DNA from: Cyanobacteria bacterium FACHB-DQ100
GTDB lineage: Bacteria; Cyanobacteriota; Cyanobacteriia; Leptolyngbyales; Leptolyngbyaceae
Direction: 5' to 3'
Assembly: GCA_014695195.1 (NCBI GenBank)
Contig: JACJNW010000011.1
Location: forward strand, 62,001-126,000
Length of the DNA stretch: 64,000 nt
The notes under the pieces were generated by a model. The model saw nothing but the letters and a program-made list of their open reading frames with translations, made no database searches and had not been told where the DNA came from. The translations under genes and the position numbers were made by a program. Each line of letters opens with the position of its first letter. Position 1 is the stretch's first letter. This document shows positions 1-64,000 of this stretch, piece after piece.

Positions 1-104
1 AAGCGCGTAGCACCGCCGTAAAGATAGCGATCGAGCATCGCTTCTCCAATGACAAGGATGCGCGATCGGGAAAACTGCTCCAGCACCGAAAGAAAGTCGC
101 TCAT
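1..104 (-). CDS. PfkB-family sugar kinase, HldE/RfaE-like (N-terminus only)
   Basis: Only the first 34 codons lie in the window; the gene runs off the left edge. The peptide begins MSDFLSVLEQ and continues with ILVIGEAMLDRYLYGG, which matches the N-terminal strand and substrate-binding segment (VVGDxMLDRYxxG) of D-glycero-beta-D-manno-heptose-7-phosphate kinase. That family makes the ADP-heptose precursor in the cytoplasm. Position 22 is E where the family usually has D. The start is the ATG at 104-102. Another PfkB-family sugar kinase is possible because the catalytic C-terminal motif is out of view. Confidence 0.6.
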   Translation of the reverse strand, partial: MSDFLSVLEQFSRSRILVIGEAMLDRYLYGGATR

Positions 105-450
105 GCTCGAACCCGTAGGGACAAGACTATGAATAGAGCTTCATCTAAGAGAAAATAAACGCTCTTGAGATAGATTTGTCAGACAACGAAATTTCAGGCT
201 CATCCCAAGGTTCAGCCTGATTCTAGGGAGAATACTAACTTGACATTGATCCTTTGCAGATGGAAGGCTCAGAATTTATTTATAAAACTGAGCCAATCAG
301 ATAGAGCGCGACAGGCCAAGAGTTCTGATGAAGCGCGATTATTGTAATTGAATAAAAATCTTAGAGAAAAGCCTACCTTACGATTGCGAAACTATCCTGA
401 CTGTGTGATATTTGTCACGTTAAGGATAATTAGCGTTTATCCGCTCGTTT
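105..450. other. Intergenic region between divergent genes
   Basis: No convincing gene. A TTGACA lies at 240-245, but no -10 box stands at the right distance. Two short overlapping frames here lack ribosome-binding sites and are shadows of the hydrolase gene. The promoters of the kinase-like gene (leftward) and of the hydrolase (rightward) should be in this stretch. Confidence 0.5.
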
Positions 451-1410
451 ATGGCAACCTCTACAGCGTTTGCATTGGCTTTTTTGTCTGCGTTGGCTTC
501 CGCTTCATCTCCACTGATTCTTTCGCGTCTCGAAATGTTCCCGACTCCAGTTGCGTCCCCTGAAATCATTTCAGACAACGTGCCAACGGTACCGAGTGGA
601 TTACCATTGGCTCCGATCTCTCCGATCGCATCCAACTTCGAGCCGGAGTTTTCAACGAAAATTGCAGCCAATTCGAGTCAAGCGCCTCAGTCGGGTGGAC
701 AGCTTTATGTCCAGCGTCTAGCCGCCCTGCAAATTGGCAAGCTTTATACCCGATTGCCGAGCGACAGTTTTGCGGAAATTTGGCGAGGAGCGGCATTACA
801 GCCCACTTATCAACAATGGCGCAATCTGCTGGCGCAAGAATCCAAAGCTGTATCCAAGCGGAGCAGCGATCGCGATCTTGCCATTCTACTTGGCGATTCT
901 TTGAGTTTATGGTTTCCTTGCGATCGCTTACAGTCTTCGCGAATCTGGCTAAATCAAGGCATTTCTGGCGATACAACCTGGAATATTTTGGCGAGACTGT
1001 CTGATCTAGTAGAGACGCGCCCCTCGGAGATTTACCTCATGGCAGGCGTGAATGATTTAAAGATGGGTGCCACTGATGCAGAGATTGTCTGGAATATTCA
1101 GCGAATCATTACAAAGCTGCAAGAGATGCACCCGAATGCCAGAATTATTGTTGAATCGATTTTGCCCACGCGATCGCACCGGATTCCGCACGATCGAATT
1201 GCTGGAATCAATGCCCAGTTAAAAGCGATCGCACAACGGGCAAGCGCAAGCTATCTGGATTTGTACTCTGAGTTTGTTGATCAAGATGGACAGATTTTGT
1301 CTGAGTACACAACAGATGGAATTCACCTCAGCGCTCAGGGTTATGCAGCTTGGCAATCTGTCTTCCAAGAATCCGGCAGCAAAATTGCAGCGCTTCCAAT
1401 CTCAAATTAA
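451..1410 (+). CDS. SGNH/GDSL-family hydrolase (secreted or membrane-associated)
   Basis: A 319-residue protein with the SGNH blocks in order: GDS at 148-150 (nucleophile Ser150), the block II glycine in NQGISGD (Gly170), GVND with Asn201, and DGIH with Asp289 and His292. These enzymes hydrolyse ester bonds of lipids, acylated sugars or other acyl groups. Residues 1-20 are hydrophobic and Ala/Ser-rich, which suggests an export signal, followed by a long Pro-rich linker up to about residue 85. There is no clear ribosome-binding site before the ATG at 451, so the start is uncertain. The substrate cannot be read from the sequence. It converges on psb27 across a shared terminator. Confidence 0.8.
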   Translation: MATSTAFALAFLSALASASSPLILSRLEMFPTPVASPEIISDNVPTVPSGLPLAPISPIASNFEPEFSTKIAANSSQAPQSGGQLYVQRLAALQIGKLYTRLPSDSFAEIWRGAALQPTYQQWRNLLAQESKAVSKRSSDRDLAILLGDSLSLWFPCDRLQSSRIWLNQGISGDTTWNILARLSDLVETRPSEIYLMAGVNDLKMGATDAEIVWNIQRIITKLQEMHPNARIIVESILPTRSHRIPHDRIAGINAQLKAIAQRASASYLDLYSEFVDQDGQILSEYTTDGIHLSAQGYAAWQSVFQESGSKIAALPISN

Positions 1411-1448
1411 GGCATCTACGAAATTCTCACGTGCTGAAAAACATGAGA

Positions 1449-1485
1449 AAACCCCAGACACAAGATTATCTCGTGCCTGGGGTTT
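1449..1485. terminator. Bidirectional terminator between hydrolase and psb27
   Basis: Stem 1449-1461 pairs with 1473-1485 (AAACCCCAG against CTGGGGTTT, then three further pairs after one mismatch) around an 11-base loop. A-rich sequence lies on the left and TTT on the right. It sits between convergent genes and can serve both strands. Confidence 0.8.
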
Positions 1486-1502
1486 CTAGATGAAATCAAT
1501 AT

Positions 1503-1901
1503 TTAGTTGCCGCGTTTTAGCGAAGCTTCGACTTGGTTGAACTCGATGTTTAAGCGATCGACCATCTTCTGCGGGACAGGACGATTCGGGTAAGAGCTAT
1601 AGTGCCCAGCAAGGGAATTAAGCGCCGTTCGCATCGTGGTAAAAGAACTCAGCTTGGCTAAAGACGTATCGCGACGATAACGAGCAGCAAAATCGTTGAT
1701 TAATTTTCGTGCGTCGGCTTGAATTGCCGCTTTGTCCGGTGCATCGGCGGGGAGCGTCATCGCAGTTTTGAGGGTGTTGATCACGGCGAGCGTGTCATCG
1801 CGGTAGTTGCCCGTCAGACCGCCCGATGCAGGAGAGCATCCGACAAGCCCGATCGCCACAACGATCACTAGCGCCAGCAGGCGAGACAATAAGCGCTTCA
1901 T
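1503..1901 (-). CDS. psb27: Photosystem II assembly lipoprotein Psb27
   Basis: A 132-residue protein. Residues 1-21 are a lipoprotein signal peptide ending in the lipobox LVGC with Cys22 as the lipidated residue. The mature part carries the Psb27 hallmarks: LTGNYRDDTL near the start and the block SSFTTMRTALNSLAGHYSSY near residues 85-105. In cyanobacteria Psb27 is anchored on the lumenal side of the thylakoid. It binds CP43 in assembly intermediates of photosystem II before the manganese cluster is complete, and takes part in repair. The length matches the family. Transcribed alone, it ends at the shared hairpin at 1449-1485. Confidence 0.95.
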   Translation of the reverse strand: MKRLLSRLLALVIVVAIGLVGCSPASGGLTGNYRDDTLAVINTLKTAMTLPADAPDKAAIQADARKLINDFAARYRRDTSLAKLSSFTTMRTALNSLAGHYSSYPNRPVPQKMVDRLNIEFNQVEASLKRGN

Positions 1902-2018
1902 AAGCAGTTCGCGTTAGATGAACAAAAGTAACAATCTACTCATCGTACCGTGATCAGGAGCGATGGGATCAGAATCGGGTAAGCAAGCGGTTTGGATTTT
2001 GAGAATTTTAACGATTCC

Positions 2019-2074
2019 TTAAGATGACAATGTGCGATCGATTCATCCCTCTGGATCGCACATTGCCATCTTAA
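2019..2074. repeat. 21-bp near-perfect inverted repeat in a divergent intergenic region
   Basis: The left arm 2019-2039 (TTAAGATG, then CAATGTGCGATC after one base) pairs with the right arm 2054-2074 with a single mismatch around a 14-base loop. It lies between psb27 (leftward) and the TPR gene (rightward), so it does not follow either gene as a terminator would. It could be a small palindromic mobile repeat, a 5'-UTR structure of either gene, or an RNA hairpin. Confidence 0.7.
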
Positions 2075-2149
2075 TAAACGCACTCTTCATGTCTGAAAAA
2101 TCTCCCAGAGCAAAATGCTAGAGTGTGAGACAGTTGACTCATCTGCCGT

Positions 2150-2896
2150 ATGTCGAAAAACCTCTTCACGACTTCAGAGCCATCTTCTACACCAATCTCA
2201 ATTTCTCCGAGTTCGCCCATCGCGGGTTGGGGCATCGTCGCGATCGTGCTTGGAATTGCGATCGCAAGTCAATCCCTTCGTAAAAAACAACCTCAACCCG
2301 CACTCGATCCTTATCAGCCCCTCCCTTTCACGCAACTGATGCAATGGCTCGGTTACGGCAAACAACTCGAAAACGCGAAAAATCTCGAAGGCGCGATCGC
2401 GGTTTACGAGCAAGGCTTGAAACAATACCCCAACGATTTTCGACTGTGGCACGAACGTGGCTTAGCCCTCGCAAAACATCAGCGCTTTGAAGCAGCCCTT
2501 GAAAGTTACGATCGTGCCTTCGCTCTGCGCCCAGATTATCGAGATCTAGCGCACGAACGAGGCGATACGTTACTCCAGCTTGAACGGTACGAAGAAGCGA
2601 TCGTATCACTCGATCAATATCTGCGATATGAACCGAATAGCGCTCATGTCTTAGCCGATCGTGGATATGCCCTGCATCAATTAGGACGGTATGAAGAAGC
2701 GTTACGAGCGCTGAACCAGGCAATCGATCGCGCGTTCAGCGATGCAAATTCACTCAACTATGCGCGGTACTATCAAATCGAATGCCTCCGAAAGTTGGGA
2801 CAATTCAACGCCGCCCTACAAGCTTGCGAAGCTGCGATTAAGCAGAACCCTCAATTTCAAGCCCAGTACAAAGCAATTCAAGCCGAAATCGCTTAG
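2150..2896 (+). CDS. Membrane-anchored tetratricopeptide-repeat protein
   Basis: A 248-residue protein with one predicted membrane segment at about 26-42 (WGIVAIVLGIAIAS) followed by basic RKK. From about residue 70 come four to five TPR units, with typical spacing of W/L-G-Y/A-P positions (for example LEGAIAVYEQGL and YEEAIVSLDQYL). TPR arrays are scaffolds for protein contacts, so no enzyme activity is expected. The N-terminal 20 residues are Ser/Pro-rich and the TPR domain probably faces the cytoplasm. The partner is unknown and no linked gene suggests one. The ATG at 2150 lacks a strong ribosome-binding site. Confidence 0.8.
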   Translation: MSKNLFTTSEPSSTPISISPSSPIAGWGIVAIVLGIAIASQSLRKKQPQPALDPYQPLPFTQLMQWLGYGKQLENAKNLEGAIAVYEQGLKQYPNDFRLWHERGLALAKHQRFEAALESYDRAFALRPDYRDLAHERGDTLLQLERYEEAIVSLDQYLRYEPNSAHVLADRGYALHQLGRYEEALRALNQAIDRAFSDANSLNYARYYQIECLRKLGQFNAALQACEAAIKQNPQFQAQYKAIQAEIA

Positions 2897-3060
2897 ATGA
2901 TAGTCGTTTATTTCTAATCACAGCAATTTACGGACTGTTGCACTATTTGGAGAAGCGATCGACTTGGATTTTTGTTTGGTATCGTTTAGGGATGAGAAGC
3001 CTTATTTGCTGGGAATCAGCGCTGGGTTTTTCAGAAACTAACGTGAACGAATGATGGCTC

Positions 3061-4164
3061 ATGACAAAGCAAGTTCTCATTCTCGGTGGTACGGGTCGAG
3101 TCGGTAGTAAGGTAGCAGCAGATCTGATTGCTCATACCGATGCAGAGATTACGATCGCCGGACGCAATTTACTCACAGGTGCACAGGTCAGTCAGCAACT
3201 GGGAGAGCGAGTCAAATTTAGCGCGATCGATTTATCTGCGACTGCGGTGTTAAAGGGTGCGATCGCGCAGTCAGACTTAGTAATTCACTGTGCTGGCCCG
3301 TTTCACTACCGTAATGCAAGTGTATTGCAAGCTTGCATTGATCAAGGTGTTAACTACATTGATGTCAGTGATCATCCTTCATTCACTCGCAAAGCGCTGG
3401 CATTTCGATCGAATGCCGAATCCGCTGATGTTACCGCAATTATTAACACAGGTATTTTCCCAGGTATTTCCAATAGCATGGTGCGGCGTGATGTTGAACG
3501 ATTAGATTATGCAGAAAAAATTCATTTAAGCTATGTAGTTGCAGGTTCTGGCGGAGCGGGTATTACCGTGATGCGAACCACGTTTCTCGGATTGCAGCGC
3601 CCGTTTGAAGCGTGGATCGGCGGAGACTGGCAAATGGTGAAGCCGTATAGCGATCGCGAAGTTGTCGAGTTTCCACAATACGGTAAGGTCGGTGTTTACT
3701 GGTTTGATATGCCCGAAGCTTTCACGCTGCCGGATACATTTCCGGTGAAAACGGTGATTACTAAGTTTGCAACGGTGCCCACGTTTTATAACTATCTAAC
3801 TTGGAGTGTGGCGCGTTGGTGGCATCCAAAATTACTGCAAACGAAAGCAGTGATTGAGTTTTTGTCTCATGTCAGCCACTTTATGACCGATGTCACCGAT
3901 CGGGTTAGCGGAATTGGGGTAGCGATTCGATCGGAAGTTACCGGAGAAAAAGATGGTCGATCGGTGCGCTGTGTCTCAACCATGACGCATCCCGATACCG
4001 CAGTTTCCGCCGGAATTGGAACAGGCACAGTCGCGGAAATGCTGTTATCGGGTGAGCTGAAAAAACCGGGAGTTTGGGCGATCGAGCAAGCACTCCCGAC
4101 AGAATTGTTCGATCGAGCGATGCAAAACCGGGGAATCGAAATTCATCAGCAATTAATGGAGTAG
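3061..4164 (+). CDS. Saccharopine dehydrogenase-like NAD(P)-binding oxidoreductase
   Basis: A 367-residue protein. The N-terminus has the Rossmann motif GGTGRVG (residues 9-15) followed by an acidic/basic dinucleotide pocket (ITIAGRN). Cys/Gly segments such as VIHCAGPF (about 78-85) are typical of the saccharopine dehydrogenase NADP-binding family. The C-terminal half is the larger catalytic/dimerisation domain of that family. Cyanobacterial homologues are mostly uncharacterised and may act on carotenoid, lipid or amino-acid substrates, so no specific reaction is assigned. Its last 12 bases overlap the 3' end of the TlyA-type gene on the other strand. Confidence 0.8.
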   Translation: MTKQVLILGGTGRVGSKVAADLIAHTDAEITIAGRNLLTGAQVSQQLGERVKFSAIDLSATAVLKGAIAQSDLVIHCAGPFHYRNASVLQACIDQGVNYIDVSDHPSFTRKALAFRSNAESADVTAIINTGIFPGISNSMVRRDVERLDYAEKIHLSYVVAGSGGAGITVMRTTFLGLQRPFEAWIGGDWQMVKPYSDREVVEFPQYGKVGVYWFDMPEAFTLPDTFPVKTVITKFATVPTFYNYLTWSVARWWHPKLLQTKAVIEFLSHVSHFMTDVTDRVSGIGVAIRSEVTGEKDGRSVRCVSTMTHPDTAVSAGIGTGTVAEMLLSGELKKPGVWAIEQALPTELFDRAMQNRGIEIHQQLME

Positions 4165-4968
4165 CGCTTTCTGAGCAGATTGCACCGACTGTTTGATCTG
4201 CTCAAAATCTAGTGCTGTCGTTGTGGGTTCCGTTCTAAGCCAGAGCAGAAATTCAATGTTTCCCGCAGGGCCTAACAACGGCGACCAAGTGAGTCCTTGA
4301 TATTGCCAACCGATTGATCGTGCACTTTCTAACACTTGCACGATCGCGCCTGTTTGATCTTTGATATCGCGCACTACGCCTTTTTTACCAATGCGATCGC
4401 GCCCCACTTCAAACTGAGGCTTTACGAGCAAAATTGCCTCTTTTGGCGGCTGTAAAAGCTCCCAGAGTGCAGGAAGAACTTTAGTCAGCGAAATAAATGA
4501 AACATCAACAACCCCCAAATCAGGAATTGGTTGATCATTGGTGTACAACTCTTCCGGCTTCAGATGTCGAATATTCGTCCGTTCCCTCAACACGACACGC
4601 GGATCTTGACGCAAACTCCAAGCCACTTGTCCGTAACCTACATCAATTCCATAAACCTGCTTTGCACCCGATTGCAGCAAGCAATCGGTAAATCCACCCG
4701 TTGAGATGCCGCCATCGAGACAGACCCGATCGCTCACTTCAATCTGGAATTCCTGCAAGGCTTTACTGAGTTTTTCACCCCCCCGCGAGACAAACGGTGA
4801 TTTCGCTCGAATGTTGATCGCGGCATCGATCGCGACTTCAGTTCCAGGCTTATCAATCACTTGTTGATCCACTCGCACTTCGCCTGCCTGAATCAGTCGC
4901 TGTGCCTGTTGGCGCGACGAGCAGAGTTCGCGATCGACTAAAAGTGTATCGAGCCGTTGTTTAGGCAT
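4153..4968 (-). CDS. tlyA: TlyA-family rRNA 2'-O-methyltransferase (hemolysin-A-like)
   Basis: A 271-residue protein. The N-terminal S4 RNA-binding domain (about 2-62; RLDTLLVDREL, SRQQAQRLIQAGEV) is followed by an FtsJ-like methyltransferase fold with the SAM motif CLDGGISTGGFTD and the catalytic-core segments SRGGEKL and DLGVVDVSFISL. TlyA enzymes 2'-O-methylate cytidines in 16S and/or 23S rRNA, and the 'hemolysin' name is historical. I start at ATG 4968 (MPKQRLDT), the family N-terminus; an in-frame ATG at 4986 adds six residues encoded by a short duplicated sequence (TGGAATGCC twice). It lies 78 bases downstream of recN on the same strand, a common tlyA-recN association. The 3' end overlaps its convergent neighbour. 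Confidence 0.9.
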   Translation of the reverse strand: MPKQRLDTLLVDRELCSSRQQAQRLIQAGEVRVDQQVIDKPGTEVAIDAAINIRAKSPFVSRGGEKLSKALQEFQIEVSDRVCLDGGISTGGFTDCLLQSGAKQVYGIDVGYGQVAWSLRQDPRVVLRERTNIRHLKPEELYTNDQPIPDLGVVDVSFISLTKVLPALWELLQPPKEAILLVKPQFEVGRDRIGKKGVVRDIKDQTGAIVQVLESARSIGWQYQGLTWSPLLGPAGNIEFLLWLRTEPTTTALDFEQIKQSVQSAQKALLH

Positions 4969-5046
4969 TCCAATTAGGCATTCCAATGTAGATCTAGCAG
5001 TGTGTTGCTATTATCGCTCGATCCCTGCTGCAAGTGATAAACCGGA

Positions 5047-6885
5047 CTAGCGTTTCCGGGTCGATCGTGCCTTTTTCTTCGCGGCTGCTTCCACAGGTTT
5101 GGCAGCGGGTTCAGCCGGACTGACTCCATCTCGCAAACTTACCGCTTGCGCTAACAGCGAGTCCGCAAACGCGATCGCCGCCGCCTCAGTCGTGGTATTT
5201 TCAGCCGATCCGACTTGACCGCTCGCTAGCTGTGCCAACTCTTGACGGCGTTGCTCCTGATCGAGCGCGCTCACCCGCACGATCGTTCTAAGCTCTGCGC
5301 TGGCTCCGTTCCCATTTTGCGATCCGTTGCTCAGTTCGATCACTTGCTTTGCCACATTGAAATGCTGATCTGCCATGGCTGCCACGATCGGCTGGTGCGT
5401 CACGCAGAGAACTTGATGATGCCGACCCAGTTGATACAGCTTTTCTGCGATCGCCTGCGCGACTCGACCGGAAACCCCAACATCAATTTCATCAAAGACC
5501 AGCGTTTCTGCCGAATCGACTTGAGAGAAACAAGCTTGCAGCGCGAGTAGAAATCGGCTCATTTCCCCACCGGACGCAATCTCGGTCAACGGCTGCAACG
5601 GTTCACCAGGGTTCGGGCTAAATAGATAACTAATGCGATCGCTCCCGGCTGCGGTCGGTGCGATCGGTGTAATTCCCACCTGAAATTGCACCTTTTCCAT
5701 CGCCAGCGGTTTGAGTTCTGCAATCAAGCGTGCTTCTAAACCTTGAGCCGTGGACTGACGCAATTCAGTGAGAAGGGTTGAAGCCTCGACAAGCTCAGTT
5801 CTTCGAGTTGCGGTGAGCTTTTCAAGCTCCTCGATCGATTGTCCGGCTCCGGTGAGTTCTTCGAGTTCGGTTTGGAGCGATTGCCGCAGCGCGATCGCAT
5901 CACTCAAATTAGGACCATACTTGCGGGAGATTTGTTTTAATTCAACGATGCGTTCTTCGACTTCTTGCAGCCGCTGCGGATCAGTTTCTAAATCGTCGCC
6001 ATAAGCATTAATTTGCTGTCCTGCTTCTTCGACTTGTGCCAGTGCAGAAGTCACAATCTCTAAGATGGGCTGAATCTGATCGTCATAGCGCACCATGTCG
6101 TTCAGCAAGCTTTCTGCTTTACCCAGCAAGTCTGCACAGGCATCTTCCCCATTTTCATTCTGATAAAGGGCTTGATATACCTGATAGCTCTGCTGCTGTA
6201 ATTCCACACTATGACCGAGCCGCTTGCGTTCCTGCTCTAGTTGATCCAACTCGTCTGGATCGTCGAGGTTTGCTGCATTCAGTTCGCGTAGCTGATATTC
6301 AAACAGATCAAGCTGCTGTAAGCGCTGCTGCTCTGAATGTTTGCGTTTTTCTAAAGCTTGAGCCGCCTGCTGATAGCTGGAAAATGCCTGACTGACGACT
6401 TCGCGCTGCTTTAATAAAACGATTCCGCCATAACTATCAAGCCAATCTCGCTGAAGTCCGGGTTGCCCCAGTTGAACGGTTTGCCCTTGCGCGGTGATTT
6501 CAACCAAACGATCGCGCAACGCTTCCATCTGCTGCTTGTTGACTAGGACTCCGTTAATTCTCGATCGATTGCGTTGCCCACTGCCCAACGCCACAATCTC
6601 ACGGCTACAAACGGCAATTTCGTCATCGAGTAAATCAATTTGCTCTTGCTCAAACCAGAACTTCAGCAGATCATTCACTCGGAAAGTCGCTTCGATCGTG
6701 GCGCGTTCTTCTCCGGTTCGTACCGCCCGACCTGTCACCTTTCCGCCGAGCGCCGCATCGATCGCATCCAAAATAATCGATTTACCCGCACCCGTTTCTC
6801 CGGTCAGAACGTGCAGTCCTGCCCCAAACGTTAAGTCGAGGTGATCAATCAGCGCAAAATTTTCGATCCGCAGGGACAATAGCAT
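5047..6885 (-). CDS. recN: DNA repair protein RecN
   Basis: A 612-residue SMC-like ATPase. Walker A GETGAGKS is at 29-36. A long coiled-coil region occupies about 160-400. The ABC signature ASGGEMSRF and Walker B LVFDEIDVGVSG lie in the C-terminal third, followed by the H-loop VTHQPIVA. RecN binds ends and tethers DNA during double-strand-break repair with RecA. The length fits, apart from a basic Ala/Lys-rich tail (about the last 25 residues, ending KKKARSTRKR) typical of some cyanobacterial versions. It is followed by tlyA on the same strand. LexA-type operators were not evident by eye upstream. Confidence 0.95.
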   Translation of the reverse strand: MLLSLRIENFALIDHLDLTFGAGLHVLTGETGAGKSIILDAIDAALGGKVTGRAVRTGEERATIEATFRVNDLLKFWFEQEQIDLLDDEIAVCSREIVALGSGQRNRSRINGVLVNKQQMEALRDRLVEITAQGQTVQLGQPGLQRDWLDSYGGIVLLKQREVVSQAFSSYQQAAQALEKRKHSEQQRLQQLDLFEYQLRELNAANLDDPDELDQLEQERKRLGHSVELQQQSYQVYQALYQNENGEDACADLLGKAESLLNDMVRYDDQIQPILEIVTSALAQVEEAGQQINAYGDDLETDPQRLQEVEERIVELKQISRKYGPNLSDAIALRQSLQTELEELTGAGQSIEELEKLTATRRTELVEASTLLTELRQSTAQGLEARLIAELKPLAMEKVQFQVGITPIAPTAAGSDRISYLFSPNPGEPLQPLTEIASGGEMSRFLLALQACFSQVDSAETLVFDEIDVGVSGRVAQAIAEKLYQLGRHHQVLCVTHQPIVAAMADQHFNVAKQVIELSNGSQNGNGASAELRTIVRVSALDQEQRRQELAQLASGQVGSAENTTTEAAAIAFADSLLAQAVSLRDGVSPAEPAAKPVEAAAKKKARSTRKR

Positions 6886-6983
6886 GAAGACTCACAAAAC
6901 AAGGATTTGCACTTCTAGTTCCATGTTACTGCGTAGCAAAAATCTAAGAGACTAAAAAATAAGCGATGATGAATTCGACTTTT

Positions 6984-7682
6984 TTAGACTGGAACGATCG
7001 CAAAGCTGTCTTGAAGACGATCGATTTCTAAATCAATTAAATAATCGACTGTCCAATTGGCGCAGCGTTGCAGCATATGAAACGGATAGGTATTTGCAAC
7101 TCCCACAACCGGAATCTTCGCTGCTTTTGCCGCTTCAATGCCGCTGAAGGTATCTTCGATCGCTAAACATTCTGAAGCCGTTAGCTGAAGATTCGGGAAA
7201 GTTTGATTGAGTCGATCGATCGCTAACAAATATCCATCCGGTTCAGGTTTGCTGACGGTTAGATCGTCGCCGGACACGATAACTGAAAAGCGCGATCGCA
7301 GATTTGTCCGCTCTAAGACCAGTTCAATTTCAGACCGCAGTGCGCCACTGACGATCGCAAACTTGCACTGAGGCAGCTTAAACATCAAGTCTTCAATTCC
7401 GGTGTAAATCGGCAGCTTTTCTAATGCGCTGATCTGCTGCACGTAGGCGTGGGCTTTCCGCATCACCAATTCATTAAGATAAGCCGGATTAATCACTCTG
7501 CCGCGCCGTTCTAGTAAAGCTTGAATACAAACACGATCGCTGCGTCCTAAACAAAGTTCGCGGAACTCTCCCGGCTTGGGGCGTAGGTTCTCCTCGATCA
7601 AAATCTGCTCTAGCAGTTTGTCGTGGAGTGGCTCATCGTTGATAATGACCCCGTTAAAATCAAATAGAACAGCTTTCAGCAT
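6984..7682 (-). CDS. HAD-family hydrolase with altered motif I
   Basis: A 232-residue protein with the HAD subfamily I layout: motif I DFNGVI at 8-13, an alpha-helical cap, motif II with Ser in VSGA, motif III Lys in SKPEPDGYL, and motif IV IEDTFSGIEAA. It resembles beta-phosphoglucomutase/phosphatase-like proteins. The oddity is motif I: the second aspartate (DxD), the usual general acid/base, is Asn10 here. The nucleophile Asp8 is kept, so phosphoryl transfer or slow hydrolysis remains possible. No substrate can be assigned. It stands apart from its neighbours on the same strand, with 78 bases before the methyltransferase gene. Confidence 0.8.
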   Translation of the reverse strand: MLKAVLFDFNGVIINDEPLHDKLLEQILIEENLRPKPGEFRELCLGRSDRVCIQALLERRGRVINPAYLNELVMRKAHAYVQQISALEKLPIYTGIEDLMFKLPQCKFAIVSGALRSEIELVLERTNLRSRFSVIVSGDDLTVSKPEPDGYLLAIDRLNQTFPNLQLTASECLAIEDTFSGIEAAKAAKIPVVGVANTYPFHMLQRCANWTVDYLIDLEIDRLQDSFAIVPV

Positions 7683-7759
7683 CGGAATATAAAGCGCGAT
7701 CGTTCCGTCTTCTACCTTACACTCAAGCTTGCAGAGCGCGATCGCGAATGTCAGATAGA

Positions 7760-8611
7760 CTACGACACCGCAAATGCTCCACCAAATTCGTCAAACTCCT
7801 CAAAATCGGTGCTGGCGAGTGCTTTCACTCCATGCGTAATTTGATGCAGCCACCAAAATTCTTCGCTATGAATGGTTGAAAATCCGGCTGTACCCATCCA
7901 CGCTTCAATGCTGTCATGAGCATATTCACGAATATAAGGTTCCTCAAAAATTTGTGTTAACCATTCTGTTTGTCGGAGTGTTTTCTGACTGCCATCTAGA
8001 ATGATCACTTCACCACTAGATTGCAGTAAACGATAGCATTCCTGCAGAATTAACTTGGAGATTATGGACGGTGTTTCATGAAATAACAACGAAGCGGTCA
8101 CTAAATCAAATGAATGATCAGAGAATTTCGTAGATTCTGCTTTGCCGTGTATCCAATGAATGTTTAAGTTGGCTTGATTGGCTTTGAGATCGGCAACTGC
8201 CAGCATAAACGGTGATAAATCTAAGCCGAACACTTCTGCATTCGGAAACGCTTGTTTGAGTAATAGCGTGGTTGATCCGGTGCCACAGCCAAGGTCTAGA
8301 ATTCGTAAGGGCTGTCCCTGAATGGCTTCGATCACTTGTTGGCGTACCCAGGTTTCATTCGGGGGTAACGCCAACTGAGTGATGGGATCGTAAGTTGTCG
8401 CAGCGCCGATCGTTAAATAGCCACCTTCGATGCCGTGAAAGTTCTGAGCTTTGTAGTAGTTCGGATAGACCAAATCGGGATCAGCCAAACGATCGCATGC
8501 CGTTTTCCAGTCAATACTGTCGTGCAATCGCCGCATCTCGGTTTCACCGACGAGCAAGCGGGCGATCGGAGCTAGATACTGCTCGAAGATCGTATCTTTG
8601 CGAGTTGCCAT
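7760..8611 (-). CDS. Class I SAM-dependent methyltransferase
   Basis: A 283-residue protein. The SAM-binding motif [10 protein letters not shown] stands near residue 105, the acidic loop EVFGLDLS follows, and the post-I segments ([18 protein letters not shown]) are typical of UbiE/MenG-like Rossmann methyltransferases. About 90 residues precede the core and may form a lid or substrate domain. The C-terminus (WWLHQITHG) is family-specific. Substrate unknown. It is separated by 15 bases from the transferase gene upstream (8627-9319) and may be cotranscribed with it. Confidence 0.8.
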
Positions 8612-8626
8612 ACATTCATCACAACA

Positions 8627-9319
8627 CTACTGATGCCTAGTGTAACGAATTGGTTTGAGTCCGGTGCGATACCATCGCTGGATTCGCTCCGGTGCAACTC
8701 CTAACAGGTATGCCAATATCACGATTTGATTGACGATCGTTGTTCTGAAAACGCCCATTTTTTGCCAGCGTCGTCCAGATGTCAGGACAGCATGAGGAAC
8801 GATCGCGATTCTTCCCCTTTGTCGTAATCTTCTGACAAATTCAAAATCTTCCATAATCGGCAGGTCTGGAAATCCACCGATCGCGTCAAACGTTTTGCGA
8901 TGCAGAAAGATCGCCTGATCGCCATAAGGAAATTGAAGGTAACGCGATCGTAGGTTGACCCCCCATTGCACCCAACACAATCCCGGTAAAGTCGCATCAA
9001 TAGTTAACTGAAATGCACCCGCGATCGAATTCGATAACGCTTGGTGAATCATTCGATCGAATCCTGGGGGCAATCGTGTATCGGCATGAAGAAACAAGAG
9101 AATCCCTCCGGTTGCGATCGCGGCTCCTGCATTCATTTGTGCGGCGCGACCCGGAATCGAGTGCAAGACTTTAACGCCGTAGGATTTCGCAATTTCAACC
9201 GTTTCGTCTTGGCTTCCACCGTCTACCACAATGATTTCGAGATCAGTCGCTTGAATCGAGAGAATTTTAGGGAGTGCGTTTGCTTCATTTAGAACCGGAA
9301 TGACGATCGAGATTTTCAT
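8627..9319 (-). CDS. GT2-type transferase, TIGR04283-like (rSAM/selenodomain or arsenosugar associated)
   Basis: A 230-residue GT-A glycosyltransferase. The N-terminal SIVIPVLNEA and IIVVDGGSQDET, then LLFLHADTRLP, are the nucleotide-sugar binding and metal-binding (HAD for DxD) segments of the family named transferase 2, rSAM/selenodomain-associated, also called an arsenosugar-biosynthesis glycosyltransferase. The EDFEFVRRLRQRGR segment carries the catalytic acidic residues. Its start codon overlaps the stop of the upstream transferase (9316-9319, ATGA), so the two are translationally coupled. Family names do not prove an arsenic role: no arsM or arsS is seen in the window. Confidence 0.85.
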   Translation of the reverse strand: MKISIVIPVLNEANALPKILSIQATDLEIIVVDGGSQDETVEIAKSYGVKVLHSIPGRAAQMNAGAAIATGGILLFLHADTRLPPGFDRMIHQALSNSIAGAFQLTIDATLPGLCWVQWGVNLRSRYLQFPYGDQAIFLHRKTFDAIGGFPDLPIMEDFEFVRRLRQRGRIAIVPHAVLTSGRRWQKMGVFRTTIVNQIVILAYLLGVAPERIQRWYRTGLKPIRYTRHQ

Positions 9320-9915
9320 GGCAAATGCCGCAAATCTTCAGGGCGATCGATATCATTCAGCGTGGGTAGGAGCGCGATCGATAAATTTAACTGTTTTGCA
9401 ATCTCCAACGTTTGCTGAAATACAAGATTTGTACTCCAGGTAATACCTTGAAAAATACTAGACACAAACTGATTTAATCCAATTAAGTAATATCCACCAT
9501 CCGTTGCAGCACCAATTGATAAATTATAATAGTTTAATTTTAGAAATGCTGTCGTTAATACATCAGCAGTCAAATCAGGACAGTCTGTTCCAACTGCAAC
9601 AACTGATCTTGCACCGGAATCAAACGCGGAATGAAACGCATCGATTAATCGATCGCCCAAATCGCCGGAACACTGCGATCGATACTCCAGGTCATGCCCT
9701 AACCAATCCTGCATTTGGATGAGTGTTCCACCTGTGTAATAAACACAAATTGAGACAGAACGATCGTTTTTCAGCTTGCGGGATTGCGCGATCATTGCTT
9801 CCGTCATCTGTCGATGTAGTGCCGCCGCCCCAACTTCTCCCAAAGCTGGAATCAAACGAGTTTTGGCTTTACCCGGTTCAGGATAGCGTGTGAAAATAAT
9901 TAACTGCTCTTGCAC
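9316..9915 (-). CDS. TIGR04282-like transferase (DUF2064; rSAM/selenodomain or arsenosugar associated)
   Basis: A 199-residue protein with a nucleotidyltransferase-like GT-A fold. It opens with LIIFTRYPEPGKAKTRL, the hallmark of the DUF2064/TIGR04282 family. AVGTDCPDL gives the metal-binding aspartates and GAATDGGYYLIGL the active-site glycine loop. First gene of a two-gene coupled unit with the TIGR04283-type protein. In other bacteria such pairs make glycosylated products near radical SAM genes, and in some cyanobacteria they accompany ArsM/ArsS. The product here is unknown. Confidence 0.85.
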   Translation of the reverse strand: MQEQLIIFTRYPEPGKAKTRLIPALGEVGAAALHRQMTEAMIAQSRKLKNDRSVSICVYYTGGTLIQMQDWLGHDLEYRSQCSGDLGDRLIDAFHSAFDSGARSVVAVGTDCPDLTADVLTTAFLKLNYYNLSIGAATDGGYYLIGLNQFVSSIFQGITWSTNLVFQQTLEIAKQLNLSIALLPTLNDIDRPEDLRHLP

Positions 9916-9921
9916 AAAGAC

Positions 9922-9960
9922 AAAAAAATAGAACTGAGTAGAGTTTCTACCACAGTTCTA
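9922..9960 (-). terminator. Rho-independent terminator of the DUF/COG3650 gene
   Basis: Read leftward, TAGAACTG pairs with CAGTTCTA (outer arms 9953-9960 and 9929-9936), and GTAGA pairs with TCTAC inside after a small asymmetric bulge. Seven T residues follow (A-run 9922-9928 on the plus strand). It stands 20 bases beyond the stop of the gene at 9980-10357. Confidence 0.85.
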
Positions 9961-9979
9961 CAGTGATGGCAAAGAAGAA

Positions 9980-10357
9980 TTACTTCTTCAGCGCGCAACC
10001 GTCCCGAACGGTATTGCCTAAGACCAGCGTAGCCGTGTAGTTATATTTGCGATCGGACATTCCATCGCTACACGCACCCCGTCGAATCACCAAGGTTCCG
10101 CTTGTTCGTCCACGTAGGGGATAAACGCGCACATAGTCTGCGGGTTTTCCTTGAGCACTCAGGGGCGCAACGTAGGGAAACGTTATCTTCTGGGGATCTG
10201 GCGTTTTGTAAGTGATTCCTGTTTTGTCGATCGTCACGTTCCAAAACGGCTCAGTTCCAATCACATTAAAGGATTCGATCGAGCGGGAATTCATTTGAGC
10301 CGTGGCAGGCATCAATGCGAGTAGACTTGCAGCTAAACCAGTCAAAAGGACTTTCAT
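9980..10357 (-). CDS. Exported COG3650-type protein of unknown function
   Basis: A 125-residue protein. Residues 1-20 form a Sec signal peptide (basic MK, hydrophobic LLTGLAASLLALM, cleavage near ATAQ). The mature part has the FxxxGTEPFWNV segment (about 33-41) and a C-terminal CSDGMSDRKY block. Both are features of the COG3650 family, sometimes fused to META-like or lysozyme-inhibitor domains in other bacteria. Two cysteines (in RRGACSDG and RDGCALK) could form a disulphide in the periplasm. No function is known. Monocistronic, with its own terminator. Confidence 0.7.
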   Translation of the reverse strand: MKVLLTGLAASLLALMPATAQMNSRSIESFNVIGTEPFWNVTIDKTGITYKTPDPQKITFPYVAPLSAQGKPADYVRVYPLRGRTSGTLVIRRGACSDGMSDRKYNYTATLVLGNTVRDGCALKK

Positions 10358-10475
10358 TTTCAGGATTAAACTCGATTTGTATTAATCTCTACAAAAGATG
10401 CAATCAGAATTCCAGGCAATTGTTAGCGCTCGATCGAGCTTGTCCATACTGGGGACAACGGATTGAACATGAACT

Positions 10476-11387
10476 ATGGATCTGAGTGTCGTCATCTGCA
10501 CCTACAACGGTGAAGCTCGAATCGGGCAAGTCTTAGACCGACTGCGATCGCAGCTTCACACACAGGCGATCGCTTGGGAAGTTTTAGTGATCGATAACAA
10601 TAGTCGCGACAATACTCAGCAGATTGTTTCAAACTACCCTGAAGTTCGATATATTTTCGAGCCAGAGCAAGGATTAGCGTTTGCACGATCGAGGGCTGTT
10701 CACGAAGCTGCAGGACGCTGGGTTGCCTTTCTCGACGATGACACACTGCCGGATCAAAACTGGGTTGCTCAAGTTGATCGATTTGCTCAAGCGCATCCAG
10801 AAATCGGGGCATTTGGTGGACAAATTCATGCAGAATACGAAGTCGAGCCGCCCCCTAGCGTGAAGAAACTTGCGCCATACTTAGCGATCGTCGAACGTGG
10901 ATCAAAGCCGCATCGGTACGATCGTGTGTTGCCTCCGGGCGCGGGCTTAGTGGTGCAGCGTCAAGCGTGGATCGATGCGGTTCCTGAAAGATTAGTGTTA
11001 GTGGGACGGACGACCACTGCAATGCTTGCCAGTGAAGACATCGAAGCGATTCTGCACATTCAGAACTCCGGGCGCGAGATTTGGTACAACCCGGAAATGC
11101 ACCTATATCACCAGATTCCCCACTGGCGAACGGAGCGATCGTACTTACTCAAATTGATCAAAGGGGTTGGACTCGTTCGCCATCATATTCGGATGTTGCG
11201 ATGGAAGCCTTGGCAGCGTCCCCTTGTGCTTCCCCTGTATGTCTTGAATGATCTCAAGAAAATGGTCGCTTATAAACTCAAGCATCCTCACCAGGAGGAT
11301 TTAGCGATAGCTTGCGAACAACAGTTGCTGATTAGTAGTTTCATCAGCCCCTTCTATCTGTGGCATCGTACGTTTCTTTCTAAATAA
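10476..11387 (+). CDS. Family 2 glycosyltransferase (HpsE-like)
   Basis: A 303-residue GT-A enzyme: SVVICTYNGEARIG at the N-terminus, VLVIDNNSRDNT for nucleotide-sugar binding, and WVAFLDDDTLPD as the DxD metal site near residue 90. SEDIEAILHIQNSG carries the acidic catalytic region. The C-terminal part is basic and hydrophobic and may lie along the membrane. It resembles the cyanobacterial polysaccharide enzymes called HpsE, but that is a low-certainty subfamily call. It precedes the second glycosyltransferase by 23 bases and probably shares a transcript. A role in exopolysaccharide assembly is inferred. Confidence 0.85.
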   Translation: MDLSVVICTYNGEARIGQVLDRLRSQLHTQAIAWEVLVIDNNSRDNTQQIVSNYPEVRYIFEPEQGLAFARSRAVHEAAGRWVAFLDDDTLPDQNWVAQVDRFAQAHPEIGAFGGQIHAEYEVEPPPSVKKLAPYLAIVERGSKPHRYDRVLPPGAGLVVQRQAWIDAVPERLVLVGRTTTAMLASEDIEAILHIQNSGREIWYNPEMHLYHQIPHWRTERSYLLKLIKGVGLVRHHIRMLRWKPWQRPLVLPLYVLNDLKKMVAYKLKHPHQEDLAIACEQQLLISSFISPFYLWHRTFLSK

Positions 11388-11410
11388 CTCCCAAACTACA
11401 GCTTAAGAAA

Positions 11411-13231
11411 ATGATGCAGACGAGCAAGTATTCACCTATTATTTCTGTGATTATTCCAGCATACAATGCTGAGAAAACAATTCGAGAAACAATTGAATCT
11501 GTTTTGAATCAAACCTTTAAGGACTTTGAAGTTGTTGTGGTGAATGATGGTGCAACGGATAAAACTTTAGAGATTGTGCAAAGCATTTGTGATCCTCGAA
11601 TTAAAGTATTTTCTTATGTGAATTCTGGTAAATCGCTCGCTCGCAATCGAGGAATTGAACTCTCAAAAGGTGAATACCTTTCGTTTCTGGATGCTGATGA
11701 TTTGTGGACACCAGATAAATTAGAAGAACAGTGGAAGGCACTTCAAAATCATCCAGAAGCAGATGTGACTTATAGTTGGACAAATTTTATTGATGGTGCA
11801 GGCAATCTCCGATACCAAGGAGCACGTTACGGAAATGCAGAGAATATTTATCGCAAATTATTAGTCAAAAACTGTTTTGGAAGTGGCTCTAATATCTTAG
11901 TTAGGCGTAGTGCGATCGCGCAAATGTCTTTCCATTTTGATCCATCCCTTCCTAATGCGGAAGATTGGGATTTTTACATTCGACTTGCTGCTCAATTCAA
12001 ATTCGTTTGTGTTCCAAAATATCAAATTCTCTATCGAACCCATAACGGCTCCTCCTCGTTTAATATTCAGGCATCAGAAGCCGCTTGTTTAAAGATTATT
12101 GATCGTGCCTTTAAACAAGCACCCGATTCTTTGCGGTATTTGAGAAAAGATACGCTTGCAGCGCTTTATACCTATTACGCGCATCGAGTTTTGGCTAACC
12201 CTTCCAAACGCTCGAATGCAGTCTCAGCTTTCCGTTATTTGCGGCTCGCAGTTCATCATGACTCTGTCGCACCTCAAACCATATTGCGGCTTTTGCTTAA
12301 GATTTTCATTGTTCTTTTACTCCCCGTTCCACTCTCCAGAATGATGATTAAAAAACTATCTCAACGGGATTCTAGTCAAAATTTTCGACCAAACAAAACG
12401 AGTAATCTTACTCAATTAAAGATGGCGATCGGAAAAGCTTTGATCATTGCTTATAAAGAATCTACTCAACAACTAGAAGAAGCGCTCACATCAGAAGGAT
12501 TTTGTTGTGAAGTAGTGCGACAAGAGGACAAACCCGAATACCAAGATTTCGCTTCGATTCATCGCTGTATGTTGAATCATCGGCAAGCCTGGGAGAAAGC
12601 GGCTCAAGCTTCCCATCCGACTTTAATCGTTGAATCAGATTTTGTGCCCGTGGTAGGTATGGGATCTCTTTCAGCTCCTTTTAATTTAGATCAGAAAAAT
12701 GTAGGAATAGCTTGGTTATATACCTGTGCCCCACAACTTTATTCCGTAACACCCGAAGGCTATGGAGAAGGCTTTTCGACCGCATTAGTTGCCTATGTTG
12801 TTACTCCTGAAGGTGCAAAGAGTCTGTGTGAAAGCTTTGTAGAAGAAATCACCGAAAAATATGGTGCAAGCTATCACAATTTTGATTCTCAAATTGATAA
12901 TTACTTGCGACGAAAAGGCTTCAAAAATTACATTCCATTTCGCAATTATGGCGAACATGGGGGTAAATCTAATCCCGAACATCGTCGCAATGGAATGAGC
13001 GGCATTCATCACGCTGATTTACTCTACGGCAAATTAGCGTTTCTACCACCGTTTCTAGTCGATCAGGCGAATCCTCAACTCAAATTGATCCACGTACGAT
13101 CGAAAGCACGACTTAAGGGAATGGCTCGCTTGTTGCTGGGTAAGTATTTACGTCCTGCGATCGTTCGGCGATCAAGCACACCCTTTCGATTAATCAAATT
13201 TGCAGTCAGCAGGCATTTCCAGGCTCATTGA
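11411..13231 (+). CDS. Two-domain glycosyltransferase: GT2 plus GT25-like
   Basis: A 606-residue fusion. Residues about 10-230 are a GT2 domain (SVIIPAYNAEKTI, VVVNDGATDKT, LSFLDADDLW with the DxD). After a helical linker (about 230-335), residues about 338-550 resemble family 25 LPS-type transferases: KALIIAYKES, a SIHRCMLNHRQAW segment, LIVESDF where GT25 usually has LEDD, VVTPEGAKSL, and FDSQIDNYL. The two domains may add successive sugars. The gene is visibly more AT-rich than the gene before it, which suggests acquisition, but frame and length are intact. The true start could be either of the two adjacent ATGs at 11411 or 11414. Confidence 0.8.
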   Translation: MMQTSKYSPIISVIIPAYNAEKTIRETIESVLNQTFKDFEVVVVNDGATDKTLEIVQSICDPRIKVFSYVNSGKSLARNRGIELSKGEYLSFLDADDLWTPDKLEEQWKALQNHPEADVTYSWTNFIDGAGNLRYQGARYGNAENIYRKLLVKNCFGSGSNILVRRSAIAQMSFHFDPSLPNAEDWDFYIRLAAQFKFVCVPKYQILYRTHNGSSSFNIQASEAACLKIIDRAFKQAPDSLRYLRKDTLAALYTYYAHRVLANPSKRSNAVSAFRYLRLAVHHDSVAPQTILRLLLKIFIVLLLPVPLSRMMIKKLSQRDSSQNFRPNKTSNLTQLKMAIGKALIIAYKESTQQLEEALTSEGFCCEVVRQEDKPEYQDFASIHRCMLNHRQAWEKAAQASHPTLIVESDFVPVVGMGSLSAPFNLDQKNVGIAWLYTCAPQLYSVTPEGYGEGFSTALVAYVVTPEGAKSLCESFVEEITEKYGASYHNFDSQIDNYLRRKGFKNYIPFRNYGEHGGKSNPEHRRNGMSGIHHADLLYGKLAFLPPFLVDQANPQLKLIHVRSKARLKGMARLLLGKYLRPAIVRRSSTPFRLIKFAVSRHFQAH

Positions 13232-13254
13232 TATCTCAATCTGCTTCGACTCTC

Positions 13255-14172
13255 CTAGTTTCGGTGATTATTGTTGTAATGGATTCTTGCACCAGCCCAT
13301 TGCAGCTTTTCACGCAGAGTTTTGTAGTAGGAATAGTCCTCACGCAATACGATGAAGTGGGCTTCTTCCTCCGCCATCCGAATGTCTACTCGCTGACCTG
13401 GCCAAATTGGAGTTGCTAACACGCCATCCATCCAAAGCTTTGTACTTAAATCATAGTCAGCCAAGGGCCAAATACTCACTACTGATCCAGGTGGAATCAC
13501 GATCGGACGACTCGATAAGCTCAACGGACAAATCGGCGTAATTGCGATCGCTGACATTCCCGGATGAATAATCGGACCATTTGCCGCAACTGTATAACAG
13601 GTTGATCCGGTCGGCGTAGACACAATTAATCCATCCCCCTGATATTGATCAACCACTTCGCCATCAATTTCCATTTCTAGAACCGAAGTGATCATGCGAT
13701 CGGCGGAAGCTGGTTTAATACACATATCATTCAAAGCAAGATAGCGATCGCTCACAGGCTCTAAATTCGTGCGATTGCCCTCATGCAAGGTTGCCTGAAG
13801 CATCATCCGTTTCTGTACTGCAAATCGATCTGCCTCTAACCGATCCCAAATCGTCTCGCTGTTAAAGTCATCTGGTGATTCGGTCAGAAATCCTAAATGA
13901 CCACCGACATTGACTGCCAAAATTGGGATACGATCGGCTGCCAAATTCCGAGCCGCAGACAGCGCAGTCCCATCGCCACCGAGAATTACAGCAAGATCGA
14001 TCGGGGGTGCAACGGAAGCCAAGAACACCGGATACGGATTATCTTTCGGTCCGCTTGGTCCTAGTAAAACGTGACATCCTCGCTTTTCTAGAGCCTGAGC
14101 GCAATTTTCTGCCCATCGCTTACTCAATGGGTCGCCGGATTTGTGAACAATTAGAACTTGTTTTAGCTGCAC
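13255..14172 (-). CDS. nadK: NAD kinase
   Basis: A 305-residue protein that phosphorylates NAD to NADP using ATP or polyphosphate. Motifs: LGGDGTALSAARNL (GGDG active site), NVGGHLGFLTE, and the C-terminal Gly-rich TPTGSTCYTVAANG block. I start at GTG 14172 (VQLKQVLIVHKSGD), which matches the family N-terminus and length; a longer frame from GTG 14199 adds nine residues of no family likeness. Cyanobacteria typically have two NAD kinases, and this resembles the second (PpnK2-like) type. It converges on the glycosyltransferase with 23 bases between stops. Confidence 0.92.
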   Translation of the reverse strand: MQLKQVLIVHKSGDPLSKRWAENCAQALEKRGCHVLLGPSGPKDNPYPVFLASVAPPIDLAVILGGDGTALSAARNLAADRIPILAVNVGGHLGFLTESPDDFNSETIWDRLEADRFAVQKRMMLQATLHEGNRTNLEPVSDRYLALNDMCIKPASADRMITSVLEMEIDGEVVDQYQGDGLIVSTPTGSTCYTVAANGPIIHPGMSAIAITPICPLSLSSRPIVIPPGSVVSIWPLADYDLSTKLWMDGVLATPIWPGQRVDIRMAEEEAHFIVLREDYSYYKTLREKLQWAGARIHYNNNHRN

Positions 14173-14358
14173 AACGATCGAGAATCGATAAAAAAGCACC
14201 CCTAAATGCTAATTCAAATGTGAAAACGATTTACGCTTTTGACGGATTAACGGACCGATCGAGCGTAAGCGATCGCGCTAAAAACGCTTCATAAGAATTT
14301 TGCTCTAGCTCTAGAGTTGGTCGCTGAATTCAGTGCTTGCAACTGGGCAAACTCAAAT

Positions 14359-14389
14359 AAAAAAGAGATGCAGCCTAAACCACATCTCT
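14359..14389 (-). terminator. Terminator of the ndhAIGE operon
   Basis: Read leftward, AGAGATG pairs with CATCTCT (arms 14383-14389 and 14364-14370) and is followed by a T-run (A residues 14359-14364 on the plus strand). It stands just past the ndhE stop. Confidence 0.8.
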
Positions 14390-14411
14390 CTTCAAAAACA
14401 CGGAATGTAAT

Positions 14412-14717
14412 TTACCACTTGAGCAGATTGAATTGCTCCATATCTACCGTGTCTCGGTTCCGATAAATCGCAAGCACGATCGCCAAGCCAACCGCCGCTT
14501 CCGCAGCCGCGATCGTAATCACAAAAACGGTAAAAATCTGACCCTTGATTTGCTGCGGATCAAGATAGTTAGAAAACGCCATCAAATTGAGATTGACCGC
14601 ATTTAACATTAGCTCGATCGACATCAATACCCGCACCGCATTCCGGCTCGTCACCAAACCATAAATGCCAACGCAGAATAACGCCGCCGCAATCAGTAAG
14701 AAATATTGAAGTTGCAT
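14412..14717 (-). CDS. ndhE: NDH-1 subunit NdhE (4L/K)
   Basis: A 101-residue, three-helix membrane protein of the photosynthetic NDH-1 complex, homologous to NuoK. It opens [20 protein letters not shown] and has the conserved [20 protein letters not shown] with membrane-embedded glutamates on the proton path; the third helix is [21 protein letters not shown]-1 transfers electrons from ferredoxin to plastoquinone in thylakoids and serves cyclic flow, respiration and CO2 uptake. Last gene of ndhA-I-G-E, 11 bases after ndhG, followed by a terminator. Confidence 0.96.
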
Positions 14718-14728
14718 CGGGGAAGTCC

Positions 14729-15334
14729 TTAGTTTTCAAGATTGCTTTGACCGGCGGGGGTCAGTTCACGCGGACGCTCTGGCAAAGTCAAAGCTGTAGT
14801 TCCAGCCAATTCGTCGGCTTCAGGGATGAACTCGCGACGAGCCAGTACGATCGCACCAATCAGCGCCATCAGCAGCAAGACCGAAGCCAACTCAAACGGC
14901 AGCAGAAAATCGCTGAAGAAGTGAAGGCCGATCGTAATAATCGAGCTTTCAACTGGAACGGCTGTAGAAATCGCCCAGGGAGTTGTGACCACCATCGCAC
15001 TCAGCAGGGCAAAAATTCCAGCGCAAACAAGTGCAGTCGCAGCCCGACGAATCCAAGATTTCGCCATCGGCTTAAAGGCTTCCCGCTTGTTCACGAGCAT
15101 AATCGCAAACAGAATCAGAACGTTGACCGCTCCCACGTAAATCAACACTTGAGCCGCTGCAACGAAGTCTGCATTCAACAGCAGATATAATCCAGCAATG
15201 CTGATGAATACTCCACCCAGCAGGAAGGCGGAATACACCACATTTTCGAGAAGCACAACGCCAATTGCAGATCCCAGCATCATTGCTGTCAGGATCGCGA
15301 ACGACACAATTTGAACACCTTCCGCTAAATTCAC
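14729..15334 (-). CDS. ndhG: NDH-1 subunit NdhG (6/J)
   Basis: A 201-residue membrane protein homologous to NuoJ, with five hydrophobic helices in residues 5-165. The third helix region ([20 protein letters not shown]) is the conserved pi-bulge-type segment of this subunit. The soluble tail after residue 170 ([18 protein letters not shown]) is usual for cyanobacterial NdhG. It sits between ndhI and ndhE in the operon, 59 bases after ndhI. Confidence 0.95.
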
Positions 15335-15393
15335 GGTTCTCTCTCCTAAATATCAGACAAGAGACGCGATCGAGTACGTCTCTGTAAGGTCAA

Positions 15394-15975
15394 CTACGAC
15401 CCTTTTTCGACAATCTCTTCCGGGCGAGACCCCGCACGGCGCGACCCTGCCGGAAGATCGTGCGGCTCGTTCACACCTTTAGGGAGGTAAGCAAACTCGC
15501 GCAACGGAGTCACCATCGGATCGTTCGTCACCTTGTAAGGCAAACGACCGAGCGCAACATTATCGTAGTTGAGTTCGTGTCGATCGTAGGTAGACAGTTC
15601 GTATTCTTCGGTCATTGACAGACAGTTCGTCGGGCAATATTCCACACAGTTGCCACAGAAGATACAAACGCCGAAATCAATACTGTAGTGATTCAGCTTC
15701 TTCTTCTTCGTTTCTTTGTTGAACTCCCAATCCACTACAGGTAAGTTGATTGGGCACACCCGGACGCAGACTTCGCAAGCAATACACTTATCAAATTCAA
15801 AGTGAATCCGTCCTCGGAATCGCTCTGAAAGAATCAGCTTTTCGTAAGGGTACTGAACCGTGATCGGGCGACGGCGCATATGATCGAAGGTCACAGATAA
15901 CCCTTGACCAATATATTTACCCGCCTGGATCGCCTCTTTTGTATAGTCACCGACTTGTTTGAGAAATTTCAGCAT
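15394..15975 (-). CDS. ndhI: NDH-1 subunit NdhI (two [4Fe-4S] clusters)
   Basis: A 193-residue ferredoxin-like subunit on the cytoplasmic arm of NDH-1. Two canonical cluster motifs are visible: [12 protein letters not shown] at about 62-73 and [12 protein letters not shown] at about 104-115. They form the N6a/N6b-type [4Fe-4S] pair that passes electrons toward plastoquinone. The start [15 protein letters not shown] is the family N-terminus. It lies 24 bases downstream of ndhA. Confidence 0.97.
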
Positions 15976-15999
15976 GAAGTGTTCTCCAAGGGTTAGAGG

Positions 16000-17118
16000 T
16001 TAGCCGCCAAATGCGACCGGAAATGCAAGTTTCAAGCCTGCAGTAACCAGCAGGTTTACCAACGAAACAGGAAGTAAGAATTTCCAACCGAGATCAAGCA
16101 GTTGGTCAATCCGCACACGGGGCACAGTCCACCGCATCAAGATCGCGAGGAACACGAGGAAGTACGCTTTCAGAATTGTGGTTCCAATCCCGATCGAGGC
16201 AAAGATCAATTGCAGCCAAGGCGTATTCTCAGGAATGCCAATCAGACCCGAAATGTACGGCAGCGACACTGGAAACTCCCAGCCACCGAGGTAAAGCACC
16301 GCAAATAGCAGCGCAGACAGCGTCAGGTTGACATAAGACCCCAAGTAAAAGAGCGCAAACTTCATCCCCGAATATTCGGTTTGATAGCCTGCAACGAGTT
16401 CTTCTTCTGCTTCGGGTAAGTCAAAGGGGATCCGCTCACATTCTGCTAATGCTGCAATCCAGAAAATGATAAATCCGACGGGTTGCCGCCAAATATTCCA
16501 GCCAAGAATGCCGTAACCCGCTTGCTGATTTACGATATCGACGGTGCTGAGCGAGTTCGACATCATTACGACTGCTAAGACGGAGAGCGCTAACGGCAGT
16601 TCATAACTAATCGACTGTGCGGCAGCACGTAGTCCACCCAAGAGCGAATACTTATTATTCGAGGCATAGCCCGACATCAGAAGCCCGATCGGAGCCACGC
16701 TAGAGAGTGCAATCCACAAAAAGATGCCTAAGCCAACATCGGTAATTTGTAAATTTTGTCCAAATGGGAGAATGAGGTAGGACAAGAAGACGGGAATCAC
16801 AACGATCGCAGGCCCCAGCGTAAACAGCAGCTTGTCTGCTTTGGACGGAACCACATCTTCTTTGAATACCAGTTTCAATCCGTCCGCCAACGGTGCAAGG
16901 ACACCGAGCGGGCCGATAAATTCAGGGCCGATCCGCTGTTGAGCGGCGGCTGAGATTTTCCGCTCTAGCCACACCACGACCAAGACACTGACCGTTGCTG
17001 CAACCAGCATGATCAGCATCGGCAATGGCATCCAGAGGGCTTTGGCTGCCCCGGCAGGAATGCCAAGGCTCTGCACAGTTTCAATAAAGGTTCCTTGAAG
17101 GTCAATTCCTGGATTCAT
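16000..17118 (-). CDS. ndhA: NDH-1 subunit NdhA (1/H)
   Basis: A 372-residue polytopic subunit with about eight membrane helices, homologous to NuoH. It forms the quinone cavity at the junction of the arms. Conserved loops are visible: [19 protein letters not shown] after the first helix and [20 protein letters not shown] in the middle, with the acidic cluster near the quinone channel. I start at ATG 17118 ([16 protein letters not shown]), the cyanobacterial N-terminus. The open frame extends 25 residues further upstream without family likeness. First gene of ndhA-I-G-E. Confidence 0.95.
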
Positions 17119-17346
17119 GGTTCCCGACTCGTAGGAAGGCAGTTGAGGCAGGTCGATCACTCTCCATACATGAAGAATTATTGATGCACTCAACGTCTTT
17201 CAGTATAGCGGTCTCGATGGAACCGAAACGCATCGAACTCCCGAATTTATGGCGTTTTGAGCTATCAAAGTATCCAATGAGACGGATTGACTCAACTGAA
17301 TATTCATCTAAAGAACGATCGCAATTCTTCTATATCAATCTTAACT

Positions 17347-17393
17347 GCGGGGAGTAGGAAGTGGGGTATTTCTCTCTACTTCCTACTCCCCGC
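17347..17393. repeat. Perfect 16-bp palindromic repeat with GGGGAGTAGG motif
   Basis: Arms 17347-17362 and 17378-17393 are perfectly complementary around a 15-base loop. The arm sequence (GCGGGGAGTAGGAAGT) contains the GGGAGTAGG-type heptamer common in cyanobacterial intergenic repeats. It is probably one of these dispersed palindromic elements; it has no T-run to mark it as a terminator. Confidence 0.75.
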
Positions 17394-17451
17394 CCCACAC
17401 TTCTATTGTCGTTCAAATTGACCGTAATAAATTCAGCTTCCATGAAAGAAA

Positions 17452-17476
17452 CCCTCAGAAGCAAGATTCCTGAGGG
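17452..17476 (-). terminator. Probable gltA terminator
   Basis: Read leftward, CCCTCAG (17470-17476 complement) pairs with CTGAGGG (17452-17458 complement) with an 11-base loop, followed by TTTCTTTC. It lies about 95 bases beyond the gltA stop. Confidence 0.65.
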
Positions 17477-17570
17477 CTGGAGTTCCTGAAAATCGTCACG
17501 TAGATATCCTTGCAAGGGTTAGCCAAATCCACAAGAGGGGTCTGACCCATCATTTCGATTTATGCAAACT

Positions 17571-18713
17571 TCATGTTCGCTGATCGATCGGAATATAAGG
17601 CGATCCGTGCAGCCCAGTGTAAATCTGCGTGGGTCGGAAAATGCGGTTTTCGGCTAACTGTTCTTTCCAGTGTGCCAACCAGCCTGCAGCCCGTGAAATC
17701 GCAAACACAGGCGTAAATAAGTCAGTTGGGATGCCTAACTTTCTATACACTAAACCGGAGTAAAAATCGACGTTCGGGTAAATTCCCTTGTGCCCTAGTC
17801 GCTCTTCGACGGCTCTCTCCAGTTCGACCGCAATATCGTAATACTTATCTTGACCAAACTTTTCAAACAGTTGCTCGGCTAGGTGTTGCAGAATGTTGGC
17901 TCTAGGGTCTTTGACTTTGTAAACCCGATGCCCAAAGCCCATAATCTTTTCCTTGCGCTCTAGGCGATCTTCCAAAAATGGACGGACGTTCTCAACTGAA
18001 CCGATCTCTTCTAGCATCATGATCACTTCTTCACTGGCTCCACCGTGAAGCGGCCCTGCCAGAGTTCCTACTGCCGAGGCGATCACCGCATAGGGGTCAG
18101 TCAGGGTCGAAGCAGTTACCATCGCGCTAAACGTAGACGCATTGATCGTGTGTTCTGCATGAAGCGTCAAGCTGATATCAAAAATCCGCGCTGCAAAGGG
18201 ATCGGGCTCCTGCTCGTTCAACATATACAGGAAGTTTGCAGCATAGCTCAGGTCGTCACGCGGCTGTACCGGATCATTTCCTTTTCGCATCAGTTGAAAG
18301 GCAGCGACCATCGTCGGAATCTTGGCCAGAATCCGCACGACCGCTGCTCGAATATAACTTGGATTATCGAGCGCCCGCTTTGAGTAGAAGAGACCTAAAG
18401 CAGCAGCACAAGCTTGCAGCGCATCCATCGGGTGTCCGCTTTCTGGAAAGCACTTCATCATGTCGCGAATGCGGTACTTCAAGCGGCGATGATACTGAAT
18501 TTCGTGTTCAAACTCTGCCAAGGTTTCCCGATTCGGCAGTTCGTTCCAAATCAGAAGATAGGCGGTTTCTAGAAACGTATTTCCAGGCTGCATCGCCAAT
18601 TCCTGAATCGGAATGCCGCGATACTCCAGAATCCCTTTCTGCCCATCGACAAAACTTATGCTGGACTGAGTTGCAGGAATACCTTCCAGACCTGCCCTAA
18701 ATTCGACCGTCAT
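17571..18713 (-). CDS. gltA: Citrate synthase
   Basis: A 380-residue type I-like citrate synthase that condenses oxaloacetate with acetyl-CoA, the entry to the cyanobacterial TCA pathway and 2-oxoglutarate supply for nitrogen assimilation. Visible features: LEYRGIPIQELA near the N-terminus, LHAEHTINAST with the catalytic His, GPLHGGASEEV, MGFGHRVYKVKDPRA with the second active-site His, and PNVDFYSGLVY with the catalytic Asp. Length and motifs are complete. It is transcribed leftward from a 330-base region shared with the divergent hypothetical gene at 19047. Confidence 0.95.
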   Translation of the reverse strand: MTVEFRAGLEGIPATQSSISFVDGQKGILEYRGIPIQELAMQPGNTFLETAYLLIWNELPNRETLAEFEHEIQYHRRLKYRIRDMMKCFPESGHPMDALQACAAALGLFYSKRALDNPSYIRAAVVRILAKIPTMVAAFQLMRKGNDPVQPRDDLSYAANFLYMLNEQEPDPFAARIFDISLTLHAEHTINASTFSAMVTASTLTDPYAVIASAVGTLAGPLHGGASEEVIMMLEEIGSVENVRPFLEDRLERKEKIMGFGHRVYKVKDPRANILQHLAEQLFEKFGQDKYYDIAVELERAVEERLGHKGIYPNVDFYSGLVYRKLGIPTDLFTPVFAISRAAGWLAHWKEQLAENRIFRPTQIYTGLHGSPYIPIDQRT

Positions 18714-19046
18714 TGTTCACCCTTGGCTGAATATATTCACAAGTTAAATTATCAGATTCGTTGCCAAGCTTTGTAGTGTAACTACCAGAGAGGACGCGAT
18801 CGTGCAATTCTTCACAGAACTTCTCATCTTCTTGGATAACATACTTTCGTACCCAAAACGACAAAAAATCGATATAGATCTGTAAACCTTTGCAGTTTTT
18901 TATAAAAGCGAATATTATCAAGTTAGAAAGTTTTACATCTTGACGAAATTGCATCTACTCATCAGCCAACTGACTCTCTTCTCGACCTGGTTTTTGCTCG
19001 GAAGGAGTCGTTTGGCAATTTTTTATATTCGATCGTAAGGAGTTAT
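18714..19046. other. Divergent promoter region of gltA and the hypothetical gene
   Basis: AT-rich. An 85-codon leftward frame (18697-18954) overlaps the gltA start and has no family likeness, so I do not call it. The strong ribosome-binding site AAGGAG at 19037-19042 belongs to the next gene. No clear operator was found. Confidence 0.5.
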
Positions 19047-19373
19047 ATGCCTCACAAAATGTCTCAAAAACCTCAAAAAGACTATCGCTCTAATCACCGC
19101 TACCGCGAAGACGCACCCCGAACGACCCTGACTCGGTTGATTGAACAAGACGCTCCACTCTTCTCTCACAGTCAACTGGTGCTAATGTACGGATTCTTCC
19201 AGGCGGAAATGGCCCCCGAAGTCAATCAAGGTGTGGCTTCCTGGATTAAAGAATGCGTTCGACAATATGGATTACCGAGCCTTGTCCGGTTTGACTCTCA
19301 CCGTCGCGCTCAGATTTTCCGACGAGATCAGTTTCAACCTTGGCTTGAACCCTTGATGGATCAAGCGTGTTAA
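19047..19373 (+). CDS. Hypothetical basic cyanobacterial protein
   Basis: A 108-residue protein of unknown function. It starts with a basic, polar tail (MPHKMSQKPQKDYRSNHRY). The segment from about 28 to 105 is likely helical and well structured (LIEQDAPLFSHSQLVLMYGF, WLEPLMDQAC). A near-ideal ribosome-binding site AAGGAG at 19037-19042 stands 4 bases before the ATG, so the gene is almost certainly expressed. No catalytic motif or membrane segment. I do not recognise a named family. It is transcribed divergently from gltA. Confidence 0.75.
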   Translation: MPHKMSQKPQKDYRSNHRYREDAPRTTLTRLIEQDAPLFSHSQLVLMYGFFQAEMAPEVNQGVASWIKECVRQYGLPSLVRFDSHRRAQIFRRDQFQPWLEPLMDQAC

Positions 19374-19388
19374 AAATTTAGAACGCAA

Positions 19389-19449
19389 GTTGTTAGCGCT
19401 ACATCAGCTTGGGAACGCAGATTACGCATCGATAAAAGAAGCTAACAAC
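19389..19449. repeat. 9-bp inverted repeat downstream of the hypothetical gene
   Basis: GTTGTTAGC at 19389-19397 is complementary to GCTAACAAC at 19441-19449, 43 bases apart. The loop contains two near-copies of GAACGCA. It could be a long-loop terminator stem or a degenerate repeat. Confidence 0.35.
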
Positions 19450-19560
19450 CGAGTTTCTAAAATTTGCACAATTTGGCACCTTTGAGCGCGATGCCTCCGG
19501 CACACGGAAACGTACTCGAATCCGTTAGAGTGGGCGATGAGATCTTTGCGGTGCTGGATT

Positions 19561-20823
19561 ATGCCGAACTATGACCTTCTGCTGCGTGACTGTCAACTCC
19601 TTCGCGCTCCTGATGTTTCTGAACGGGTGGATATTGCGATTCAGGCGGGAGAGATTGTTGAGATTGCCCCTCACCTCGATGCAACAGCGGAGATAGAACT
19701 AGAAATCCAAGGCTATCTAGTCAGCCCTCCGTTTGTCGAATCGCATATTCACTTAGACTCTGCACTCACGGCAGGGGAACCGCGCTGGAACCAGAGCGGG
19801 AGTCTGTTTGAGGGTATCGAGATTTGGCGAGACCGCAAGCAAGATCTCTCGCTGGAAGACGTGAAACAAAGAGCGATCGAGACGCTGAAACAGCAGGCGT
19901 TGCAGGGGGTTCTTTTTGTGCGGAGTCACGCGGATGTAAGTGAGCAAAGCTTAACCGCGCTGAAAGCGTTGCTCGAAGTGCGTGAAGAAGTGAAAGATTG
20001 GATGACGCTGCAAGTCGTCGCGTTTCCGCAGGATGGAATTTACGGCGGCGCAAAGAACGATGAATTAATGGAAGAAGCGATGCGGTTGGGAGCGGATGTG
20101 GTTGGCGGCATTCCCCACTATGAACTGACACGCGAGGATGGAGTGCGATCGGTCAATCGCATCTTTGAACTGGCAGAGAAGTACGATCGCTTAATCGATA
20201 TTCACTGTGATGAAATCGATGACGATCAATCTCGATTTCTAGAAGTGGTCGCTGCCTGTGCCATTCGTACTGAAATGGGGTCGAAAGTCACTGCTAGTCA
20301 TACGACTGCATTCGGCTCTTATAACAATGCTTATGCGTTCAAGCTGCTGGGATTTCTCAAGCGCACCCAGCTTAATTTCATCGCGAATCCCTTGATCAAC
20401 ATTACGCTGCAAGGTCGGACAGATACTTATCCCAAGCGGCGCGGCGTGACGCGAGTGAAAGAACTGTGGCAGCAAGGAATGAATGTGAGCTTAGGGCATG
20501 ATTGCGTTCAAGATCCCTGGTACTCGCTCGGTACAGGCAATATGCTCGATGTGGCATCTATGGCGATTCATGTGTGTCAAATGACTGGAACAACTGAGAT
20601 TGATGCTTGTTATAACATGGTGACTTGGGGCGGGGCGAAAACCTTGAATGTTCAAGATCATTATGGGGTTGAAGTGGGTAAGCCTGCGAATTTGATTGTG
20701 CTGGATGCGATCGATCGATACGATGCTATTCGCCGACGCGCTACTGTGCGGTATGTCATTTCTCAAGGTAAACTCCTAGCGCAAACGGAACCGCCGAAGC
20801 CAAAGTGGCGCGGGGATATCTAG
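19561..20823 (+). CDS. Cytosine-deaminase-family amidohydrolase
   Basis: A 420-residue amidohydrolase-superfamily enzyme closely following E. coli cytosine deaminase. Visible metal and active-site residues: HIH at 62-64, HCDE with His215 and Glu218, His247 in ASHTTAF, and Asp314 in GHDCVQDPW. Gln157 in FPQDG matches the substrate-contacting Gln156 of CodA. One active-site neighbour differs: the residue after the metal Asp is Cys315, where E. coli has Asp314. So the base deaminated may not be plain cytosine; 5-methylcytosine or isoguanine are candidates by inference. I start at ATG 19561 (MPNYDLLLRD); ATG 19537 adds eight unrelated residues. A small membrane-protein gene follows after one base. 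Confidence 0.85.
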   Translation: MPNYDLLLRDCQLLRAPDVSERVDIAIQAGEIVEIAPHLDATAEIELEIQGYLVSPPFVESHIHLDSALTAGEPRWNQSGSLFEGIEIWRDRKQDLSLEDVKQRAIETLKQQALQGVLFVRSHADVSEQSLTALKALLEVREEVKDWMTLQVVAFPQDGIYGGAKNDELMEEAMRLGADVVGGIPHYELTREDGVRSVNRIFELAEKYDRLIDIHCDEIDDDQSRFLEVVAACAIRTEMGSKVTASHTTAFGSYNNAYAFKLLGFLKRTQLNFIANPLINITLQGRTDTYPKRRGVTRVKELWQQGMNVSLGHDCVQDPWYSLGTGNMLDVASMAIHVCQMTGTTEIDACYNMVTWGGAKTLNVQDHYGVEVGKPANLIVLDAIDRYDAIRRRATVRYVISQGKLLAQTEPPKPKWRGDI

Positions 20824-20824
20824 C

Positions 20825-20977
20825 ATGAATGATGAGATTGTTTCATTTCTTCTGAGTGCAGGCTTATTGATTCTGTACTTAGTCTTTTCTGCATTCACTG
20901 AAATGGGAACTAAGAATCCATGGAAGACCGATGCCTCGGAAAAGTCTTCTTCAGATAAGCAAACACCGCCAGATTGA
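20825..20977 (+). CDS. Small single-span membrane protein (50 aa)
   Basis: A 50-residue frame beginning one base after the deaminase stop, so probably cotranslated with it. Residues 5-24 are hydrophobic (IVSFLLSAGLLILYLVFSAF), followed by a polar, charged tail (TKNPWKTDASEKSSSDKQ). The polarity suggests N-out or N-in by tail charge; the sequence does not settle it. It resembles short cyanobacterial membrane proteins of unknown role. It might help a transporter or membrane complex but nothing in the sequence says so. Confidence 0.6.
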   Translation: MNDEIVSFLLSAGLLILYLVFSAFTEMGTKNPWKTDASEKSSSDKQTPPD

Positions 20978-21131
20978 TTACAAAGACGATCGCTTTAACG
21001 ATCGCCATTTCGCGAATCAGGGCGTAAATCTTTGGCAATGCTGATTTTGATCAGAACCAGAACAATTCCTTCATTTTAGGGAAAGCATTGCGATATGATA
21101 CTTTCCGCAGTCTTCAGCATCGTAAAGCGCT

Positions 21132-22211
21132 ATGAGCCAACAGTATCGCATCACACTTCTTCCCGGTGACGGCATTGGGCCTGAGATTATGGCAGTTGCC
21201 GTTCGCGTTCTCAAAACCGTCAGCGAGAAGTTTGCGCTCGATTTCGAGTTTCAAGAAGCGCTGATTGGGGGTGCCGCGATCGATGCGACGGGTGAACCGC
21301 TTCCTGCGGCAACGCTCGAAACCTGTAAACAAAGCGATGCGGTCTTACTTGCTGCGATCGGGGGGTACAAATGGGATTCCCTGCCGCGTCATTTGCGCCC
21401 TGAAACTGGATTGTTGGGACTGCGATCAGGCCTACAGCTTTTTGCAAATCTTCGCCCTGCAACGATTTTGCCTCAATTAGTCGATGCCTCAACGCTCAAG
21501 CGTGAAGTCGTGGAAGGAGTCGACATTATGGTTGTGCGGGAATTAACGGGTGGGATTTATTTCGGTCAACCCCGCGGAATCTTTACGACAGAAACAGGCG
21601 AAAAGCGTGGTGTGAATACGATGGCATACACCGAATCAGAAATTGATCGCATCGGTCGCGTGGCATTTGAAACTGCCCAGAAACGATCGAAACGGCTTTG
21701 CTCAGTCGATAAAGCAAACGTGCTAGAAGTCTCACAGTTTTGGCGCGATCGGATGATTGCACTTTCGGCAGAATATCCCGATGTTGAACTGACGCACTTG
21801 TATGTGGATAACGCTGCGATGCAGTTAGTTCGCGCTCCGAAGCAGTTTGATACGATCGTCACCAGCAATCTCTTCGGTGATATCCTCTCTGATGCGGCTG
21901 CAATGCTAACCGGAAGTATTGGAATGCTGCCTTCTGCGAGTTTAGGGGCATCGAATCCCGGCGTTTACGAACCTGTTCACGGCTCCGCCCCAGACATTGC
22001 GGGACAAGACAAAGCCAATCCGTTGGCGCAAGTTCTAAGCGCAGCAATGATGCTTCGCTACAGTTTCGATCAAGCTGAAGCAGCAACGCAGATTGAACAG
22101 GCTGTTCTCAAGGTTCTGGATCAGGGATATCGTACCGGAGATATCATGTCCGAGGGCAAAAGGTTAGTGGGATGTCAGGCGATCGGAGATGCGATCGTCG
22201 CTGCGCTCTAA
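21132..22211 (+). CDS. leuB: 3-isopropylmalate dehydrogenase
   Basis: A 359-residue NAD-dependent enzyme that oxidatively decarboxylates 3-isopropylmalate in leucine biosynthesis. It opens with [36 protein letters not shown] contains the substrate-binding arginines, and [16 protein letters not shown] the catalytic region. Metal-binding aspartates are in [15 protein letters not shown], and the adenine-binding loop in [18 protein letters not shown]. Full length. Its last four bases overlap the 3' end of the coiled-coil gene on the opposite strand. Confidence 0.97.
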
Positions 22212-23122
22212 CTTTTGCGAGTGCGATAAGTGCGGCGACGAACTAGAAATTCGGGAATGTCGCTCTCCGGCTTGAACGAATTCGATCGCGTCGTCGATTT
22301 AAGATCTGGTGGCGGTGTTGTATCAATCTCGTCTAAAACTGTTTTAATCTCCGGTGGAAGATCTTGATCGGTCAACGCTTGTTTGAGCGCGATCGCAATT
22401 TCGTGTAGTCCGTGAAAGCGAGTTTTCCAGTGCTGAATGGCGGTTTCGTACTCGCTCGCTTGTTGGGCTTGACTGAGGATTTGTTCTTGCATCTCTGCTG
22501 CTTGGCTTTCTAGCTCGGTGATCCGGCCTTGACTTTGTTCGCGATCGACTTCGAGTTCCTGGCAAACCTGTTGCAGCAGCGCTTGTGTGGTCATGTGACG
22601 CGCAATTCGCGCTTCTAGTGCTTCGACTTGCGCTTCTAGCTCAATCCTGCGAGTGTGGGATTCTTGCTTTTCGGATTCAAGATCTTGGAGTTGCTGCCGT
22701 CGCAGTTGCAGATCGGTTTGCAGCACTTGGAGTTGTTGCTCGATTTCAAACGGCTGCACATCCGTTAACTCTGCTTGTTGGCGTGCTTCAGCCGCAGCTA
22801 GAAGGCTTTGATAATCACGCTCTCGCTGCTGTGCCTGTTGAATCTTATGTTCGAGTTCAGCTTTTTGCTGAGAAAATTGCAGCTTTAGCTGGTGAATTGC
22901 TTGCTGCTGCACATTGGCGATTTCCTCGGTCGAAGCTAGTTGACGTTCTAGAAAATGTTGATTGACGACCTGCGATCGCAGATCCTCCAGACTCGCGATC
23001 GATTGATCTAGCGCCTGCTCTAAATCCCGAATTCGCCGTTGCTGCGCTTGAACTTGCTCTATCAAGTCCGAAACAGACGACTTCTCCTCGAAGCTCAAAC
23101 TGAGTTGCTCCGGTTCTGACAC
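22208..23122 (-). CDS. Long coiled-coil protein
   Basis: A 304-residue protein that is almost entirely coiled coil from about residue 20 to 240: Gln-, Glu- and Leu-rich heptads such as [14 protein letters not shown] and [17 protein letters not shown] short C-terminal tail ([15 protein letters not shown]) is basic. It has no enzyme motif. The start is the GTG at 23122, set by the ribosome-binding site GGGAGG (23131-23136 complement) 8 bases upstream; the TTG at 23140 would include that site. Similar cyanobacterial proteins are uncharacterised and could act in cell structure or DNA organisation (inference). Confidence 0.8.
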
Positions 23123-23187
23123 TGCTCGAACCTCCCACAAGTTCGATCATAAAGTTACACGCAGTCTAAGATTTGCGCCTCCGTAGC

Positions 23188-23445
23188 TTAAAGTTTTGGC
23201 TCTTGCGGCAGGGGGGCGGTCGGCATCTGAACACTATTGAGTGACCAGCGATACTCGATCGGCAGGTTTAATCGCTCTAATTCGCCTTCAAGCTGTTTTT
23301 GCTGCGAGAGTGCCTTACGGAGCGCGACGATTAGCTGCTGAACTTGCTCTCGTTGTCGCCCTCCGACTGCAAACAGAGTCTGACGCTCTAACAGTTGCAA
23401 CAATAACTCGTAGTGAATGTGCGATGGTAGGGGGATCGGTTCCAT
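23188..23445 (-). CDS. Small conserved cyanobacterial protein (DUF5340-like)
   Basis: An 85-residue protein, MEPIPLPSHIHYELLLQLLERQ at the start and a helical, Gln-rich middle (QREQVQQLIVALRKALSQQ), ending in a short Pro-rich tail. I start at ATG 23445 because the 34 residues upstream in the open frame show no conservation-like features. It resembles the DUF5340 family from memory; function unknown. No membrane segment. It sits between trpC and the coiled-coil gene on the same strand. Confidence 0.65.
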   Translation of the reverse strand: MEPIPLPSHIHYELLLQLLERQTLFAVGGRQREQVQQLIVALRKALSQQKQLEGELERLNLPIEYRWSLNSVQMPTAPLPQEPKL

Positions 23446-23565
23446 GAAAAACCTACAGAGAATAATGGTGTAGAGCGAGAGGAGGCAGGTTGCACGAACT
23501 CTATCAGAAGAGATTTCAGATTCTAACCTAAAAGCTGAATGCAGCAAACCTTAGCCCCCAAAGGC

Positions 23566-24456
23566 TTAAGCAAGTCCGGCAAGAAGCTGTGCTAGCGCCT
23601 CTCCGGGAGCGGGTTGCTTGACAATGGATTCTCCGATTAGTACCGCACTCGCACCCGCTCGCGCCACTCGCGCCAAATCGGCTGAAGTGTACAGTCCAGA
23701 CTCGCTGACGATCGTGATCCCCTTTTCTGCCAGCACCGAAGCACGATCGCGCAAAATGTCTTCAGTCGTTTGCAAATCGACTTCAAAATTTTTCAGATTG
23801 CGATTATTGATGCCAACGAGCGTTACGCCATCCGACGCTAAAACGCGATCGAGTTCTTCGAGGGTGTGAACTTCAATTAAGGCGGTCAGCCCCAGCGCTT
23901 TCACAATTTTGAGGAAATACTGCAAATCCTTATCCGAGAGAATTGCAGCAATCAACAGAACGGCATCCGCTCCGTGTAATCTCGCCCAATACATCTGATA
24001 GGGATAAACGATAAAGTCTTTGCACAATAACGGAAGATCGACGATCGCACGAATTTTTGCCAGATTCTCAAAACTACCTTGAAAGAATTGAGCATCGGTT
24101 AAGACAGAAAGACAGGTTGCACCACCGGATTGATAGGCTTGTGCGATCGTCTCCGGGTCAAAGTCTTCGCGAATCACTCCTTTACTCGGTGATGCTTTTT
24201 TGACTTCTGCGATCACAGCAGGCTTAGTTTTGCTGTTTTTGAGTGCGGCTAAGAAATCTTTAGGAGCAGGGAGATCTTTAACTTTGCTCTGGAGTTCGAT
24301 CAGCGGCATTTTTTCCCGCAGTTGATCGACTTCGGTTTCCTTATGCCAGACGATTTCTTCCAAAATGTTGCGAGGGGCGCTGTCTGGAACTTTGGCTTGA
24401 TAGCGCAGTTCTTGAACAGAAACAGCAGGATTCGGACAACGACGACGGATTTCCAT
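23566..24456 (-). CDS. trpC: Indole-3-glycerol phosphate synthase
   Basis: A 296-residue TIM-barrel enzyme that closes the indole ring in tryptophan biosynthesis. Visible: [18 protein letters not shown] with catalytic Lys, [29 protein letters not shown] with the second Lys, [10 protein letters not shown] with catalytic Glu, and [26 protein letters not shown] for phosphate binding. I start at ATG 24456 ([12 protein letters not shown]), the usual cyanobacterial N-terminus; the frame extends 30 residues into a repeat element upstream. It lies downstream of lpdA on the same strand with that repeat between them. Confidence 0.95.
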
Positions 24457-24503
24457 TGAGTTACGGATAGGGTGAGGGAATGAATTTACTTTGGTTGGAG
24501 TTT

Positions 24504-24590
24504 GCCCCCTAAATTTTTCATTTGCGAGACTCAGGCAAATATTCAAAGTCCCCCACTTGTGGGGGATTTAGGGTGGGGGATTTAGGGGGC
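24504..24590. repeat. MITE-like C-rich repeat between lpdA and trpC
   Basis: Terminal arms GCCCCCTAAAT (24504-24514) and ATTTAGGGGGC (24580-24590) are perfectly complementary. Inside are a tight hairpin (TCCCCCAC against GTGGGGGA, 24549-24566) and a direct repeat of TGGGGGATTTAGGG. This C-run architecture is characteristic of cyanobacterial dispersed palindromes. No target-site duplication could be recognised. Confidence 0.75.
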
Positions 24591-24618
24591 TTCAACGAAC
24601 TGAAACGAAGCGATCCGA

Positions 24619-26043
24619 CTAAGAATGCACCGCTGCCCGTTTGTACGCTTCATCCAAAATTTCCGAAAGCGTCGGATGCGTGTGAACCAAGAACGCCAAC
24701 GATCGCACTGATTCTCGTTTGGCGATCGCATTCGCTGCTTCTTGAATCAAATCTGCCGCGTGCATCCCGATGATGTGTGCGCCTAACACTTCTCCGGTAT
24801 CTTTACGGTAAACGATCTTTGCAATTCCTTCAGATTCCGCCTCAGCCAGCGCTTTCGCGTTTCCTTTAAAGTAAGTCCGCACCACTGCGACTTCAAAGCC
24901 TTCTTTTTTCCCTAATTCCTTTGCTTGCGGCTCGGTCATGCCTACAAAGCTGATTTCAGGATGAGTAAAGGCGGCAGCGGGAATACTGCGGTAATCGATT
25001 TCACGCTTGCGACCACACATATTCTCGATCGCAATCACGCCCTGAGCCGAAGCTGCATGAGCCAGCATCATTTTTCCGGTTGCGTCCCCGATCGCCCACA
25101 AATGCGGTACCGGTTGACCCTCAGACAACACTTGCATCTGATCGTTGACCGGAATAAACCCGCGATCAAGTTCTACGTTGACGGTTTCGAGTCCCAACTC
25201 TTTGGCAAACGGAACGCGACCTGCTGCAACCAGACAAGCATCGACTTCTAGGACTTCGACCAATTCTTTTGTTTTGGCATCGATTAGCTCGATCGTCACT
25301 GGAGATCCCGGAGTCACTTTCGCCGCAAACACCCCGACCTTTGTTTCGATATCGCGAGGCGTGATTAGAATTCTTTGCGCCAGTTTTGCGATATCGGGAT
25401 CAAATCCTGGCATCAATTGATCGAGTCCTTCGATCATCGTGACTTCGCAGCCGAGCGCCGTGTAAACATCCGAGAATTCTAAGCCAATATAGCCGCTACC
25501 AACGATCGCCACCCAGGGCGGCAACGATTCTAATTTAATCGCATCGTCGCTGGTGAAAACGGTTTTGCCGTCAGTCTGCACTCCCGGCGGCACAAACGGA
25601 ATTGATCCCGGAGCCAAAATAATGTCTTTTGCCGTGATCGTCTTTTCGCCTTCTGGCGTTGAGATGATTAATTTTTGGCTGCCTGAAACTCTTGCGCGTC
25701 CGTGAATGATTTCAACGCCTAGACGCTTCATGCTGCCGATCAAGCCTTCGCGCTGCTTAGTGACGATCGCTTGTGCGTGATTGGCGATCGCGGCTCGATC
25801 AAATGCCACATCCCCGACTTCAATCCCCAACGATTTCAAATGATGGGCATTTTGCAATTCTCGGACTCGCCCGGAGGCTGCAAGTAGCGCTTTAGAAGGA
25901 ATGCAGCCCCGATTCACGCAGGTTCCGCCCATATCAGCGGCTTCGATAATTGCAGTCTTCAAACCACAATCAACGGCGTGGAGTGCCGCTCCATGACCTC
26001 CAACGCCCGCGCCGACAATTACCAAATCATAATCGTAAGCCAC
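24619..26043 (-). CDS. lpdA: Dihydrolipoyl dehydrogenase (E3)
   Basis: A 474-residue FAD/NAD flavoprotein. The FAD motif [10 protein letters not shown] is at 11-20; the redox pair Cys42 and Cys47 is in [13 protein letters not shown]; the NAD site [10 protein letters not shown] and the C-terminal catalytic HTHP (VHTHPTLSE) are present. E3 reoxidises lipoamide in pyruvate dehydrogenase, and in cyanobacteria also the glycine cleavage system. It is unlinked to pdhA here (36.8 kb), as usual in cyanobacteria. The next gene is divergent, 187 bases away. Confidence 0.95.
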
Positions 26044-26230
26044 AGTTCTCTCCCGTTCTCAATGCCTATCTATTCTCATCCGTGAAGCGTCGCTTCGACA
26101 ATATAAACTGCCAAATCGGTCATGAAACGCTTTCATCTAAAATTGGGCATCCTGATCTGAGCGCAGCTACCCTAAAAATCGTGCATATGGCTTTCGGGCT
26201 AATCTCTCATACTGATTAGGAGTGAACCTT

Positions 26231-26422
26231 ATGGATCGTCAACAGCGAGAATTGCGTCGCGCCGCCGCTCAAGCTTTTGCTGAGTCGCTGAATAAGCTAG
26301 AAAACACGCTTTGCACTCCTGAATCTCATCTCGCTTCAGAAGCACCGAATTTAGCGATCGATTTTGAACAGGCGCTGGCAGATATTGAACGCTTTATGCA
26401 TGAGAAAGAGGAACAGGGTTAA
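26231..26422 (+). CDS. Small hypothetical protein (63 aa)
   Basis: A 63-residue, mostly helical, acidic protein (RELRRAAAQAFAESLNKLEN, DFEQALADIERFMHEKEE). No motif or membrane segment; unrecognised. The start is ATG 26231 with ribosome-binding site AGGAG at 26218-26222, 8 bases away; the GTG at 26222 overlaps that site. It lies between divergent lpdA and ileS and reads the same way as ileS, with 187 bases before it. Confidence 0.7.
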   Translation: MDRQQRELRRAAAQAFAESLNKLENTLCTPESHLASEAPNLAIDFEQALADIERFMHEKEEQG

Positions 26423-26609
26423 GGGGTGAGATATAAGGGGGAGCGATCGCTTCCCTTGACTCAATTCCGCCTGCAATTTTCTTTTTCAGAATCTTCTTAA
26501 CTCTGACGTATTCAAACTCCCAGAGACGTAAAACAAATCGCGCTTTCATCTCCACAGTGGCAAAATTCCTGACAGAATAGACGGATATGTGATTTTTGCC
26601 CTTTATCTT

Positions 26610-29492
26610 ATGACTGCGACAGAACCCGGTTCCTACAAAAACAGCGTGAACCTGCCCCAGACGAAGTTCGATATGCGTGCGAACGCCGTCAAACGTGAAC
26701 CCGAACTGCAAAAATTCTGGGCAGAGCAGCAAATTTACGAACACCTGTCGCAAGAGAATCCAGGCGAATTGTTTATTCTGCATGACGGGCCGCCCTATGC
26801 AAACGGAGCGCTGCATATCGGTCACGCAATGAATAAAATTCTCAAAGATACGATTAATAAGTATCAGTTACTGAAAGGACGCAAAGTTCGATTTGTGCCG
26901 GGATGGGATTGTCATGGTTTACCGATCGAACTTAAAGTCCTGCAAACTCTCAAGCCCGAAGAACGTCGCCAACTGACTCCGCTCACTTTGCGGCAAAAAG
27001 CGCGAGATTTTGCATTGGATACGGTTGCTCAACAATCCGCCAGCTTTAAGCGCTACGGCGTGTGGGGCGATTGGGAGCATCCTTATTTAACGCTAAAGCC
27101 TGAATACGAAGCGGCTCAAATCGGTGTGTTTGGGCAGATGGTACTGAAGGGCTATATCTATCGCGGATTGAAGCCTGTTCACTGGAGTCCGAGTTCTAAA
27201 ACGGCACTGGCAGAAGCGGAACTCGAATATCCAGAAGGTCATACTTCAAGAAGCTTGTATGCAGCATTTGAAGTGCTGAACTTGTCGAAAGAGTTGCAGA
27301 TGCCGCTTGATCCGTTCTTGGGTGAATTAGGTGTAGCGATCTGGACAACGACTCCTTGGACAATTCCGGCAAACTTAGCGGTGAGTGTGAACCCGGAATT
27401 AGTTTATGCCGTGGTGGAAGTTGGGGAGGATGCGCCTGGACGATTTAAGTATTTGATTGTTGCAAAGGATTTAGTCGATCGCTTATCGGAAGTTCTCGGT
27501 ACAACGCTGGAAGTCAAAGCGACGATGATGGGACGATTGTTAGAGCATTGTACTTATCGTCATCCTTTGTTCGATCGCACCAGCGAAATCGTGATTGGCG
27601 GCGATTATGTCACGACTGAATCGGGTACAGGTTTAGTTCATACGGCTCCCGGTCATGGTCAAGATGACTATCTAGTGGGACAGCGTTATGGATTGCCGAT
27701 TCTGTCTCCGGTTGATGACAATGGCGACTTTACCGAGGAAGCGGGGCAGTTTCAGGGCTTAAACGTATTGGGCGATGGAAATCCTGCGGTGATCGAAGCC
27801 CTAAAAGAAGCACGATCGCTTCTGAAAGAAGAACCGTATCAGCATAAATATCCGTATGATTGGCGCACGAAAAAGCCGACGATCTTCCGCGCCACTGAAC
27901 AATGGTTTGCGTCAGTTGAAGGCTTCCGAGAGGAGGCATTAAAAGCGATCGCCGAGGTAGAGTGGATTCCAGCACAAGGCGAGAATCGGATTACGGCAAT
28001 GGTGGCTGAACGATCGGACTGGTGTATCTCCCGTCAGCGCAGTTGGGGCGTTCCGATTCCGGTGTTTTACGACGAAGAAACCGGAGAGCCGTTATTGAAC
28101 GAAGAAACGATTTCTCATGTGCAAGCCATCATTGCTGAAAAAGGATCGGATGCTTGGTGGGAATTGTCGATCGAAGAGCTTTTACCTGAGAAGTATCACG
28201 GTAAAAAGTACCGCAAAGGCACAGACACAATGGATGTCTGGTTTGATTCTGGATCATCTTGGGCAGCAGTGGTTGAACAGCGTCCAGAGTTGCGCTATCC
28301 GGCTGATATATATCTTGAAGGATCAGATCAACATCGCGGTTGGTTCCAATCGAGCTTGCTGACCAGTGTTGCAACTCAGGGACAAGCACCGTATAAGACT
28401 GTGCTAACGCATGGTTTTACGTTGGATGAACAAGGGCGCAAACAAAGTAAATCTTTGGGGAATGTGGTTGATCCGATGGTGGTGATTGAAGGCGGCAAAA
28501 ACCAACAGCAAGAGCCGCCTTATGGTGCGGATATCTTACGGTTGTGGGTGTCTTCTGTGGATTACACCAATGATGTACCGATCGGTAAAAACATCCTGAA
28601 GCAAATGTCGGATGTGTACCGCAAAATCCGCAACACCGCGAGATTTCTATTGGGGAACTTACACGACTTTGATCCGGAGAAAGATGCAGTTGCATATGAG
28701 AAATTACCGGAACTCGATCGCTATATGCTGCATCGCATTACTGAAGTATTCGACGAGATCCAAGACTCGTTTGAAACTTATCAGTTCTTCCGATTCTTCC
28801 AAACCGTGCAGAACTTCTGTGCTGTAGATTTGTCTAACTTCTATCTCGACATTGCAAAAGATCGGCTGTACATCAGTTCACTCAATGCAGAGCGCCGTCG
28901 GAGTTGTCAGACGGTGTTAGCGATCGCGCTTGAGAACTTAGCGAAAGCGATCGCGCCTGTTCTCTCACACATGGCAGAAGATATCTGGCAGTATCTCCCG
29001 TACAAAACATCTTATAAATCGGTGTTTGAGGCGGGTTGGACTAAGCTTGAGGATCAATGGCGAAATCCAGAGTTAGCCCAGCGTTGGGAGCAGTTACGTG
29101 AACTTCGTGCCGAAGCCAACAAAGTGCTGGAACAAGCGCGAACCGCTAAAGCAATTGGTTCTTCTCTCGAAGCGAAGTTACTGCTGTTTGTCGCGGATTC
29201 AGATTTACGATCGCAACTTCAGTCATTCAATCCATCTGATAGTCTGAGCGGAAATCGCGTGGATGAACTGCGGTATCTATTCATTACTTCGCAGGTTGAG
29301 TTAGTAGATTTAAGCGATCGACTGACTGAAGCAAAATACACCAGTCAAACCGAAGCATTAGGAATTGGTGTAGTGAATGCTGACGGTGGAAAGTGCGATC
29401 GCTGCTGGAACTATTCCACTCATGTGGGCGAATCGAAAGAACATCCATTGTTGTGTGAACGATGTGTCCCGGCGATCGAAGGTCAGTTTTAG
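26610..29492 (+). CDS. ileS: Isoleucyl-tRNA synthetase
   Basis: A 960-residue class Ia synthetase. The HIGH site is PPYANGALHIGHAMNK near residue 60. The central CP1 editing insert spans about 190-400 (TTTPWTIPANLAVSV, GLVHTAPGHGQDDY). The KMSKS loop is KQSKS in GRKQSKSLGN. A C-terminal zinc ribbon carries CDRCW and CERC pairs. It is the ordinary bacterial-type enzyme. I start at ATG 26610; the GTG at 26589 adds seven residues unlike the family. A DUF4160 gene begins 11 bases after the stop. Confidence 0.97.
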   Translation: MTATEPGSYKNSVNLPQTKFDMRANAVKREPELQKFWAEQQIYEHLSQENPGELFILHDGPPYANGALHIGHAMNKILKDTINKYQLLKGRKVRFVPGWDCHGLPIELKVLQTLKPEERRQLTPLTLRQKARDFALDTVAQQSASFKRYGVWGDWEHPYLTLKPEYEAAQIGVFGQMVLKGYIYRGLKPVHWSPSSKTALAEAELEYPEGHTSRSLYAAFEVLNLSKELQMPLDPFLGELGVAIWTTTPWTIPANLAVSVNPELVYAVVEVGEDAPGRFKYLIVAKDLVDRLSEVLGTTLEVKATMMGRLLEHCTYRHPLFDRTSEIVIGGDYVTTESGTGLVHTAPGHGQDDYLVGQRYGLPILSPVDDNGDFTEEAGQFQGLNVLGDGNPAVIEALKEARSLLKEEPYQHKYPYDWRTKKPTIFRATEQWFASVEGFREEALKAIAEVEWIPAQGENRITAMVAERSDWCISRQRSWGVPIPVFYDEETGEPLLNEETISHVQAIIAEKGSDAWWELSIEELLPEKYHGKKYRKGTDTMDVWFDSGSSWAAVVEQRPELRYPADIYLEGSDQHRGWFQSSLLTSVATQGQAPYKTVLTHGFTLDEQGRKQSKSLGNVVDPMVVIEGGKNQQQEPPYGADILRLWVSSVDYTNDVPIGKNILKQMSDVYRKIRNTARFLLGNLHDFDPEKDAVAYEKLPELDRYMLHRITEVFDEIQDSFETYQFFRFFQTVQNFCAVDLSNFYLDIAKDRLYISSLNAERRRSCQTVLAIALENLAKAIAPVLSHMAEDIWQYLPYKTSYKSVFEAGWTKLEDQWRNPELAQRWEQLRELRAEANKVLEQARTAKAIGSSLEAKLLLFVADSDLRSQLQSFNPSDSLSGNRVDELRYLFITSQVELVDLSDRLTEAKYTSQTEALGIGVVNADGGKCDRCWNYSTHVGESKEHPLLCERCVPAIEGQF

Positions 29493-29503
29493 GGTGAGAA
29501 TTG

Positions 29504-29752
29504 ATGCCAGAGATCACAAGATTTTATGGAATCATTATTAAGGTGTTCTTTGGCGATCATCCACCACCGCATTTTCATGCGATTTATGGAGAATATAATG
29601 CTTTGATTAGTATTGAATCTTTGGAGGTGATTGAAGGAGACTTGCCAAATCGGGCTGAAAAATTAGCGATCGAATGGGCTACTCTCTATCAGCAAGACTT
29701 GATACAGATGTGGAATGACCAGGAGTTTCGTAAGCTCCCACCCTTGAAATAG
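29504..29752 (+). CDS. DUF4160 protein, possible toxin-antitoxin partner
   Basis: An 82-residue protein with the DUF4160 signature MPEITRFYGIIIKVFFGDHPPPHFHAIYG (only the first stretch quoted as landmarks: KVFF, HPPPHFH, AIYGE). The His-rich HPPPHFH segment could bind metal. DUF4160 genes are usually followed by a DUF2442 gene, as here; such pairs are often proposed as toxin-antitoxin modules but the biochemical role is not settled. I start at ATG 29504; the TTG three bases upstream is unlikely. It follows ileS closely. Confidence 0.85.
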   Translation: MPEITRFYGIIIKVFFGDHPPPHFHAIYGEYNALISIESLEVIEGDLPNRAEKLAIEWATLYQQDLIQMWNDQEFRKLPPLK

Positions 29753-29766
29753 ATGGAGTTTGCTCA

Positions 29767-30024
29767 ATGAAGTCTCCGAAGATTGTCTCTGCTCAAGCGA
29801 TCGACGATCATACTTTGTCGATTAAATTCTCCAATCACGAAGTCAAGCATTATGACATCTCTAAGCTGTTAGAGAAGCCAATGTTCAAGCCATTAAAAAA
29901 TCCTCACTTCTTCAAGCACTTTAAGGTTGATATAGATGGGTATGGGCTGATGTGGAATGATGAAATTGATATTAGTGAACATGAACTGTGGCAGAACGGC
30001 ATCAGTCAGGCTTCAACAGAGTAG
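29767..30024 (+). CDS. DUF2442 protein, partner of DUF4160
   Basis: An 85-residue DUF2442 protein: HTLSIKFSNHEVKHYDISKLL in the first third, then the family's FKPLKNPHFFKHFKVD block and a C-terminal WNDEIDISEHELW. In paired families the DUF2442 domain often contains a short Xre-like segment; none is obvious here. ATGGAG lies 10 bases before the ATG. It follows the DUF4160 gene by 14 bases and probably shares its transcript. Function is inferred from pairing only. Confidence 0.85.
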   Translation: MKSPKIVSAQAIDDHTLSIKFSNHEVKHYDISKLLEKPMFKPLKNPHFFKHFKVDIDGYGLMWNDEIDISEHELWQNGISQASTE

Positions 30025-30036
30025 CGATTAAATTAA

Positions 30037-30663
30037 TCACTGTTTCTGAAACACGACTGATAGATTGTTGGCAGGCATCGCCACCACTTTGAGTAATCCT
30101 AAATCTTGACTCTTAGCTACATTAACCACATCTTCTAAATTTCTCACACCCCATTCTGGATTTTGTAGCTGTAAGCTTTCATCAAACATCTCATTGCTCG
30201 GTGCAGTATGTTTCCCTTCTTGCTTGTAAGGGCCATACAAATACAAGATTCCACCAGATTGAAGAATTCGATTTGCTCCTGCCATTAGCCCTAAACACGC
30301 TGACCAAGGTGAAATGTGAATCATATTGATATTGACGATCGCCCGAACTGGCTCAGATAATTGCTGCTGTTCGACGCTCCAAACCGCATCACGAGCATCA
30401 ATGTTAATTGGTGCTTCTAAGTTCTCGGCAGGCTCAAACTTACGCCATGCAGAAATACTGGCACGAGCGATCGGGTTTGGATCAGAAGGTTGCCATTTTC
30501 GAGGCGCTAAGCGAGGTGCAAAGAAGACCGCGTGTTCTCCGGTGCCACTAGAGATTTCTAGTACCGTTCCAGAGGGGGGCAAAACCTCAAGTAGAACTTC
30601 TAAAATTGGTTCGCGATTTCGTTGAGTGGCAGGAGCGTATTGGCGATCGTCGGGGACATTCAT
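30037..30663 (-). CDS. DUF938 SAM-dependent methyltransferase
   Basis: A 208-residue class I methyltransferase-fold protein of the DUF938 family. Landmarks: DDRQYAPATQRNREPIL near the N-terminus, the SAM motif VLEISSGTGEHAVFFAP, the downstream WQPSDPNP, and INMIHISPWSAC. The substrate is unknown. It follows the large STAND gene on the same strand after only 9 bases (30664-30672), so it may be cotranscribed with it, or merely sit downstream. It converges on the DUF2442 gene. Confidence 0.88.
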   Translation of the reverse strand: MNVPDDRQYAPATQRNREPILEVLLEVLPPSGTVLEISSGTGEHAVFFAPRLAPRKWQPSDPNPIARASISAWRKFEPAENLEAPINIDARDAVWSVEQQQLSEPVRAIVNINMIHISPWSACLGLMAGANRILQSGGILYLYGPYKQEGKHTAPSNEMFDESLQLQNPEWGVRNLEDVVNVAKSQDLGLLKVVAMPANNLSVVFQKQ

Positions 30664-30672
30664 ATCAAATCC

Positions 30673-33600
30673 TCAAAACCTACAGATATTCTCCTCTATT
30701 GCTCCTAACGCTTTCAATGTAGTTTTCTGGGCATTCGTAATTCCGCTAACATTTGTGATATTCGCACCGTTGTAAGGCTGTGGTTTCTGTAATACTTTCA
30801 CGCATTCTCCGGTTTCAACATTCCACAACCGGACTGTTTGGTCTTCGCTTCCACTGGCAATTCTTGAGCCATCTCCGTTAAATTTCACCGACCAAATCCG
30901 ATCGCGATGCCCCTGTAAAATTTCACACTCCCCGGTTTGGAGATTCCATACTTTTACCGTTTGATCAATTCCGGCGCTGACAACGCGATCGCCGCTTGGA
31001 GAAACCGCAATAGATAGGATTCGATCACTATCCCGAAACACCATTTCACACTGTCCCGATTTCAGATCCCAAATCCTCACGCTTCCATCTTCGCTACCAC
31101 TAACTAACCGTTTTCCGTCCGAACTAAAAACAACAGACATCACTCGACTGGTATGTCCTTGTAAGGTTCTCAAACATTGACCTGTATGCGGATTCCAAAG
31201 ATGAATCAAATGATTTTCTTCACCGCTTGCTAGGAACTCACCATCAGGACTATAAGCGATCGACCAAATTCGACTTTGAGCCGCAAGAATCTGCAAACAC
31301 TCGCCCGTATGAGGATTCCAGAGGCGAATGGTTTGATCAAAGCTACCACTGGCAAGCGTTGTTCCATTCGGACTGAATGCCACCGACCACACCCAATTGG
31401 TATGTCCGCGTAGCACTTTCAAGCATTGATTAGTCGATCGACTCCACACTCGAACCGTGTGATCAAAGCCACCACTCGCAAGCAATTGATCATCTGGACT
31501 AAATTTAACTGTCCAAACCCAGTTTTCATGTCCGTAAAAGCTACTGATACAAGCTCCAGAAGCAACATCCCAAAGATTAACGGTTTGATCTGTGCTTGTG
31601 CTGGCTAGAAATTGATCATCAAAGCTAAACTCAACCGATAAGACAAAGTTGGTATAGCCTTGGAGGGTTTTACAACATTCTCCGGTTTGCGTGTGCCAAA
31701 GTCGAACAGACTGATCAGCGCTACCACTCGCAATCATGTTTCCAGTGGGACTAAACACAGCCGATCGTACTACTCCCCGATGCTGATGCAATGTTCTTAA
31801 GCATTGTCCGGTCGATCGATCCCAAAGCTTAATCGTTTGATCAAAGCTACTACTGAGTATCAGTTGCCCATCTGGGCTAAAGTTCACACATCGAACTTGA
31901 TCTAAATGTCCGGTTAAGGTTCTAACACAGCTTGCAGTTTGAATGTCCCAAAGCTTGATAGTTGCATCCTCGCTGCCCGATGCTAGCATTGTTCCATCGG
32001 GACTAAAGGTAACACCCCTCACTGTGTTTGTATGTCCTTCAATAGTTTTTAGGCATTCTCCAGTCTCTACGCTCCAGAGTTTAATTGTGCGATCGTCACT
32101 ACCACTCGCTAACATTCGACCATCTGGACTAAACGCAACCTTACAAATCCAGTGCTGATGTCCTTCTAGCACTCGGATCAGTTTTCCGGTGTAGAGATCC
32201 CAAAGCCGAATTGTGCGATCGGCGCTGCTGCTCGCAAGAATTGGAGCGGTGGGAGAAACAGCGATCGAAATGACCCAATCTTGATGATCGCTCAGCGTTC
32301 GCCAACATTCGCCTGTTTTGGTACTCCAAATTTTGACGGTATTATCTCCACTTGCTGAGACAATCAAATCCCCCTCTGGACTAAAAGCAATCTCACAGAC
32401 CCAATGTTGATGCCCATCACAGGTTAGTATCTTTTGCCGCTCTAGAACATTCCACAGATGAATTGCCCCAGCCGTATCGCTTGCAGCTAAGGTTGTACCA
32501 TCGGGACTAAATGCAACTGACCAAACATTCCCTAAAGTTTCTGAAAAGACGGATTTCTTTAGCTCTGCATTCGTAAAATTGACGTGATGTAAGTTCACGC
32601 CCTGTAGCTGCGCTTGCCACACTGCCAAACCCGAAAAGTCATACCCAGTCAAATCCGCTCTGAGACAGCACAATAAATTGAGAATGTTACCTGCTGCGTA
32701 TCCAGGGGCACATCCTAGCTGTTGTTGAAGCTTGACCAAGACAGACCTAAACTTTTGTTCTAAATCTGTTGGGCAATGGGTCGGAGCAGTCAAACGATCG
32801 ACCAAGGGCTGCATGATCATCCGAGTTTGACGATCGCGGATATGATCTTCAACGGTTGCTTTGACCAAAGCATGAGATATCAAGAGTTCAAACGTCTCAG
32901 AACATAGTTCTTGAAACACGCGATCGATCAATCGATCAATCACATATTCCATCACGACAGGCTGCTGCGTAAATTTCGCGCCGCGTTTTTCAACAATGGG
33001 TCTTCGCGCCAAAGATGCTAAGGCTTCGATTAACTGTCGTTTGGGAATCGGCGGAACTAGATCTTCAGCTAACTCAGACAGCGAAGTTCCATCGCGATTA
33101 ATTGCAATCCAGTACATAATCTGCTGTTCGAGATGCGATAGGCGATCGAACTGTTCATCTAACAAGTCCGAGATTCCACCAAACACAGTTGTCCCTTGCG
33201 TCAGAAACTCGCTCACATCGCTATCAAACAAATCTTGAATCGTCGAAGCCGCGATTTTCAGCGCCAATGGATTGCCGCTATAAAGATTGATGAATCGTGT
33301 AAATGTGGTTGAACTCGCTTCTAGCTGTTTTGGCTTGAGAAATTCTCCTGCTTCTGTTGGATTCAAACCCTCCAAGCGAAACGATCGCACAAACTGCCCT
33401 TCGAGTGCCGCGACTTCTTTCGGCCTCTCGCGGCTGGTTAACACGAGACAACTTTGATGCACCGTTTCCCCGATGCGGCGAAACAACTCTCCATAACATT
33501 CATACCCGATCGGGTAATGTCCAGCCCGATCGCCGCTCTCTAAAATAGATTCAACGTTATCGAGGATGAGGAGACAGCGCGACGATCGCAAGTAATACAT

Positions 33601-34206
33601 CAATCGAGCCAGTTTTCCATCAACGGTATCGGGTAGCTCGGTTTCTTGTTGCCGCGATAGAAATGGAATCCAATCCGACAAAATCACATCGAGGGGTGGT
33701 GCATCTTGCAGCGATCGCCAAATCACCGCTTCAAACTTTGCTTGTACCTGCTGCGCCAATTTCACAGACAGAGCCGTTTTCCCAATGCCGCCCATGCCCA
33801 AAATCGTCACGAATCGACACTGTTCCTCGGTTAAGGCACGATCGAGGTCTTCTAGCTCTTGAGCACGACCGCAAAATCCCGAAACATCAACTGCCTCGCC
33901 CCAATCTACTAACGCATGGGAAAGCTCCAGCGATCGAATTTCTGTTTGCTGCATTTGGGCACATTGGCGCAGCGCAACGCGGAAATTGCTTTTGGTCACT
34001 CGTTGCCCCAAACGCTCGGATAGAAGCTGCCACAATTGAGCGCCAACTAACTTGATGTAATCCGGATCGTAGTCCTCAGCCGTCGCAATCTGTTCATAAG
34101 TCAGACCCTCCCAAGCACATCGGAACACTACTTCTTGCAGATGAGTCAAGCGATCTTGCTTTAGCACTCGATCCAATACGCAAAGCGCCTCCTCGATCGT
34201 GATCAC
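30673..34206 (-). CDS. STAND (NB-ARC) ATPase with 14 WD40 repeats
   Basis: A 1177-residue signalling protein. Residues 1-90 are an N-terminal helical/HTH-like domain of the type found in cyanobacterial vWA-MoxR-associated proteins. An NB-ARC ATPase follows: Walker A GMGGIGKT at 137-144, Walker B LLILDN at about 212-217 and a sensor LTSRERP. A winged-helix/ARM-like segment covers about 350-545. The C-terminal half holds 14 WD40 repeats ending in recurrent GH/RLW units, enough for two seven-bladed propellers. STAND proteins oligomerise when a repeat domain senses a ligand. The trigger and output are unknown; signalling or defence are both possible. Divergent from the LuxR-type gene, 257 bases away. 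Confidence 0.88.
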   Translation of the reverse strand: MITIEEALCVLDRVLKQDRLTHLQEVVFRCAWEGLTYEQIATAEDYDPDYIKLVGAQLWQLLSERLGQRVTKSNFRVALRQCAQMQQTEIRSLELSHALVDWGEAVDVSGFCGRAQELEDLDRALTEEQCRFVTILGMGGIGKTALSVKLAQQVQAKFEAVIWRSLQDAPPLDVILSDWIPFLSRQQETELPDTVDGKLARLMYYLRSSRCLLILDNVESILESGDRAGHYPIGYECYGELFRRIGETVHQSCLVLTSRERPKEVAALEGQFVRSFRLEGLNPTEAGEFLKPKQLEASSTTFTRFINLYSGNPLALKIAASTIQDLFDSDVSEFLTQGTTVFGGISDLLDEQFDRLSHLEQQIMYWIAINRDGTSLSELAEDLVPPIPKRQLIEALASLARRPIVEKRGAKFTQQPVVMEYVIDRLIDRVFQELCSETFELLISHALVKATVEDHIRDRQTRMIMQPLVDRLTAPTHCPTDLEQKFRSVLVKLQQQLGCAPGYAAGNILNLLCCLRADLTGYDFSGLAVWQAQLQGVNLHHVNFTNAELKKSVFSETLGNVWSVAFSPDGTTLAASDTAGAIHLWNVLERQKILTCDGHQHWVCEIAFSPEGDLIVSASGDNTVKIWSTKTGECWRTLSDHQDWVISIAVSPTAPILASSSADRTIRLWDLYTGKLIRVLEGHQHWICKVAFSPDGRMLASGSDDRTIKLWSVETGECLKTIEGHTNTVRGVTFSPDGTMLASGSEDATIKLWDIQTASCVRTLTGHLDQVRCVNFSPDGQLILSSSFDQTIKLWDRSTGQCLRTLHQHRGVVRSAVFSPTGNMIASGSADQSVRLWHTQTGECCKTLQGYTNFVLSVEFSFDDQFLASTSTDQTVNLWDVASGACISSFYGHENWVWTVKFSPDDQLLASGGFDHTVRVWSRSTNQCLKVLRGHTNWVWSVAFSPNGTTLASGSFDQTIRLWNPHTGECLQILAAQSRIWSIAYSPDGEFLASGEENHLIHLWNPHTGQCLRTLQGHTSRVMSVVFSSDGKRLVSGSEDGSVRIWDLKSGQCEMVFRDSDRILSIAVSPSGDRVVSAGIDQTVKVWNLQTGECEILQGHRDRIWSVKFNGDGSRIASGSEDQTVRLWNVETGECVKVLQKPQPYNGANITNVSGITNAQKTTLKALGAIEENICRF

Positions 34207-34493
34207 GGTAGTTCACCCCCTCTGATTAATCTTTACACTGAGCGATATTTAGCGCTTCAATCACAGTCAGGGAGATTACGAATACTTCCATTTTCTGATG
34301 AATTCAGGCTTGCCGAAATAACGTTTTATAACCTTAAAGTCCTAACCTTTTCATACGGACGCTCGCCGTTCTCTGGCGTATCTTCAGGAGTATCAAGTTG
34401 AGTGCATAAAACGAATGCCCTAACCGTACTCATCTTTATCGGAACTCAGCCAGCCTGATTCCTTTGTCTCTTACCACTCATTCGCCCCTGAAG

Positions 34494-35030
34494 ATGATGA
34501 ATATGCCTCTTAATACCCCTAATGATTTCCTGTTGTCCGTATTAGAAGGTTTAGTAGACGGTATTTTGATTGTGAGTCAGCAAGGTCAATTGCTCTTTGC
34601 AAACACACCCGGAGCCGAGATTTGCCAAAAACTCAGTCCCCATCAGCAATATCCTGCTGAGGTCTGGCGTTCCTGCGAAGCGTTAATCGAAAGTCGTCAA
34701 TGGTACGGCGCTCGTCCACTCTTGATCGAGTCCGAGCTACAGACAGAAAATCACCAAACCTATCGTATCTGCGTTCAGTGGCTGCAATTAGAACAGCCTT
34801 GCTTGCTGGTTCGCTTAGAAGACCAACAGCGATCGCTGCAAAGTCTCGCGGTGACAGAAGCCAAAAAATTCGGTCTCACGCCGCGTGAAGCCGAGGTCTG
34901 GTTTCTCAAACGCTGCAACTTATCGCGAAAAGAAATTGCAGCGCGGTTATTTATCACGATCGACACCGTGAAAAAACACTTAGGAAATATTCAACTGAAG
35001 CGTCAGGCAAACTCGGAAAGCTGGTGCTAA
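34494..35030 (+). CDS. LuxR-type transcription regulator with PAS-like N-terminus
   Basis: A 178-residue protein. Residues about 10-100 look PAS-like (VLEGLVDGILIVSQQGQLLFAN). The C-terminal LuxR/NarL helix-turn-helix is clear: LTPREAEVWFLK, RKEIAARLFITIDTVKKHL. No receiver domain is present, so it is not a classical response regulator. The start is likely the ATG at 34494 or 34497; an upstream TTG at 34464 is less likely. It lies between the divergent STAND gene and the PAS histidine kinase and may link them in one signalling module (inference). Confidence 0.82.
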   Translation: MMNMPLNTPNDFLLSVLEGLVDGILIVSQQGQLLFANTPGAEICQKLSPHQQYPAEVWRSCEALIESRQWYGARPLLIESELQTENHQTYRICVQWLQLEQPCLLVRLEDQQRSLQSLAVTEAKKFGLTPREAEVWFLKRCNLSRKEIAARLFITIDTVKKHLGNIQLKRQANSESWC

Positions 35031-35329
35031 ACATCAAGATTAGGACGATCAAAGCTCCGATTTTCTACACGATCGGGGCTTTTTTTTTATTGGCTTAATT
35101 CTTTAGAACTTTTTTATAGACTTAATTCCAAAGATGTCTAAAGATGAATGTGAAAATCTGCATCATTGACTTACAGTTTTAGTAAATTTAGCTCTTGACA
35201 TCTTTTCTAATAATTCCATTTTTAAATCTCAACTCCTAACAGAGGTAGATGCTTGCCTGCTAAAAACCTCAGACAATTCTACTGACATCTGCCCGCCCCC
35301 TTGATTGAAACTTGCCCCTGTGTCGAACT
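35031..35329. other. Intergenic region between regulator and histidine kinase
   Basis: It begins with the terminator at 35053-35088 and continues AT-rich without a gene. Because of the terminator, the kinase is probably transcribed separately from its own promoter. Confidence 0.5.
35053..35088 (+). terminator. Rho-independent terminator of the LuxR-type gene
   Basis: AGCTCCGAT (35053-35061) pairs with ATCGGGGCT (35072-35080), with one G-T wobble, followed by eight T (35081-35088). It lies 22 bases after the stop. Confidence 0.9.
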
Positions 35330-36652
35330 ATGGAAACGGATTTAACAAGCGAGTATATTCAAACTGTGCAGCAACGCACCCAGACGTTGTATCAAACTAC
35401 ACAGACTGCCGCTCATGAAAGCCCGCACTTGATGCTAGGGTGCTTAGAGGAGTTACAGTCCGCTTTAGAGGAACTGCACGTTGCGGAAGAAGAACTCAGA
35501 CAGCAAAATAAGTCCTTGTTATCGGCTCAGCGCACGATCGAAGCCGAACGGCAACGCTATCAAGAACTATTTGAATTCGCGCCTGATGCTTACGTCGTTA
35601 CAGATCTCTACGGCACTGTACTCGAAGCCAATCGAGCCGCGATCGAATTGTTCAATGTCCCTTATCGCCATCTGATCCAAAACTCTCTCGTTTCCTTTGT
35701 CCACAAAGAGCAGCGATCCGCTTTTCGAGGGGTGCTGAGTCAACTTCTCACGATTCATCGCGTTCAGGAGTGGGAAGTGACGATGTGTGGACAAGACACG
35801 CATTCTATCGATAGTGCCATTACTGTTGAAACGGTGCGCGATTTTCAAGGAAAAGCGATCGCGCTTCGCTGGCTAATTCGCGACGTTACTGCCCGCAAAC
35901 AGAGCGAAGCACAACTGCACAAATTACAACTGCAAAACCTTGAACTCACGGAAATCGATCGCCTAAAAGACCAGTTCATGGCAACGATTTCGCACGAGTT
36001 ACGCACCCCCATGAATGCGATTTTGGGCTTTTCCCATCTGTTGCTGAAGCGTGTCTCCACAATGGAGGATAGCACCCTAGCCTGCATGGCTGATCGCATT
36101 GTTTGCAACAGTCAGCACCTGCTTACTTTGATCGAAGAACTCTTAGACTTCTCGAAACTGAAAGCGAAAAAACTGCAATTGCGAATGACTGAGCTTGATC
36201 TGCTTAAAGTTGCAGACGAAACTGCACAAGAATTACGCCATTTTGCGGAGCAAAAAGGAATTGCACTCAATTTGGACAGCGCTCAACAGGCTTTACCGAT
36301 CGTCAGCGATCCCGTGCGATTGCGGCAGATTATGACCAATTTGCTCTCGAACGCGATTAAATTCACTGAAGCAGGACAAGTCACGCTAGGAGTGTGGGGA
36401 CTCCCCGCAGGACGAGTGCTAATCGTGGTTCAAGATACAGGCATCGGAATTGATCCGGCGGATCAAGAACGAATTTTCCAAGAGTTTTGGCAAGTCAACC
36501 AAACTTCGACCCGCCTGAACGGGGGTACTGGATTGGGGCTTGCGATCGTCCGATCCCTGGTGGAACTGATGCAGGGGAGTCTTTCGATCGAGAGCCAGGT
36601 CGGTCGGGGTACAACCTTTCGGATCGAATTACCGCGTCAATTGAAATATTAA
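35330..36652 (+). CDS. PAS-domain sensor histidine kinase
   Basis: A 440-residue soluble histidine kinase: an N-terminal coiled coil (about 35-75), a PAS domain (about 80-190; ELFEFAPDAYVVTDLYGTVLEAN), a second helical linker, a HisKA domain with the phosphorylated His in ATISHELRTPMNAI, and HATPase_c boxes N (TNLLSNAIKFTE), G1 (VQDTGIGIDP) and G2 (GGTGLGLAIV). No membrane segment is evident, so the signal is cytoplasmic. No response regulator is adjacent; the LuxR-type protein has no receiver. I start at ATG 35330; the TTG at 35312 is unlikely. Confidence 0.9.
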   Translation: METDLTSEYIQTVQQRTQTLYQTTQTAAHESPHLMLGCLEELQSALEELHVAEEELRQQNKSLLSAQRTIEAERQRYQELFEFAPDAYVVTDLYGTVLEANRAAIELFNVPYRHLIQNSLVSFVHKEQRSAFRGVLSQLLTIHRVQEWEVTMCGQDTHSIDSAITVETVRDFQGKAIALRWLIRDVTARKQSEAQLHKLQLQNLELTEIDRLKDQFMATISHELRTPMNAILGFSHLLLKRVSTMEDSTLACMADRIVCNSQHLLTLIEELLDFSKLKAKKLQLRMTELDLLKVADETAQELRHFAEQKGIALNLDSAQQALPIVSDPVRLRQIMTNLLSNAIKFTEAGQVTLGVWGLPAGRVLIVVQDTGIGIDPADQERIFQEFWQVNQTSTRLNGGTGLGLAIVRSLVELMQGSLSIESQVGRGTTFRIELPRQLKY

Positions 36653-36668
36653 GCATTCACCCAAAAAG

Positions 36669-36696
36669 ATAGAGACGCAATTCATTGCGTCTCTAT
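36669..36696. repeat. Perfect 12-bp hairpin repeat GAGACGCAA...TTGCGTCTC
   Basis: ATAGAGACGCAA (36669-36680), loop TTCA, then its exact complement (36685-36696). Such GAGACG-type hairpins recur between cyanobacterial genes. It lies just after the kinase stop and before the convergent pdhA terminator and may also end transcription. Confidence 0.75.
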
Positions 36697-36721
36697 CCGT
36701 TGTGCAACACCGACAATCAAA

Positions 36722-36746
36722 CGCATTCACCTAATGATTGAATGCG
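36722..36746 (-). terminator. Possible pdhA terminator
   Basis: Read leftward, CGCATTCA pairs with TGAATGCG (arms 36739-36746 and 36722-36729) around a 9-base loop. The following T-run is weak. It stands 12 bases beyond the pdhA stop. Confidence 0.5.
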
Positions 36747-36758
36747 ACAAAACCTCGA

Positions 36759-37790
36759 TTAATCCTCTGCAAAAATGTACTTATACAGTTCACTCGGATC
36801 AGGTTCAGGGCTTTCTAATCCAAATTTCACCGCATCTTCGACCAAGGCTTGCACTTTCTTCTCAATATCCTTGAGTTCGCTCTGCTTCACTAGATTTTGC
36901 TCAATCAAGTACGACGAGAATTTCTTCAAGGGATCGCGTGCTAGCCATGCTTCTTTTTCTTCTTTCGATCGCAGTTCATCGGGATCAGCGAGCGAATGCC
37001 CCCGGAAGCGATAGGTTAAGCACTCGATTAAAGTCGGGCCTTCACCTGCTCTCGCTCGTTTTACGGCTTCTTGGGCAACGCCGCGAACGGCTAACACATC
37101 CATTCCGTCCACTTCGTACCCCGGCATCCCGAAAACGCTCGCTTTCTTGTAGATCTCGGTTTGAGAACTTGCTCGATCGTGCGCCATGCCGATCGCCCAC
37201 TTGTTATTCTCAACCACGAAAATAATCGGCAGCTTCCACAGTGCCGCCATGTTCAAGCACTCAAAAAACTGTCCATTATTCGTAGTGCCATCCCCAAAGA
37301 AGCAAGCCGTTACCTGATCGGCGCTTTCGTCACCCATCACTTCGCGACGATACTTCGACTGAAACGCCGCTCCCGTCGCTACTGGAATCCCTTCCCCGAT
37401 AAACGCAAACCCACCGAGTAAGCGATGCTCTGCTGAGAATAAGTGCATCGACCCGCCGCGACCCTTGCTGCATCCGGTCGCCTTGCCGAATAATTCCGCC
37501 ATCACTTCACGGGCTGGAACCCCACAGCTCAGCGCATGAACGTGGTCGCGATAAGTGCTACAGACATAATCCTCGCCTGGACGCATCGCCCGAATCACGC
37601 CCGTTGAAACCGCTTCTTGACCGTTATATAAGTGCACAAATCCGAACATTTTGCCGCGATAGTACATTTCGGCACACTTATCTTCAAAGAAGCGCCCCAA
37701 CACCATATCCTCATACAGCATTAACCCTTCCTCGCGGGTCACTTGCGCGGGGACGGTTTGAAATGCCGGAAATGCTCTTTCTTGAACCAT
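36759..37790 (-). CDS. pdhA: Pyruvate dehydrogenase E1 component, alpha subunit
   Basis: A 343-residue thiamine-pyrophosphate enzyme subunit. Landmarks: the E1-alpha opening [21 protein letters not shown], the TPP motif [15 protein letters not shown] with the downstream [10 protein letters not shown], and [15 protein letters not shown]1 decarboxylates pyruvate and passes the acetyl group to E2. The beta subunit and E2 are elsewhere, and E3 is at 24.6 kb. I start at ATG 37790 ([10 protein letters not shown]); a TTG at 37799 adds three residues. Confidence 0.96.
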
Positions 37791-38147
37791 GAGAATCAAT
37801 TAACCTCGCTGCAATAACCCCAGATCGAAAAAGTGAATGCGAAACCTGCGTAAAGAATCGCGCGCTATTCTGAATAATCTAATCTAAAATACCTTCCTGA
37901 CGTATCAAAGATCAAATGTAGCAAACCGGAAACCGCAACAGATGCACTGCACAAGATGGATAAACTTCAAGATTTATTTACCTCGTTGGGGTTCTATCCA
38001 TTTGCAAATCCTTTTATTGTTAGGATTACAGTTTCTAAGTTACGCCCACCGACGCTGCTGACTTCGCACCGACAAGGTATGATGTCTGTCAATTCGATCG
38101 TCACTCTCGATCTTCCTTACCTCGATCTACTGCTGGGGACGTGAACT
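37791..38147. other. Divergent promoter region of pdhA and ftn2
   Basis: AT-rich to mixed sequence with no supported gene. A 62-codon rightward frame at 37956 has no ribosome-binding site. No operator was recognised. Confidence 0.5.
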
Positions 38148-40250
38148 GTGCGTATACCGCTCGACTATTACCGGATTTTAGGTCTACCGATGCAAGCAAC
38201 GGCAGACCAGTTGAAGCAAGCTCATCGCGATCGCACGTTACAGTTGCCCCGCCGTGAGTATTCTGAAGCGGCGATCGCCACTCGCCGAGATTTGCTCGAT
38301 CAAGCGTATGCTTTGCTCGCTGACCCAGCTCAACGTAAATCAATTGATGAGAAACTGCTGAGCCTTCAATACGAGGAAGATGCAGATGCCGCAACGATCG
38401 AACTTGACGATCAGCATTTGATCGGAGCGTTATTAATTCTGCAAGAGTTAGGCGAATACGAATTAGTTCTGAAGATTGGGCGACCTTATCTCAGTAGTGG
38501 AACCTCCTCGATTCGGGATGGTCGATTTGGTGATCCCCGCATTGTGCTGTCAGATATTGTTCTGACGATCGCGCTTGCCTGTTTAGAACTCGGTCGCGAG
38601 CAGTGGCAGCAAGGACAGTATGAAAATGCAGCAGAGGCGCTAGAAACGGGGCAGGAACTGCTTCTGCGAGAGGGATTGTTTGCGGGGGTACGGGGCGAAA
38701 TTCAAGCGGATTTATTTAAGCTGCGTCCTTACCGAATTCTAGAACTACTGGCAGCGCCGAATGAAGAGAGCGGCGATCGTCAACAGGGCTTGCGATTGCT
38801 CAAAGATATGCTGCGTGAGCGGAGTGGCATTGATGGCACAGGCAATGATCAGTCTGGCTTAAGCGTTGATGATTTTTTGCGGTTTATTCAGCAGTTGCGG
38901 GGATATTTAACCGCAGCAGAGCAGCAGGCTTTGTTTGAAGAAGAGTCTCGTCGTCCGTCAGCCGTCGCTACTTATCTTGCAGTCTACGCTCTGTTGGCGC
39001 GAGGATTCGCAGATCATCAGCCTGCGCTGATTCGTCGAGCAAAATTGTTGTTATTCCGGCTCGGCAGTCGGCAAGATGTCCATCTTGAACAATCGGTTTG
39101 CGCTCTGTTGCTCGGACAAACCGAGGAAGCTAGCCGCGTGCTTGAACTATCGCAGGAGTACGAGCCGCTGGCGTTTATTCGCGAAAACTCCCAAGGCGCA
39201 CCGGATCTTCTACCGGGATTGTGTCTCTATTCTGAGCGCTGGCTACAAGAAGAAGTTTTTCCTCATTTTCGGGATTTGGCGAAACGAGAAGCATTACTCA
39301 AAGATTACTTTGCCGATGAGCAGGTTCAAGCTTACTTAGAAGAACTGCCTGCGGACGGGGAATGGGTTACAGACTGGTCAATGGCCGAGCAGGGACTGGT
39401 GCATCATGAGTTAAATTACGGCTCGACGATCGCTCCCTCTCGCAATGGACGCACGACTCCAGTTGAGGAGAACATCGGCGGCTATCGCTCGGCAACCGCT
39501 ACATTAACCACAGGTGTTGCAGAAGCTTCCGTTTCAGAACGCTCCCCAAGAAGCAGCACCAATGATGGGGAGTCAGCGCTTCCTCGATCGTCGCGCAGTA
39601 GTCGCAACGGGCGCGACCTTTCTGCCTCCTCTCGCTATCACGCGCCGGATCAAAATGTGCCTAGAGCAAAAGCACCGAGAGAAAATCGTCGATCGCGCTG
39701 GATTGTGCTAATTCTAGGAGTCGCGCTGGCGATGGGACTAGGCTTTTTGATGATTCGGGCACTTAGAGCGCTAATGAATCCATCGGCTCAAACGACAAGT
39801 GAAGCGCTTCCCGTGCAGCTTGATCAACCGATCGTCAACTTACAGCCTGCTTCTCAACCCGTCACCCTTTCAGGCAATCTCGACCAAAGTCTCGCCCAGA
39901 GAGTGGTAGAAACCTGGCTTGATGCAAAGAAAGCGGCAATGGGAAAAAACTACGACGGCTCAAAACTGGCTCAGGTGCTAGTTGATCCGAAGCTTACAGA
40001 ATGGCAGCAGAACATCGAAGAAACGAAGCGTGAGAACTTATACATCGAATACGACCACGCAGTTAAAGTGCAAAGCGTTGAAGCTAGTCCAACCGACCCA
40101 AATCAGGCGACCGTAAAAGCAACCGTGACTGAGGTGCGGAAATACTTTGCCGGAAATAACCCTGGTGACGTACAGACTGATCGAGATATGTCGGTGCGCT
40201 ACACCTTAGTACGCCAAGACAATCAGTGGCGAATCAAAGACTGGCAGTAA
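38148..40250 (+). CDS. ftn2: Cell division protein Ftn2/ZipN (ARC6 homologue)
   Basis: A 700-residue protein. The N-terminus is a J-like domain (LDYYRILGLPMQATADQLKQ ... LLDQAYALLADPAQRKSID), lacking the HPD tripeptide as in other ARC6/Ftn2 proteins. A long helical middle follows, then a Ser/Arg-rich linker (about 440-515), one membrane span (about 518-540; WIVLILGVALAMGLGFLMI) and a C-terminal DUF4101/IMS domain (about 575-700). In cyanobacteria it tethers and stabilises FtsZ at the membrane and organises the divisome. The start is GTG 38148. The 23-base gap to the previous region has no promoter I can name. Confidence 0.93.
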   Translation: MRIPLDYYRILGLPMQATADQLKQAHRDRTLQLPRREYSEAAIATRRDLLDQAYALLADPAQRKSIDEKLLSLQYEEDADAATIELDDQHLIGALLILQELGEYELVLKIGRPYLSSGTSSIRDGRFGDPRIVLSDIVLTIALACLELGREQWQQGQYENAAEALETGQELLLREGLFAGVRGEIQADLFKLRPYRILELLAAPNEESGDRQQGLRLLKDMLRERSGIDGTGNDQSGLSVDDFLRFIQQLRGYLTAAEQQALFEEESRRPSAVATYLAVYALLARGFADHQPALIRRAKLLLFRLGSRQDVHLEQSVCALLLGQTEEASRVLELSQEYEPLAFIRENSQGAPDLLPGLCLYSERWLQEEVFPHFRDLAKREALLKDYFADEQVQAYLEELPADGEWVTDWSMAEQGLVHHELNYGSTIAPSRNGRTTPVEENIGGYRSATATLTTGVAEASVSERSPRSSTNDGESALPRSSRSSRNGRDLSASSRYHAPDQNVPRAKAPRENRRSRWIVLILGVALAMGLGFLMIRALRALMNPSAQTTSEALPVQLDQPIVNLQPASQPVTLSGNLDQSLAQRVVETWLDAKKAAMGKNYDGSKLAQVLVDPKLTEWQQNIEETKRENLYIEYDHAVKVQSVEASPTDPNQATVKATVTEVRKYFAGNNPGDVQTDRDMSVRYTLVRQDNQWRIKDWQ

Positions 40251-40346
40251 TTTTGGGTTAAAAATGTCCGTCCTAATTAAATGCGCTATTTGCGGGATCG
40301 ATCCGTTACGATAGTGCAGGGAGTAGCGCCCGATGGTGGCAAGGGC

Positions 40347-41318
40347 ATGATCGCAAGTTTGGTTCACGCTTATACCCCCTTAATCTTCTGGACTGGGGTG
40401 GGTGCTTTATTATTTCGATTTTTGCCTCTATCGTTTCCACGATTTTTAGGGCGGAGCTTATATTGGGTGGGCGTACCGTGGCAAATTTTTTCCCTGGTAC
40501 GAGAAACTGACTTTTCAACACATGTCGGCATTGCGCCTGCGGTGACGATCGCGACGTTGGGGACAGGACTGACGCTTGCCTGGATCACATTGCAGCTTTT
40601 AATTTGGCTTAGAACTGAAGCAAAGCCAGCTTGGTTGGGTGCGATCGAAAGCTGGTTGCCGCCGATGGATCGGGCTGCTCAAGGAACGTTTGTGATTGCT
40701 TCGACGATCGGAAACACAGGCTTTGTCGGTCTAGGGTTAATTCCTGCGTTGATTAGCACCGGGGATCTGAGTTGGGCAGTGTTCTACAGCGTCACCCAGA
40801 ACTTGATTGGAACGTATGGTATTGGTGTTCTAGTAGCGAGCCATTATGGTCGCGCAGAAGCTCAAAGCACAATCTGGACGCTGCTGCGAGATATTCTTAC
40901 GGTTCCGACGCTCTGGGCATTTGCTGCTGCGTATTTCACTCAGTCGATCGCCTTTCCGGCGTGGGGTGAAACGATCGTGCATTCCTCGCTTGTCTTTGTC
41001 ATTCCCGCCTCATTTCTGCTGATGGGAATGCGTCTGATTCAACTCAATGGCATCGCCAGCCTAAAAACAGCTACAATTCCGGTACTGCTCAAAGCACTGA
41101 TTTTGCCGAGCTTAGTCGCGATCGCGGTCGCTATTCTGGGACTAAATTACGATGCTCGTCTGTCTTTGACGATCATGGCAGGAGTACCCAGTGCGTTTGC
41201 GAGCTTGATTCTGGCTGAGGAGTACAATCTAGACCACGATTTAGCAGCGAGTAGTATTGCTTTGAGTACGATCGCGATTTTGGCGACCATTCCAGTTTGG
41301 TTACTGATTAGTCATTAA
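40347..41318 (+). CDS. AEC-family transporter
   Basis: A 323-residue membrane protein with about ten hydrophobic helices (for example LIFWTGVGALLFRFLP, ASTIGNTGFVGLGLIP, ALILPSLVAIAVAILGL). The conserved GNTGFVGL/PAL segment is typical of auxin-efflux-carrier-like (AEC) proteins, which export organic anions in bacteria. Substrate unknown. I start at ATG 40347 because the 22 extra residues from ATG 40281 are charged and unlike the family; the choice is uncertain. It follows ftn2 on the same strand. Confidence 0.82.
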   Translation: MIASLVHAYTPLIFWTGVGALLFRFLPLSFPRFLGRSLYWVGVPWQIFSLVRETDFSTHVGIAPAVTIATLGTGLTLAWITLQLLIWLRTEAKPAWLGAIESWLPPMDRAAQGTFVIASTIGNTGFVGLGLIPALISTGDLSWAVFYSVTQNLIGTYGIGVLVASHYGRAEAQSTIWTLLRDILTVPTLWAFAAAYFTQSIAFPAWGETIVHSSLVFVIPASFLLMGMRLIQLNGIASLKTATIPVLLKALILPSLVAIAVAILGLNYDARLSLTIMAGVPSAFASLILAEEYNLDHDLAASSIALSTIAILATIPVWLLISH

Positions 41319-41397
41319 ATCTTGAGAAACTGTATAAGCCCATACGGTGATCTGGATCAATGGTAGAATCTTGCCGACAAGTCGAGACGCACTTTTT

Positions 41398-42159
41398 ATG
41401 CAGACAACGCTCCTGACTGACGCTACAACTGTCGCACCCAAACTTTCCATCAGACGAATTCTGCTTGTCGATGATGAAGAGACGATTCGCGACACGATCG
41501 CGCTCACCTTGTCCGACGAAGGATATGAAGTGGTCACTGCTACTGATGGTCGCCAAGCCCTAGAAATTCTGCAAACGGCTCTAAGCCAAGACTCCGACAA
41601 ATCATCTATGCCAGATTTGATCATCCTGGATCTGATGCTGCCCTATGTGAATGGATTAGATATTTGTCGTTGGATGCGGCGCGAAGGAAGCAGCGTCCCG
41701 ATTTTGATACTCAGCGCCAAGGCGAGTGAAACCGATCGCGTCGTTGGACTAGAGGTGGGAGCTGATGATTATCTCACCAAGCCGTTTGGGATGCGCGAAT
41801 TGGTTGCTCGCTGCCGTGCCTTGCTGCGCCGTCATCAGCAGTTCCAGCCTGCTCAATCGAGTCCCACTCTGCAATTTCAGGATGTCACGATTTACTCACA
41901 AGAATGCCGGGTGACGGTTCGAGGCGAAGTCGTGAACTTCTCACCGAAAGAATTCAAGCTGTTGGAGCTTTTCCTGAGGCATCCGAAGCGCGTTTGGTCA
42001 CGGGATCAACTGTTAGAGAAAATTTGGGGACACGATTTTGTGGGCGAAAGTAAAACGGTGGATGTTCACATTCGCTGGCTACGGGAAAAGCTAGAGCTTG
42101 ATCCAAGTAATCCTCAGTATTTGGTGACTGTCCGGGGTTTTGGCTATCGATTCGGCTAA
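41398..42159 (+). CDS. sphR: OmpR/PhoB-family response regulator (SphR-like)
   Basis: A 253-residue regulator. Its receiver domain (about 20-140) has the acidic pocket VDDEE, the phosphorylated Asp in LIILDLMLP and the conserved Lys in YLTKPF. The winged-helix DNA-binding domain follows (FSPKEFKLLELFLRHP, WGHDFVGESKTVDVHIRWLREKL, VRGFGYRFG). It directly precedes a membrane histidine kinase with one-span N-terminus and PAS domain, as in the SphR/SphS phosphate-sensing pair. Assignment to phosphate is by similarity of layout. I start at ATG 41398; the GTG at 41347 adds 17 residues. Confidence 0.82.
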   Translation: MQTTLLTDATTVAPKLSIRRILLVDDEETIRDTIALTLSDEGYEVVTATDGRQALEILQTALSQDSDKSSMPDLIILDLMLPYVNGLDICRWMRREGSSVPILILSAKASETDRVVGLEVGADDYLTKPFGMRELVARCRALLRRHQQFQPAQSSPTLQFQDVTIYSQECRVTVRGEVVNFSPKEFKLLELFLRHPKRVWSRDQLLEKIWGHDFVGESKTVDVHIRWLREKLELDPSNPQYLVTVRGFGYRFG

Positions 42160-42211
42160 GCTTAGAGGAGAGAGAAGCCATCTCCTACCGCCCTTTAGCC
42201 GCGTTTTGCCT

Positions 42212-43516
42212 GTGTCTGTTCTTTGGTTTCTGGCTGGACTCGCGATCGGGATTCTTCCTTTCACGGTGTATCGGGGGCAACTCACTGCCCGTATTCATCG
42301 CCTGACCAAAAATCTACCTCCCGATGAAGCAGAGATTGACTTGTCGGTCACCTCTCGCTTATCGATGATGATCTCTCATCATCAGGCGCAAATTGAGCAA
42401 TTAGAACGCACGCTCGAAGAATGGAAGCAGATTCTCAGCTTGTCGCCGATCGGCTATCTGCAAGTTGATGACGAAAATCAACTGACTTGGTGCAATCCCG
42501 CTGCCGTTCAAATGCTAGGCATTCATCAAAGCGATGATTATGCGCCTCGGCTGCTCTTAGAGCTGGTGCGATCCTACGAACTCGACTCATTGATTGAAAA
42601 GGCCCGCGATCGCAATCAACTCCATCAGCGCGAATGGATGTTTTATCCGATTTCCGCAGATGCAGAAGATCTGTCGCAGGCGCGATCCACGCCGATTCGC
42701 GGGCTTGCCTTTCCGCTCTCCAAGGGTGAAGTCGGCGTTTTTCTAGAAAATCGTCAAGAAGCAGTCAACTTAGTCCAACAGCGTGACCGCTGGACATCCG
42801 ATGTTGCCCACGAACTCAGAACGCCCCTGACCTCGATTCGCCTCGTCGCTGAAACCCTACAAGCCCGCTTAGATCCTACGAATCGGGCTTGGATCGATCG
42901 CTTACTGAATGAAACCATTCGCCTCAGTCGATTAGTGCAAGATCTCCTTGATCTGAGCCAGTTAGACCTAAATCCGACTCAACGGCTGCGATTAACCTCG
43001 ATCGATCTGGTCAAACTGATTTATTCTGCCTGGGAAAGCTTAGAACCGCTTGCCTGCGAAAAACAAGTGCAACTGCACTACAGCGGCTTAGAATCTGTGA
43101 AGCTCCGAGCTGATGAAGCCCGTATGTATCGCGTCTTTCTCAACTTGCTTGATAACAGCCTCAAATACAGCCCCGTTCAGGGCATCGTCCGCGTTGAGAC
43201 AACGCTGCAAGAGCAGTCAAAGCCCCGACTTCAGGTCGATATCATTGATGCAGGCGAAGGATTCCCCGAAGAGGCGATCGCGCACATCTTTGATCGCTTT
43301 TACCGCGCTGATCCATCGCGGGTACGCCCAACTCAGAGCCAAGCAGCGACCCAATTGACCAGTGGTAGCGGGTTAGGTCTGGCAATCGTGCGTCAAATTG
43401 TGGAGGCACATCATGGAACAGTTCGCGCCCAAAATCATCCTGACGGTGGTGCATGGCTGCAACTGGTTCTACCTTGTGAAAGCTCTACGACAAGGGTGAA
43501 GTCTCACTCTTCATGA
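42212..43516 (+). CDS. sphS: Membrane sensor histidine kinase (SphS/PhoR-like)
   Basis: A 434-residue kinase. The N-terminus has a single membrane segment (VLWFLAGLAIGILPF). A PAS domain follows (about 95-190; LSLSPIGYLQVDDENQLTWCNPAA), then HisKA (DVAHELRTPLTSIR with the phosphorylated His) and HATPase_c (LLDNSLKYSP, DAGEGFPEE, SGSGLGLAIV). It lacks a periplasmic sensor loop, as SphS/PhoR types do. The start is uncertain: GTG 42212 gives the family-like beginning; the open frame begins at TTG 42140, overlapping sphR by 20 bases, and a good AGGAG at 42166-42170 has no well-placed start in this frame. Confidence 0.82.
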   Translation: MSVLWFLAGLAIGILPFTVYRGQLTARIHRLTKNLPPDEAEIDLSVTSRLSMMISHHQAQIEQLERTLEEWKQILSLSPIGYLQVDDENQLTWCNPAAVQMLGIHQSDDYAPRLLLELVRSYELDSLIEKARDRNQLHQREWMFYPISADAEDLSQARSTPIRGLAFPLSKGEVGVFLENRQEAVNLVQQRDRWTSDVAHELRTPLTSIRLVAETLQARLDPTNRAWIDRLLNETIRLSRLVQDLLDLSQLDLNPTQRLRLTSIDLVKLIYSAWESLEPLACEKQVQLHYSGLESVKLRADEARMYRVFLNLLDNSLKYSPVQGIVRVETTLQEQSKPRLQVDIIDAGEGFPEEAIAHIFDRFYRADPSRVRPTQSQAATQLTSGSGLGLAIVRQIVEAHHGTVRAQNHPDGGAWLQLVLPCESSTTRVKSHSS

Positions 43517-43611
43517 ATACTTATCACTCCCTGAGAGCGGATATGAATTCCGAATGAGGCAGTCTTTCCGACATTTTACGGAATCCAGACTCATGTAATA
43601 TTTGTACATAT

Positions 43612-43643
43612 TGATAGATAGACAATTTGATAGATAAACAATT
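43612..43643. repeat. Short 16-base tandem duplication upstream of the pseudouridine synthase
   Basis: TTGATAGATAGACAAT at 43612-43627 is followed directly by TTGATAGATAAACAAT at 43628-43643 (one difference). It lies in the promoter/leader area of the next gene. Confidence 0.6.
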
Positions 43644-43692
43644 GTCACAGTTTCCTCCGAAACCCACCGTTTTTCAGGCTTTAGGCTGCGCT

Positions 43693-44484
43693 ATGCCCGA
43701 AAGAGTACAAAAAATTCTTTCACAATGGGGAATCGCCTCGCGTCGGCAGGCGGAACAGATGATCTTGGACGGGCGCGTCAAGCTGAATGGCGTAGTTGCT
43801 GAGTTGGGTCAAAAGGCTGATCCCGCCTGCGATCGCGTTGAAGTTGATGGACAGGTGATTCAAGCCACCGAGCGTCCGCAACTGATTTATTTGCTGCTGA
43901 ACAAGCCAGCAGGGATCATCTCAACCTGCGATGATCCTCACGATCGGCGAACTGTTCTTGAGCTTTTACCAAAATCATTGCGGCAAGGACAAGGACTTCA
44001 TCCGATCGGGCGATTAGATGTAGAATCAACCGGGGCGATATTGTTGACGAACGATGGCGAGTTAACCCACTATTTAACTCACCCCCGCCATCACATTCCT
44101 AAAACTTACGAGGTTTGGGTCAATGGAGAAGTCTCGCGCTCTGTTCTACAATACTGGCGCGAAGGGGTTATGTTGGATCACCGAAAAACCCTACCTGCTT
44201 CTGTTGAGGTTCTACGCCGTACTCCGTCTAGTACGTTATTGCGTATAATTCTTCGTGAAGGAAGAAATCGTCAAATTCGCCGAGTCGCCGAACAGTTGGG
44301 GCACCCTGTGCTTCAGCTACACCGGAGCGCGATCGGAGACATTCAACTCCACCCATCAGGCAAGCCCGCTTTAGCGGCGGGCCAGTATCGACCATTAGAA
44401 GACTTTGAAATTCGTGTATTGAAGCAGGGAATGAACCCACCCTTAGAGAAGTTGCCAGCACAGACGAAGGAGCAGCGCAGATGA
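43693..44484 (+). CDS. rluB: RsuA/RluB-family 23S/16S rRNA pseudouridine synthase
   Basis: A 263-residue enzyme. The N-terminal S4 domain (about 1-60; [20 protein letters not shown]) is followed by the synthase domain with the catalytic Asp in [17 protein letters not shown] and the family motifs YLLLNKPAG and [20 protein letters not shown]. RsuA/RluB enzymes isomerise uridine in rRNA; RluB-like by length and sequence. I start at ATG 43693 (MPERVQKIL); an ATT/ATG-type upstream frame from 43627 adds 22 unlike residues. Its stop overlaps the next gene's ATG (ATGA at 44481-44484). Confidence 0.9.
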
Positions 44485-45299
44485 AAAAGCAAACCCTCCC
44501 AACCAATCGAGAGCAAGCAGAGCGGCTGGCAGAGTTAGGTAATCGACTCCGCGATCGTCGCGAAGCTCAAGGCATCTCACTCGAAACCGTGGCGGGAACC
44601 ACTTGTATTCAGCCGCGCTTGTTGAGAGCGATTGAGCAAGGAAAAATTGAAGAACTGCCAGAGCCCGTTTATATCCATAGCTTTATTCGCCAATATGCGG
44701 GCGCGATCGGGCTGAACGGCGTAGAGTTTGCCAGCGAGTTTCCGACGACTGGTTTTGTCGTGCAGCCGATGCGGACATCTTGGCGATCGCTACCGGGAGC
44801 ACAGTTGCGCCCCATTCATTTGTACTTAATCTACATGGCGCTGATTGTCGGCGCAGTGAATGGGTTGTCCTATTTTCTCAATCGCTCCGCTCAGACTTCG
44901 ATCGCTGCCATTGAAATGCAGCAACCGCCTGCATTGGTTGCGCCAATGGGCCCAACCCCCCCAAGGCAGCAACCGAGCTTCAAGACAGACTGGAAACACG
45001 AAGCTCCGACCTCCACTGCTAACAAGCCTGTTCGTGTTGGTGTAACGCTCACCGAGGAGTCTTGGGTGCGCGTGATGGCAGACAGCAAGGTGGAATATGA
45101 AGGACAACTGCCGAAGGGCGCTCAGCGGACTTGGACGGCTGATCGGCAAGTCGTGGTGCGGGCTGGAAATGCGGGCGGTGTGATTGTGACGTTTAACGAA
45201 AGCCAAGCCAAACCGCTGGGTCAACCTGGAGAAATTGAAGAGATGTCTTTTCCTCCTGAGCCAAGAATGGCAAAGCTGACAATCGATGAATTACGGTAA
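44481..45299 (+). CDS. RodZ-like helix-turn-helix membrane protein
   Basis: A 272-residue protein. An Xre-type HTH at about 15-75 ([40 protein letters not shown] with the RodZ-type EQG) precedes a membrane span at about 112-133 ([20 protein letters not shown]). A periplasmic C-terminal DUF4115-like domain ends the protein (about 185-255; [24 protein letters not shown]). RodZ ties MreB filaments to the membrane and sets rod shape in other bacteria; the role here is by similarity. It is translationally coupled to the pseudouridine synthase (4-base overlap) and ends at a terminator. Confidence 0.85.
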
Positions 45300-45306
45300 T
45301 AAACTG

Positions 45307-45332
45307 GGGGCGTGAACCGCCCCTTTGTTTTT
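45307..45332 (+). terminator. Terminator of the rluB-rodZ unit
   Basis: GGGGCG (45307-45312) pairs with CGCCCC (45318-45323) around a 5-base loop, followed by TTTGTTTTT. It begins 8 bases after the RodZ stop. It also shows that a GTG at 45312 inside the hairpin is not a start. Confidence 0.9.
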
Positions 45333-45341
45333 GTGTGCTGT

Positions 45342-47180
45342 ATGTCGTGTATCCATTCAGGCTGGCTTGGATCGATCGCTGCGTTTCTCGCCTGTCCTAC
45401 CGCCAGTTGGCTAGAAACGCTAGCGACGAATTATCAAACGTTATACCACCAGCAGCCCGCAGGAACGCAGCGGCAAGCGTGGGACGAATGTGGCGAAATT
45501 CTGCGATCGCAGCTTGAGCCGCTCCTGAATACTCGTCCTGATAGTAAGTCTTGGACATTGATATTCGAGTATGAGTTGCCTGGAGAAGGTGGGCGGCGAC
45601 CGGATCTGGTGCTGCTAGGAGGGGGGCAGATCCTTGTTTTTGAGTTCAAACAGAAATCAGCCCTTTCAACGGCTGATTTGGATCAAGTCGCTGCTTATAG
45701 GCGGGATCTTGCCGAGTATCATCAAGCATCAGCTCACAATCCTGTCACTGCAATTCTGATTCCGACTCGCTACACAAAAGAGAATACAACTCGCAATGCA
45801 GTTCAAGTTCTAAATCCAACGCAAATTTCAACCTACTTAGAAACGCTAGTCGAAATACAACCGGAAATTGATGCGGATCGCTGGGTTAATTCATCTTATG
45901 AACCGCTCCCAACGGTGATTGATGCGGCGCGGCGGATCTTTCAGCAAGAACCGCTGCCTAGTATTAAACGCGCTCAAAGCGCGAGGATTCCCGAAATTTT
46001 GGACTATCTGGCTCAAATTGTCGATCGCGCTTCTCGGCAAAAAGAGCGGCACTTAATTTTGATCACAGGGGTTCCGGGAGCCGGAAAGACGCTCGTAGGA
46101 TTGCAGTTTGTGTATCAGACGGAGCGCGATCGTCCAGCCATATTTTTATCCGGCAACCGTCCCTTAATTACAGTTCTCCAATATGCGCTTCAAAGCAAAG
46201 CCCTTGTGCGGGAGATTCGTAATTTTTACCTCCAGCACGAAGTGCGTCGTCAAACGGCGGCGCGAGAACATATTGTCGTTTTTGATGAGGCTCAGCGAGC
46301 TTGGGATGCCGATCGTATGTCCGAAAAATACGGCATTACCCGTGCGGCTCCGGGTGCAGTTTTGCGAATCTGTGAGCGAGTTCCTGATTGGTGTGTGTTG
46401 CTTGGCTTAATTGGTGAAGGGCAAACGATTCATGTGGGCGAGGAGGGTGGAATTGAGCAGTGGGATCAGGGCTTAAAGAGTGCGATCGAGCCTTGGCAGG
46501 TTCATTGTTCTACTGAGCAAGCGAAATATTTCGAGACGACAACCTACACCAATGATTTATTAAATCTCACCACTTCTTTGCGATCGCATCTCGCTAAGCA
46601 CCTTCAGACCTGGGTTACTCATGTTCTCAATGGCGAAATTAATCAAGCCAAGTTAGTGATGTCTTTGTTAGCTTCAGAAGGATTTGATTGTTATCTCACT
46701 CGTGATCTTGAAACCGCAAAAAACTATTGTCGATCGCGTTACAAAGACCAATCAGATAAGCGTTATGGTTTAGTTGCCTCTTCACGATCGCGCAACTTAG
46801 TCAAATACGGAATTAGAAACGACTACATTTCAACTCAAAAACTCAATCTCGGCGCTTGGTATATCGATTCGCCCGACTCGGAAACATCTTGCTGTGCGTT
46901 TGATCGCGTGGTTACAGAATTTAGCTGCCAAGGCTTAGAACTTGATTTTCCTATTGTTGGTTGGGGTGACGATCTGATCTGGAGCAATGGCGCTTGGATG
47001 ATGACTAAGTCCCAAAAAAACGTTCGCAATCCGCTGCAACTCCGAATCAATAGTTATCGAGTTTTACTCACACGCGGGCGAGACGGATTTATTATTTTCG
47101 TGCCCGAAGAAGCCAAAATGGACAGCACGTTTGAAGCCCTACGATCGTCCGGATTAGTCGCGCTTAACACTGAAGCATGA
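45342..47180 (+). CDS. DUF2075-type helicase with N-terminal PD-(D/E)XK-like nuclease domain
   Basis: A 612-residue two-part protein. Residues about 75-135 look like a PD-(D/E)XK nuclease core: Asp88 in RPDLVLL and Glu101/Lys103 in VFEFKQK, followed by QVAAYR. The C-terminal two thirds carry an SF1-like ATPase of the DUF2075/Schlafen-3-like group: Walker A GVPGAGKT at 243-250 and Walker B with DEAQ at 315-318. Further helicase motifs include AYIVGLS-like regions that are less clear. Such nuclease-helicase proteins are often linked to phage defence or DNA repair. I start at ATG 45342 since the GTG at 45312 lies inside the terminator. Isolated, no partner genes. Confidence 0.82.
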   Translation: MSCIHSGWLGSIAAFLACPTASWLETLATNYQTLYHQQPAGTQRQAWDECGEILRSQLEPLLNTRPDSKSWTLIFEYELPGEGGRRPDLVLLGGGQILVFEFKQKSALSTADLDQVAAYRRDLAEYHQASAHNPVTAILIPTRYTKENTTRNAVQVLNPTQISTYLETLVEIQPEIDADRWVNSSYEPLPTVIDAARRIFQQEPLPSIKRAQSARIPEILDYLAQIVDRASRQKERHLILITGVPGAGKTLVGLQFVYQTERDRPAIFLSGNRPLITVLQYALQSKALVREIRNFYLQHEVRRQTAAREHIVVFDEAQRAWDADRMSEKYGITRAAPGAVLRICERVPDWCVLLGLIGEGQTIHVGEEGGIEQWDQGLKSAIEPWQVHCSTEQAKYFETTTYTNDLLNLTTSLRSHLAKHLQTWVTHVLNGEINQAKLVMSLLASEGFDCYLTRDLETAKNYCRSRYKDQSDKRYGLVASSRSRNLVKYGIRNDYISTQKLNLGAWYIDSPDSETSCCAFDRVVTEFSCQGLELDFPIVGWGDDLIWSNGAWMMTKSQKNVRNPLQLRINSYRVLLTRGRDGFIIFVPEEAKMDSTFEALRSSGLVALNTEA

Positions 47181-47522
47181 AGTCAATGAGTTCAAACTTT
47201 ACAAATGACCGCCAGTGATATTAGGCAAAACACACTCTGATCTCTATCACGGCAGACGCTTTGACACTTGACTATGCTGAGGGAAATCGCTTTTGTACAA
47301 AACTTTACCTACATAAATTCCGAATTCCAGCCCTACTTCCCTGTATTAAGGCAGTAGAAGCTTCACGCGAAGCCCTTTCTGATATCGCATACCTTTAGCG
47401 TTTCAGCTTCCGTGGTTTCAACGTTTCCTGGAACTCCCGACCCTGTTCCTGAGTCCCAGACTACGGGAACAATAGTGAAGCAACCGACCGAACGATTTCC
47501 ACATAGCGCACAAAGGAACATG
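47181..47522. other. Region upstream of the sigma-factor gene
   Basis: 342 bases. If translation starts at the alternative GTG 47412, the last 111 would be coding. Otherwise this is a long leader or promoter region. A short GCTTC/GAAGC inverted repeat occurs near 47360. No clear operator. Confidence 0.45.
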
Positions 47523-48758
47523 ATGCCAGCACCTTCTTTCTACGCTGATGCAGAATTTGATCCCTCCATCCTGGAGCCTTCGCCGACCTCGCCAGAGTTC
47601 GATCCGAATGCAGATTTGACTGAACTCGAAACCGAACTAGCAGGACAAGCTAGACTGTACGGCGCTGGACGGAAGACGACCGACCTGGTGAGACTTTACC
47701 TACAGGAAATCGGGCGCTATCCCTTGCTCGGACGCGATGAAGAAGTGTCTGAAGCGCAGAGAGTGCAGCGCTATATGAAACTTCTGGAACAGCGCAACGA
47801 TGCTGCTGCCAAAGGCAGCGCCCCCATTCGTCGATATGTGGAGTTGATCGATGTCCGCGATCGATTGGTTTCGACGCTGACGCACCGCCCCTCCCTGGAA
47901 CGGTGGGCTACCGAAGCCAAGATCGACGTTGCAGACTTGAAGCCGATGTTAGCGGCAGGCAAGCAGCACTGGGCAAAAGTGGTAGATCTCACGGTCGCCG
48001 AACTCGATCAGATACTCAACCAGGGGCTTGCAGCCAAGACGCATATGATTAATGCGAACTTGCGCCTAGTAGTCTCCGTTGCCAAAAAATATCAAAATCG
48101 CGGCTTAGAACTGCTCGACCTGATTCAAGAGGGTACACTGGGGCTAGAGCGAGCGGTGGAAAAATTTGACCCGACGAAAGGCTACCGATTCAGCACCTAT
48201 GCGTATTGGTGGATTCGTCAAGGAATTACCCGCGCGATCGCAACTCAAAGCCGCACCATCCGGCTCCCCGTTCATATCACTGAAAAGCTCAACAAAATCA
48301 AGAAAGCTCAGCGCAAAATTTCGCAAGAAAAAGGGCGTACTGCGACGATCGAAGACATTGCAGTGGAGCTAGAAATGTCGCCGCCTCAAGTGCGAGAAGT
48401 CCTGCTCAAAGTGCCGCGCTCCGTATCGCTCGAAACTAAAGTTGGCAAAGAGCGCGATACCGAACTAGGCGATCTGCTCGAAACGGAAGAAGTTACGCCC
48501 GAAGAAACCTTGATGCGCGAATCGTTGAGACGCGATTTGCTGCAACTTCTAGCGGATCTAACGACTCGTGAGCGAGATGTAATTCAGATGCGGTTTGGCT
48601 TGGGTAGCGATGGGCAACCCTACTCGTTAGCAGAGATCGGACGCGCTTTGGAATTGTCCAGAGAGCGGGTTCGACAGATTGAAGCAAAAGCGCTGCAAAA
48701 ACTTCGGCAACCGAAGCGCCGCAATCGAGTGCGTGATTATCTTGAATCGCTCAGCTAA
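47523..48758 (+). CDS. sigC: Group 2 RpoD-family sigma factor, SigC-like
   Basis: A 411-residue sigma-70-family protein. It has regions 1.2 (DLVRLYLQEIGRYPLL), 2.1-2.4 (MINANLRLVVSVAKKYQNRG, DLIQEGTLGLERAVEKFDP, FSTYAYWWIRQGITRAI), 3 and 4.2 (SLAEIGRALELSRERVRQIEAKALQKL). It lacks the long acidic group 1 region 1.1 and contains a non-conserved stretch of about 60 residues before region 2 as in SigC-type factors. It directs RNA polymerase to alternative promoters, in cyanobacteria often under stationary or nitrogen stress. I choose ATG 47523 with AAGGA at 47513-47517; the open frame starts at GTG 47412. A terminator follows. Confidence 0.85.
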   Translation: MPAPSFYADAEFDPSILEPSPTSPEFDPNADLTELETELAGQARLYGAGRKTTDLVRLYLQEIGRYPLLGRDEEVSEAQRVQRYMKLLEQRNDAAAKGSAPIRRYVELIDVRDRLVSTLTHRPSLERWATEAKIDVADLKPMLAAGKQHWAKVVDLTVAELDQILNQGLAAKTHMINANLRLVVSVAKKYQNRGLELLDLIQEGTLGLERAVEKFDPTKGYRFSTYAYWWIRQGITRAIATQSRTIRLPVHITEKLNKIKKAQRKISQEKGRTATIEDIAVELEMSPPQVREVLLKVPRSVSLETKVGKERDTELGDLLETEEVTPEETLMRESLRRDLLQLLADLTTRERDVIQMRFGLGSDGQPYSLAEIGRALELSRERVRQIEAKALQKLRQPKRRNRVRDYLESLS

Positions 48759-48796
48759 AGGGCTTAACCCCTAACAGTTGCAGAATATTCTCAATT

Positions 48797-48829
48797 AGGC
48801 GAACTTATTGCAAGTCGCCTCTTTTTTTT
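48797..48829 (+). terminator. Terminator after sigC
   Basis: AGGCGA-ACTT pairs with AAG(T)CGCCT around ATTGC, one base bulged (48797-48820), then CTTTTTTTT to 48829. It lies 39 bases after the sigC stop. Confidence 0.88.
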
Positions 48830-48867
48830 GTATGCTATGATTCTCAAGAAAGGAGGCTTTGTTGACA

Positions 48868-49332
48868 ATGTTGAACGCTCCTACTTACACCAGTGCTTCG
48901 CTCAAGGCTGAATTGAATGAAAAGGGATGGCGCTTAACACCGCAGCGCGAAACGATTCTTCAAGTGTTTCAAAAACTTCCTGAAGGTCAACATCTCAGCG
49001 CTGAGGATCTTTATCATGAGCTTCAGACGCAAGGCGAGGGCATTAGTTTATCGACCATCTATCGCACTCTCAAATTGATGTCCCGGATGGGCGTTTTGCG
49101 TGAACTCGAACTGGCAGAAGGTCACAAGCACTACGAAATCAATCAGCCCTATCCGCATCATCATCACCACTTGATTTGTGTGCGGTGCAATAAGACGATC
49201 GAATTTAAAAGCGATTCGATTCTCAAAACCGGAACAAAAGCAGCCCAGAAGGAGGGGTACCACATTCTAGACTGCCAGTTGACGATTCATGCGGTCTGTC
49301 CGACCTGTCAGCGATCGCTGCTGCCGCTCTAG
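48868..49332 (+). CDS. fur: Ferric uptake regulator Fur (FurA type)
   Basis: A 154-residue Fur protein. The N-terminal winged helix (GWRLTPQRETILQVF, STIYRTLKLM) binds operator DNA. The metal-binding segment has the HHHHH run in YPHHHHHLICVRC, and two CxxC pairs (CVRC and CPTC) complete the site. The C-terminal HAVCPTCQ includes a CP motif of the kind known to bind haem in cyanobacterial FurA. It represses iron-uptake genes when iron-loaded. RBS AAGGAGG at 48849-48856; the ATG at 48868 is family-like, though TTG 48862 is closer to the site. It converges on the peptidoglycan-binding gene 11 bases away. Confidence 0.94.
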   Translation: MLNAPTYTSASLKAELNEKGWRLTPQRETILQVFQKLPEGQHLSAEDLYHELQTQGEGISLSTIYRTLKLMSRMGVLRELELAEGHKHYEINQPYPHHHHHLICVRCNKTIEFKSDSILKTGTKAAQKEGYHILDCQLTIHAVCPTCQRSLLPL

Positions 49333-49343
49333 CTATTCAAAAG

Positions 49344-50345
49344 CTATTCAAAAACGACGCGGGCATCGGTTAAGCCCCGTGATCGCAGGATATTCACTTG
49401 ACGCTCTGCCTCTTCTGGTGTGGTGAAGCTGCCTGCACGAACGAAATTTCCTAAGCGATTCTGTCTTGGAACGGCATCTGGAATCACAGCTTGAATTCGA
49501 TTAAACGAAGCAGAATCGGTAAAGGGAATAACCACCGAATAGCGGCGACTGTTTGAAGGAGTGCTTGAGCCGCCTGCTGCTTGTTGAATCGTCCGCAAGG
49601 TTTCTGGGTCAGCGTTCCCTGTTGGGGGCAGCGATCGCGATTGTTGGAAGCTCAAAACCGCCTGCTGAGTTTGGGTGCCAAAATAGCCTGTGACCGGAAG
49701 CGAATATCCAATGCGATTCAGTTGCTGTTGCAGGTCTGCTACTCGCGAGTTTTGGTCGCCTAATTGGAGTCCATTCCCCACATCAGGCGTGGGCGCTGGC
49801 GGTGTCGAACCATCAAGTACAGCATAAACCTGAGCATCCACCTCGCCGGTCTGAGAAAGACCAGAATCTCGCTGAAGTTGAATGACTGCGCTTTGCGTCT
49901 CTTGACCAAAAACGCCATCAACCTCACCGTAGTAGTAGCCGCGTGTTTGCAGTCGGCGCTGTAACTCTTCGACTCCTGCACCGCGATCGCCAACCTGCAA
50001 TCGATTACCATATTGACTAGACCCAGTTCCCGGTTCGGGATTGCCCAATTCGAGAGCACGATAGGTTTCGGCTCCGACAATGCCATCGGGTGTGATGTTA
50101 CGTTGCTCTTGACAGCGAATGACGGCATCGCGAGTTTGAGATCCAAAGAATCCGGTCGTCTCGCCGTCATAACAGCCTAAGGTTCTGAGGCGATCTTGTA
50201 GGGTGCTAACGGCTGTGCCTGAGTCTCCTTCTTGAAGAACAAGCTGTGCGGTTGCAGCCGAGGCAAAGCTAACAATGAGTCCAGCAAGGGTGCATCCAGC
50301 GATTGCACTCAAAACTTGGAGATTCGCAATGCGTGAGTTCTTCAT
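49344..50345 (-). CDS. Exported protein with three peptidoglycan-binding domains and a SPOR-like C-terminus
   Basis: A 333-residue protein. Residues about 1-34 are a signal peptide (MKNSRIANLQVLSAIAGCTLAGLI, cleavage near ATAQ). Three PG_binding_1 domains follow, each with the LQxxLxxxGYYxGxxDGxFGxxTxxAVxxFQ pattern (about 37-95, 110-175 and 195-255). After a Ser/Gly/Pro linker a SPOR-like fold (about 265-333; SVVIPFTDSASFNRIQAVIP, VRAGSFTTPEEAERQVNIL) ends the protein. It probably binds cell-wall glycan in the periplasm or at the septum. I start at ATG 50345; upstream ATGs at 50363 and 50405 add unlike residues. Confidence 0.83.
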   Translation of the reverse strand: MKNSRIANLQVLSAIAGCTLAGLIVSFASAATAQLVLQEGDSGTAVSTLQDRLRTLGCYDGETTGFFGSQTRDAVIRCQEQRNITPDGIVGAETYRALELGNPEPGTGSSQYGNRLQVGDRGAGVEELQRRLQTRGYYYGEVDGVFGQETQSAVIQLQRDSGLSQTGEVDAQVYAVLDGSTPPAPTPDVGNGLQLGDQNSRVADLQQQLNRIGYSLPVTGYFGTQTQQAVLSFQQSRSLPPTGNADPETLRTIQQAAGGSSTPSNSRRYSVVIPFTDSASFNRIQAVIPDAVPRQNRLGNFVRAGSFTTPEEAERQVNILRSRGLTDARVVFE

Positions 50346-50655
50346 AGACCTAGAATGAAGCATCTTGTGTTTACTGGCTAGATGCAGAGGTGCGATCGGT
50401 TCCATAGTTTTTTGAGCAACGTTTCTGGACAGGGATAAGATAATAGATCTTTCTCCTTAAAAATATATTACCCAGCAGAGATTCTACAAGACGGATTGAC
50501 AAACTGAAATCGTCTAGCTCTGTCGACCTATGCCTTGCGTTAGATCGCACTTGCCACGTCAGCGAACTAAAATCCCTTGAAACCTTAATTTCGAGAATTT
50601 CACCCAAAGATTTAGTGTTTGCGCGACTGGTGATGGTTTTTAACTAGGTATTACT
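50346..50655. other. Divergent intergenic region
   Basis: Lies between the peptidoglycan-binding gene and the permease. It contains poly-T/A-rich stretches with no supported gene; a 78-codon frame at 50371-50607 lacks a ribosome-binding site. Both promoters should be here. Confidence 0.5.
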
Positions 50656-52011
50656 ATGGGGTTTCCTAACTCTTCAGATTATTCAGAGTCGATCGCACCT
50701 TTGACCGCTGAACAGCCGCCCGGCCCAAAAACCGCTCTAACCGTAATTGATGCAGTGGCGCTGATTGTCGGTATTGTGATCGGAGCGGGAATTTTTGAGA
50801 CTCCTGCGCTGGTTGCATCCAATACGGGCACGAATTTAACTGTGCTATTGGCTTGGATTGCTGGGGGAGTGGTTTCGCTGATTGGGGCATTGTGCTATGC
50901 CGAATTAGCCACGACTTATCCGCATGTGGGCGGTAACTATTACTATTTGCAGCGGGCTTACGGAAACGCGATCGCGTTTTTATTTGCTTGGGCACGCATG
51001 ATGGTGGTGCAGACTGGCTCGATCGCGCTGTTGGCTTATGTGTTTGGAGATTATGCGTCTGAGATCTTGCCGCTGGGTGCTTTCTCTGGATCGATCTATG
51101 CGGCAGGCGCGATCGTGCTATTCACGCTGATCAACATTTTGGGATTGCGCCAGGGGAAAGGCGTTCAGAACTGGCTGACAGCGGCAAAAGTGCTGGGACT
51201 GGTTTTGGTGATTGTTGCAGGTTTGACGACTTCGGGCGCTGCGCCGCAAACCGTAACAGACGCGAAAATTTCGACAGATTGGGGCATGGCAATGATCTTT
51301 GTGCTGCTGTCCTACGGTGGGTGGAATGAGGCGGCTTATATTTCAGCCGAGATTCGTAATCCGAATCGGAATATTGCTCGATCGCTCTTTTGGAGCATTG
51401 GCATTATTGCCACGATCTATGTTGCCCTTAACTTTGCTTATTTGCATGGTTTGGGAGCCGCTGGTATGGCGAATTCGCCTGCGGTGGCTGCGGATTTGAT
51501 GCGTCAGGCATTTGGGCAGCCGGGAGTTGTGTTTATTAGTTTTCTGATTGCGGTTTCAGCATTAGGTGCATTGAATGCGACTGTGCTGACCGGAGCGCGG
51601 ACAAACTATGCCCTCGGACAAGACTCGAATGCGTTTCGATTTCTGGGGCAGTGGCAGTCGAGGCAGAATACGCCGATTCCGGCACTGTTGGTTCAAGGTG
51701 CGATCGCGCTTCTGCTGGTTGGGTTAGGGAGCTTGACCCGGAAAGGCTTTGAAACGATGGTAGATTATACGGCTCCGGTGTTTTGGTTCTTTTTCTTGCT
51801 GGTTGGCTTTTCGTTAATCATCCTGCGCTTTAAGGAACCGGGACGATCGAGTGCGTTTCGAGTGCCGTTTTATCCGCTTACACCGATTTTGTTTTGTAGT
51901 ATCTGTGTTTATTTGCTGTATTCCAGTTTGGAGTATGTGAAAGTGGGCGCGATCGCGGGTGTGATTGTGGTCGCGCTCGGAATTCCCGTTTTATATTGGC
52001 AGCGTCGGTAG
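50656..52011 (+). CDS. APC-superfamily amino acid permease
   Basis: A 451-residue polytopic membrane protein with about 12 hydrophobic segments. The first segment carries the APC signature (DAVALIVGIVIGAGIFETPALVA) and the second loop LIGALCYAELATTYPHVGGNYYYL. It imports or exchanges an amino acid or polyamine with protons or another solute; the substrate cannot be read. The ATG at 50656 follows ATTACT without a clear ribosome-binding site. A methyltransferase gene follows after 27 bases. Confidence 0.87.
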   Translation: MGFPNSSDYSESIAPLTAEQPPGPKTALTVIDAVALIVGIVIGAGIFETPALVASNTGTNLTVLLAWIAGGVVSLIGALCYAELATTYPHVGGNYYYLQRAYGNAIAFLFAWARMMVVQTGSIALLAYVFGDYASEILPLGAFSGSIYAAGAIVLFTLINILGLRQGKGVQNWLTAAKVLGLVLVIVAGLTTSGAAPQTVTDAKISTDWGMAMIFVLLSYGGWNEAAYISAEIRNPNRNIARSLFWSIGIIATIYVALNFAYLHGLGAAGMANSPAVAADLMRQAFGQPGVVFISFLIAVSALGALNATVLTGARTNYALGQDSNAFRFLGQWQSRQNTPIPALLVQGAIALLLVGLGSLTRKGFETMVDYTAPVFWFFFLLVGFSLIILRFKEPGRSSAFRVPFYPLTPILFCSICVYLLYSSLEYVKVGAIAGVIVVALGIPVLYWQRR

Positions 52012-52038
52012 GTTCGATCGTTTTTAGGAGAAATCAGA

Positions 52039-52662
52039 ATGATTGTTCGTCCTTTAGTGGTGTGTGCTGGAGTTTTCAGCTTAATGTTCGCTGGCTGTTC
52101 GCAAGTCGCTAATCTGATTCCGAAGACAGAGAATCAAGTTCAGACGCAAACTGCTAATCCAGAAAAGCAAAATCAACCTTCAACACCACAGTTGGATGTG
52201 CCTTATGTGCCGACACCCACCGAAGTAGTCGATGCAATGCTGAAGGTGGCAAAGGTAGGCAAGAAGGATGTGCTTTATGATTTAGGAAGCGGGGATGGGC
52301 GCATTCCCATCACTGCGGCTAAGCGATTTGGTACACGCGGATTTGGAGTGGATATTGATCCAGAACGCATTAAGGAAGCGAATGCGAACGCGAAAAAAGC
52401 GGGAGTGAGCGATCGAGTGAAGTTTGCTCAGCAAGATTTGTTTAAGACAGATTTGAGCAAGGCATCGGTGATTACGCTTTATCTATTACCGCGCATCAAT
52501 TTGCAACTGCGCCCGAAGTTGTTGAAGCTCAAACCAGGAACGCGAATTGTATCTCATGCGTTTGATATGGGAGATTGGAAGCCCGATCGGGTGGTGAACG
52601 TGAAAGGAACGAATGTGTACTTCTGGACGGTTCCGAAAACGATTCCCGCGAATTTGAAATAG
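52039..52662 (+). CDS. Class I SAM methyltransferase with a lipoprotein signal
   Basis: A 207-residue protein. Residues 1-18 look like a lipoprotein signal: basic R4, hydrophobic PLVVCAGVFSLMFAGC, lipobox FAGC with Cys20. A polar linker (about 20-50) leads to a Rossmann methyltransferase domain with motif I LYDLGSGDGRIP, the acidic FGVDIDPERIK, and LYLLPRINLQLRPKL. An RBS (TAGGAGA) lies before the ATG. If the signal is real, the enzyme would be outside the cytoplasm, where SAM is not expected. It may instead be a false signal or a cytoplasmically facing lipoprotein-like N-terminus. Confidence 0.78.
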   Translation: MIVRPLVVCAGVFSLMFAGCSQVANLIPKTENQVQTQTANPEKQNQPSTPQLDVPYVPTPTEVVDAMLKVAKVGKKDVLYDLGSGDGRIPITAAKRFGTRGFGVDIDPERIKEANANAKKAGVSDRVKFAQQDLFKTDLSKASVITLYLLPRINLQLRPKLLKLKPGTRIVSHAFDMGDWKPDRVVNVKGTNVYFWTVPKTIPANLK

Positions 52663-52674
52663 TTGAGCTTTGTG

Positions 52675-52699
52675 AGAGCGATCGCCTGATCGCTCTTTC
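52675..52699 (+). terminator. Possible terminator after the methyltransferase
   Basis: AGAGCGATC (52675-52683) pairs with GATCGCTCT (52688-52696) around GCCT, then TTTCATC. The stem includes a HIP1-type GATCGC, so the hairpin could be incidental. Confidence 0.5.
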
Positions 52700-52735
52700 A
52701 TCAGTTCGACAATTTTTCATTTAACAATACTGTGT

Positions 52736-52921
52736 CTAATTCAAGGTGAGTTCGATACAAGTCTCGGTTGCGCTTGGATCTGCGGGTAGCCCCCAAATCC
52801 CTTGAGTGATAGAGGCAAAGCTGTGTAAGCGAAACACATTCAGCGCCACGGTGCGGAGAATTGCCCAGTTTTCAAGAGTGTGACCTGCACACATTGGCGC
52901 TGCGTCTGCTTTGAGGACAAA
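52736..52921 (-). pseudogene. C-terminal remnant of a transposase
   Basis: Read leftward, an open stretch encodes FVLKADAAPMCAG, HTLENWAILRTVALNVFRLH and SFASITQGIWGL, ending at a stop at 52738-52736. This resembles the C-terminus of an ISAs1/IS4-type transposase (the HALENWAxLRxxALNxxR pattern). The upstream part is missing beyond a poly-A/T stretch near 52922. No terminal inverted repeats were recognised. It is a fossil, too short to be active. Confidence 0.6.
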
Positions 52922-52948
52922 AAAAAGCCTGTCAAGTGATGATCGAGC

Positions 52949-53584
52949 TTAATCTTTAGTCGCTGTTGCAGCCATTAACCCCCACGCTCCAAACCGCAGC
53001 TTTGTGCTAGCTTCAATTCTGAGTTGCGATCGGGACAGAAAATCTTGAAGTTCTTTCTGCGTGTAACACTGCTTGTGGGCTGGATCAACGGTTTTCAAGA
53101 CGACATCGCAGAGGCGACAGAGTAAAAAGTCTTTACACCAATCCAAAATCACAACTTTCCCACCTGGTTTAAGCACTCGTCGCATTTCTGCTAGGGCATC
53201 AAGTGGACAGTCAAAATAATGAAAAGCACTGGCACAAACTACAGTATCAAAGCATTTATCCTTCAGAGGAAGTGCGGTCACATTTCCTGGCTTAAATGTT
53301 ACGGTGCTGTAGGGTTGAAGCTTTGCTTGAGCGATCGTGAGCATCTCTGTTGAGACATCAATTCCAACGATCTGCTGATTCGGATGGTCTTGCAACAACA
53401 ATCGCTCAAACTCCCCTGTTCCACAAGCCACGTCTAGAACAATCTCATGGGAGCCAATTTGCGCCCACTGCTTCAGAAAAGTGAGTGTGTTTGTAATATA
53501 ACTATGCCAACGTTGATCGTAGATCTTGGCAAGGCGATCATATTCTTGTTGAACGATCGTTTCAACCCTCTTGTTTGTACCCAT
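52949..53584 (-). CDS. Class I SAM-dependent methyltransferase (UbiE-like)
   Basis: A 211-residue methyltransferase: motif I VLDVACGTGEFERLLL, the acidic VGIDVSTEML, and the post-motifs FDTVVCASAFHYF and RRVLKPGGKVVILDWC. Cysteines in the C-terminal half (CKDFLLCRLCDV) are unusual and may be structural or metal-related. Substrate unknown. It lies 54 bases downstream of the TetR gene on the same strand and could be regulated by it. Confidence 0.82.
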   Translation of the reverse strand: MGTNKRVETIVQQEYDRLAKIYDQRWHSYITNTLTFLKQWAQIGSHEIVLDVACGTGEFERLLLQDHPNQQIVGIDVSTEMLTIAQAKLQPYSTVTFKPGNVTALPLKDKCFDTVVCASAFHYFDCPLDALAEMRRVLKPGGKVVILDWCKDFLLCRLCDVVLKTVDPAHKQCYTQKELQDFLSRSQLRIEASTKLRFGAWGLMAATATKD

Positions 53585-53638
53585 TGATCAGCAAATCGAT
53601 TTAAGCAGATTGAAGCGATTTTATCAGGAGAAATGAGT

Positions 53639-54223
53639 TTAGCGTAATGCCGATTGCACCGTCTGGCGAACCATGTCGAAGCTACGCTTGAGGCGAGCGG
53701 GCTGATTATAGAGGCGGCTCATTAACAGCACTCCTTCTATCTGGGTTAACACTTGTTCGGCAAGCAAAACAGGGTTGATTTCTGGTTTCAGCGCAGATTT
53801 TCCAGCTTGTAGAGACTGTGCAATTGCAGCCTGCCAAGCATCAAACACCTGAATGAGATGTTCTTGAAACGATGGGTCATGTTTTGCTAGATCTACAATC
53901 AAATTTCCTAGGAAACAGCCGCCGCAATCAGGTTCAGATTGATGTTTTGCCTCCAGACGATCGATCATGTCAAACACTTGCGCGATCGGGTCAGAAATTT
54001 GTTGAGCAGGCTCAATGATAACTGCTTTGATCTGGCTCCATTTGTAATCAATTAGCGCATGAGCTAATTCATTTTTTGATTGGAAATAATTGTAGAAACT
54101 GCCAGAAGAAGTGTTGCTTGCGGCAAATAACTCCTTTAGCCCGGTTGATTGAAATCCTTGGTGATGGATCAACTCAATAACCGAGGATAAAATATCTTCG
54201 CGAGTGCGCTTAAGATTGACCAT
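53639..54223 (-). CDS. TetR/AcrR-family transcription regulator
   Basis: A 194-residue regulator. The N-terminal HTH is TREDILSSVIELIHHQGFQSTGLKELFAASNTSSGSFYNYF with the TetR-type recognition helix (GSFYNYF). The C-terminal ligand domain has CGGC (residues about 98-101) near the pocket, which could be a redox or metal sensor. The ligand is unknown. It precedes the methyltransferase at 52949 and lies next to the transporter cluster (54.4-58.9 kb), transcribed the same way. Its promoter is within 54224-54412. Confidence 0.87.
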   Translation of the reverse strand: MVNLKRTREDILSSVIELIHHQGFQSTGLKELFAASNTSSGSFYNYFQSKNELAHALIDYKWSQIKAVIIEPAQQISDPIAQVFDMIDRLEAKHQSEPDCGGCFLGNLIVDLAKHDPSFQEHLIQVFDAWQAAIAQSLQAGKSALKPEINPVLLAEQVLTQIEGVLLMSRLYNQPARLKRSFDMVRQTVQSALR

Positions 54224-54412
54224 TGTGGGGAAATGTGGCTAGCAGTGAAGCATGACTAAACAAGATTAAGGCTTCGCAGTCTTTGGATTTCTCTCGAATC
54301 AGAGATTTGAGAACAATCAGGCAAAGTCTAGCATAGTCCAAATCTTTGGGAAGAGTCGATGCTAAAAGACTGAAAGCCATTTTAACGAGTTAGATAGATT
54401 GGAGGTATCGCT

Positions 54413-54487
54413 ATGATTCAAACCTTTCAGAATTGTTACATCAATCCCATCAAGGTTAGTCAAGCGATTCATCCGACGACAGCCTAA
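54413..54487 (+). CDS. Possible 24-residue small ORF with strong RBS
   Basis: A short frame, [20 protein letters not shown] then PTTA, preceded by an excellent ribosome-binding site GGAGG at 54401-54405, 7 bases from the ATG. It reads opposite to the ABC ATPase and the two stop codons overlap (54484-54487). It may be a truncated gene, a small peptide, or a leader. No family is recognised. Confidence 0.35.
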
Positions 54488-55353
54488 TGTATCCGCGATT
54501 CTTCGATCGCTCGCGTTTCTCGCGACAGGTGTAGCTCTAGCTGTGCCTTCAACTCATGATAAGCCGGATACTGATCCAGGTTTTCGCGCTTGCGGGGACG
54601 AGCAAAGGGCACATCCAACACCTCTACGATTCGAGCTGCTGGGCCGCGACTCATCACCACAATTTTGTCGGACAGCAGCAGTGCTTCCTCGATACTATGA
54701 GTAATCAGAATCACGGTTTTGCGCTGTTGTTCCAGGATGCGGGCAATCTCATCTTGCAGAAAGCCCCGCGTCAACGCATCTAACGCTCCGAACGGTTCAT
54801 CCATCAGCAAAATTTCTGGGTTAATTGCTAGAGCGCGGGCAATTCCCACCCGTTGCTTCATGCCCCCAGACAGTTCGTGAGGATGCTTGCGATCGGCTCC
54901 CTGCAATCCGACTAAATCAATGTACTCGCGCACAAGGTCTTTTTGTTTGGCAAGCGGCATCTGAGGATAGACTGTTTCGATCGCAAACCGAATGTTTTCG
55001 GCAACGGTCATCCAGGGCATCAGCGAATAGTTCTGAAACACGACACCGCGATCGGCTCCCGGATGATGTACCTGCTTTCCATTGATCAACACTGAACCCT
55101 GCGTGGGTGTGGTCAGTCCAGCAATAATATTCAGAAGGGTTGACTTACCGCAGCCCGAAGGTCCAATGATCGAAACAAAGGTATTCGGGGTGATGTCTAG
55201 ATTGATATCCACGATCGCCACAAAGTCTTGAGAAGTGCGACGAAGCAGCTTATCTTGCCAGTGTTGCCGCCCTGGAAACACCTTGAACACATTTTGTAAG
55301 CTTAACTGAACAGAGGTATCTGTTTTAGTGCGATCGGTGTGGGAAGAAACCAT
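54484..55353 (-). CDS. ABC transporter ATP-binding protein (NrtD/SsuB-like)
   Basis: A 289-residue nucleotide-binding subunit. Walker [10 protein letters not shown] is at 64-72. The signature [15 protein letters not shown], Walker [16 protein letters not shown] and the switch His in LITHSIEEA follow. It belongs to the nitrate/taurine/sulfonate/bicarbonate group that includes NrtD, SsuB and TauB. Its start follows the permease stop with no gap. It drives import with the permease and binding protein upstream; the substrate is probably an organic nitrogen or sulfur compound. Confidence 0.92.
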
Positions 55354-56184
55354 CTACTTTTCTCCGAAAGAAACCCAGGTTTGCAACAATGCTAGTAGCT
55401 GATCGAGAACCAATCCGGTGACTCCAATGATGACGATCGCGGTAATAATACTGGTGATGCTCAAGTTATTCCACTCTGCCCAAACAAGGCTACCAATGCC
55501 GGTTCCGCCTACAATCATCTCTGCTGCTACGATTACAAGCCAAGAGATACCAATGCTAATTCGTAATCCAGCCACAATGCTCGGAGCCGCAGCCGGAAGA
55601 ATGATTTTCCAGATCGTTCGCCAACGAGAAGCACCCAAAGTCCGAGCCACATTCAGATAGTCTTTTGAGACGCTACTCACTCCAAATTTAGTATTGATGA
55701 GCGTAGGCCAAATACTAGAAATTGCAATCACAAACAATGCGGTGCCTTCGGAGCTTTTCAGCAGCCCTAATCCTAGCGGCAACCAGGCTAAGGGCGATAC
55801 CGGACGCATCAATTGAATAAATGGATTCACCGCTTTCGAGACGACTTCTGATAAACCAATCAAGACTCCTATTGGAATCGCGATCGCTGATCCAAGCAGA
55901 AATCCAGTCAGCACGCGCTGAAGACTAGCGATTAAGTGCAATCCTACGCCTTTATCGTTCGGACCATTGTCATAGAAAGGATCGCTAATCCAATTCCAAA
56001 AATCTGCGATCGTGCGACTTGCAGACGGCATCACGGGTGAGAAAATTTGCAGATTAACCCCCAATTCCCAAATGCCGAGCAGTGCGGTCAGCAGGACGAG
56101 AAACAGGACGATCGCTTGCAGGTTTTGGTTTTGCAGCAGTGAAGCAGAACGCGATCGAGGTCTAACAACAGGAGAAGTTGTCAT
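55354..56184 (-). CDS. ABC transporter permease (NrtB/SsuC-like)
   Basis: A 276-residue membrane protein with about six hydrophobic segments (IVLFLVLLTALLGIWELGV; the EAA-like coupling loop AARTLGASRWRTIWKIILPAAAPSIVAGLR). The EAA loop docks the ATPase. It belongs to the nitrate/sulfonate/taurine permease family. It begins 2 bases after the binding-protein stop and ends directly at the ATPase start, a compact operon. Confidence 0.92.
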   Translation of the reverse strand: MTTSPVVRPRSRSASLLQNQNLQAIVLFLVLLTALLGIWELGVNLQIFSPVMPSASRTIADFWNWISDPFYDNGPNDKGVGLHLIASLQRVLTGFLLGSAIAIPIGVLIGLSEVVSKAVNPFIQLMRPVSPLAWLPLGLGLLKSSEGTALFVIAISSIWPTLINTKFGVSSVSKDYLNVARTLGASRWRTIWKIILPAAAPSIVAGLRISIGISWLVIVAAEMIVGGTGIGSLVWAEWNNLSITSIITAIVIIGVTGLVLDQLLALLQTWVSFGEK

Positions 56185-56186
56185 AA

Positions 56187-57770
56187 CTAAACTCCAAACT
56201 TCTTAATTTGCTCTTGTACATACGCAGAAGCATTCGCAGGGTTGAATTCACCCGTTTTAAGCTTTTCAACGCGGGTCGGTTCAGTGGGCGGATTTTGCCC
56301 AACCTCCTGTGCTAACTCTCGTGCCAGATCAGTCATAAAGGTTTGATTCGCAATTTCGTCATAGTTTGCTTTGGCTTCGGGCATCAAATCCCAGCGCACC
56401 ATCTGAGATGAGATCCAAGCCGCGAAACTTTTCCAGGGATAAGTGTCAAAGCCAATACGGGTGGGGACATCCAGCGTGTTGCCTAGCCCATCCTCGAATT
56501 TCCCGGTTAACACAGCTTGCAACACGGGTTCTGGCTGGTTGAGGTACTTACGATCGCTCATCAGCCTAGCGATTTCTCCTCGATTTGCTGCGTTATCTGT
56601 GTAGGCAGCAGATTCAATAATTGATTTATTCACAGCTCGGAATGTGTTCGGATGAGCATCAATCCAAGTCTGGCTAGCAGCAAAGGCACAGCAGGGATGA
56701 CCATTCCACAAGTCTTTGGTCAATAGATGAATAAAGCCAATTTTCTCGAAGACTGCCCGTTGCCCAAAGTTATCTGGCATCAAGAATGCATCAATTTGTC
56801 CAGCAGCCATCTTTGCAACCGAATCTGGCGGCGGCACAATCTCAATTTTCACATCCTGGTCTGGATTTAGCCCACCAGAAGCAAGATAGTAACGTAACAA
56901 CAGATTGTGCATTGAATAAGGAAAAGGAATCCCGATCGACATTCCCTTGAAGTCTGCTGCCGTTTTGACGCGATCTTTGTGCTTGTTGGCGACTGCGATC
57001 GACTGTCCATTGATGTTTTCGATACTAGCAAGCTTAATTGGAAAAGCAGTAGAACCTAAACCCATAGAGATCGCGATCGGCATCGGCGACAGCATATGGT
57101 AAGCGTCTAACTCTCCTGCGATCGCGGCTTCTCGTACGGCTGCCCAGTTCGGCATTTTCTTCAACGTCACATTCAGCCCTTGCTTTTTGTAAAACTCTAA
57201 AGGTTCTGCGGCAACGATCGGAATTGAGCAAGCAATCGGAATAAAGCCGATCGTCAGATTCGATTTTTCTAAGTTAGTGGGAGCGGAGGCTGAAGCGGTT
57301 GAAGATTGAGTTTCGCGCCTGCTGCCGCAACTTGCGAGCGTCACCACTGCCGCAGCCGCAGCAACTTTAACCAAAAAATCTCGCCGCCGGAATCGGCTCA
57401 ACCGCACCGCATCACCCAAGAATTCAACTGCATTCGGACCAAATGCGGCGGCAAAGGCTTCTTCTAATCCGCCTGCTTGTTGGATTAAGTCATTGCACAA
57501 GTCGCGCTGTTCTGGCTCTGCTTGATCAATCATTCGCAGCAGCAATGCTTTCTGAAATTCAGCATAAGTCAAGTTCTTAGCGAATTCCAATGTTGTGTCT
57601 GCATAGTGCCCCATCTTGATCAAGTCATCAATCAAATCAACTGGATCTTGAGGCATTCCTTCTAAAAATTTCCAGTGATCTTGCGATCGATGTGATCCAC
57701 CACAAGCACAAGCTAACTCAGATAAAGAATAAACTCCGCTCGTCTCTAACAATTTCGTGTGTGCTGCCAT
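56187..57770 (-). CDS. ABC substrate-binding lipoprotein (NrtA/SsuA-like) with a long N-terminal extension
   Basis: A 527-residue protein. Residues 1-127 are a soluble helical extension with CACGGSH near residue 21. Only then comes a twin-Arg-like signal (RRRDF at 128-132), a hydrophobic stretch (about 134-147) and a lipobox TLASC with Cys148. After a Ser-rich linker comes the NrtA/SsuA-type periplasmic binding fold (about 170-500; LTIGFIPIACSIPIVAAEPLEFYKKQGL). Standard family members start near the signal, so the extension is unusual. The substrate is unknown; anion, nitrile or amide nitrogen sources are candidates from the neighbours. Confidence 0.85.
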   Translation of the reverse strand: MAAHTKLLETSGVYSLSELACACGGSHRSQDHWKFLEGMPQDPVDLIDDLIKMGHYADTTLEFAKNLTYAEFQKALLLRMIDQAEPEQRDLCNDLIQQAGGLEEAFAAAFGPNAVEFLGDAVRLSRFRRRDFLVKVAAAAAVVTLASCGSRRETQSSTASASAPTNLEKSNLTIGFIPIACSIPIVAAEPLEFYKKQGLNVTLKKMPNWAAVREAAIAGELDAYHMLSPMPIAISMGLGSTAFPIKLASIENINGQSIAVANKHKDRVKTAADFKGMSIGIPFPYSMHNLLLRYYLASGGLNPDQDVKIEIVPPPDSVAKMAAGQIDAFLMPDNFGQRAVFEKIGFIHLLTKDLWNGHPCCAFAASQTWIDAHPNTFRAVNKSIIESAAYTDNAANRGEIARLMSDRKYLNQPEPVLQAVLTGKFEDGLGNTLDVPTRIGFDTYPWKSFAAWISSQMVRWDLMPEAKANYDEIANQTFMTDLARELAQEVGQNPPTEPTRVEKLKTGEFNPANASAYVQEQIKKFGV

Positions 57771-57805
57771 GATCGTATGGTTCTGGTTATAACAACGGTG
57801 TTCTT

Positions 57806-58936
57806 TTACAGTTCATGCAGCATCTTTTTTAGCTGCTTCAAAGCTGGAGTGACGATCGCCACAAAGTAAGATTCGCGTAGCTTGCGTTCCACTTCTGCGC
57901 CATGTAAATAGCCTCTAGCTCCTGTGTGCAACATTGCAGCATTAGCGGCTCTCAATGACAATTCCGATGCTGTAATCCGGGCTTGGATCACGGCTTTGAG
58001 TTGAGTGCGATCGATTGTGGTTTTGCCCGTGATTGCATGGGCAAGTACAGACGTGTTTTGACGAGCCATTTCTAGCTCTTCACTCAAGTTATCAACTTGA
58101 TCATCCAAAAAACAATTGACGTGCCCATAGCGTTGATTGCTACGCTTCATAATCTCAAGACACCTTGCGGTGAGTCCTAACCCCATGCCAACTTGCGTCA
58201 AAATAAATCCTGGACGAATTTGGTTGACATAGCTTGTACAGGGAGCCGCCAAAATCAATTCATCCGGGACAAACACATCGCGAAACACACAGCTATAGGT
58301 ATTGCTGCCTTCTAATGCAATGAAGTGAGCATTTTGTCGCAGCGTCAGTCCCTCTAATTCGTCAGAGACGATCGCCATCAAATACTGATCAGAATCCGGC
58401 AATTGAGCCGCAATGCCGAAGTAATGTCCTGCTCCAATGTTAGAAACCCAGGGCAGCATTCCATTCAGCACATAACCGTCCGATCGACGTTCTGCAACCA
58501 GCGCAATTTTCTCAATTCCAGCAAAGTGCTTCATCGGGTTTGACAACCCAGTGCCGCCCAAACGCTTTCCCGTTGCGACTTGAGGTAAAACCTGCTGTTG
58601 CAGATAATTATTGTCACTATTCTGCATATACCAGGTACAAGCAATCTGGCACCAGGTCATAAACCCAGTACAGAGGCATTCTGCCGAGATTGCTTCGATC
58701 ACTTGAATTGCAGCCCACAAACCATTCCCCGTACCGCCAAATTCTGGAGAAACTGCTTGAGCAAAACCACCAATAGCACCAACTTGGTGCATAAAAGTAC
58801 GAGGATATTTCCCTTGATCGATGTCGGACACGATCGGTGCAAGATCAGTGCGAATTGCAGTATTCAATTGAATCAATGTGTCAGCGATCGAGGGAGGCGA
58901 GGTGGGTTCCGCAACCGAGCTAGAAATTAGTTGCAT
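57806..58936 (-). CDS. Acyl-CoA-dehydrogenase-fold flavoenzyme, monooxygenase-like
   Basis: A 376-residue protein with the three-part acyl-CoA dehydrogenase fold: an N-terminal helical part, a middle beta domain (about 130-230; RLGGTGLSNP, GYVLNGMLPWVSNIG) and a C-terminal helical part. The C-terminal helix shows GARGYLHGAEVERKLRES but where dehydrogenases have IYEGT it has IVTPA (361-365). That matches the group of FMN/flavin monooxygenases (DszC, SfnB, isobutylamine N-hydroxylase) that use this fold. The substrate is unknown; oxidation of an amine or sulfur compound before the nitrile hydratase steps is an inference. It precedes the transporter genes by 35 bases. Confidence 0.78.
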   Translation of the reverse strand: MQLISSSVAEPTSPPSIADTLIQLNTAIRTDLAPIVSDIDQGKYPRTFMHQVGAIGGFAQAVSPEFGGTGNGLWAAIQVIEAISAECLCTGFMTWCQIACTWYMQNSDNNYLQQQVLPQVATGKRLGGTGLSNPMKHFAGIEKIALVAERRSDGYVLNGMLPWVSNIGAGHYFGIAAQLPDSDQYLMAIVSDELEGLTLRQNAHFIALEGSNTYSCVFRDVFVPDELILAAPCTSYVNQIRPGFILTQVGMGLGLTARCLEIMKRSNQRYGHVNCFLDDQVDNLSEELEMARQNTSVLAHAITGKTTIDRTQLKAVIQARITASELSLRAANAAMLHTGARGYLHGAEVERKLRESYFVAIVTPALKQLKKMLHEL

Positions 58937-59001
58937 AGCTAAAACGGGGTTGTGAACAGTTCTGAAAAGAGATGATTAACTGTCGAAAATAACCTTCGTT
59001 C

Positions 59002-59086
59002 CAATCCCTTCCCTTTTAGGAAAGCTTCTGCTTGCTTCTTAGATGCCAAGGGATATGTCTTCTAAAGCCTGTAGGAGAAGGGATTG
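59002..59086. repeat. Large imperfect hairpin between the OsmC-like and dehydrogenase-like genes
   Basis: CAATCCCTTC (59002-59011) is the exact complement of GAAGGGATTG (59077-59086); further pairing (TAGGAAAGC with the later GCCTGTAGG-type bases) extends inward. Read leftward it lies between osmC and the next gene, so it may be an attenuator, processing site or the end of a small palindromic element. Confidence 0.5.
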
Positions 59087-59142
59087 AAGCGTAAGAGACG
59101 TTGATTTGTACTGCAAAAATTAAGTAGGAGCGATGCCTCAGT

Positions 59143-59685
59143 CTATGCCAAAGCAACTTCCATGTTGACGGGTAAGCGTAAGGTGTTTGCAACAGGCGAC
59201 CAGTAGTTAGAGTGTGCCACCAAGTCTTCTAGCTCCTCACGACTCGCATTGCCTTCTAAATCAACCTTGACGCGAATATCGGTAAAGCCGAGCCGCTTTT
59301 CAGCGAGATCCCCAATGCCCCAAACTCCTGTGATGTTGATGTCGCCTTCTAATTCTAGTTCTAGCTTTGTCAGAACAATTCCGCGCATTGTAGCGTTAGC
59401 ATGAATGCCAACAGACAAACAAGAACCTAAACAAGCTAACACCGCTTCAGAAGGATTGGGGGCTGTGTCTTCTCCTAACAAACTCGGTGGTTCGTCAATC
59501 ACATGAGCAGGCAAATCACGCACATAAGTCAGATTACGAAACTGTCCTTCACAGACCGTCTTAACCTTCAACGATTTGACAACGTTAGGATTTGCCTTTG
59601 CGGTTGCAGCTAGATTCTCCAATCCATCCTTGCTTACAGGGCGGAGAGGCGTTTTGACTTGCGTGGTAAAGGTTGTCTGAGTCAT
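59143..59685 (-). CDS. OsmC-family protein with altered cysteine pair
   Basis: A 180-residue OsmC-like protein. The core motif PSEAVLACLGSCLSVGIHA (Cys85 and Cys89 near 78-96) follows an alpha/beta N-terminal part. Peroxidase-type OsmC/Ohr proteins have a second Cys in a CPV motif; here the equivalent is SPV at 163-165 (YWSPVANTL). That argues against a classic thiol peroxidase. I start at ATG 59685 (MTQTTFTTQVK); the frame extends 53 residues upstream over a gap with no likeness. It is in the leftward group facing away from formamidase. Confidence 0.8.
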   Translation of the reverse strand: MTQTTFTTQVKTPLRPVSKDGLENLAATAKANPNVVKSLKVKTVCEGQFRNLTYVRDLPAHVIDEPPSLLGEDTAPNPSEAVLACLGSCLSVGIHANATMRGIVLTKLELELEGDINITGVWGIGDLAEKRLGFTDIRVKVDLEGNASREELEDLVAHSNYWSPVANTLRLPVNMEVALA

Positions 59686-59773
59686 GATTCGATTCAAATA
59701 GAACGTTCTATCTATAAAAGCAGACTTCACTAAATTAATGTTGTGCTTGTGGTTACAAATTCTATGTTCAAGT

Positions 59774-60019
59774 TTACGTCTGAGCAAAACGAATTGGGTT
59801 GCTATTGACTGCAATGAGATGGTCGAGCCGGATTTCAGTTCCACTGTTGAGCCTCAAGAAATCTGCTTTATTTGCTGCATAGACATCCACAATGCGATCG
59901 TAAACTTCAATCGTTTCTCCCAGTGCATTGCGATAAACGATCGAGCAGACCTGGTGCAAAGTTGCCAATGCTTCAAGTTGGTCATAAAAATCACAGTCAA
60001 CTAAGCGATAGTCACTCAT
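59774..60019 (-). CDS. Rof-like (Rho-binding antiterminator-type) small protein
   Basis: An 81-residue protein resembling Rof/YaeO, the Rho inhibitor of enterobacteria: YRLVDCDFYDQLE near the N-terminus, IVYRNALGETIEVYDRIVDV in the middle, and IRLDHLIAVN near the end. Rof binds the Rho primary RNA-binding site. Cyanobacteria generally lack a rho gene, so this copy may bind RNA or another OB-fold protein instead. It reads leftward 88 bases ahead of the OsmC-like gene and divergent from formamidase. Confidence 0.68.
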   Translation of the reverse strand: MSDYRLVDCDFYDQLEALATLHQVCSIVYRNALGETIEVYDRIVDVYAANKADFLRLNSGTEIRLDHLIAVNSNPIRFAQT

Positions 60020-60370
60020 AATCAGTTTTTCTGATAGTGATAAGCAGCAGTAAGCGTAGCAAAATTGGTTGTAACCGTTTGTGTAGAGACCGCTTTGGTC
60101 TGAAGTCTCAGAGATTAAAACAATCTGGAAGTACGCTGATTGATAGGCGCATTAAAGAATCTATTTTGGAAAATTGTCTCTTCCGACACAATCTCTCAAT
60201 CGATAATTGTGTTCTTTATATCTAAGATTTAACGCTATGAACTGATTGCCATTTGAATCGATCGCACCTGAATTTAGTAGATCGGTGTTTTGAGTAGTTA
60301 GGCTGGCACGGTGTCGATATGCGACGCGGAAATAGAAATTGCTGCATCCTGTTATTTCAAGGAGAGAACT
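60020..60370. other. Divergent control region of the nitrile/amide cluster
   Basis: Promoters for the leftward (Rof/OsmC/transporter) and rightward (formamidase/nitrile hydratase) groups should be here. A 7-bp inverted repeat is at 60186-60212. I scanned for the NtcA consensus GTAN8TAC and found no match. AAGGAGAG just before 60371 is the formamidase ribosome-binding site. Confidence 0.55.
60186..60212. promoter_or_regulatory. Candidate operator: 7-bp inverted repeat
   Basis: ACACAAT (60186-60192) and ATTGTGT (60206-60212) are complementary with a 13-base spacer, about 160 bases before formamidase. Spacing fits a dimeric regulator but no regulator is assigned. Confidence 0.3.
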
Positions 60371-61576
60371 ATGCCGAAGACATTGTTTAAGGTCGATCTC
60401 ACTAAACCAATGGATCAGCAGGAATTGCCAGGACATAATCGCTGGCATCCCAATATCCCAGCAGTCGTTTCGGTGAATCCGGGCGAGGTGTTTCGGATTG
60501 AGTGTAAGGATTGGACGGATGGGCAGATCAAGAACAATGATGATCCAAAAGATATTGAAGAGGTCGATTTAACAGTCGTTCACGTTCTCAGCGGCCCTAT
60601 CTGGGTGAATGGCGCACAACCCGGAGACATTCTTGTTGTAGATTTGCTCGATATTGGAGCGCTGCAAGGGGATGAGTGGGGCTTTACAGGCATCTTTGCT
60701 AAAGAAAATGGCGGTGGCTTTCTAACCGATCACTTTCCCAAAGCCGCTAAAGCAATCTGGGACTTCCAGGGCATCTATACGAGTTCACGGCATATTCCGG
60801 GTGTGCGGTTTGCGGGGATTACTCACCCCGGTTTGATTGGCTGTGCGCCATCGCATGAACTTTTGGCGACGTGGAACAAGCGGGAAGCAGAGCTAATGAG
60901 TTCTCAACCCGATCGCCGCACTTATGGAGCAGAAATCAAAGGCGATTTGGCAACGTTAGCTGCTTTACCAAATCCGAAGAATGCGATCTTAGGGCAAGTG
61001 GCAGCATCTGACTTCGATCTCATCGCCGCAGAAGGCGCTAGAACAGTTCCGCCTCGCGAACATGGCGGCAATTGTGATATCAAGAATCTGTCGCGTGGCA
61101 CTCGGATTTACTTCCCGGTCTATGTAGAAGGAGCAAAGCTTTCGATGGGCGACATTCACTTCTCGCAAGGCGATGGAGAGATTTCGTTCTGTGGTGCGAT
61201 CGAGATGTCTGGCTTTATCGACCTCCACGTAGACGTTATCAAAGGCGGAATGGACAAGTACGGCATGATCAATCCGATCTTTAAGCCGGGGCCTGTTGAA
61301 CCGCGTTACTCTGAGTACCTTGTATTTGAAGGAATTTCAGTCGATGAGTTTACGGGCAAGCAGTATTTTATGGATGTTCACATTGCGTATCGTCGCGCTT
61401 GTCTCAATGCGATCGAGTACCTGAAGAAATTTGGCTTCACCGGAGAGCAAGCCTATCTATTGCTCAGTTGCGCTCCGGTCGAAGGCAGAATCAGCGGCAT
61501 TGTAGACATTCCAAATGCCTGTTGTACAGTCGCCATTCCAACAGAGATTTTTGATCAGCCAATTTTACCTGTGTAA
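60371..61576 (+). CDS. fmdA: Formamidase (FmdA/AmdA family)
   Basis: A 401-residue acetamidase/formamidase that hydrolyses formamide (or short amides) to ammonia and the acid. It opens MPKTLFKVDLTKPMDQQ. The family blocks PGHNRWHPNIP, PWDW-like IECKDWTDGQI, GDILVVDLLDIG, and the zinc-associated REHGGNCDIKNLSRG (His and Cys near residue 230) and CAPVEGRISGIVD are visible. The length matches the 400-residue family. Ribosome-binding site AAGGAGAG at 60358-60366. It begins the rightward operon with fmdB, cobW, DUF1097 and nitrile hydratase. Confidence 0.93.
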   Translation: MPKTLFKVDLTKPMDQQELPGHNRWHPNIPAVVSVNPGEVFRIECKDWTDGQIKNNDDPKDIEEVDLTVVHVLSGPIWVNGAQPGDILVVDLLDIGALQGDEWGFTGIFAKENGGGFLTDHFPKAAKAIWDFQGIYTSSRHIPGVRFAGITHPGLIGCAPSHELLATWNKREAELMSSQPDRRTYGAEIKGDLATLAALPNPKNAILGQVAASDFDLIAAEGARTVPPREHGGNCDIKNLSRGTRIYFPVYVEGAKLSMGDIHFSQGDGEISFCGAIEMSGFIDLHVDVIKGGMDKYGMINPIFKPGPVEPRYSEYLVFEGISVDEFTGKQYFMDVHIAYRRACLNAIEYLKKFGFTGEQAYLLLSCAPVEGRISGIVDIPNACCTVAIPTEIFDQPILPV

Positions 61577-61643
61577 CCAACAGACTCGATGAAGTGGGGT
61601 GGTTCTCATCCCCTAATTGTTCATGTAGCAAAAGATGAACGGT

Positions 61644-61904
61644 ATGCCCTTATATGAATTTCGCTGTGAGAGCTGTGGCATTTTTGATGTGTGGCGATCG
61701 ATTTCTGAATCAACGTCTTCGGCTCATTGTCCCACCTGCGAAGCTCCCGCCAAACGAATTTTTTCTGCTCCGGCTGTGTTGTCTGGTGGGCTGCGGCTGA
61801 AGCGCGAAAACCCAGAGCCACAACTGGTTAAACGCAAAACAGAGCCGGAAGCTCCAAAAAACAGAAGCCACGCAGGAGGGCGACCCTGGATGATTGGACA
61901 TTAA
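61644..61904 (+). CDS. FmdB-family zinc ribbon protein
   Basis: An 86-residue protein. The N-terminal zinc ribbon MPLYEFRCESCGIFDVW carries CESCG, and CPTC is the second pair, both near residue 8 and 33. The rest is a basic, disordered tail (RKTEPEAPKNRSHAGGRP). FmdB proteins accompany formamidase genes and may regulate or stabilise them. I start at ATG 61644 with the canonical MPLYEFRC; ATG 61635 adds three residues. It follows fmdA by 67 bases. Confidence 0.88.
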   Translation: MPLYEFRCESCGIFDVWRSISESTSSAHCPTCEAPAKRIFSAPAVLSGGLRLKRENPEPQLVKRKTEPEAPKNRSHAGGRPWMIGH

Positions 61905-62106
61905 TCCAGTTCCCTCGATCGATCATTGCGTCTGCCTCTCAAGGCTATAAGCAAGTGAGTTTCAATTTGTCTCAATCACTACTTTTCTTCAGGGACATTA
62001 GTGGGACTAATAAACTCAAGCTCGATCGAATCAAAGATATAGACAGAATTTTCTTAAAGCAATCTCATTGCTCAACACTGACCAATCGTAGAAATCGCGC
62101 TAAATT

Positions 62107-63066
62107 ATGCTGAGTTGCTCTATTCCTGTTACAGTCATTACTGGTTATCTTGGGTCAGGCAAAACAACACTGCTGAATCATCTTCTGCATCATGAACACG
62201 GTAAAAAAGTTGCTGTGATTGTGAATGAATTTGGGGACGTAGGCATTGATAGTCAGCTTGTGATGGATGCTGATGAAGAAATTTTAGAAATGAACAATGG
62301 CTGCATTTGTTGTACAGTTCGGGGGGATTTAATTCGGATTGTTGGTAACTTAATGGAGAAGCGCGAGAAGTTTGATCACATTGTGATTGAAACCACTGGA
62401 TTAGCTGATCCAGCCCCAGTCATTCAATCCTTTTTTGTCGATGAAACAATGCGATCTAAAACGCAGTTAGATGCCGTTGTTACGGTTGTTGATGCGAAAT
62501 ATATTTGGGAGCATTGGGATAGCAATGAAGCGCAAGAACAAATTGCGTTTGCCGATGTTATTCTGCTCAACAAGATTGATCTCGTTTCTGCTGAACGGCT
62601 CGGAACGTTAGAACAGCGAATTCGGTCAGTGAATGCCTTTGCCAAACTCTACCGGACTCACAACTGCAATCTTGAGATCAGTTCGATTTTAGGAGTGAAA
62701 GCGTTTGACCTCAAAAATGCTTTATCAATTGATCCAGAGTTTCTCAACGAATCAGCGCATGAGCATGACGAGACTGTTTTCTCAGTCTCGATCGTTGAGC
62801 CTGGGGTTGTAAACAGCGACAAACTCACAACCTGGTTAAATCAACTCGTCCAGATTCAAGGTCAAAACATCTTTCGGATGAAAGGCATTTTGAATGTAGA
62901 CGATGAGGATCGACGGTTTGTACTTCAGGGGGTGCATATGTTGTTAGACGGCAGACCGGGGCGACCCTGGAAATCCGACGAACTGCGGAGGAATGAGATG
63001 GTGTTTATCGGGCGAGAGTTGCCAGAAGCAGAACTCAAAAGCGGCTTCCAATCATGTCTGGTCTAG
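62107..63066 (+). CDS. CobW/P47K-family GTPase, nitrile hydratase activator type
   Basis: A 319-residue metal-chaperone GTPase of the COG0523 family. Walker A GYLGSGKT is at 13-20; the metal-binding CICC (66-69) is in NNGCICCTVRGDL; ETTGLADPAP and NKIDL follow. The C-terminal CobW_C domain is about 220-315. P47K members insert iron or cobalt into nitrile hydratase and related enzymes. With nitrile hydratase beta just downstream, that role is the best reading. 202 bases separate it from fmdB. Confidence 0.88.
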   Translation: MLSCSIPVTVITGYLGSGKTTLLNHLLHHEHGKKVAVIVNEFGDVGIDSQLVMDADEEILEMNNGCICCTVRGDLIRIVGNLMEKREKFDHIVIETTGLADPAPVIQSFFVDETMRSKTQLDAVVTVVDAKYIWEHWDSNEAQEQIAFADVILLNKIDLVSAERLGTLEQRIRSVNAFAKLYRTHNCNLEISSILGVKAFDLKNALSIDPEFLNESAHEHDETVFSVSIVEPGVVNSDKLTTWLNQLVQIQGQNIFRMKGILNVDDEDRRFVLQGVHMLLDGRPGRPWKSDELRRNEMVFIGRELPEAELKSGFQSCLV

Positions 63067-63113
63067 ATTTTGCAGCAAGAACATAACCTCATCTATCAGT
63101 AGGATCTGATGAT

Positions 63114-63629
63114 ATGAAAAAGCTAGATGCGTACAGTGTCAGTATTGGGGTGCTAGGTGCGATCGATACTCATCTCACAGCGACACTCATTCTTGTCCCC
63201 GTGTGGGTAACGTTTATTGCTTGGGCATCGTTCTTTATCCTGGGAGGTAAGTCTTCAGGGCTTAAACAGAGCATTGCGTCTAATCTAACGGGAATCGCGA
63301 TCGCATCTCTCACGCTTCTGGCGATCGCAGCTTTGGGAAGTAACCCTCTAATTGTTGCAATCTGTGTTGGACTTGGCAGCGCGGCAATGGTGCAAGCTTC
63401 AAAAGTTCCTTTATTGAGAGCAATTCCGGCGATCGTTTGGGGGTTTGCTTCCACGGTTGGAACCACGATCGCGACCGACAAAGCAATTACAACTCCAGGA
63501 CTAGAAAATCCAGCACTCGTTGCAGCAGCAGCGATGATTTTAGGCGGAGTTTTCGGTTATCTATCAGAGATTTGGGGCGAAGCGATGACGACACAAGGCG
63601 TTCCCACGAGAGAGCAAACTCGCGTCTAG
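63114..63629 (+). CDS. DUF1097 membrane protein
   Basis: A 170-residue protein with four to five hydrophobic segments (LILVPVWVTFIAWASFFIL, LTGIAIASLTLLAIAAL, LIVAICVGLGSAAMV, LVAAAAMILGGVFGYL). It belongs to the DUF1097 group; the role is unknown. Placed between the CobW-type GTPase and nitrile hydratase, it may carry a small amide, nitrile or ammonia across the membrane, but that is inference. It starts at ATG 63114, 47 bases after cobW. Confidence 0.8.
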   Translation: MKKLDAYSVSIGVLGAIDTHLTATLILVPVWVTFIAWASFFILGGKSSGLKQSIASNLTGIAIASLTLLAIAALGSNPLIVAICVGLGSAAMVQASKVPLLRAIPAIVWGFASTVGTTIATDKAITTPGLENPALVAAAAMILGGVFGYLSEIWGEAMTTQGVPTREQTRV

Positions 63630-63665
63630 GCAAGCCGTGGATCATTTACACAGAGAAGAATCAAG

Positions 63666-64000
63666 ATGAAACTACAGCACTACATTGGTGGAATTGAAGG
63701 ATTAGCACCTTCTAGCTTTGAAAAACGGGTATTTGTTCAACCCTGGGAAAAACGCATCTTTGGCATTCACGTTGCCATGATGGGATTAAGTAACCATCTA
63801 GACGCAGTTAAAACTGTCCCGACTCGGTTTAAGAGCTTTTGGACTTGGGGGCATCTGCGTAAAGGTGCTGAAGGGATGAATCCCTTTGACTATTTCAAGT
63901 ACCGCTACTATGAAAAGTGGTTGGGTGGAATTTCTGGCTTTTTTGTCGAATCAGGCTATGTTTCCAAAGAGGAGCTTGATGCAAAAACGACCGCCTATCT
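63666..64000 (+). CDS. Nitrile hydratase beta subunit (N-terminal part, cut by window)
   Basis: The visible 111 residues match the N-terminus of nitrile hydratase beta: HYIGGIEGL near the start, VQPWEKRIFGIHVAMMGL (the WExRxFG landmark), and FDYFKYRYYEKWLGG with the conserved YYExW. Thiocyanate hydrolase subunits share this fold, so the substrate class is not fixed. The enzyme hydrates nitriles to amides using Fe or Co bound by the alpha subunit, which should lie just beyond the window with the beta C-terminus. It starts at ATG 63666, 36 bases after DUF1097. Confidence 0.85.
   Translation, partial: MKLQHYIGGIEGLAPSSFEKRVFVQPWEKRIFGIHVAMMGLSNHLDAVKTVPTRFKSFWTWGHLRKGAEGMNPFDYFKYRYYEKWLGGISGFFVESGYVSKEELDAKTTAY

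Follow-up and report, generated by a model that had tools for sequence, protein, structure and literature searches.

In E. coli, Rof switches off the transcription-stopping factor Rho. What would a protein of this kind act on in a cyanobacterium? The question is raised by a stretch of 64,000 nucleotides from Cyanobacteria bacterium FACHB-DQ100 (hereafter the window), in which an initial annotation, made from the letters alone, described an 81-residue Rof-like protein at 59774-60019, expected Rho to be absent and proposed that the protein has another target, maybe the RNA of the divergent operon. We coin the name RofL (gene rofL) for the product of this ORF.

Two rules on Rof can be drawn from the available excerpts of earlier reports. 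A survey with PF07073 at E 1e-5 described Rof as restricted to Pseudomonadota (PMC11018626), and Rof was reported only where rho is present (PMC11018607). Cyanobacteria are described as lacking Rho in the accessible parts of two other papers (PMC13289151; PMC5100998), and according to the available text of the first, where the word "Rof" was not found, no known mechanism accounts for the ends of about 80% of the transcription units of S. elongatus (PMC13289151). A search of the open-licence literature found no account of Rof in cyanobacteria among the matches listed. We found that RofL is real and under selection, a new branch of a known family occurring where the known target is missing, and that it is partly linked to a redox cassette occurring in two phyla. 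A Rof branch under selection without detectable rho is contrary to both rules.

The rofL gene and its neighbours

The ORF was confirmed on the minus strand, with all three peptides quoted in the initial annotation present in its translation. Two of these Rof-like patterns are family-conserved, VDCDFYDQLE in helix alpha1 and IRLDHLIAVN in the RLD strand, while LGETIEVYDR lies in a variable stretch. The gene and its surroundings are listed in Table 1; Pfam annotation of neighbours covered 60 chosen proteins.

Table 1. Features around rofL in the window
Feature	Coordinates	Strand	Remarks
TetR-family regulator	53639..54223	minus	End of conserved gene run
ABC transporter ATPase	54484..55353	minus	
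ABC transporter permease	55354..56184	minus	
ABC transporter substrate-binding protein	56187..57770	minus	NMT1_2; SsuA subfamily model below its cut-off
Acyl-CoA dehydrogenase-like flavoprotein	57806..58936	minus	Weakly similar to SfnB and to others, each below cut-off; 73% identical in L061
OsmC-family protein	59143..59685	minus	88 bp downstream of rofL; 81% identical neighbour in L061
rofL (RofL), 81-aa Rof-family (Sm-like) protein	59774..60019	minus	ATG start; helix alpha1 with C9, Y12, D13, E16
rofL-fmdA intergenic region, 351 bp	60020..60370	none	
fmdA (acetamidase/formamidase)	60371..61576	plus	Divergent from rofL
FmdB-type zinc-ribbon protein	61647..61904	plus	

Because they share strand and close spacing, we infer that rofL, osmC, the flavoprotein gene, the ABC transporter genes and tetR form one transcript. 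No terminator was found between rofL and osmC, and promoter-like and terminator-like sites between 58900 and 60450 were no more than shuffles give. A congener keeps the same gene order behind its own rofL (L061:6980-14170 against window 53639-60019). There the neighbours are 71-81% identical to those of the window but RofL is just 51% identical, and the two RofL fall in different branches of the tree; thus the slot before osmC is kept, and its occupant has been either replaced in place or is fast-evolving. On the other side of rofL, window positions 60371-63998 carry on one strand fmdA, the fmdB-type zinc ribbon, a CobW GTPase and the start of a nitrile hydratase beta-subunit, perhaps a nitrile/amide degradation locus.

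RofL is a distant member of the Rof/YaeO family

Searches with the single sequence stay below family thresholds. PF07073 gives the window protein 13 bits, so that the Pfam gathering score (27.6) is not reached, the NCBIfam Rof model gives 19.4 bits (E 0.0009, cut-off 117), and the Rof chains of the PDB match at E 0.61-0.76. The kinship appears with profiles. RofL has 23 further distinct cyanobacterial relatives and a copy on a Comamonas plasmid, alignable over nearly the entire length. We built an alignment, A1, from 12 cyanobacterial sequences and the Comamonas copy (13 members), leaving out any known Rof. Its profile retrieved exactly three sequences from the PDB, all of them Rof (E 1.6e-5 to 1.9e-5), with the next match at 2.6, and hhalign of A1 against E. 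coli rof gave E 1.2e-6 and probability 90.9.

AlphaFold2, run with eight sequences, predicts a helix at residues 9-21 followed by five strands (pLDDT 84.9, pTM 0.68). The first-ranked Foldseek match of this model is the Rho-Rof structure 8ptm (E 1.3e-3, probability 1.00; nothing under 0.001), and the first-ranked VIA match is the Rof of 8w8d (Z 9.8, rmsd 1.7, 72 residues), other Z scores being 8.6 for WYL proteins, 8.5 for V. cholerae YaeO (6jie), 8.1 for Hfq and 7.7 for the Rof of 8ptm. The Sm-like barrel is common, as the WYL and Hfq scores indicate, so the fold alone is indecisive; fold and profile together decide for Rof. In this sense, RofL truly belongs, if distantly, to the Rof/YaeO (Sm-like) family, and the resemblance noticed in the initial annotation holds both in the profile match to solved Rof chains and in the predicted helix and Sm-like barrel, which match the Rof fold.

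Among the 13 members of A1, the best PF07073 E-value was 4.2e-4 (hmmscan). None of them reaches the 1e-5 of the published survey, which would explain why the cyanobacterial branch is missing there, with the caution that E-value scales differ between searches.

For residue counts and trees we used a larger alignment, A3, of 31 rows, from which duplicates and fragments had been removed. The window's sequence is one of its 24 distinct cyanobacterial rows; the seven others come from Comamonas, Hymenobacter, Persicobacter, Spirosoma, Aeromonas, the rho-bearing genome G038 and E. coli (Rof itself). Ten of the 31 rows match PF07073 at E <=0.01, the window's row not among them; the best, 9.6e-29, is presumably E. 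coli's own. Left out before counting were a fragment (L009/L064), a truncated sequence (L010), the second, truncated Nostoc copy in L011, two records judged by length and sequence to duplicate the contigs of L003 and L005 (L051 and L053), Persicobacter psychrovividus (H13) and redundant records of genes already included (among L013-L017, L024, L025, L034-L049 and L071). Several rows hold the matched stretch and not the entire ORF, and the start codon is uncertain in L005, L011 and L019.

RofL is under purifying selection where rates are measurable, since the three pairs with the lowest dS among 12 cyanobacterial sequences (Nei-Gojobori) have dN/dS of 0.083 (L002-L004), 0.129 (L006-L008) and 0.185 (window-L002); most other pairs are saturated at silent sites.

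Rho is not found in the cyanobacterial RofL carriers searched

The genome of the window (G000) comprises 5.5 Mb and is 99.92% complete. Its sole match to the Rho model TIGR00767 reaches 23.9 bits (cut-off 509) and lies within what we take to be the ORF of the F1-ATPase beta subunit. PF07497, the Rho RNA-binding domain and the part gripped by Rof, has no match in G000, while 9 of 14 control genomes were positive. The same domain is absent from all 42 genomes of the window's order, 17 of which carry RofL. It was also absent from nine of nine cyanobacterial RofL carriers searched separately, a set for which completeness is not given in six cases and which overlaps the order set (G185 is in both and two more are probably the same assemblies); the genome of L008 was left out of this search, and L011 and L012 entered it as plasmid records only. 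Across the phylum sample PF07497 was found in 20 of 386 genomes (12 over the cut-off), all outside the window's class. Among the carriers searched, G038 alone, a 73% complete genome of another class (L017/L022), has both rho and a RofL homologue, which is about 29% identical.

The absence of Rho that the initial annotation expected was thus borne out by the genome-wide search, and the co-occurrence of Rof with rho described in the available part of PMC11018607 was found neither in G000 nor in the 42 genomes of the order. As no rho was found in the genome, RofL should have a target other than Rho, in agreement with what had been proposed.

Part of the Rho-gripping surface is kept

According to the accessible text of PMC11018626, E. 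coli Rof contacts Rho through C10, Y13, D14 and E17 of helix alpha1, through K47, N48 and E50 of a loop, and through its C-terminus; R46 was also tested by mutation. Y13A and D14A abolish Rho binding, the level of the D14A protein being unlowered and Y13A being less abundant, and a tag at the N-terminus inactivates E. coli Rof (PMC11018626). The RofL equivalents are C9, Y12, D13 and E16 in helix alpha1 and A49, N50, K51 and D53 in the loop between beta3 and beta4. All four alpha1 contact residues are present in the window protein. Over the 24 cyanobacterial rows C9 and D13 are invariant (24/24 each) and E16 is kept in 22, with Val in L061 and L062, while position Y12 holds Tyr in 8 rows, His in 14 and another residue in 2. 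Entropy averages 0.44 over C9/Y12/D13/E16 and 1.18 over the core (permutation p 0.024). In the loop, the contacts R46, K47 and N48 are not kept and only the acidic residue at E50 is retained; the mean entropy of the loop positions, 1.33, is no better than that of the core. Thus, most of the helix alpha1 face is kept where rho was not found, and the second Rho contact is not.

Y4, L15, D45, G60, R64 and D66 are equally invariant, and the conservation of helix alpha1 could be structural. In the RofL of Spirosoma and Persicobacter, from the Bacteroidota, which we take to be a Rho-bearing phylum and of which plasmids alone were examined here, the alpha1 motif is partly lost; therefore, the motif follows neither the presence nor the absence of Rho.

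Distribution and origin

RofL is patchily distributed. It was detected in 5 of 386 genomes of the phylum sample, by single sequence and by profile alike, the window's genome and G038 included, and in 17 of the 42 genomes of the order, one of these as a fragment at a contig end; within the genus the count is 4 of 8, window's included. Plasmid-borne copies were found in Nostoc and, among the records of a plasmid collection, in Comamonas, Aeromonas, Hymenobacter, Persicobacter and Spirosoma; the Spirosoma copy was detected by tblastn at E 9e-3 only. On the Nostoc plasmid p057_A, the annotation shows two short hypothetical proteins, one on each strand, in place of rofL (L011:8001-8225), and a truncated second copy lies at L011:2736-2831. 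A PF07073 search revealed no second rof in the window's genome; the A1 profile gave just one weak match, at C17 (E 0.011), which contains six stops and was taken as chance.

In the tree, the 24 cyanobacterial rows and the long-branch Persicobacter row stand apart from the remainder. When the two longest-branch rows are removed the cyanobacterial set is separated from all other rows by a branch supported at 96/89, and when they are kept a single cyanobacterial clade is not rejected (p-AU 0.495); with eighty columns and seven outside rows, the tree is rough. These trees do not support repeated import from other phyla, though it may still have occurred, the protein being short, the support values rough and the outside rows few. 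Transport of RofL as phage cargo was also considered and rejected: there was no phage match, and the 11 pattern-matching stretches of viral contigs in each of two scans encoded no relative. No tRNA or tmRNA pointing to a tRNA-linked island was found within the window.

A redox cassette in two phyla, and other loci

Seven of the 24 cyanobacterial copies lie in a cassette with globin, HTHP, MarR, MOSC and peroxiredoxin genes, of which some are up to 5.8 kb away in L011; as we define the cassette, the other 17 lie outside. An arrangement of globin, HTHP, a 266-aa protein, RofL, MarR and MOSC, common to cyanobacteria and Bacteroidota plasmids, is seen in L027:1182-6627, L002, L003 and L052. No Pfam or NCBIfam model matches the 266-aa protein encoded in L003 at E 0.001. 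The cyanobacterial cassette is related to one that accompanies RofL on plasmids of Bacteroidota. One stretch of a Hymenobacter plasmid carries catalase, the homologue of the 266-aa protein, HTHP, protoglobin, DUF2024, RofL, MarR and MOSC, with hmpA near, and the Spirosoma locus has DUF2024, the homologue of the 266-aa protein, RofL and a MarR-like regulator. Identities between the phyla are 67-73% for HTHP, 54-66% for the 266-aa protein, 57% for protoglobin, 34-37% for MOSC and 28-32% for MarR; cyanobacterial and Hymenobacter RofL are 29-37% identical.

HTHP occurs in 3 of 386 genomes of the phylum sample, none of them RofL carriers, and in 5 of 42 genomes of the order. Four of these five (G410, G412, G420 and G402) are RofL carriers as well; the fifth, G400, has two HTHP copies but is not a carrier. 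In G402 the HTHP gene is partial and contains a stop, and both there and in G420 it sits on a different contig from rofL. Even so rare a gene lies less than 1 kb from rofL in four distinct cyanobacterial loci (L002, L003, L004 and L052), an adjacency that is hard to ascribe to chance, judged by rarity and not by a computed probability. HTHP is the only background control that we have for the redox theme.

Other surroundings vary. The Comamonas copy is flanked by msrA, msrB, mercuric reductase, grxC and SelO. SelO, a protein adenylyltransferase that we take to be redox-linked, lies near RofL in two unrelated hosts (L059:7266-8711 and L012:2736-4208). In L060 (7731-8912) a WYL/WCX-domain protein stands upstream of RofL, WYL being a fold relative of RofL. 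The nearest scanned neighbours in L054, L056, L057, L058, L062 and L063 have no redox theme; neighbours of this sort are a restriction endonuclease, glycosidases, TPR, PspA and GGDEF proteins.

Proposed function

The family, the fold, the absence of rho, the selection, the retention of most of the helix face and the gene linkage are results of computation; the partner and the activity are inferred by analogy with Rof. Our proposal, which is tentative and possible rather than probable, is that RofL is a protein inhibitor of the Rof type: its helix would bind some partner that is not Rho, and RofL would thereby help to express redox and detoxification operons. The small Sm-like protein would dock helix alpha1, with C9, D13 and E16, onto a protein partner and block it, as Rof does. 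Such a partner could be some other protein that handles nucleic acids, such as one with an OB/S1 fold, a nuclease or a termination factor. As a result, stress and detoxification operons, including the run from rofL through osmC, the flavoprotein and the ABC transporter to tetR, would be transcribed or survive in full. C25 together with C9 could make RofL oxidant-responsive, which is a guess. A Rho-independent action of E. coli Rof was considered as a model and set aside, the sRNA-terminator effect being assigned to Rho in the available text of PMC9765468.

The finding suggests that a Rho-gripping helix can have another client, and RofL is a possible tagged bait in a phylum where, judging from S. 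elongatus, termination is mostly unexplained. A more specific version, in which RofL would be an antiterminator aimed at a termination factor that replaces Rho in cyanobacteria, seems to us very unlikely; if true, the conserved helix would offer a ready-made means of baiting that factor.

The main rival to the Rof-type inhibitor, itself somewhat unlikely, is a redox- or ligand-sensing adaptor: a WYL/Sm-type sensor in which C9/C25 or the barrel would bind an oxidant, heme or a small ligand, and which would act on a co-encoded MarR or TetR. A MarR gene lies downstream within about 2 kb in L002, L003, L050, L052, L055, L027 and L030, its ORF overlapping or abutting rofL in the last two, and a TetR gene closes the run of the window; CapW and BrxR have WYL domains that resemble the predicted fold (Z up to 8.6), and C25 is found in 23 of the 24 cyanobacterial rows but in none of the 7 others. 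However, no type of regulator is constant across all loci, and the copies of Bacteroidota and Comamonas lack C25 despite the common redox setting.

RofL could also be an Sm-like RNA chaperone that binds RNA directly like Hfq, possibly the RNA of neighbouring operons, which we regard as unlikely. Among the 50 matches listed, Hfq chains do resemble the predicted fold, with Z of 7.4-8.1 and 57-60 residues matched, a likeness of fold alone. The best Rof chain gives a better and longer match, although the Rof of 8ptm scores just 7.7. As for the divergent operon whose RNA the initial annotation offered as a target, fmdA/fmdB stand beside RofL in one other cyanobacterial locus only (L059), there in convergent orientation, and the stronger linkage is to the downstream genes and the redox cassette, so that this part of the proposal finds no backing. 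Besides, blastn of the 350 bp upstream found no leader of the window similar to those of L061, L059 or L057.

An equally improbable explanation is that RofL is a passenger, an anti-Rho antiterminator on mobile redox cassettes serving Rho-bearing hosts, which would be targetless in cyanobacteria and kept only by transfer. The occurrence of RofL with redox genes on plasmids of Bacteroidota and Comamonas, whose hosts we presume to bear Rho, the patchy presence in the phylum sample and the copy in the rho-bearing G038 agree with it. Against it stand the grouping of the cyanobacterial copies (with the reservations on long branches given above), the presence of RofL in 17 of 42 genomes of a single order, the purifying selection and the 17 of 24 copies outside the cassette. 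Finally, that RofL is a chance ORF or a spurious resemblance to Rof is scarcely credible: the single-sequence Pfam score is under the cut-off, but this is countered by the profile match, the fold, the breadth of distribution and dN/dS.

Comparison with known systems

Reports that link YaeO to Sm, Hfq or WYL-like folds make no mention, in their available excerpts, of Rof in cyanobacteria (PMC4012209, PMC7858274, PMC6511836). The WYL domains of CapW, BrxR and DriD share with RofL an Sm/SH3 barrel with a preceding helix (Z 7.6-8.6), but RofL is a lone 81-aa domain, and for the window protein and the 13 members of A1 no WYL Pfam match was listed at E <=10, where HMMER filters drop most matches above about 0.1. 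Hfq, including the cyanobacterial structures 3HFN and 3HFO (Z 7.8 and 7.6), shares the Sm-like barrel; in contrast, RofL has no Hfq sequence-family match (E <=10), and the Hfq fold score is lower, and the match shorter, than with the best Rof chain.

The closest system is Rof/YaeO of E. coli and Vibrio cholerae (PF07073; 1SG5, 8PTM, 8W8D, 6JIE), which shares with RofL its length, the Sm-like fold with an N-terminal helix, the alpha1 motif C-x-x-(Y/H)-D-x-L-E and the RLD strand. RofL differs from it by its low identity to E. coli Rof (22% in A3), by a sequence score below the Pfam cut-off, by a loop in which R46/K47/N48 are not kept, by the mostly His residue that stands for Y13 in the cyanobacterial branch and by a host without Rho. 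RofL is, in our best reading, a cyanobacterial branch of Rof (YaeO) that outlived Rho, or never needed it.
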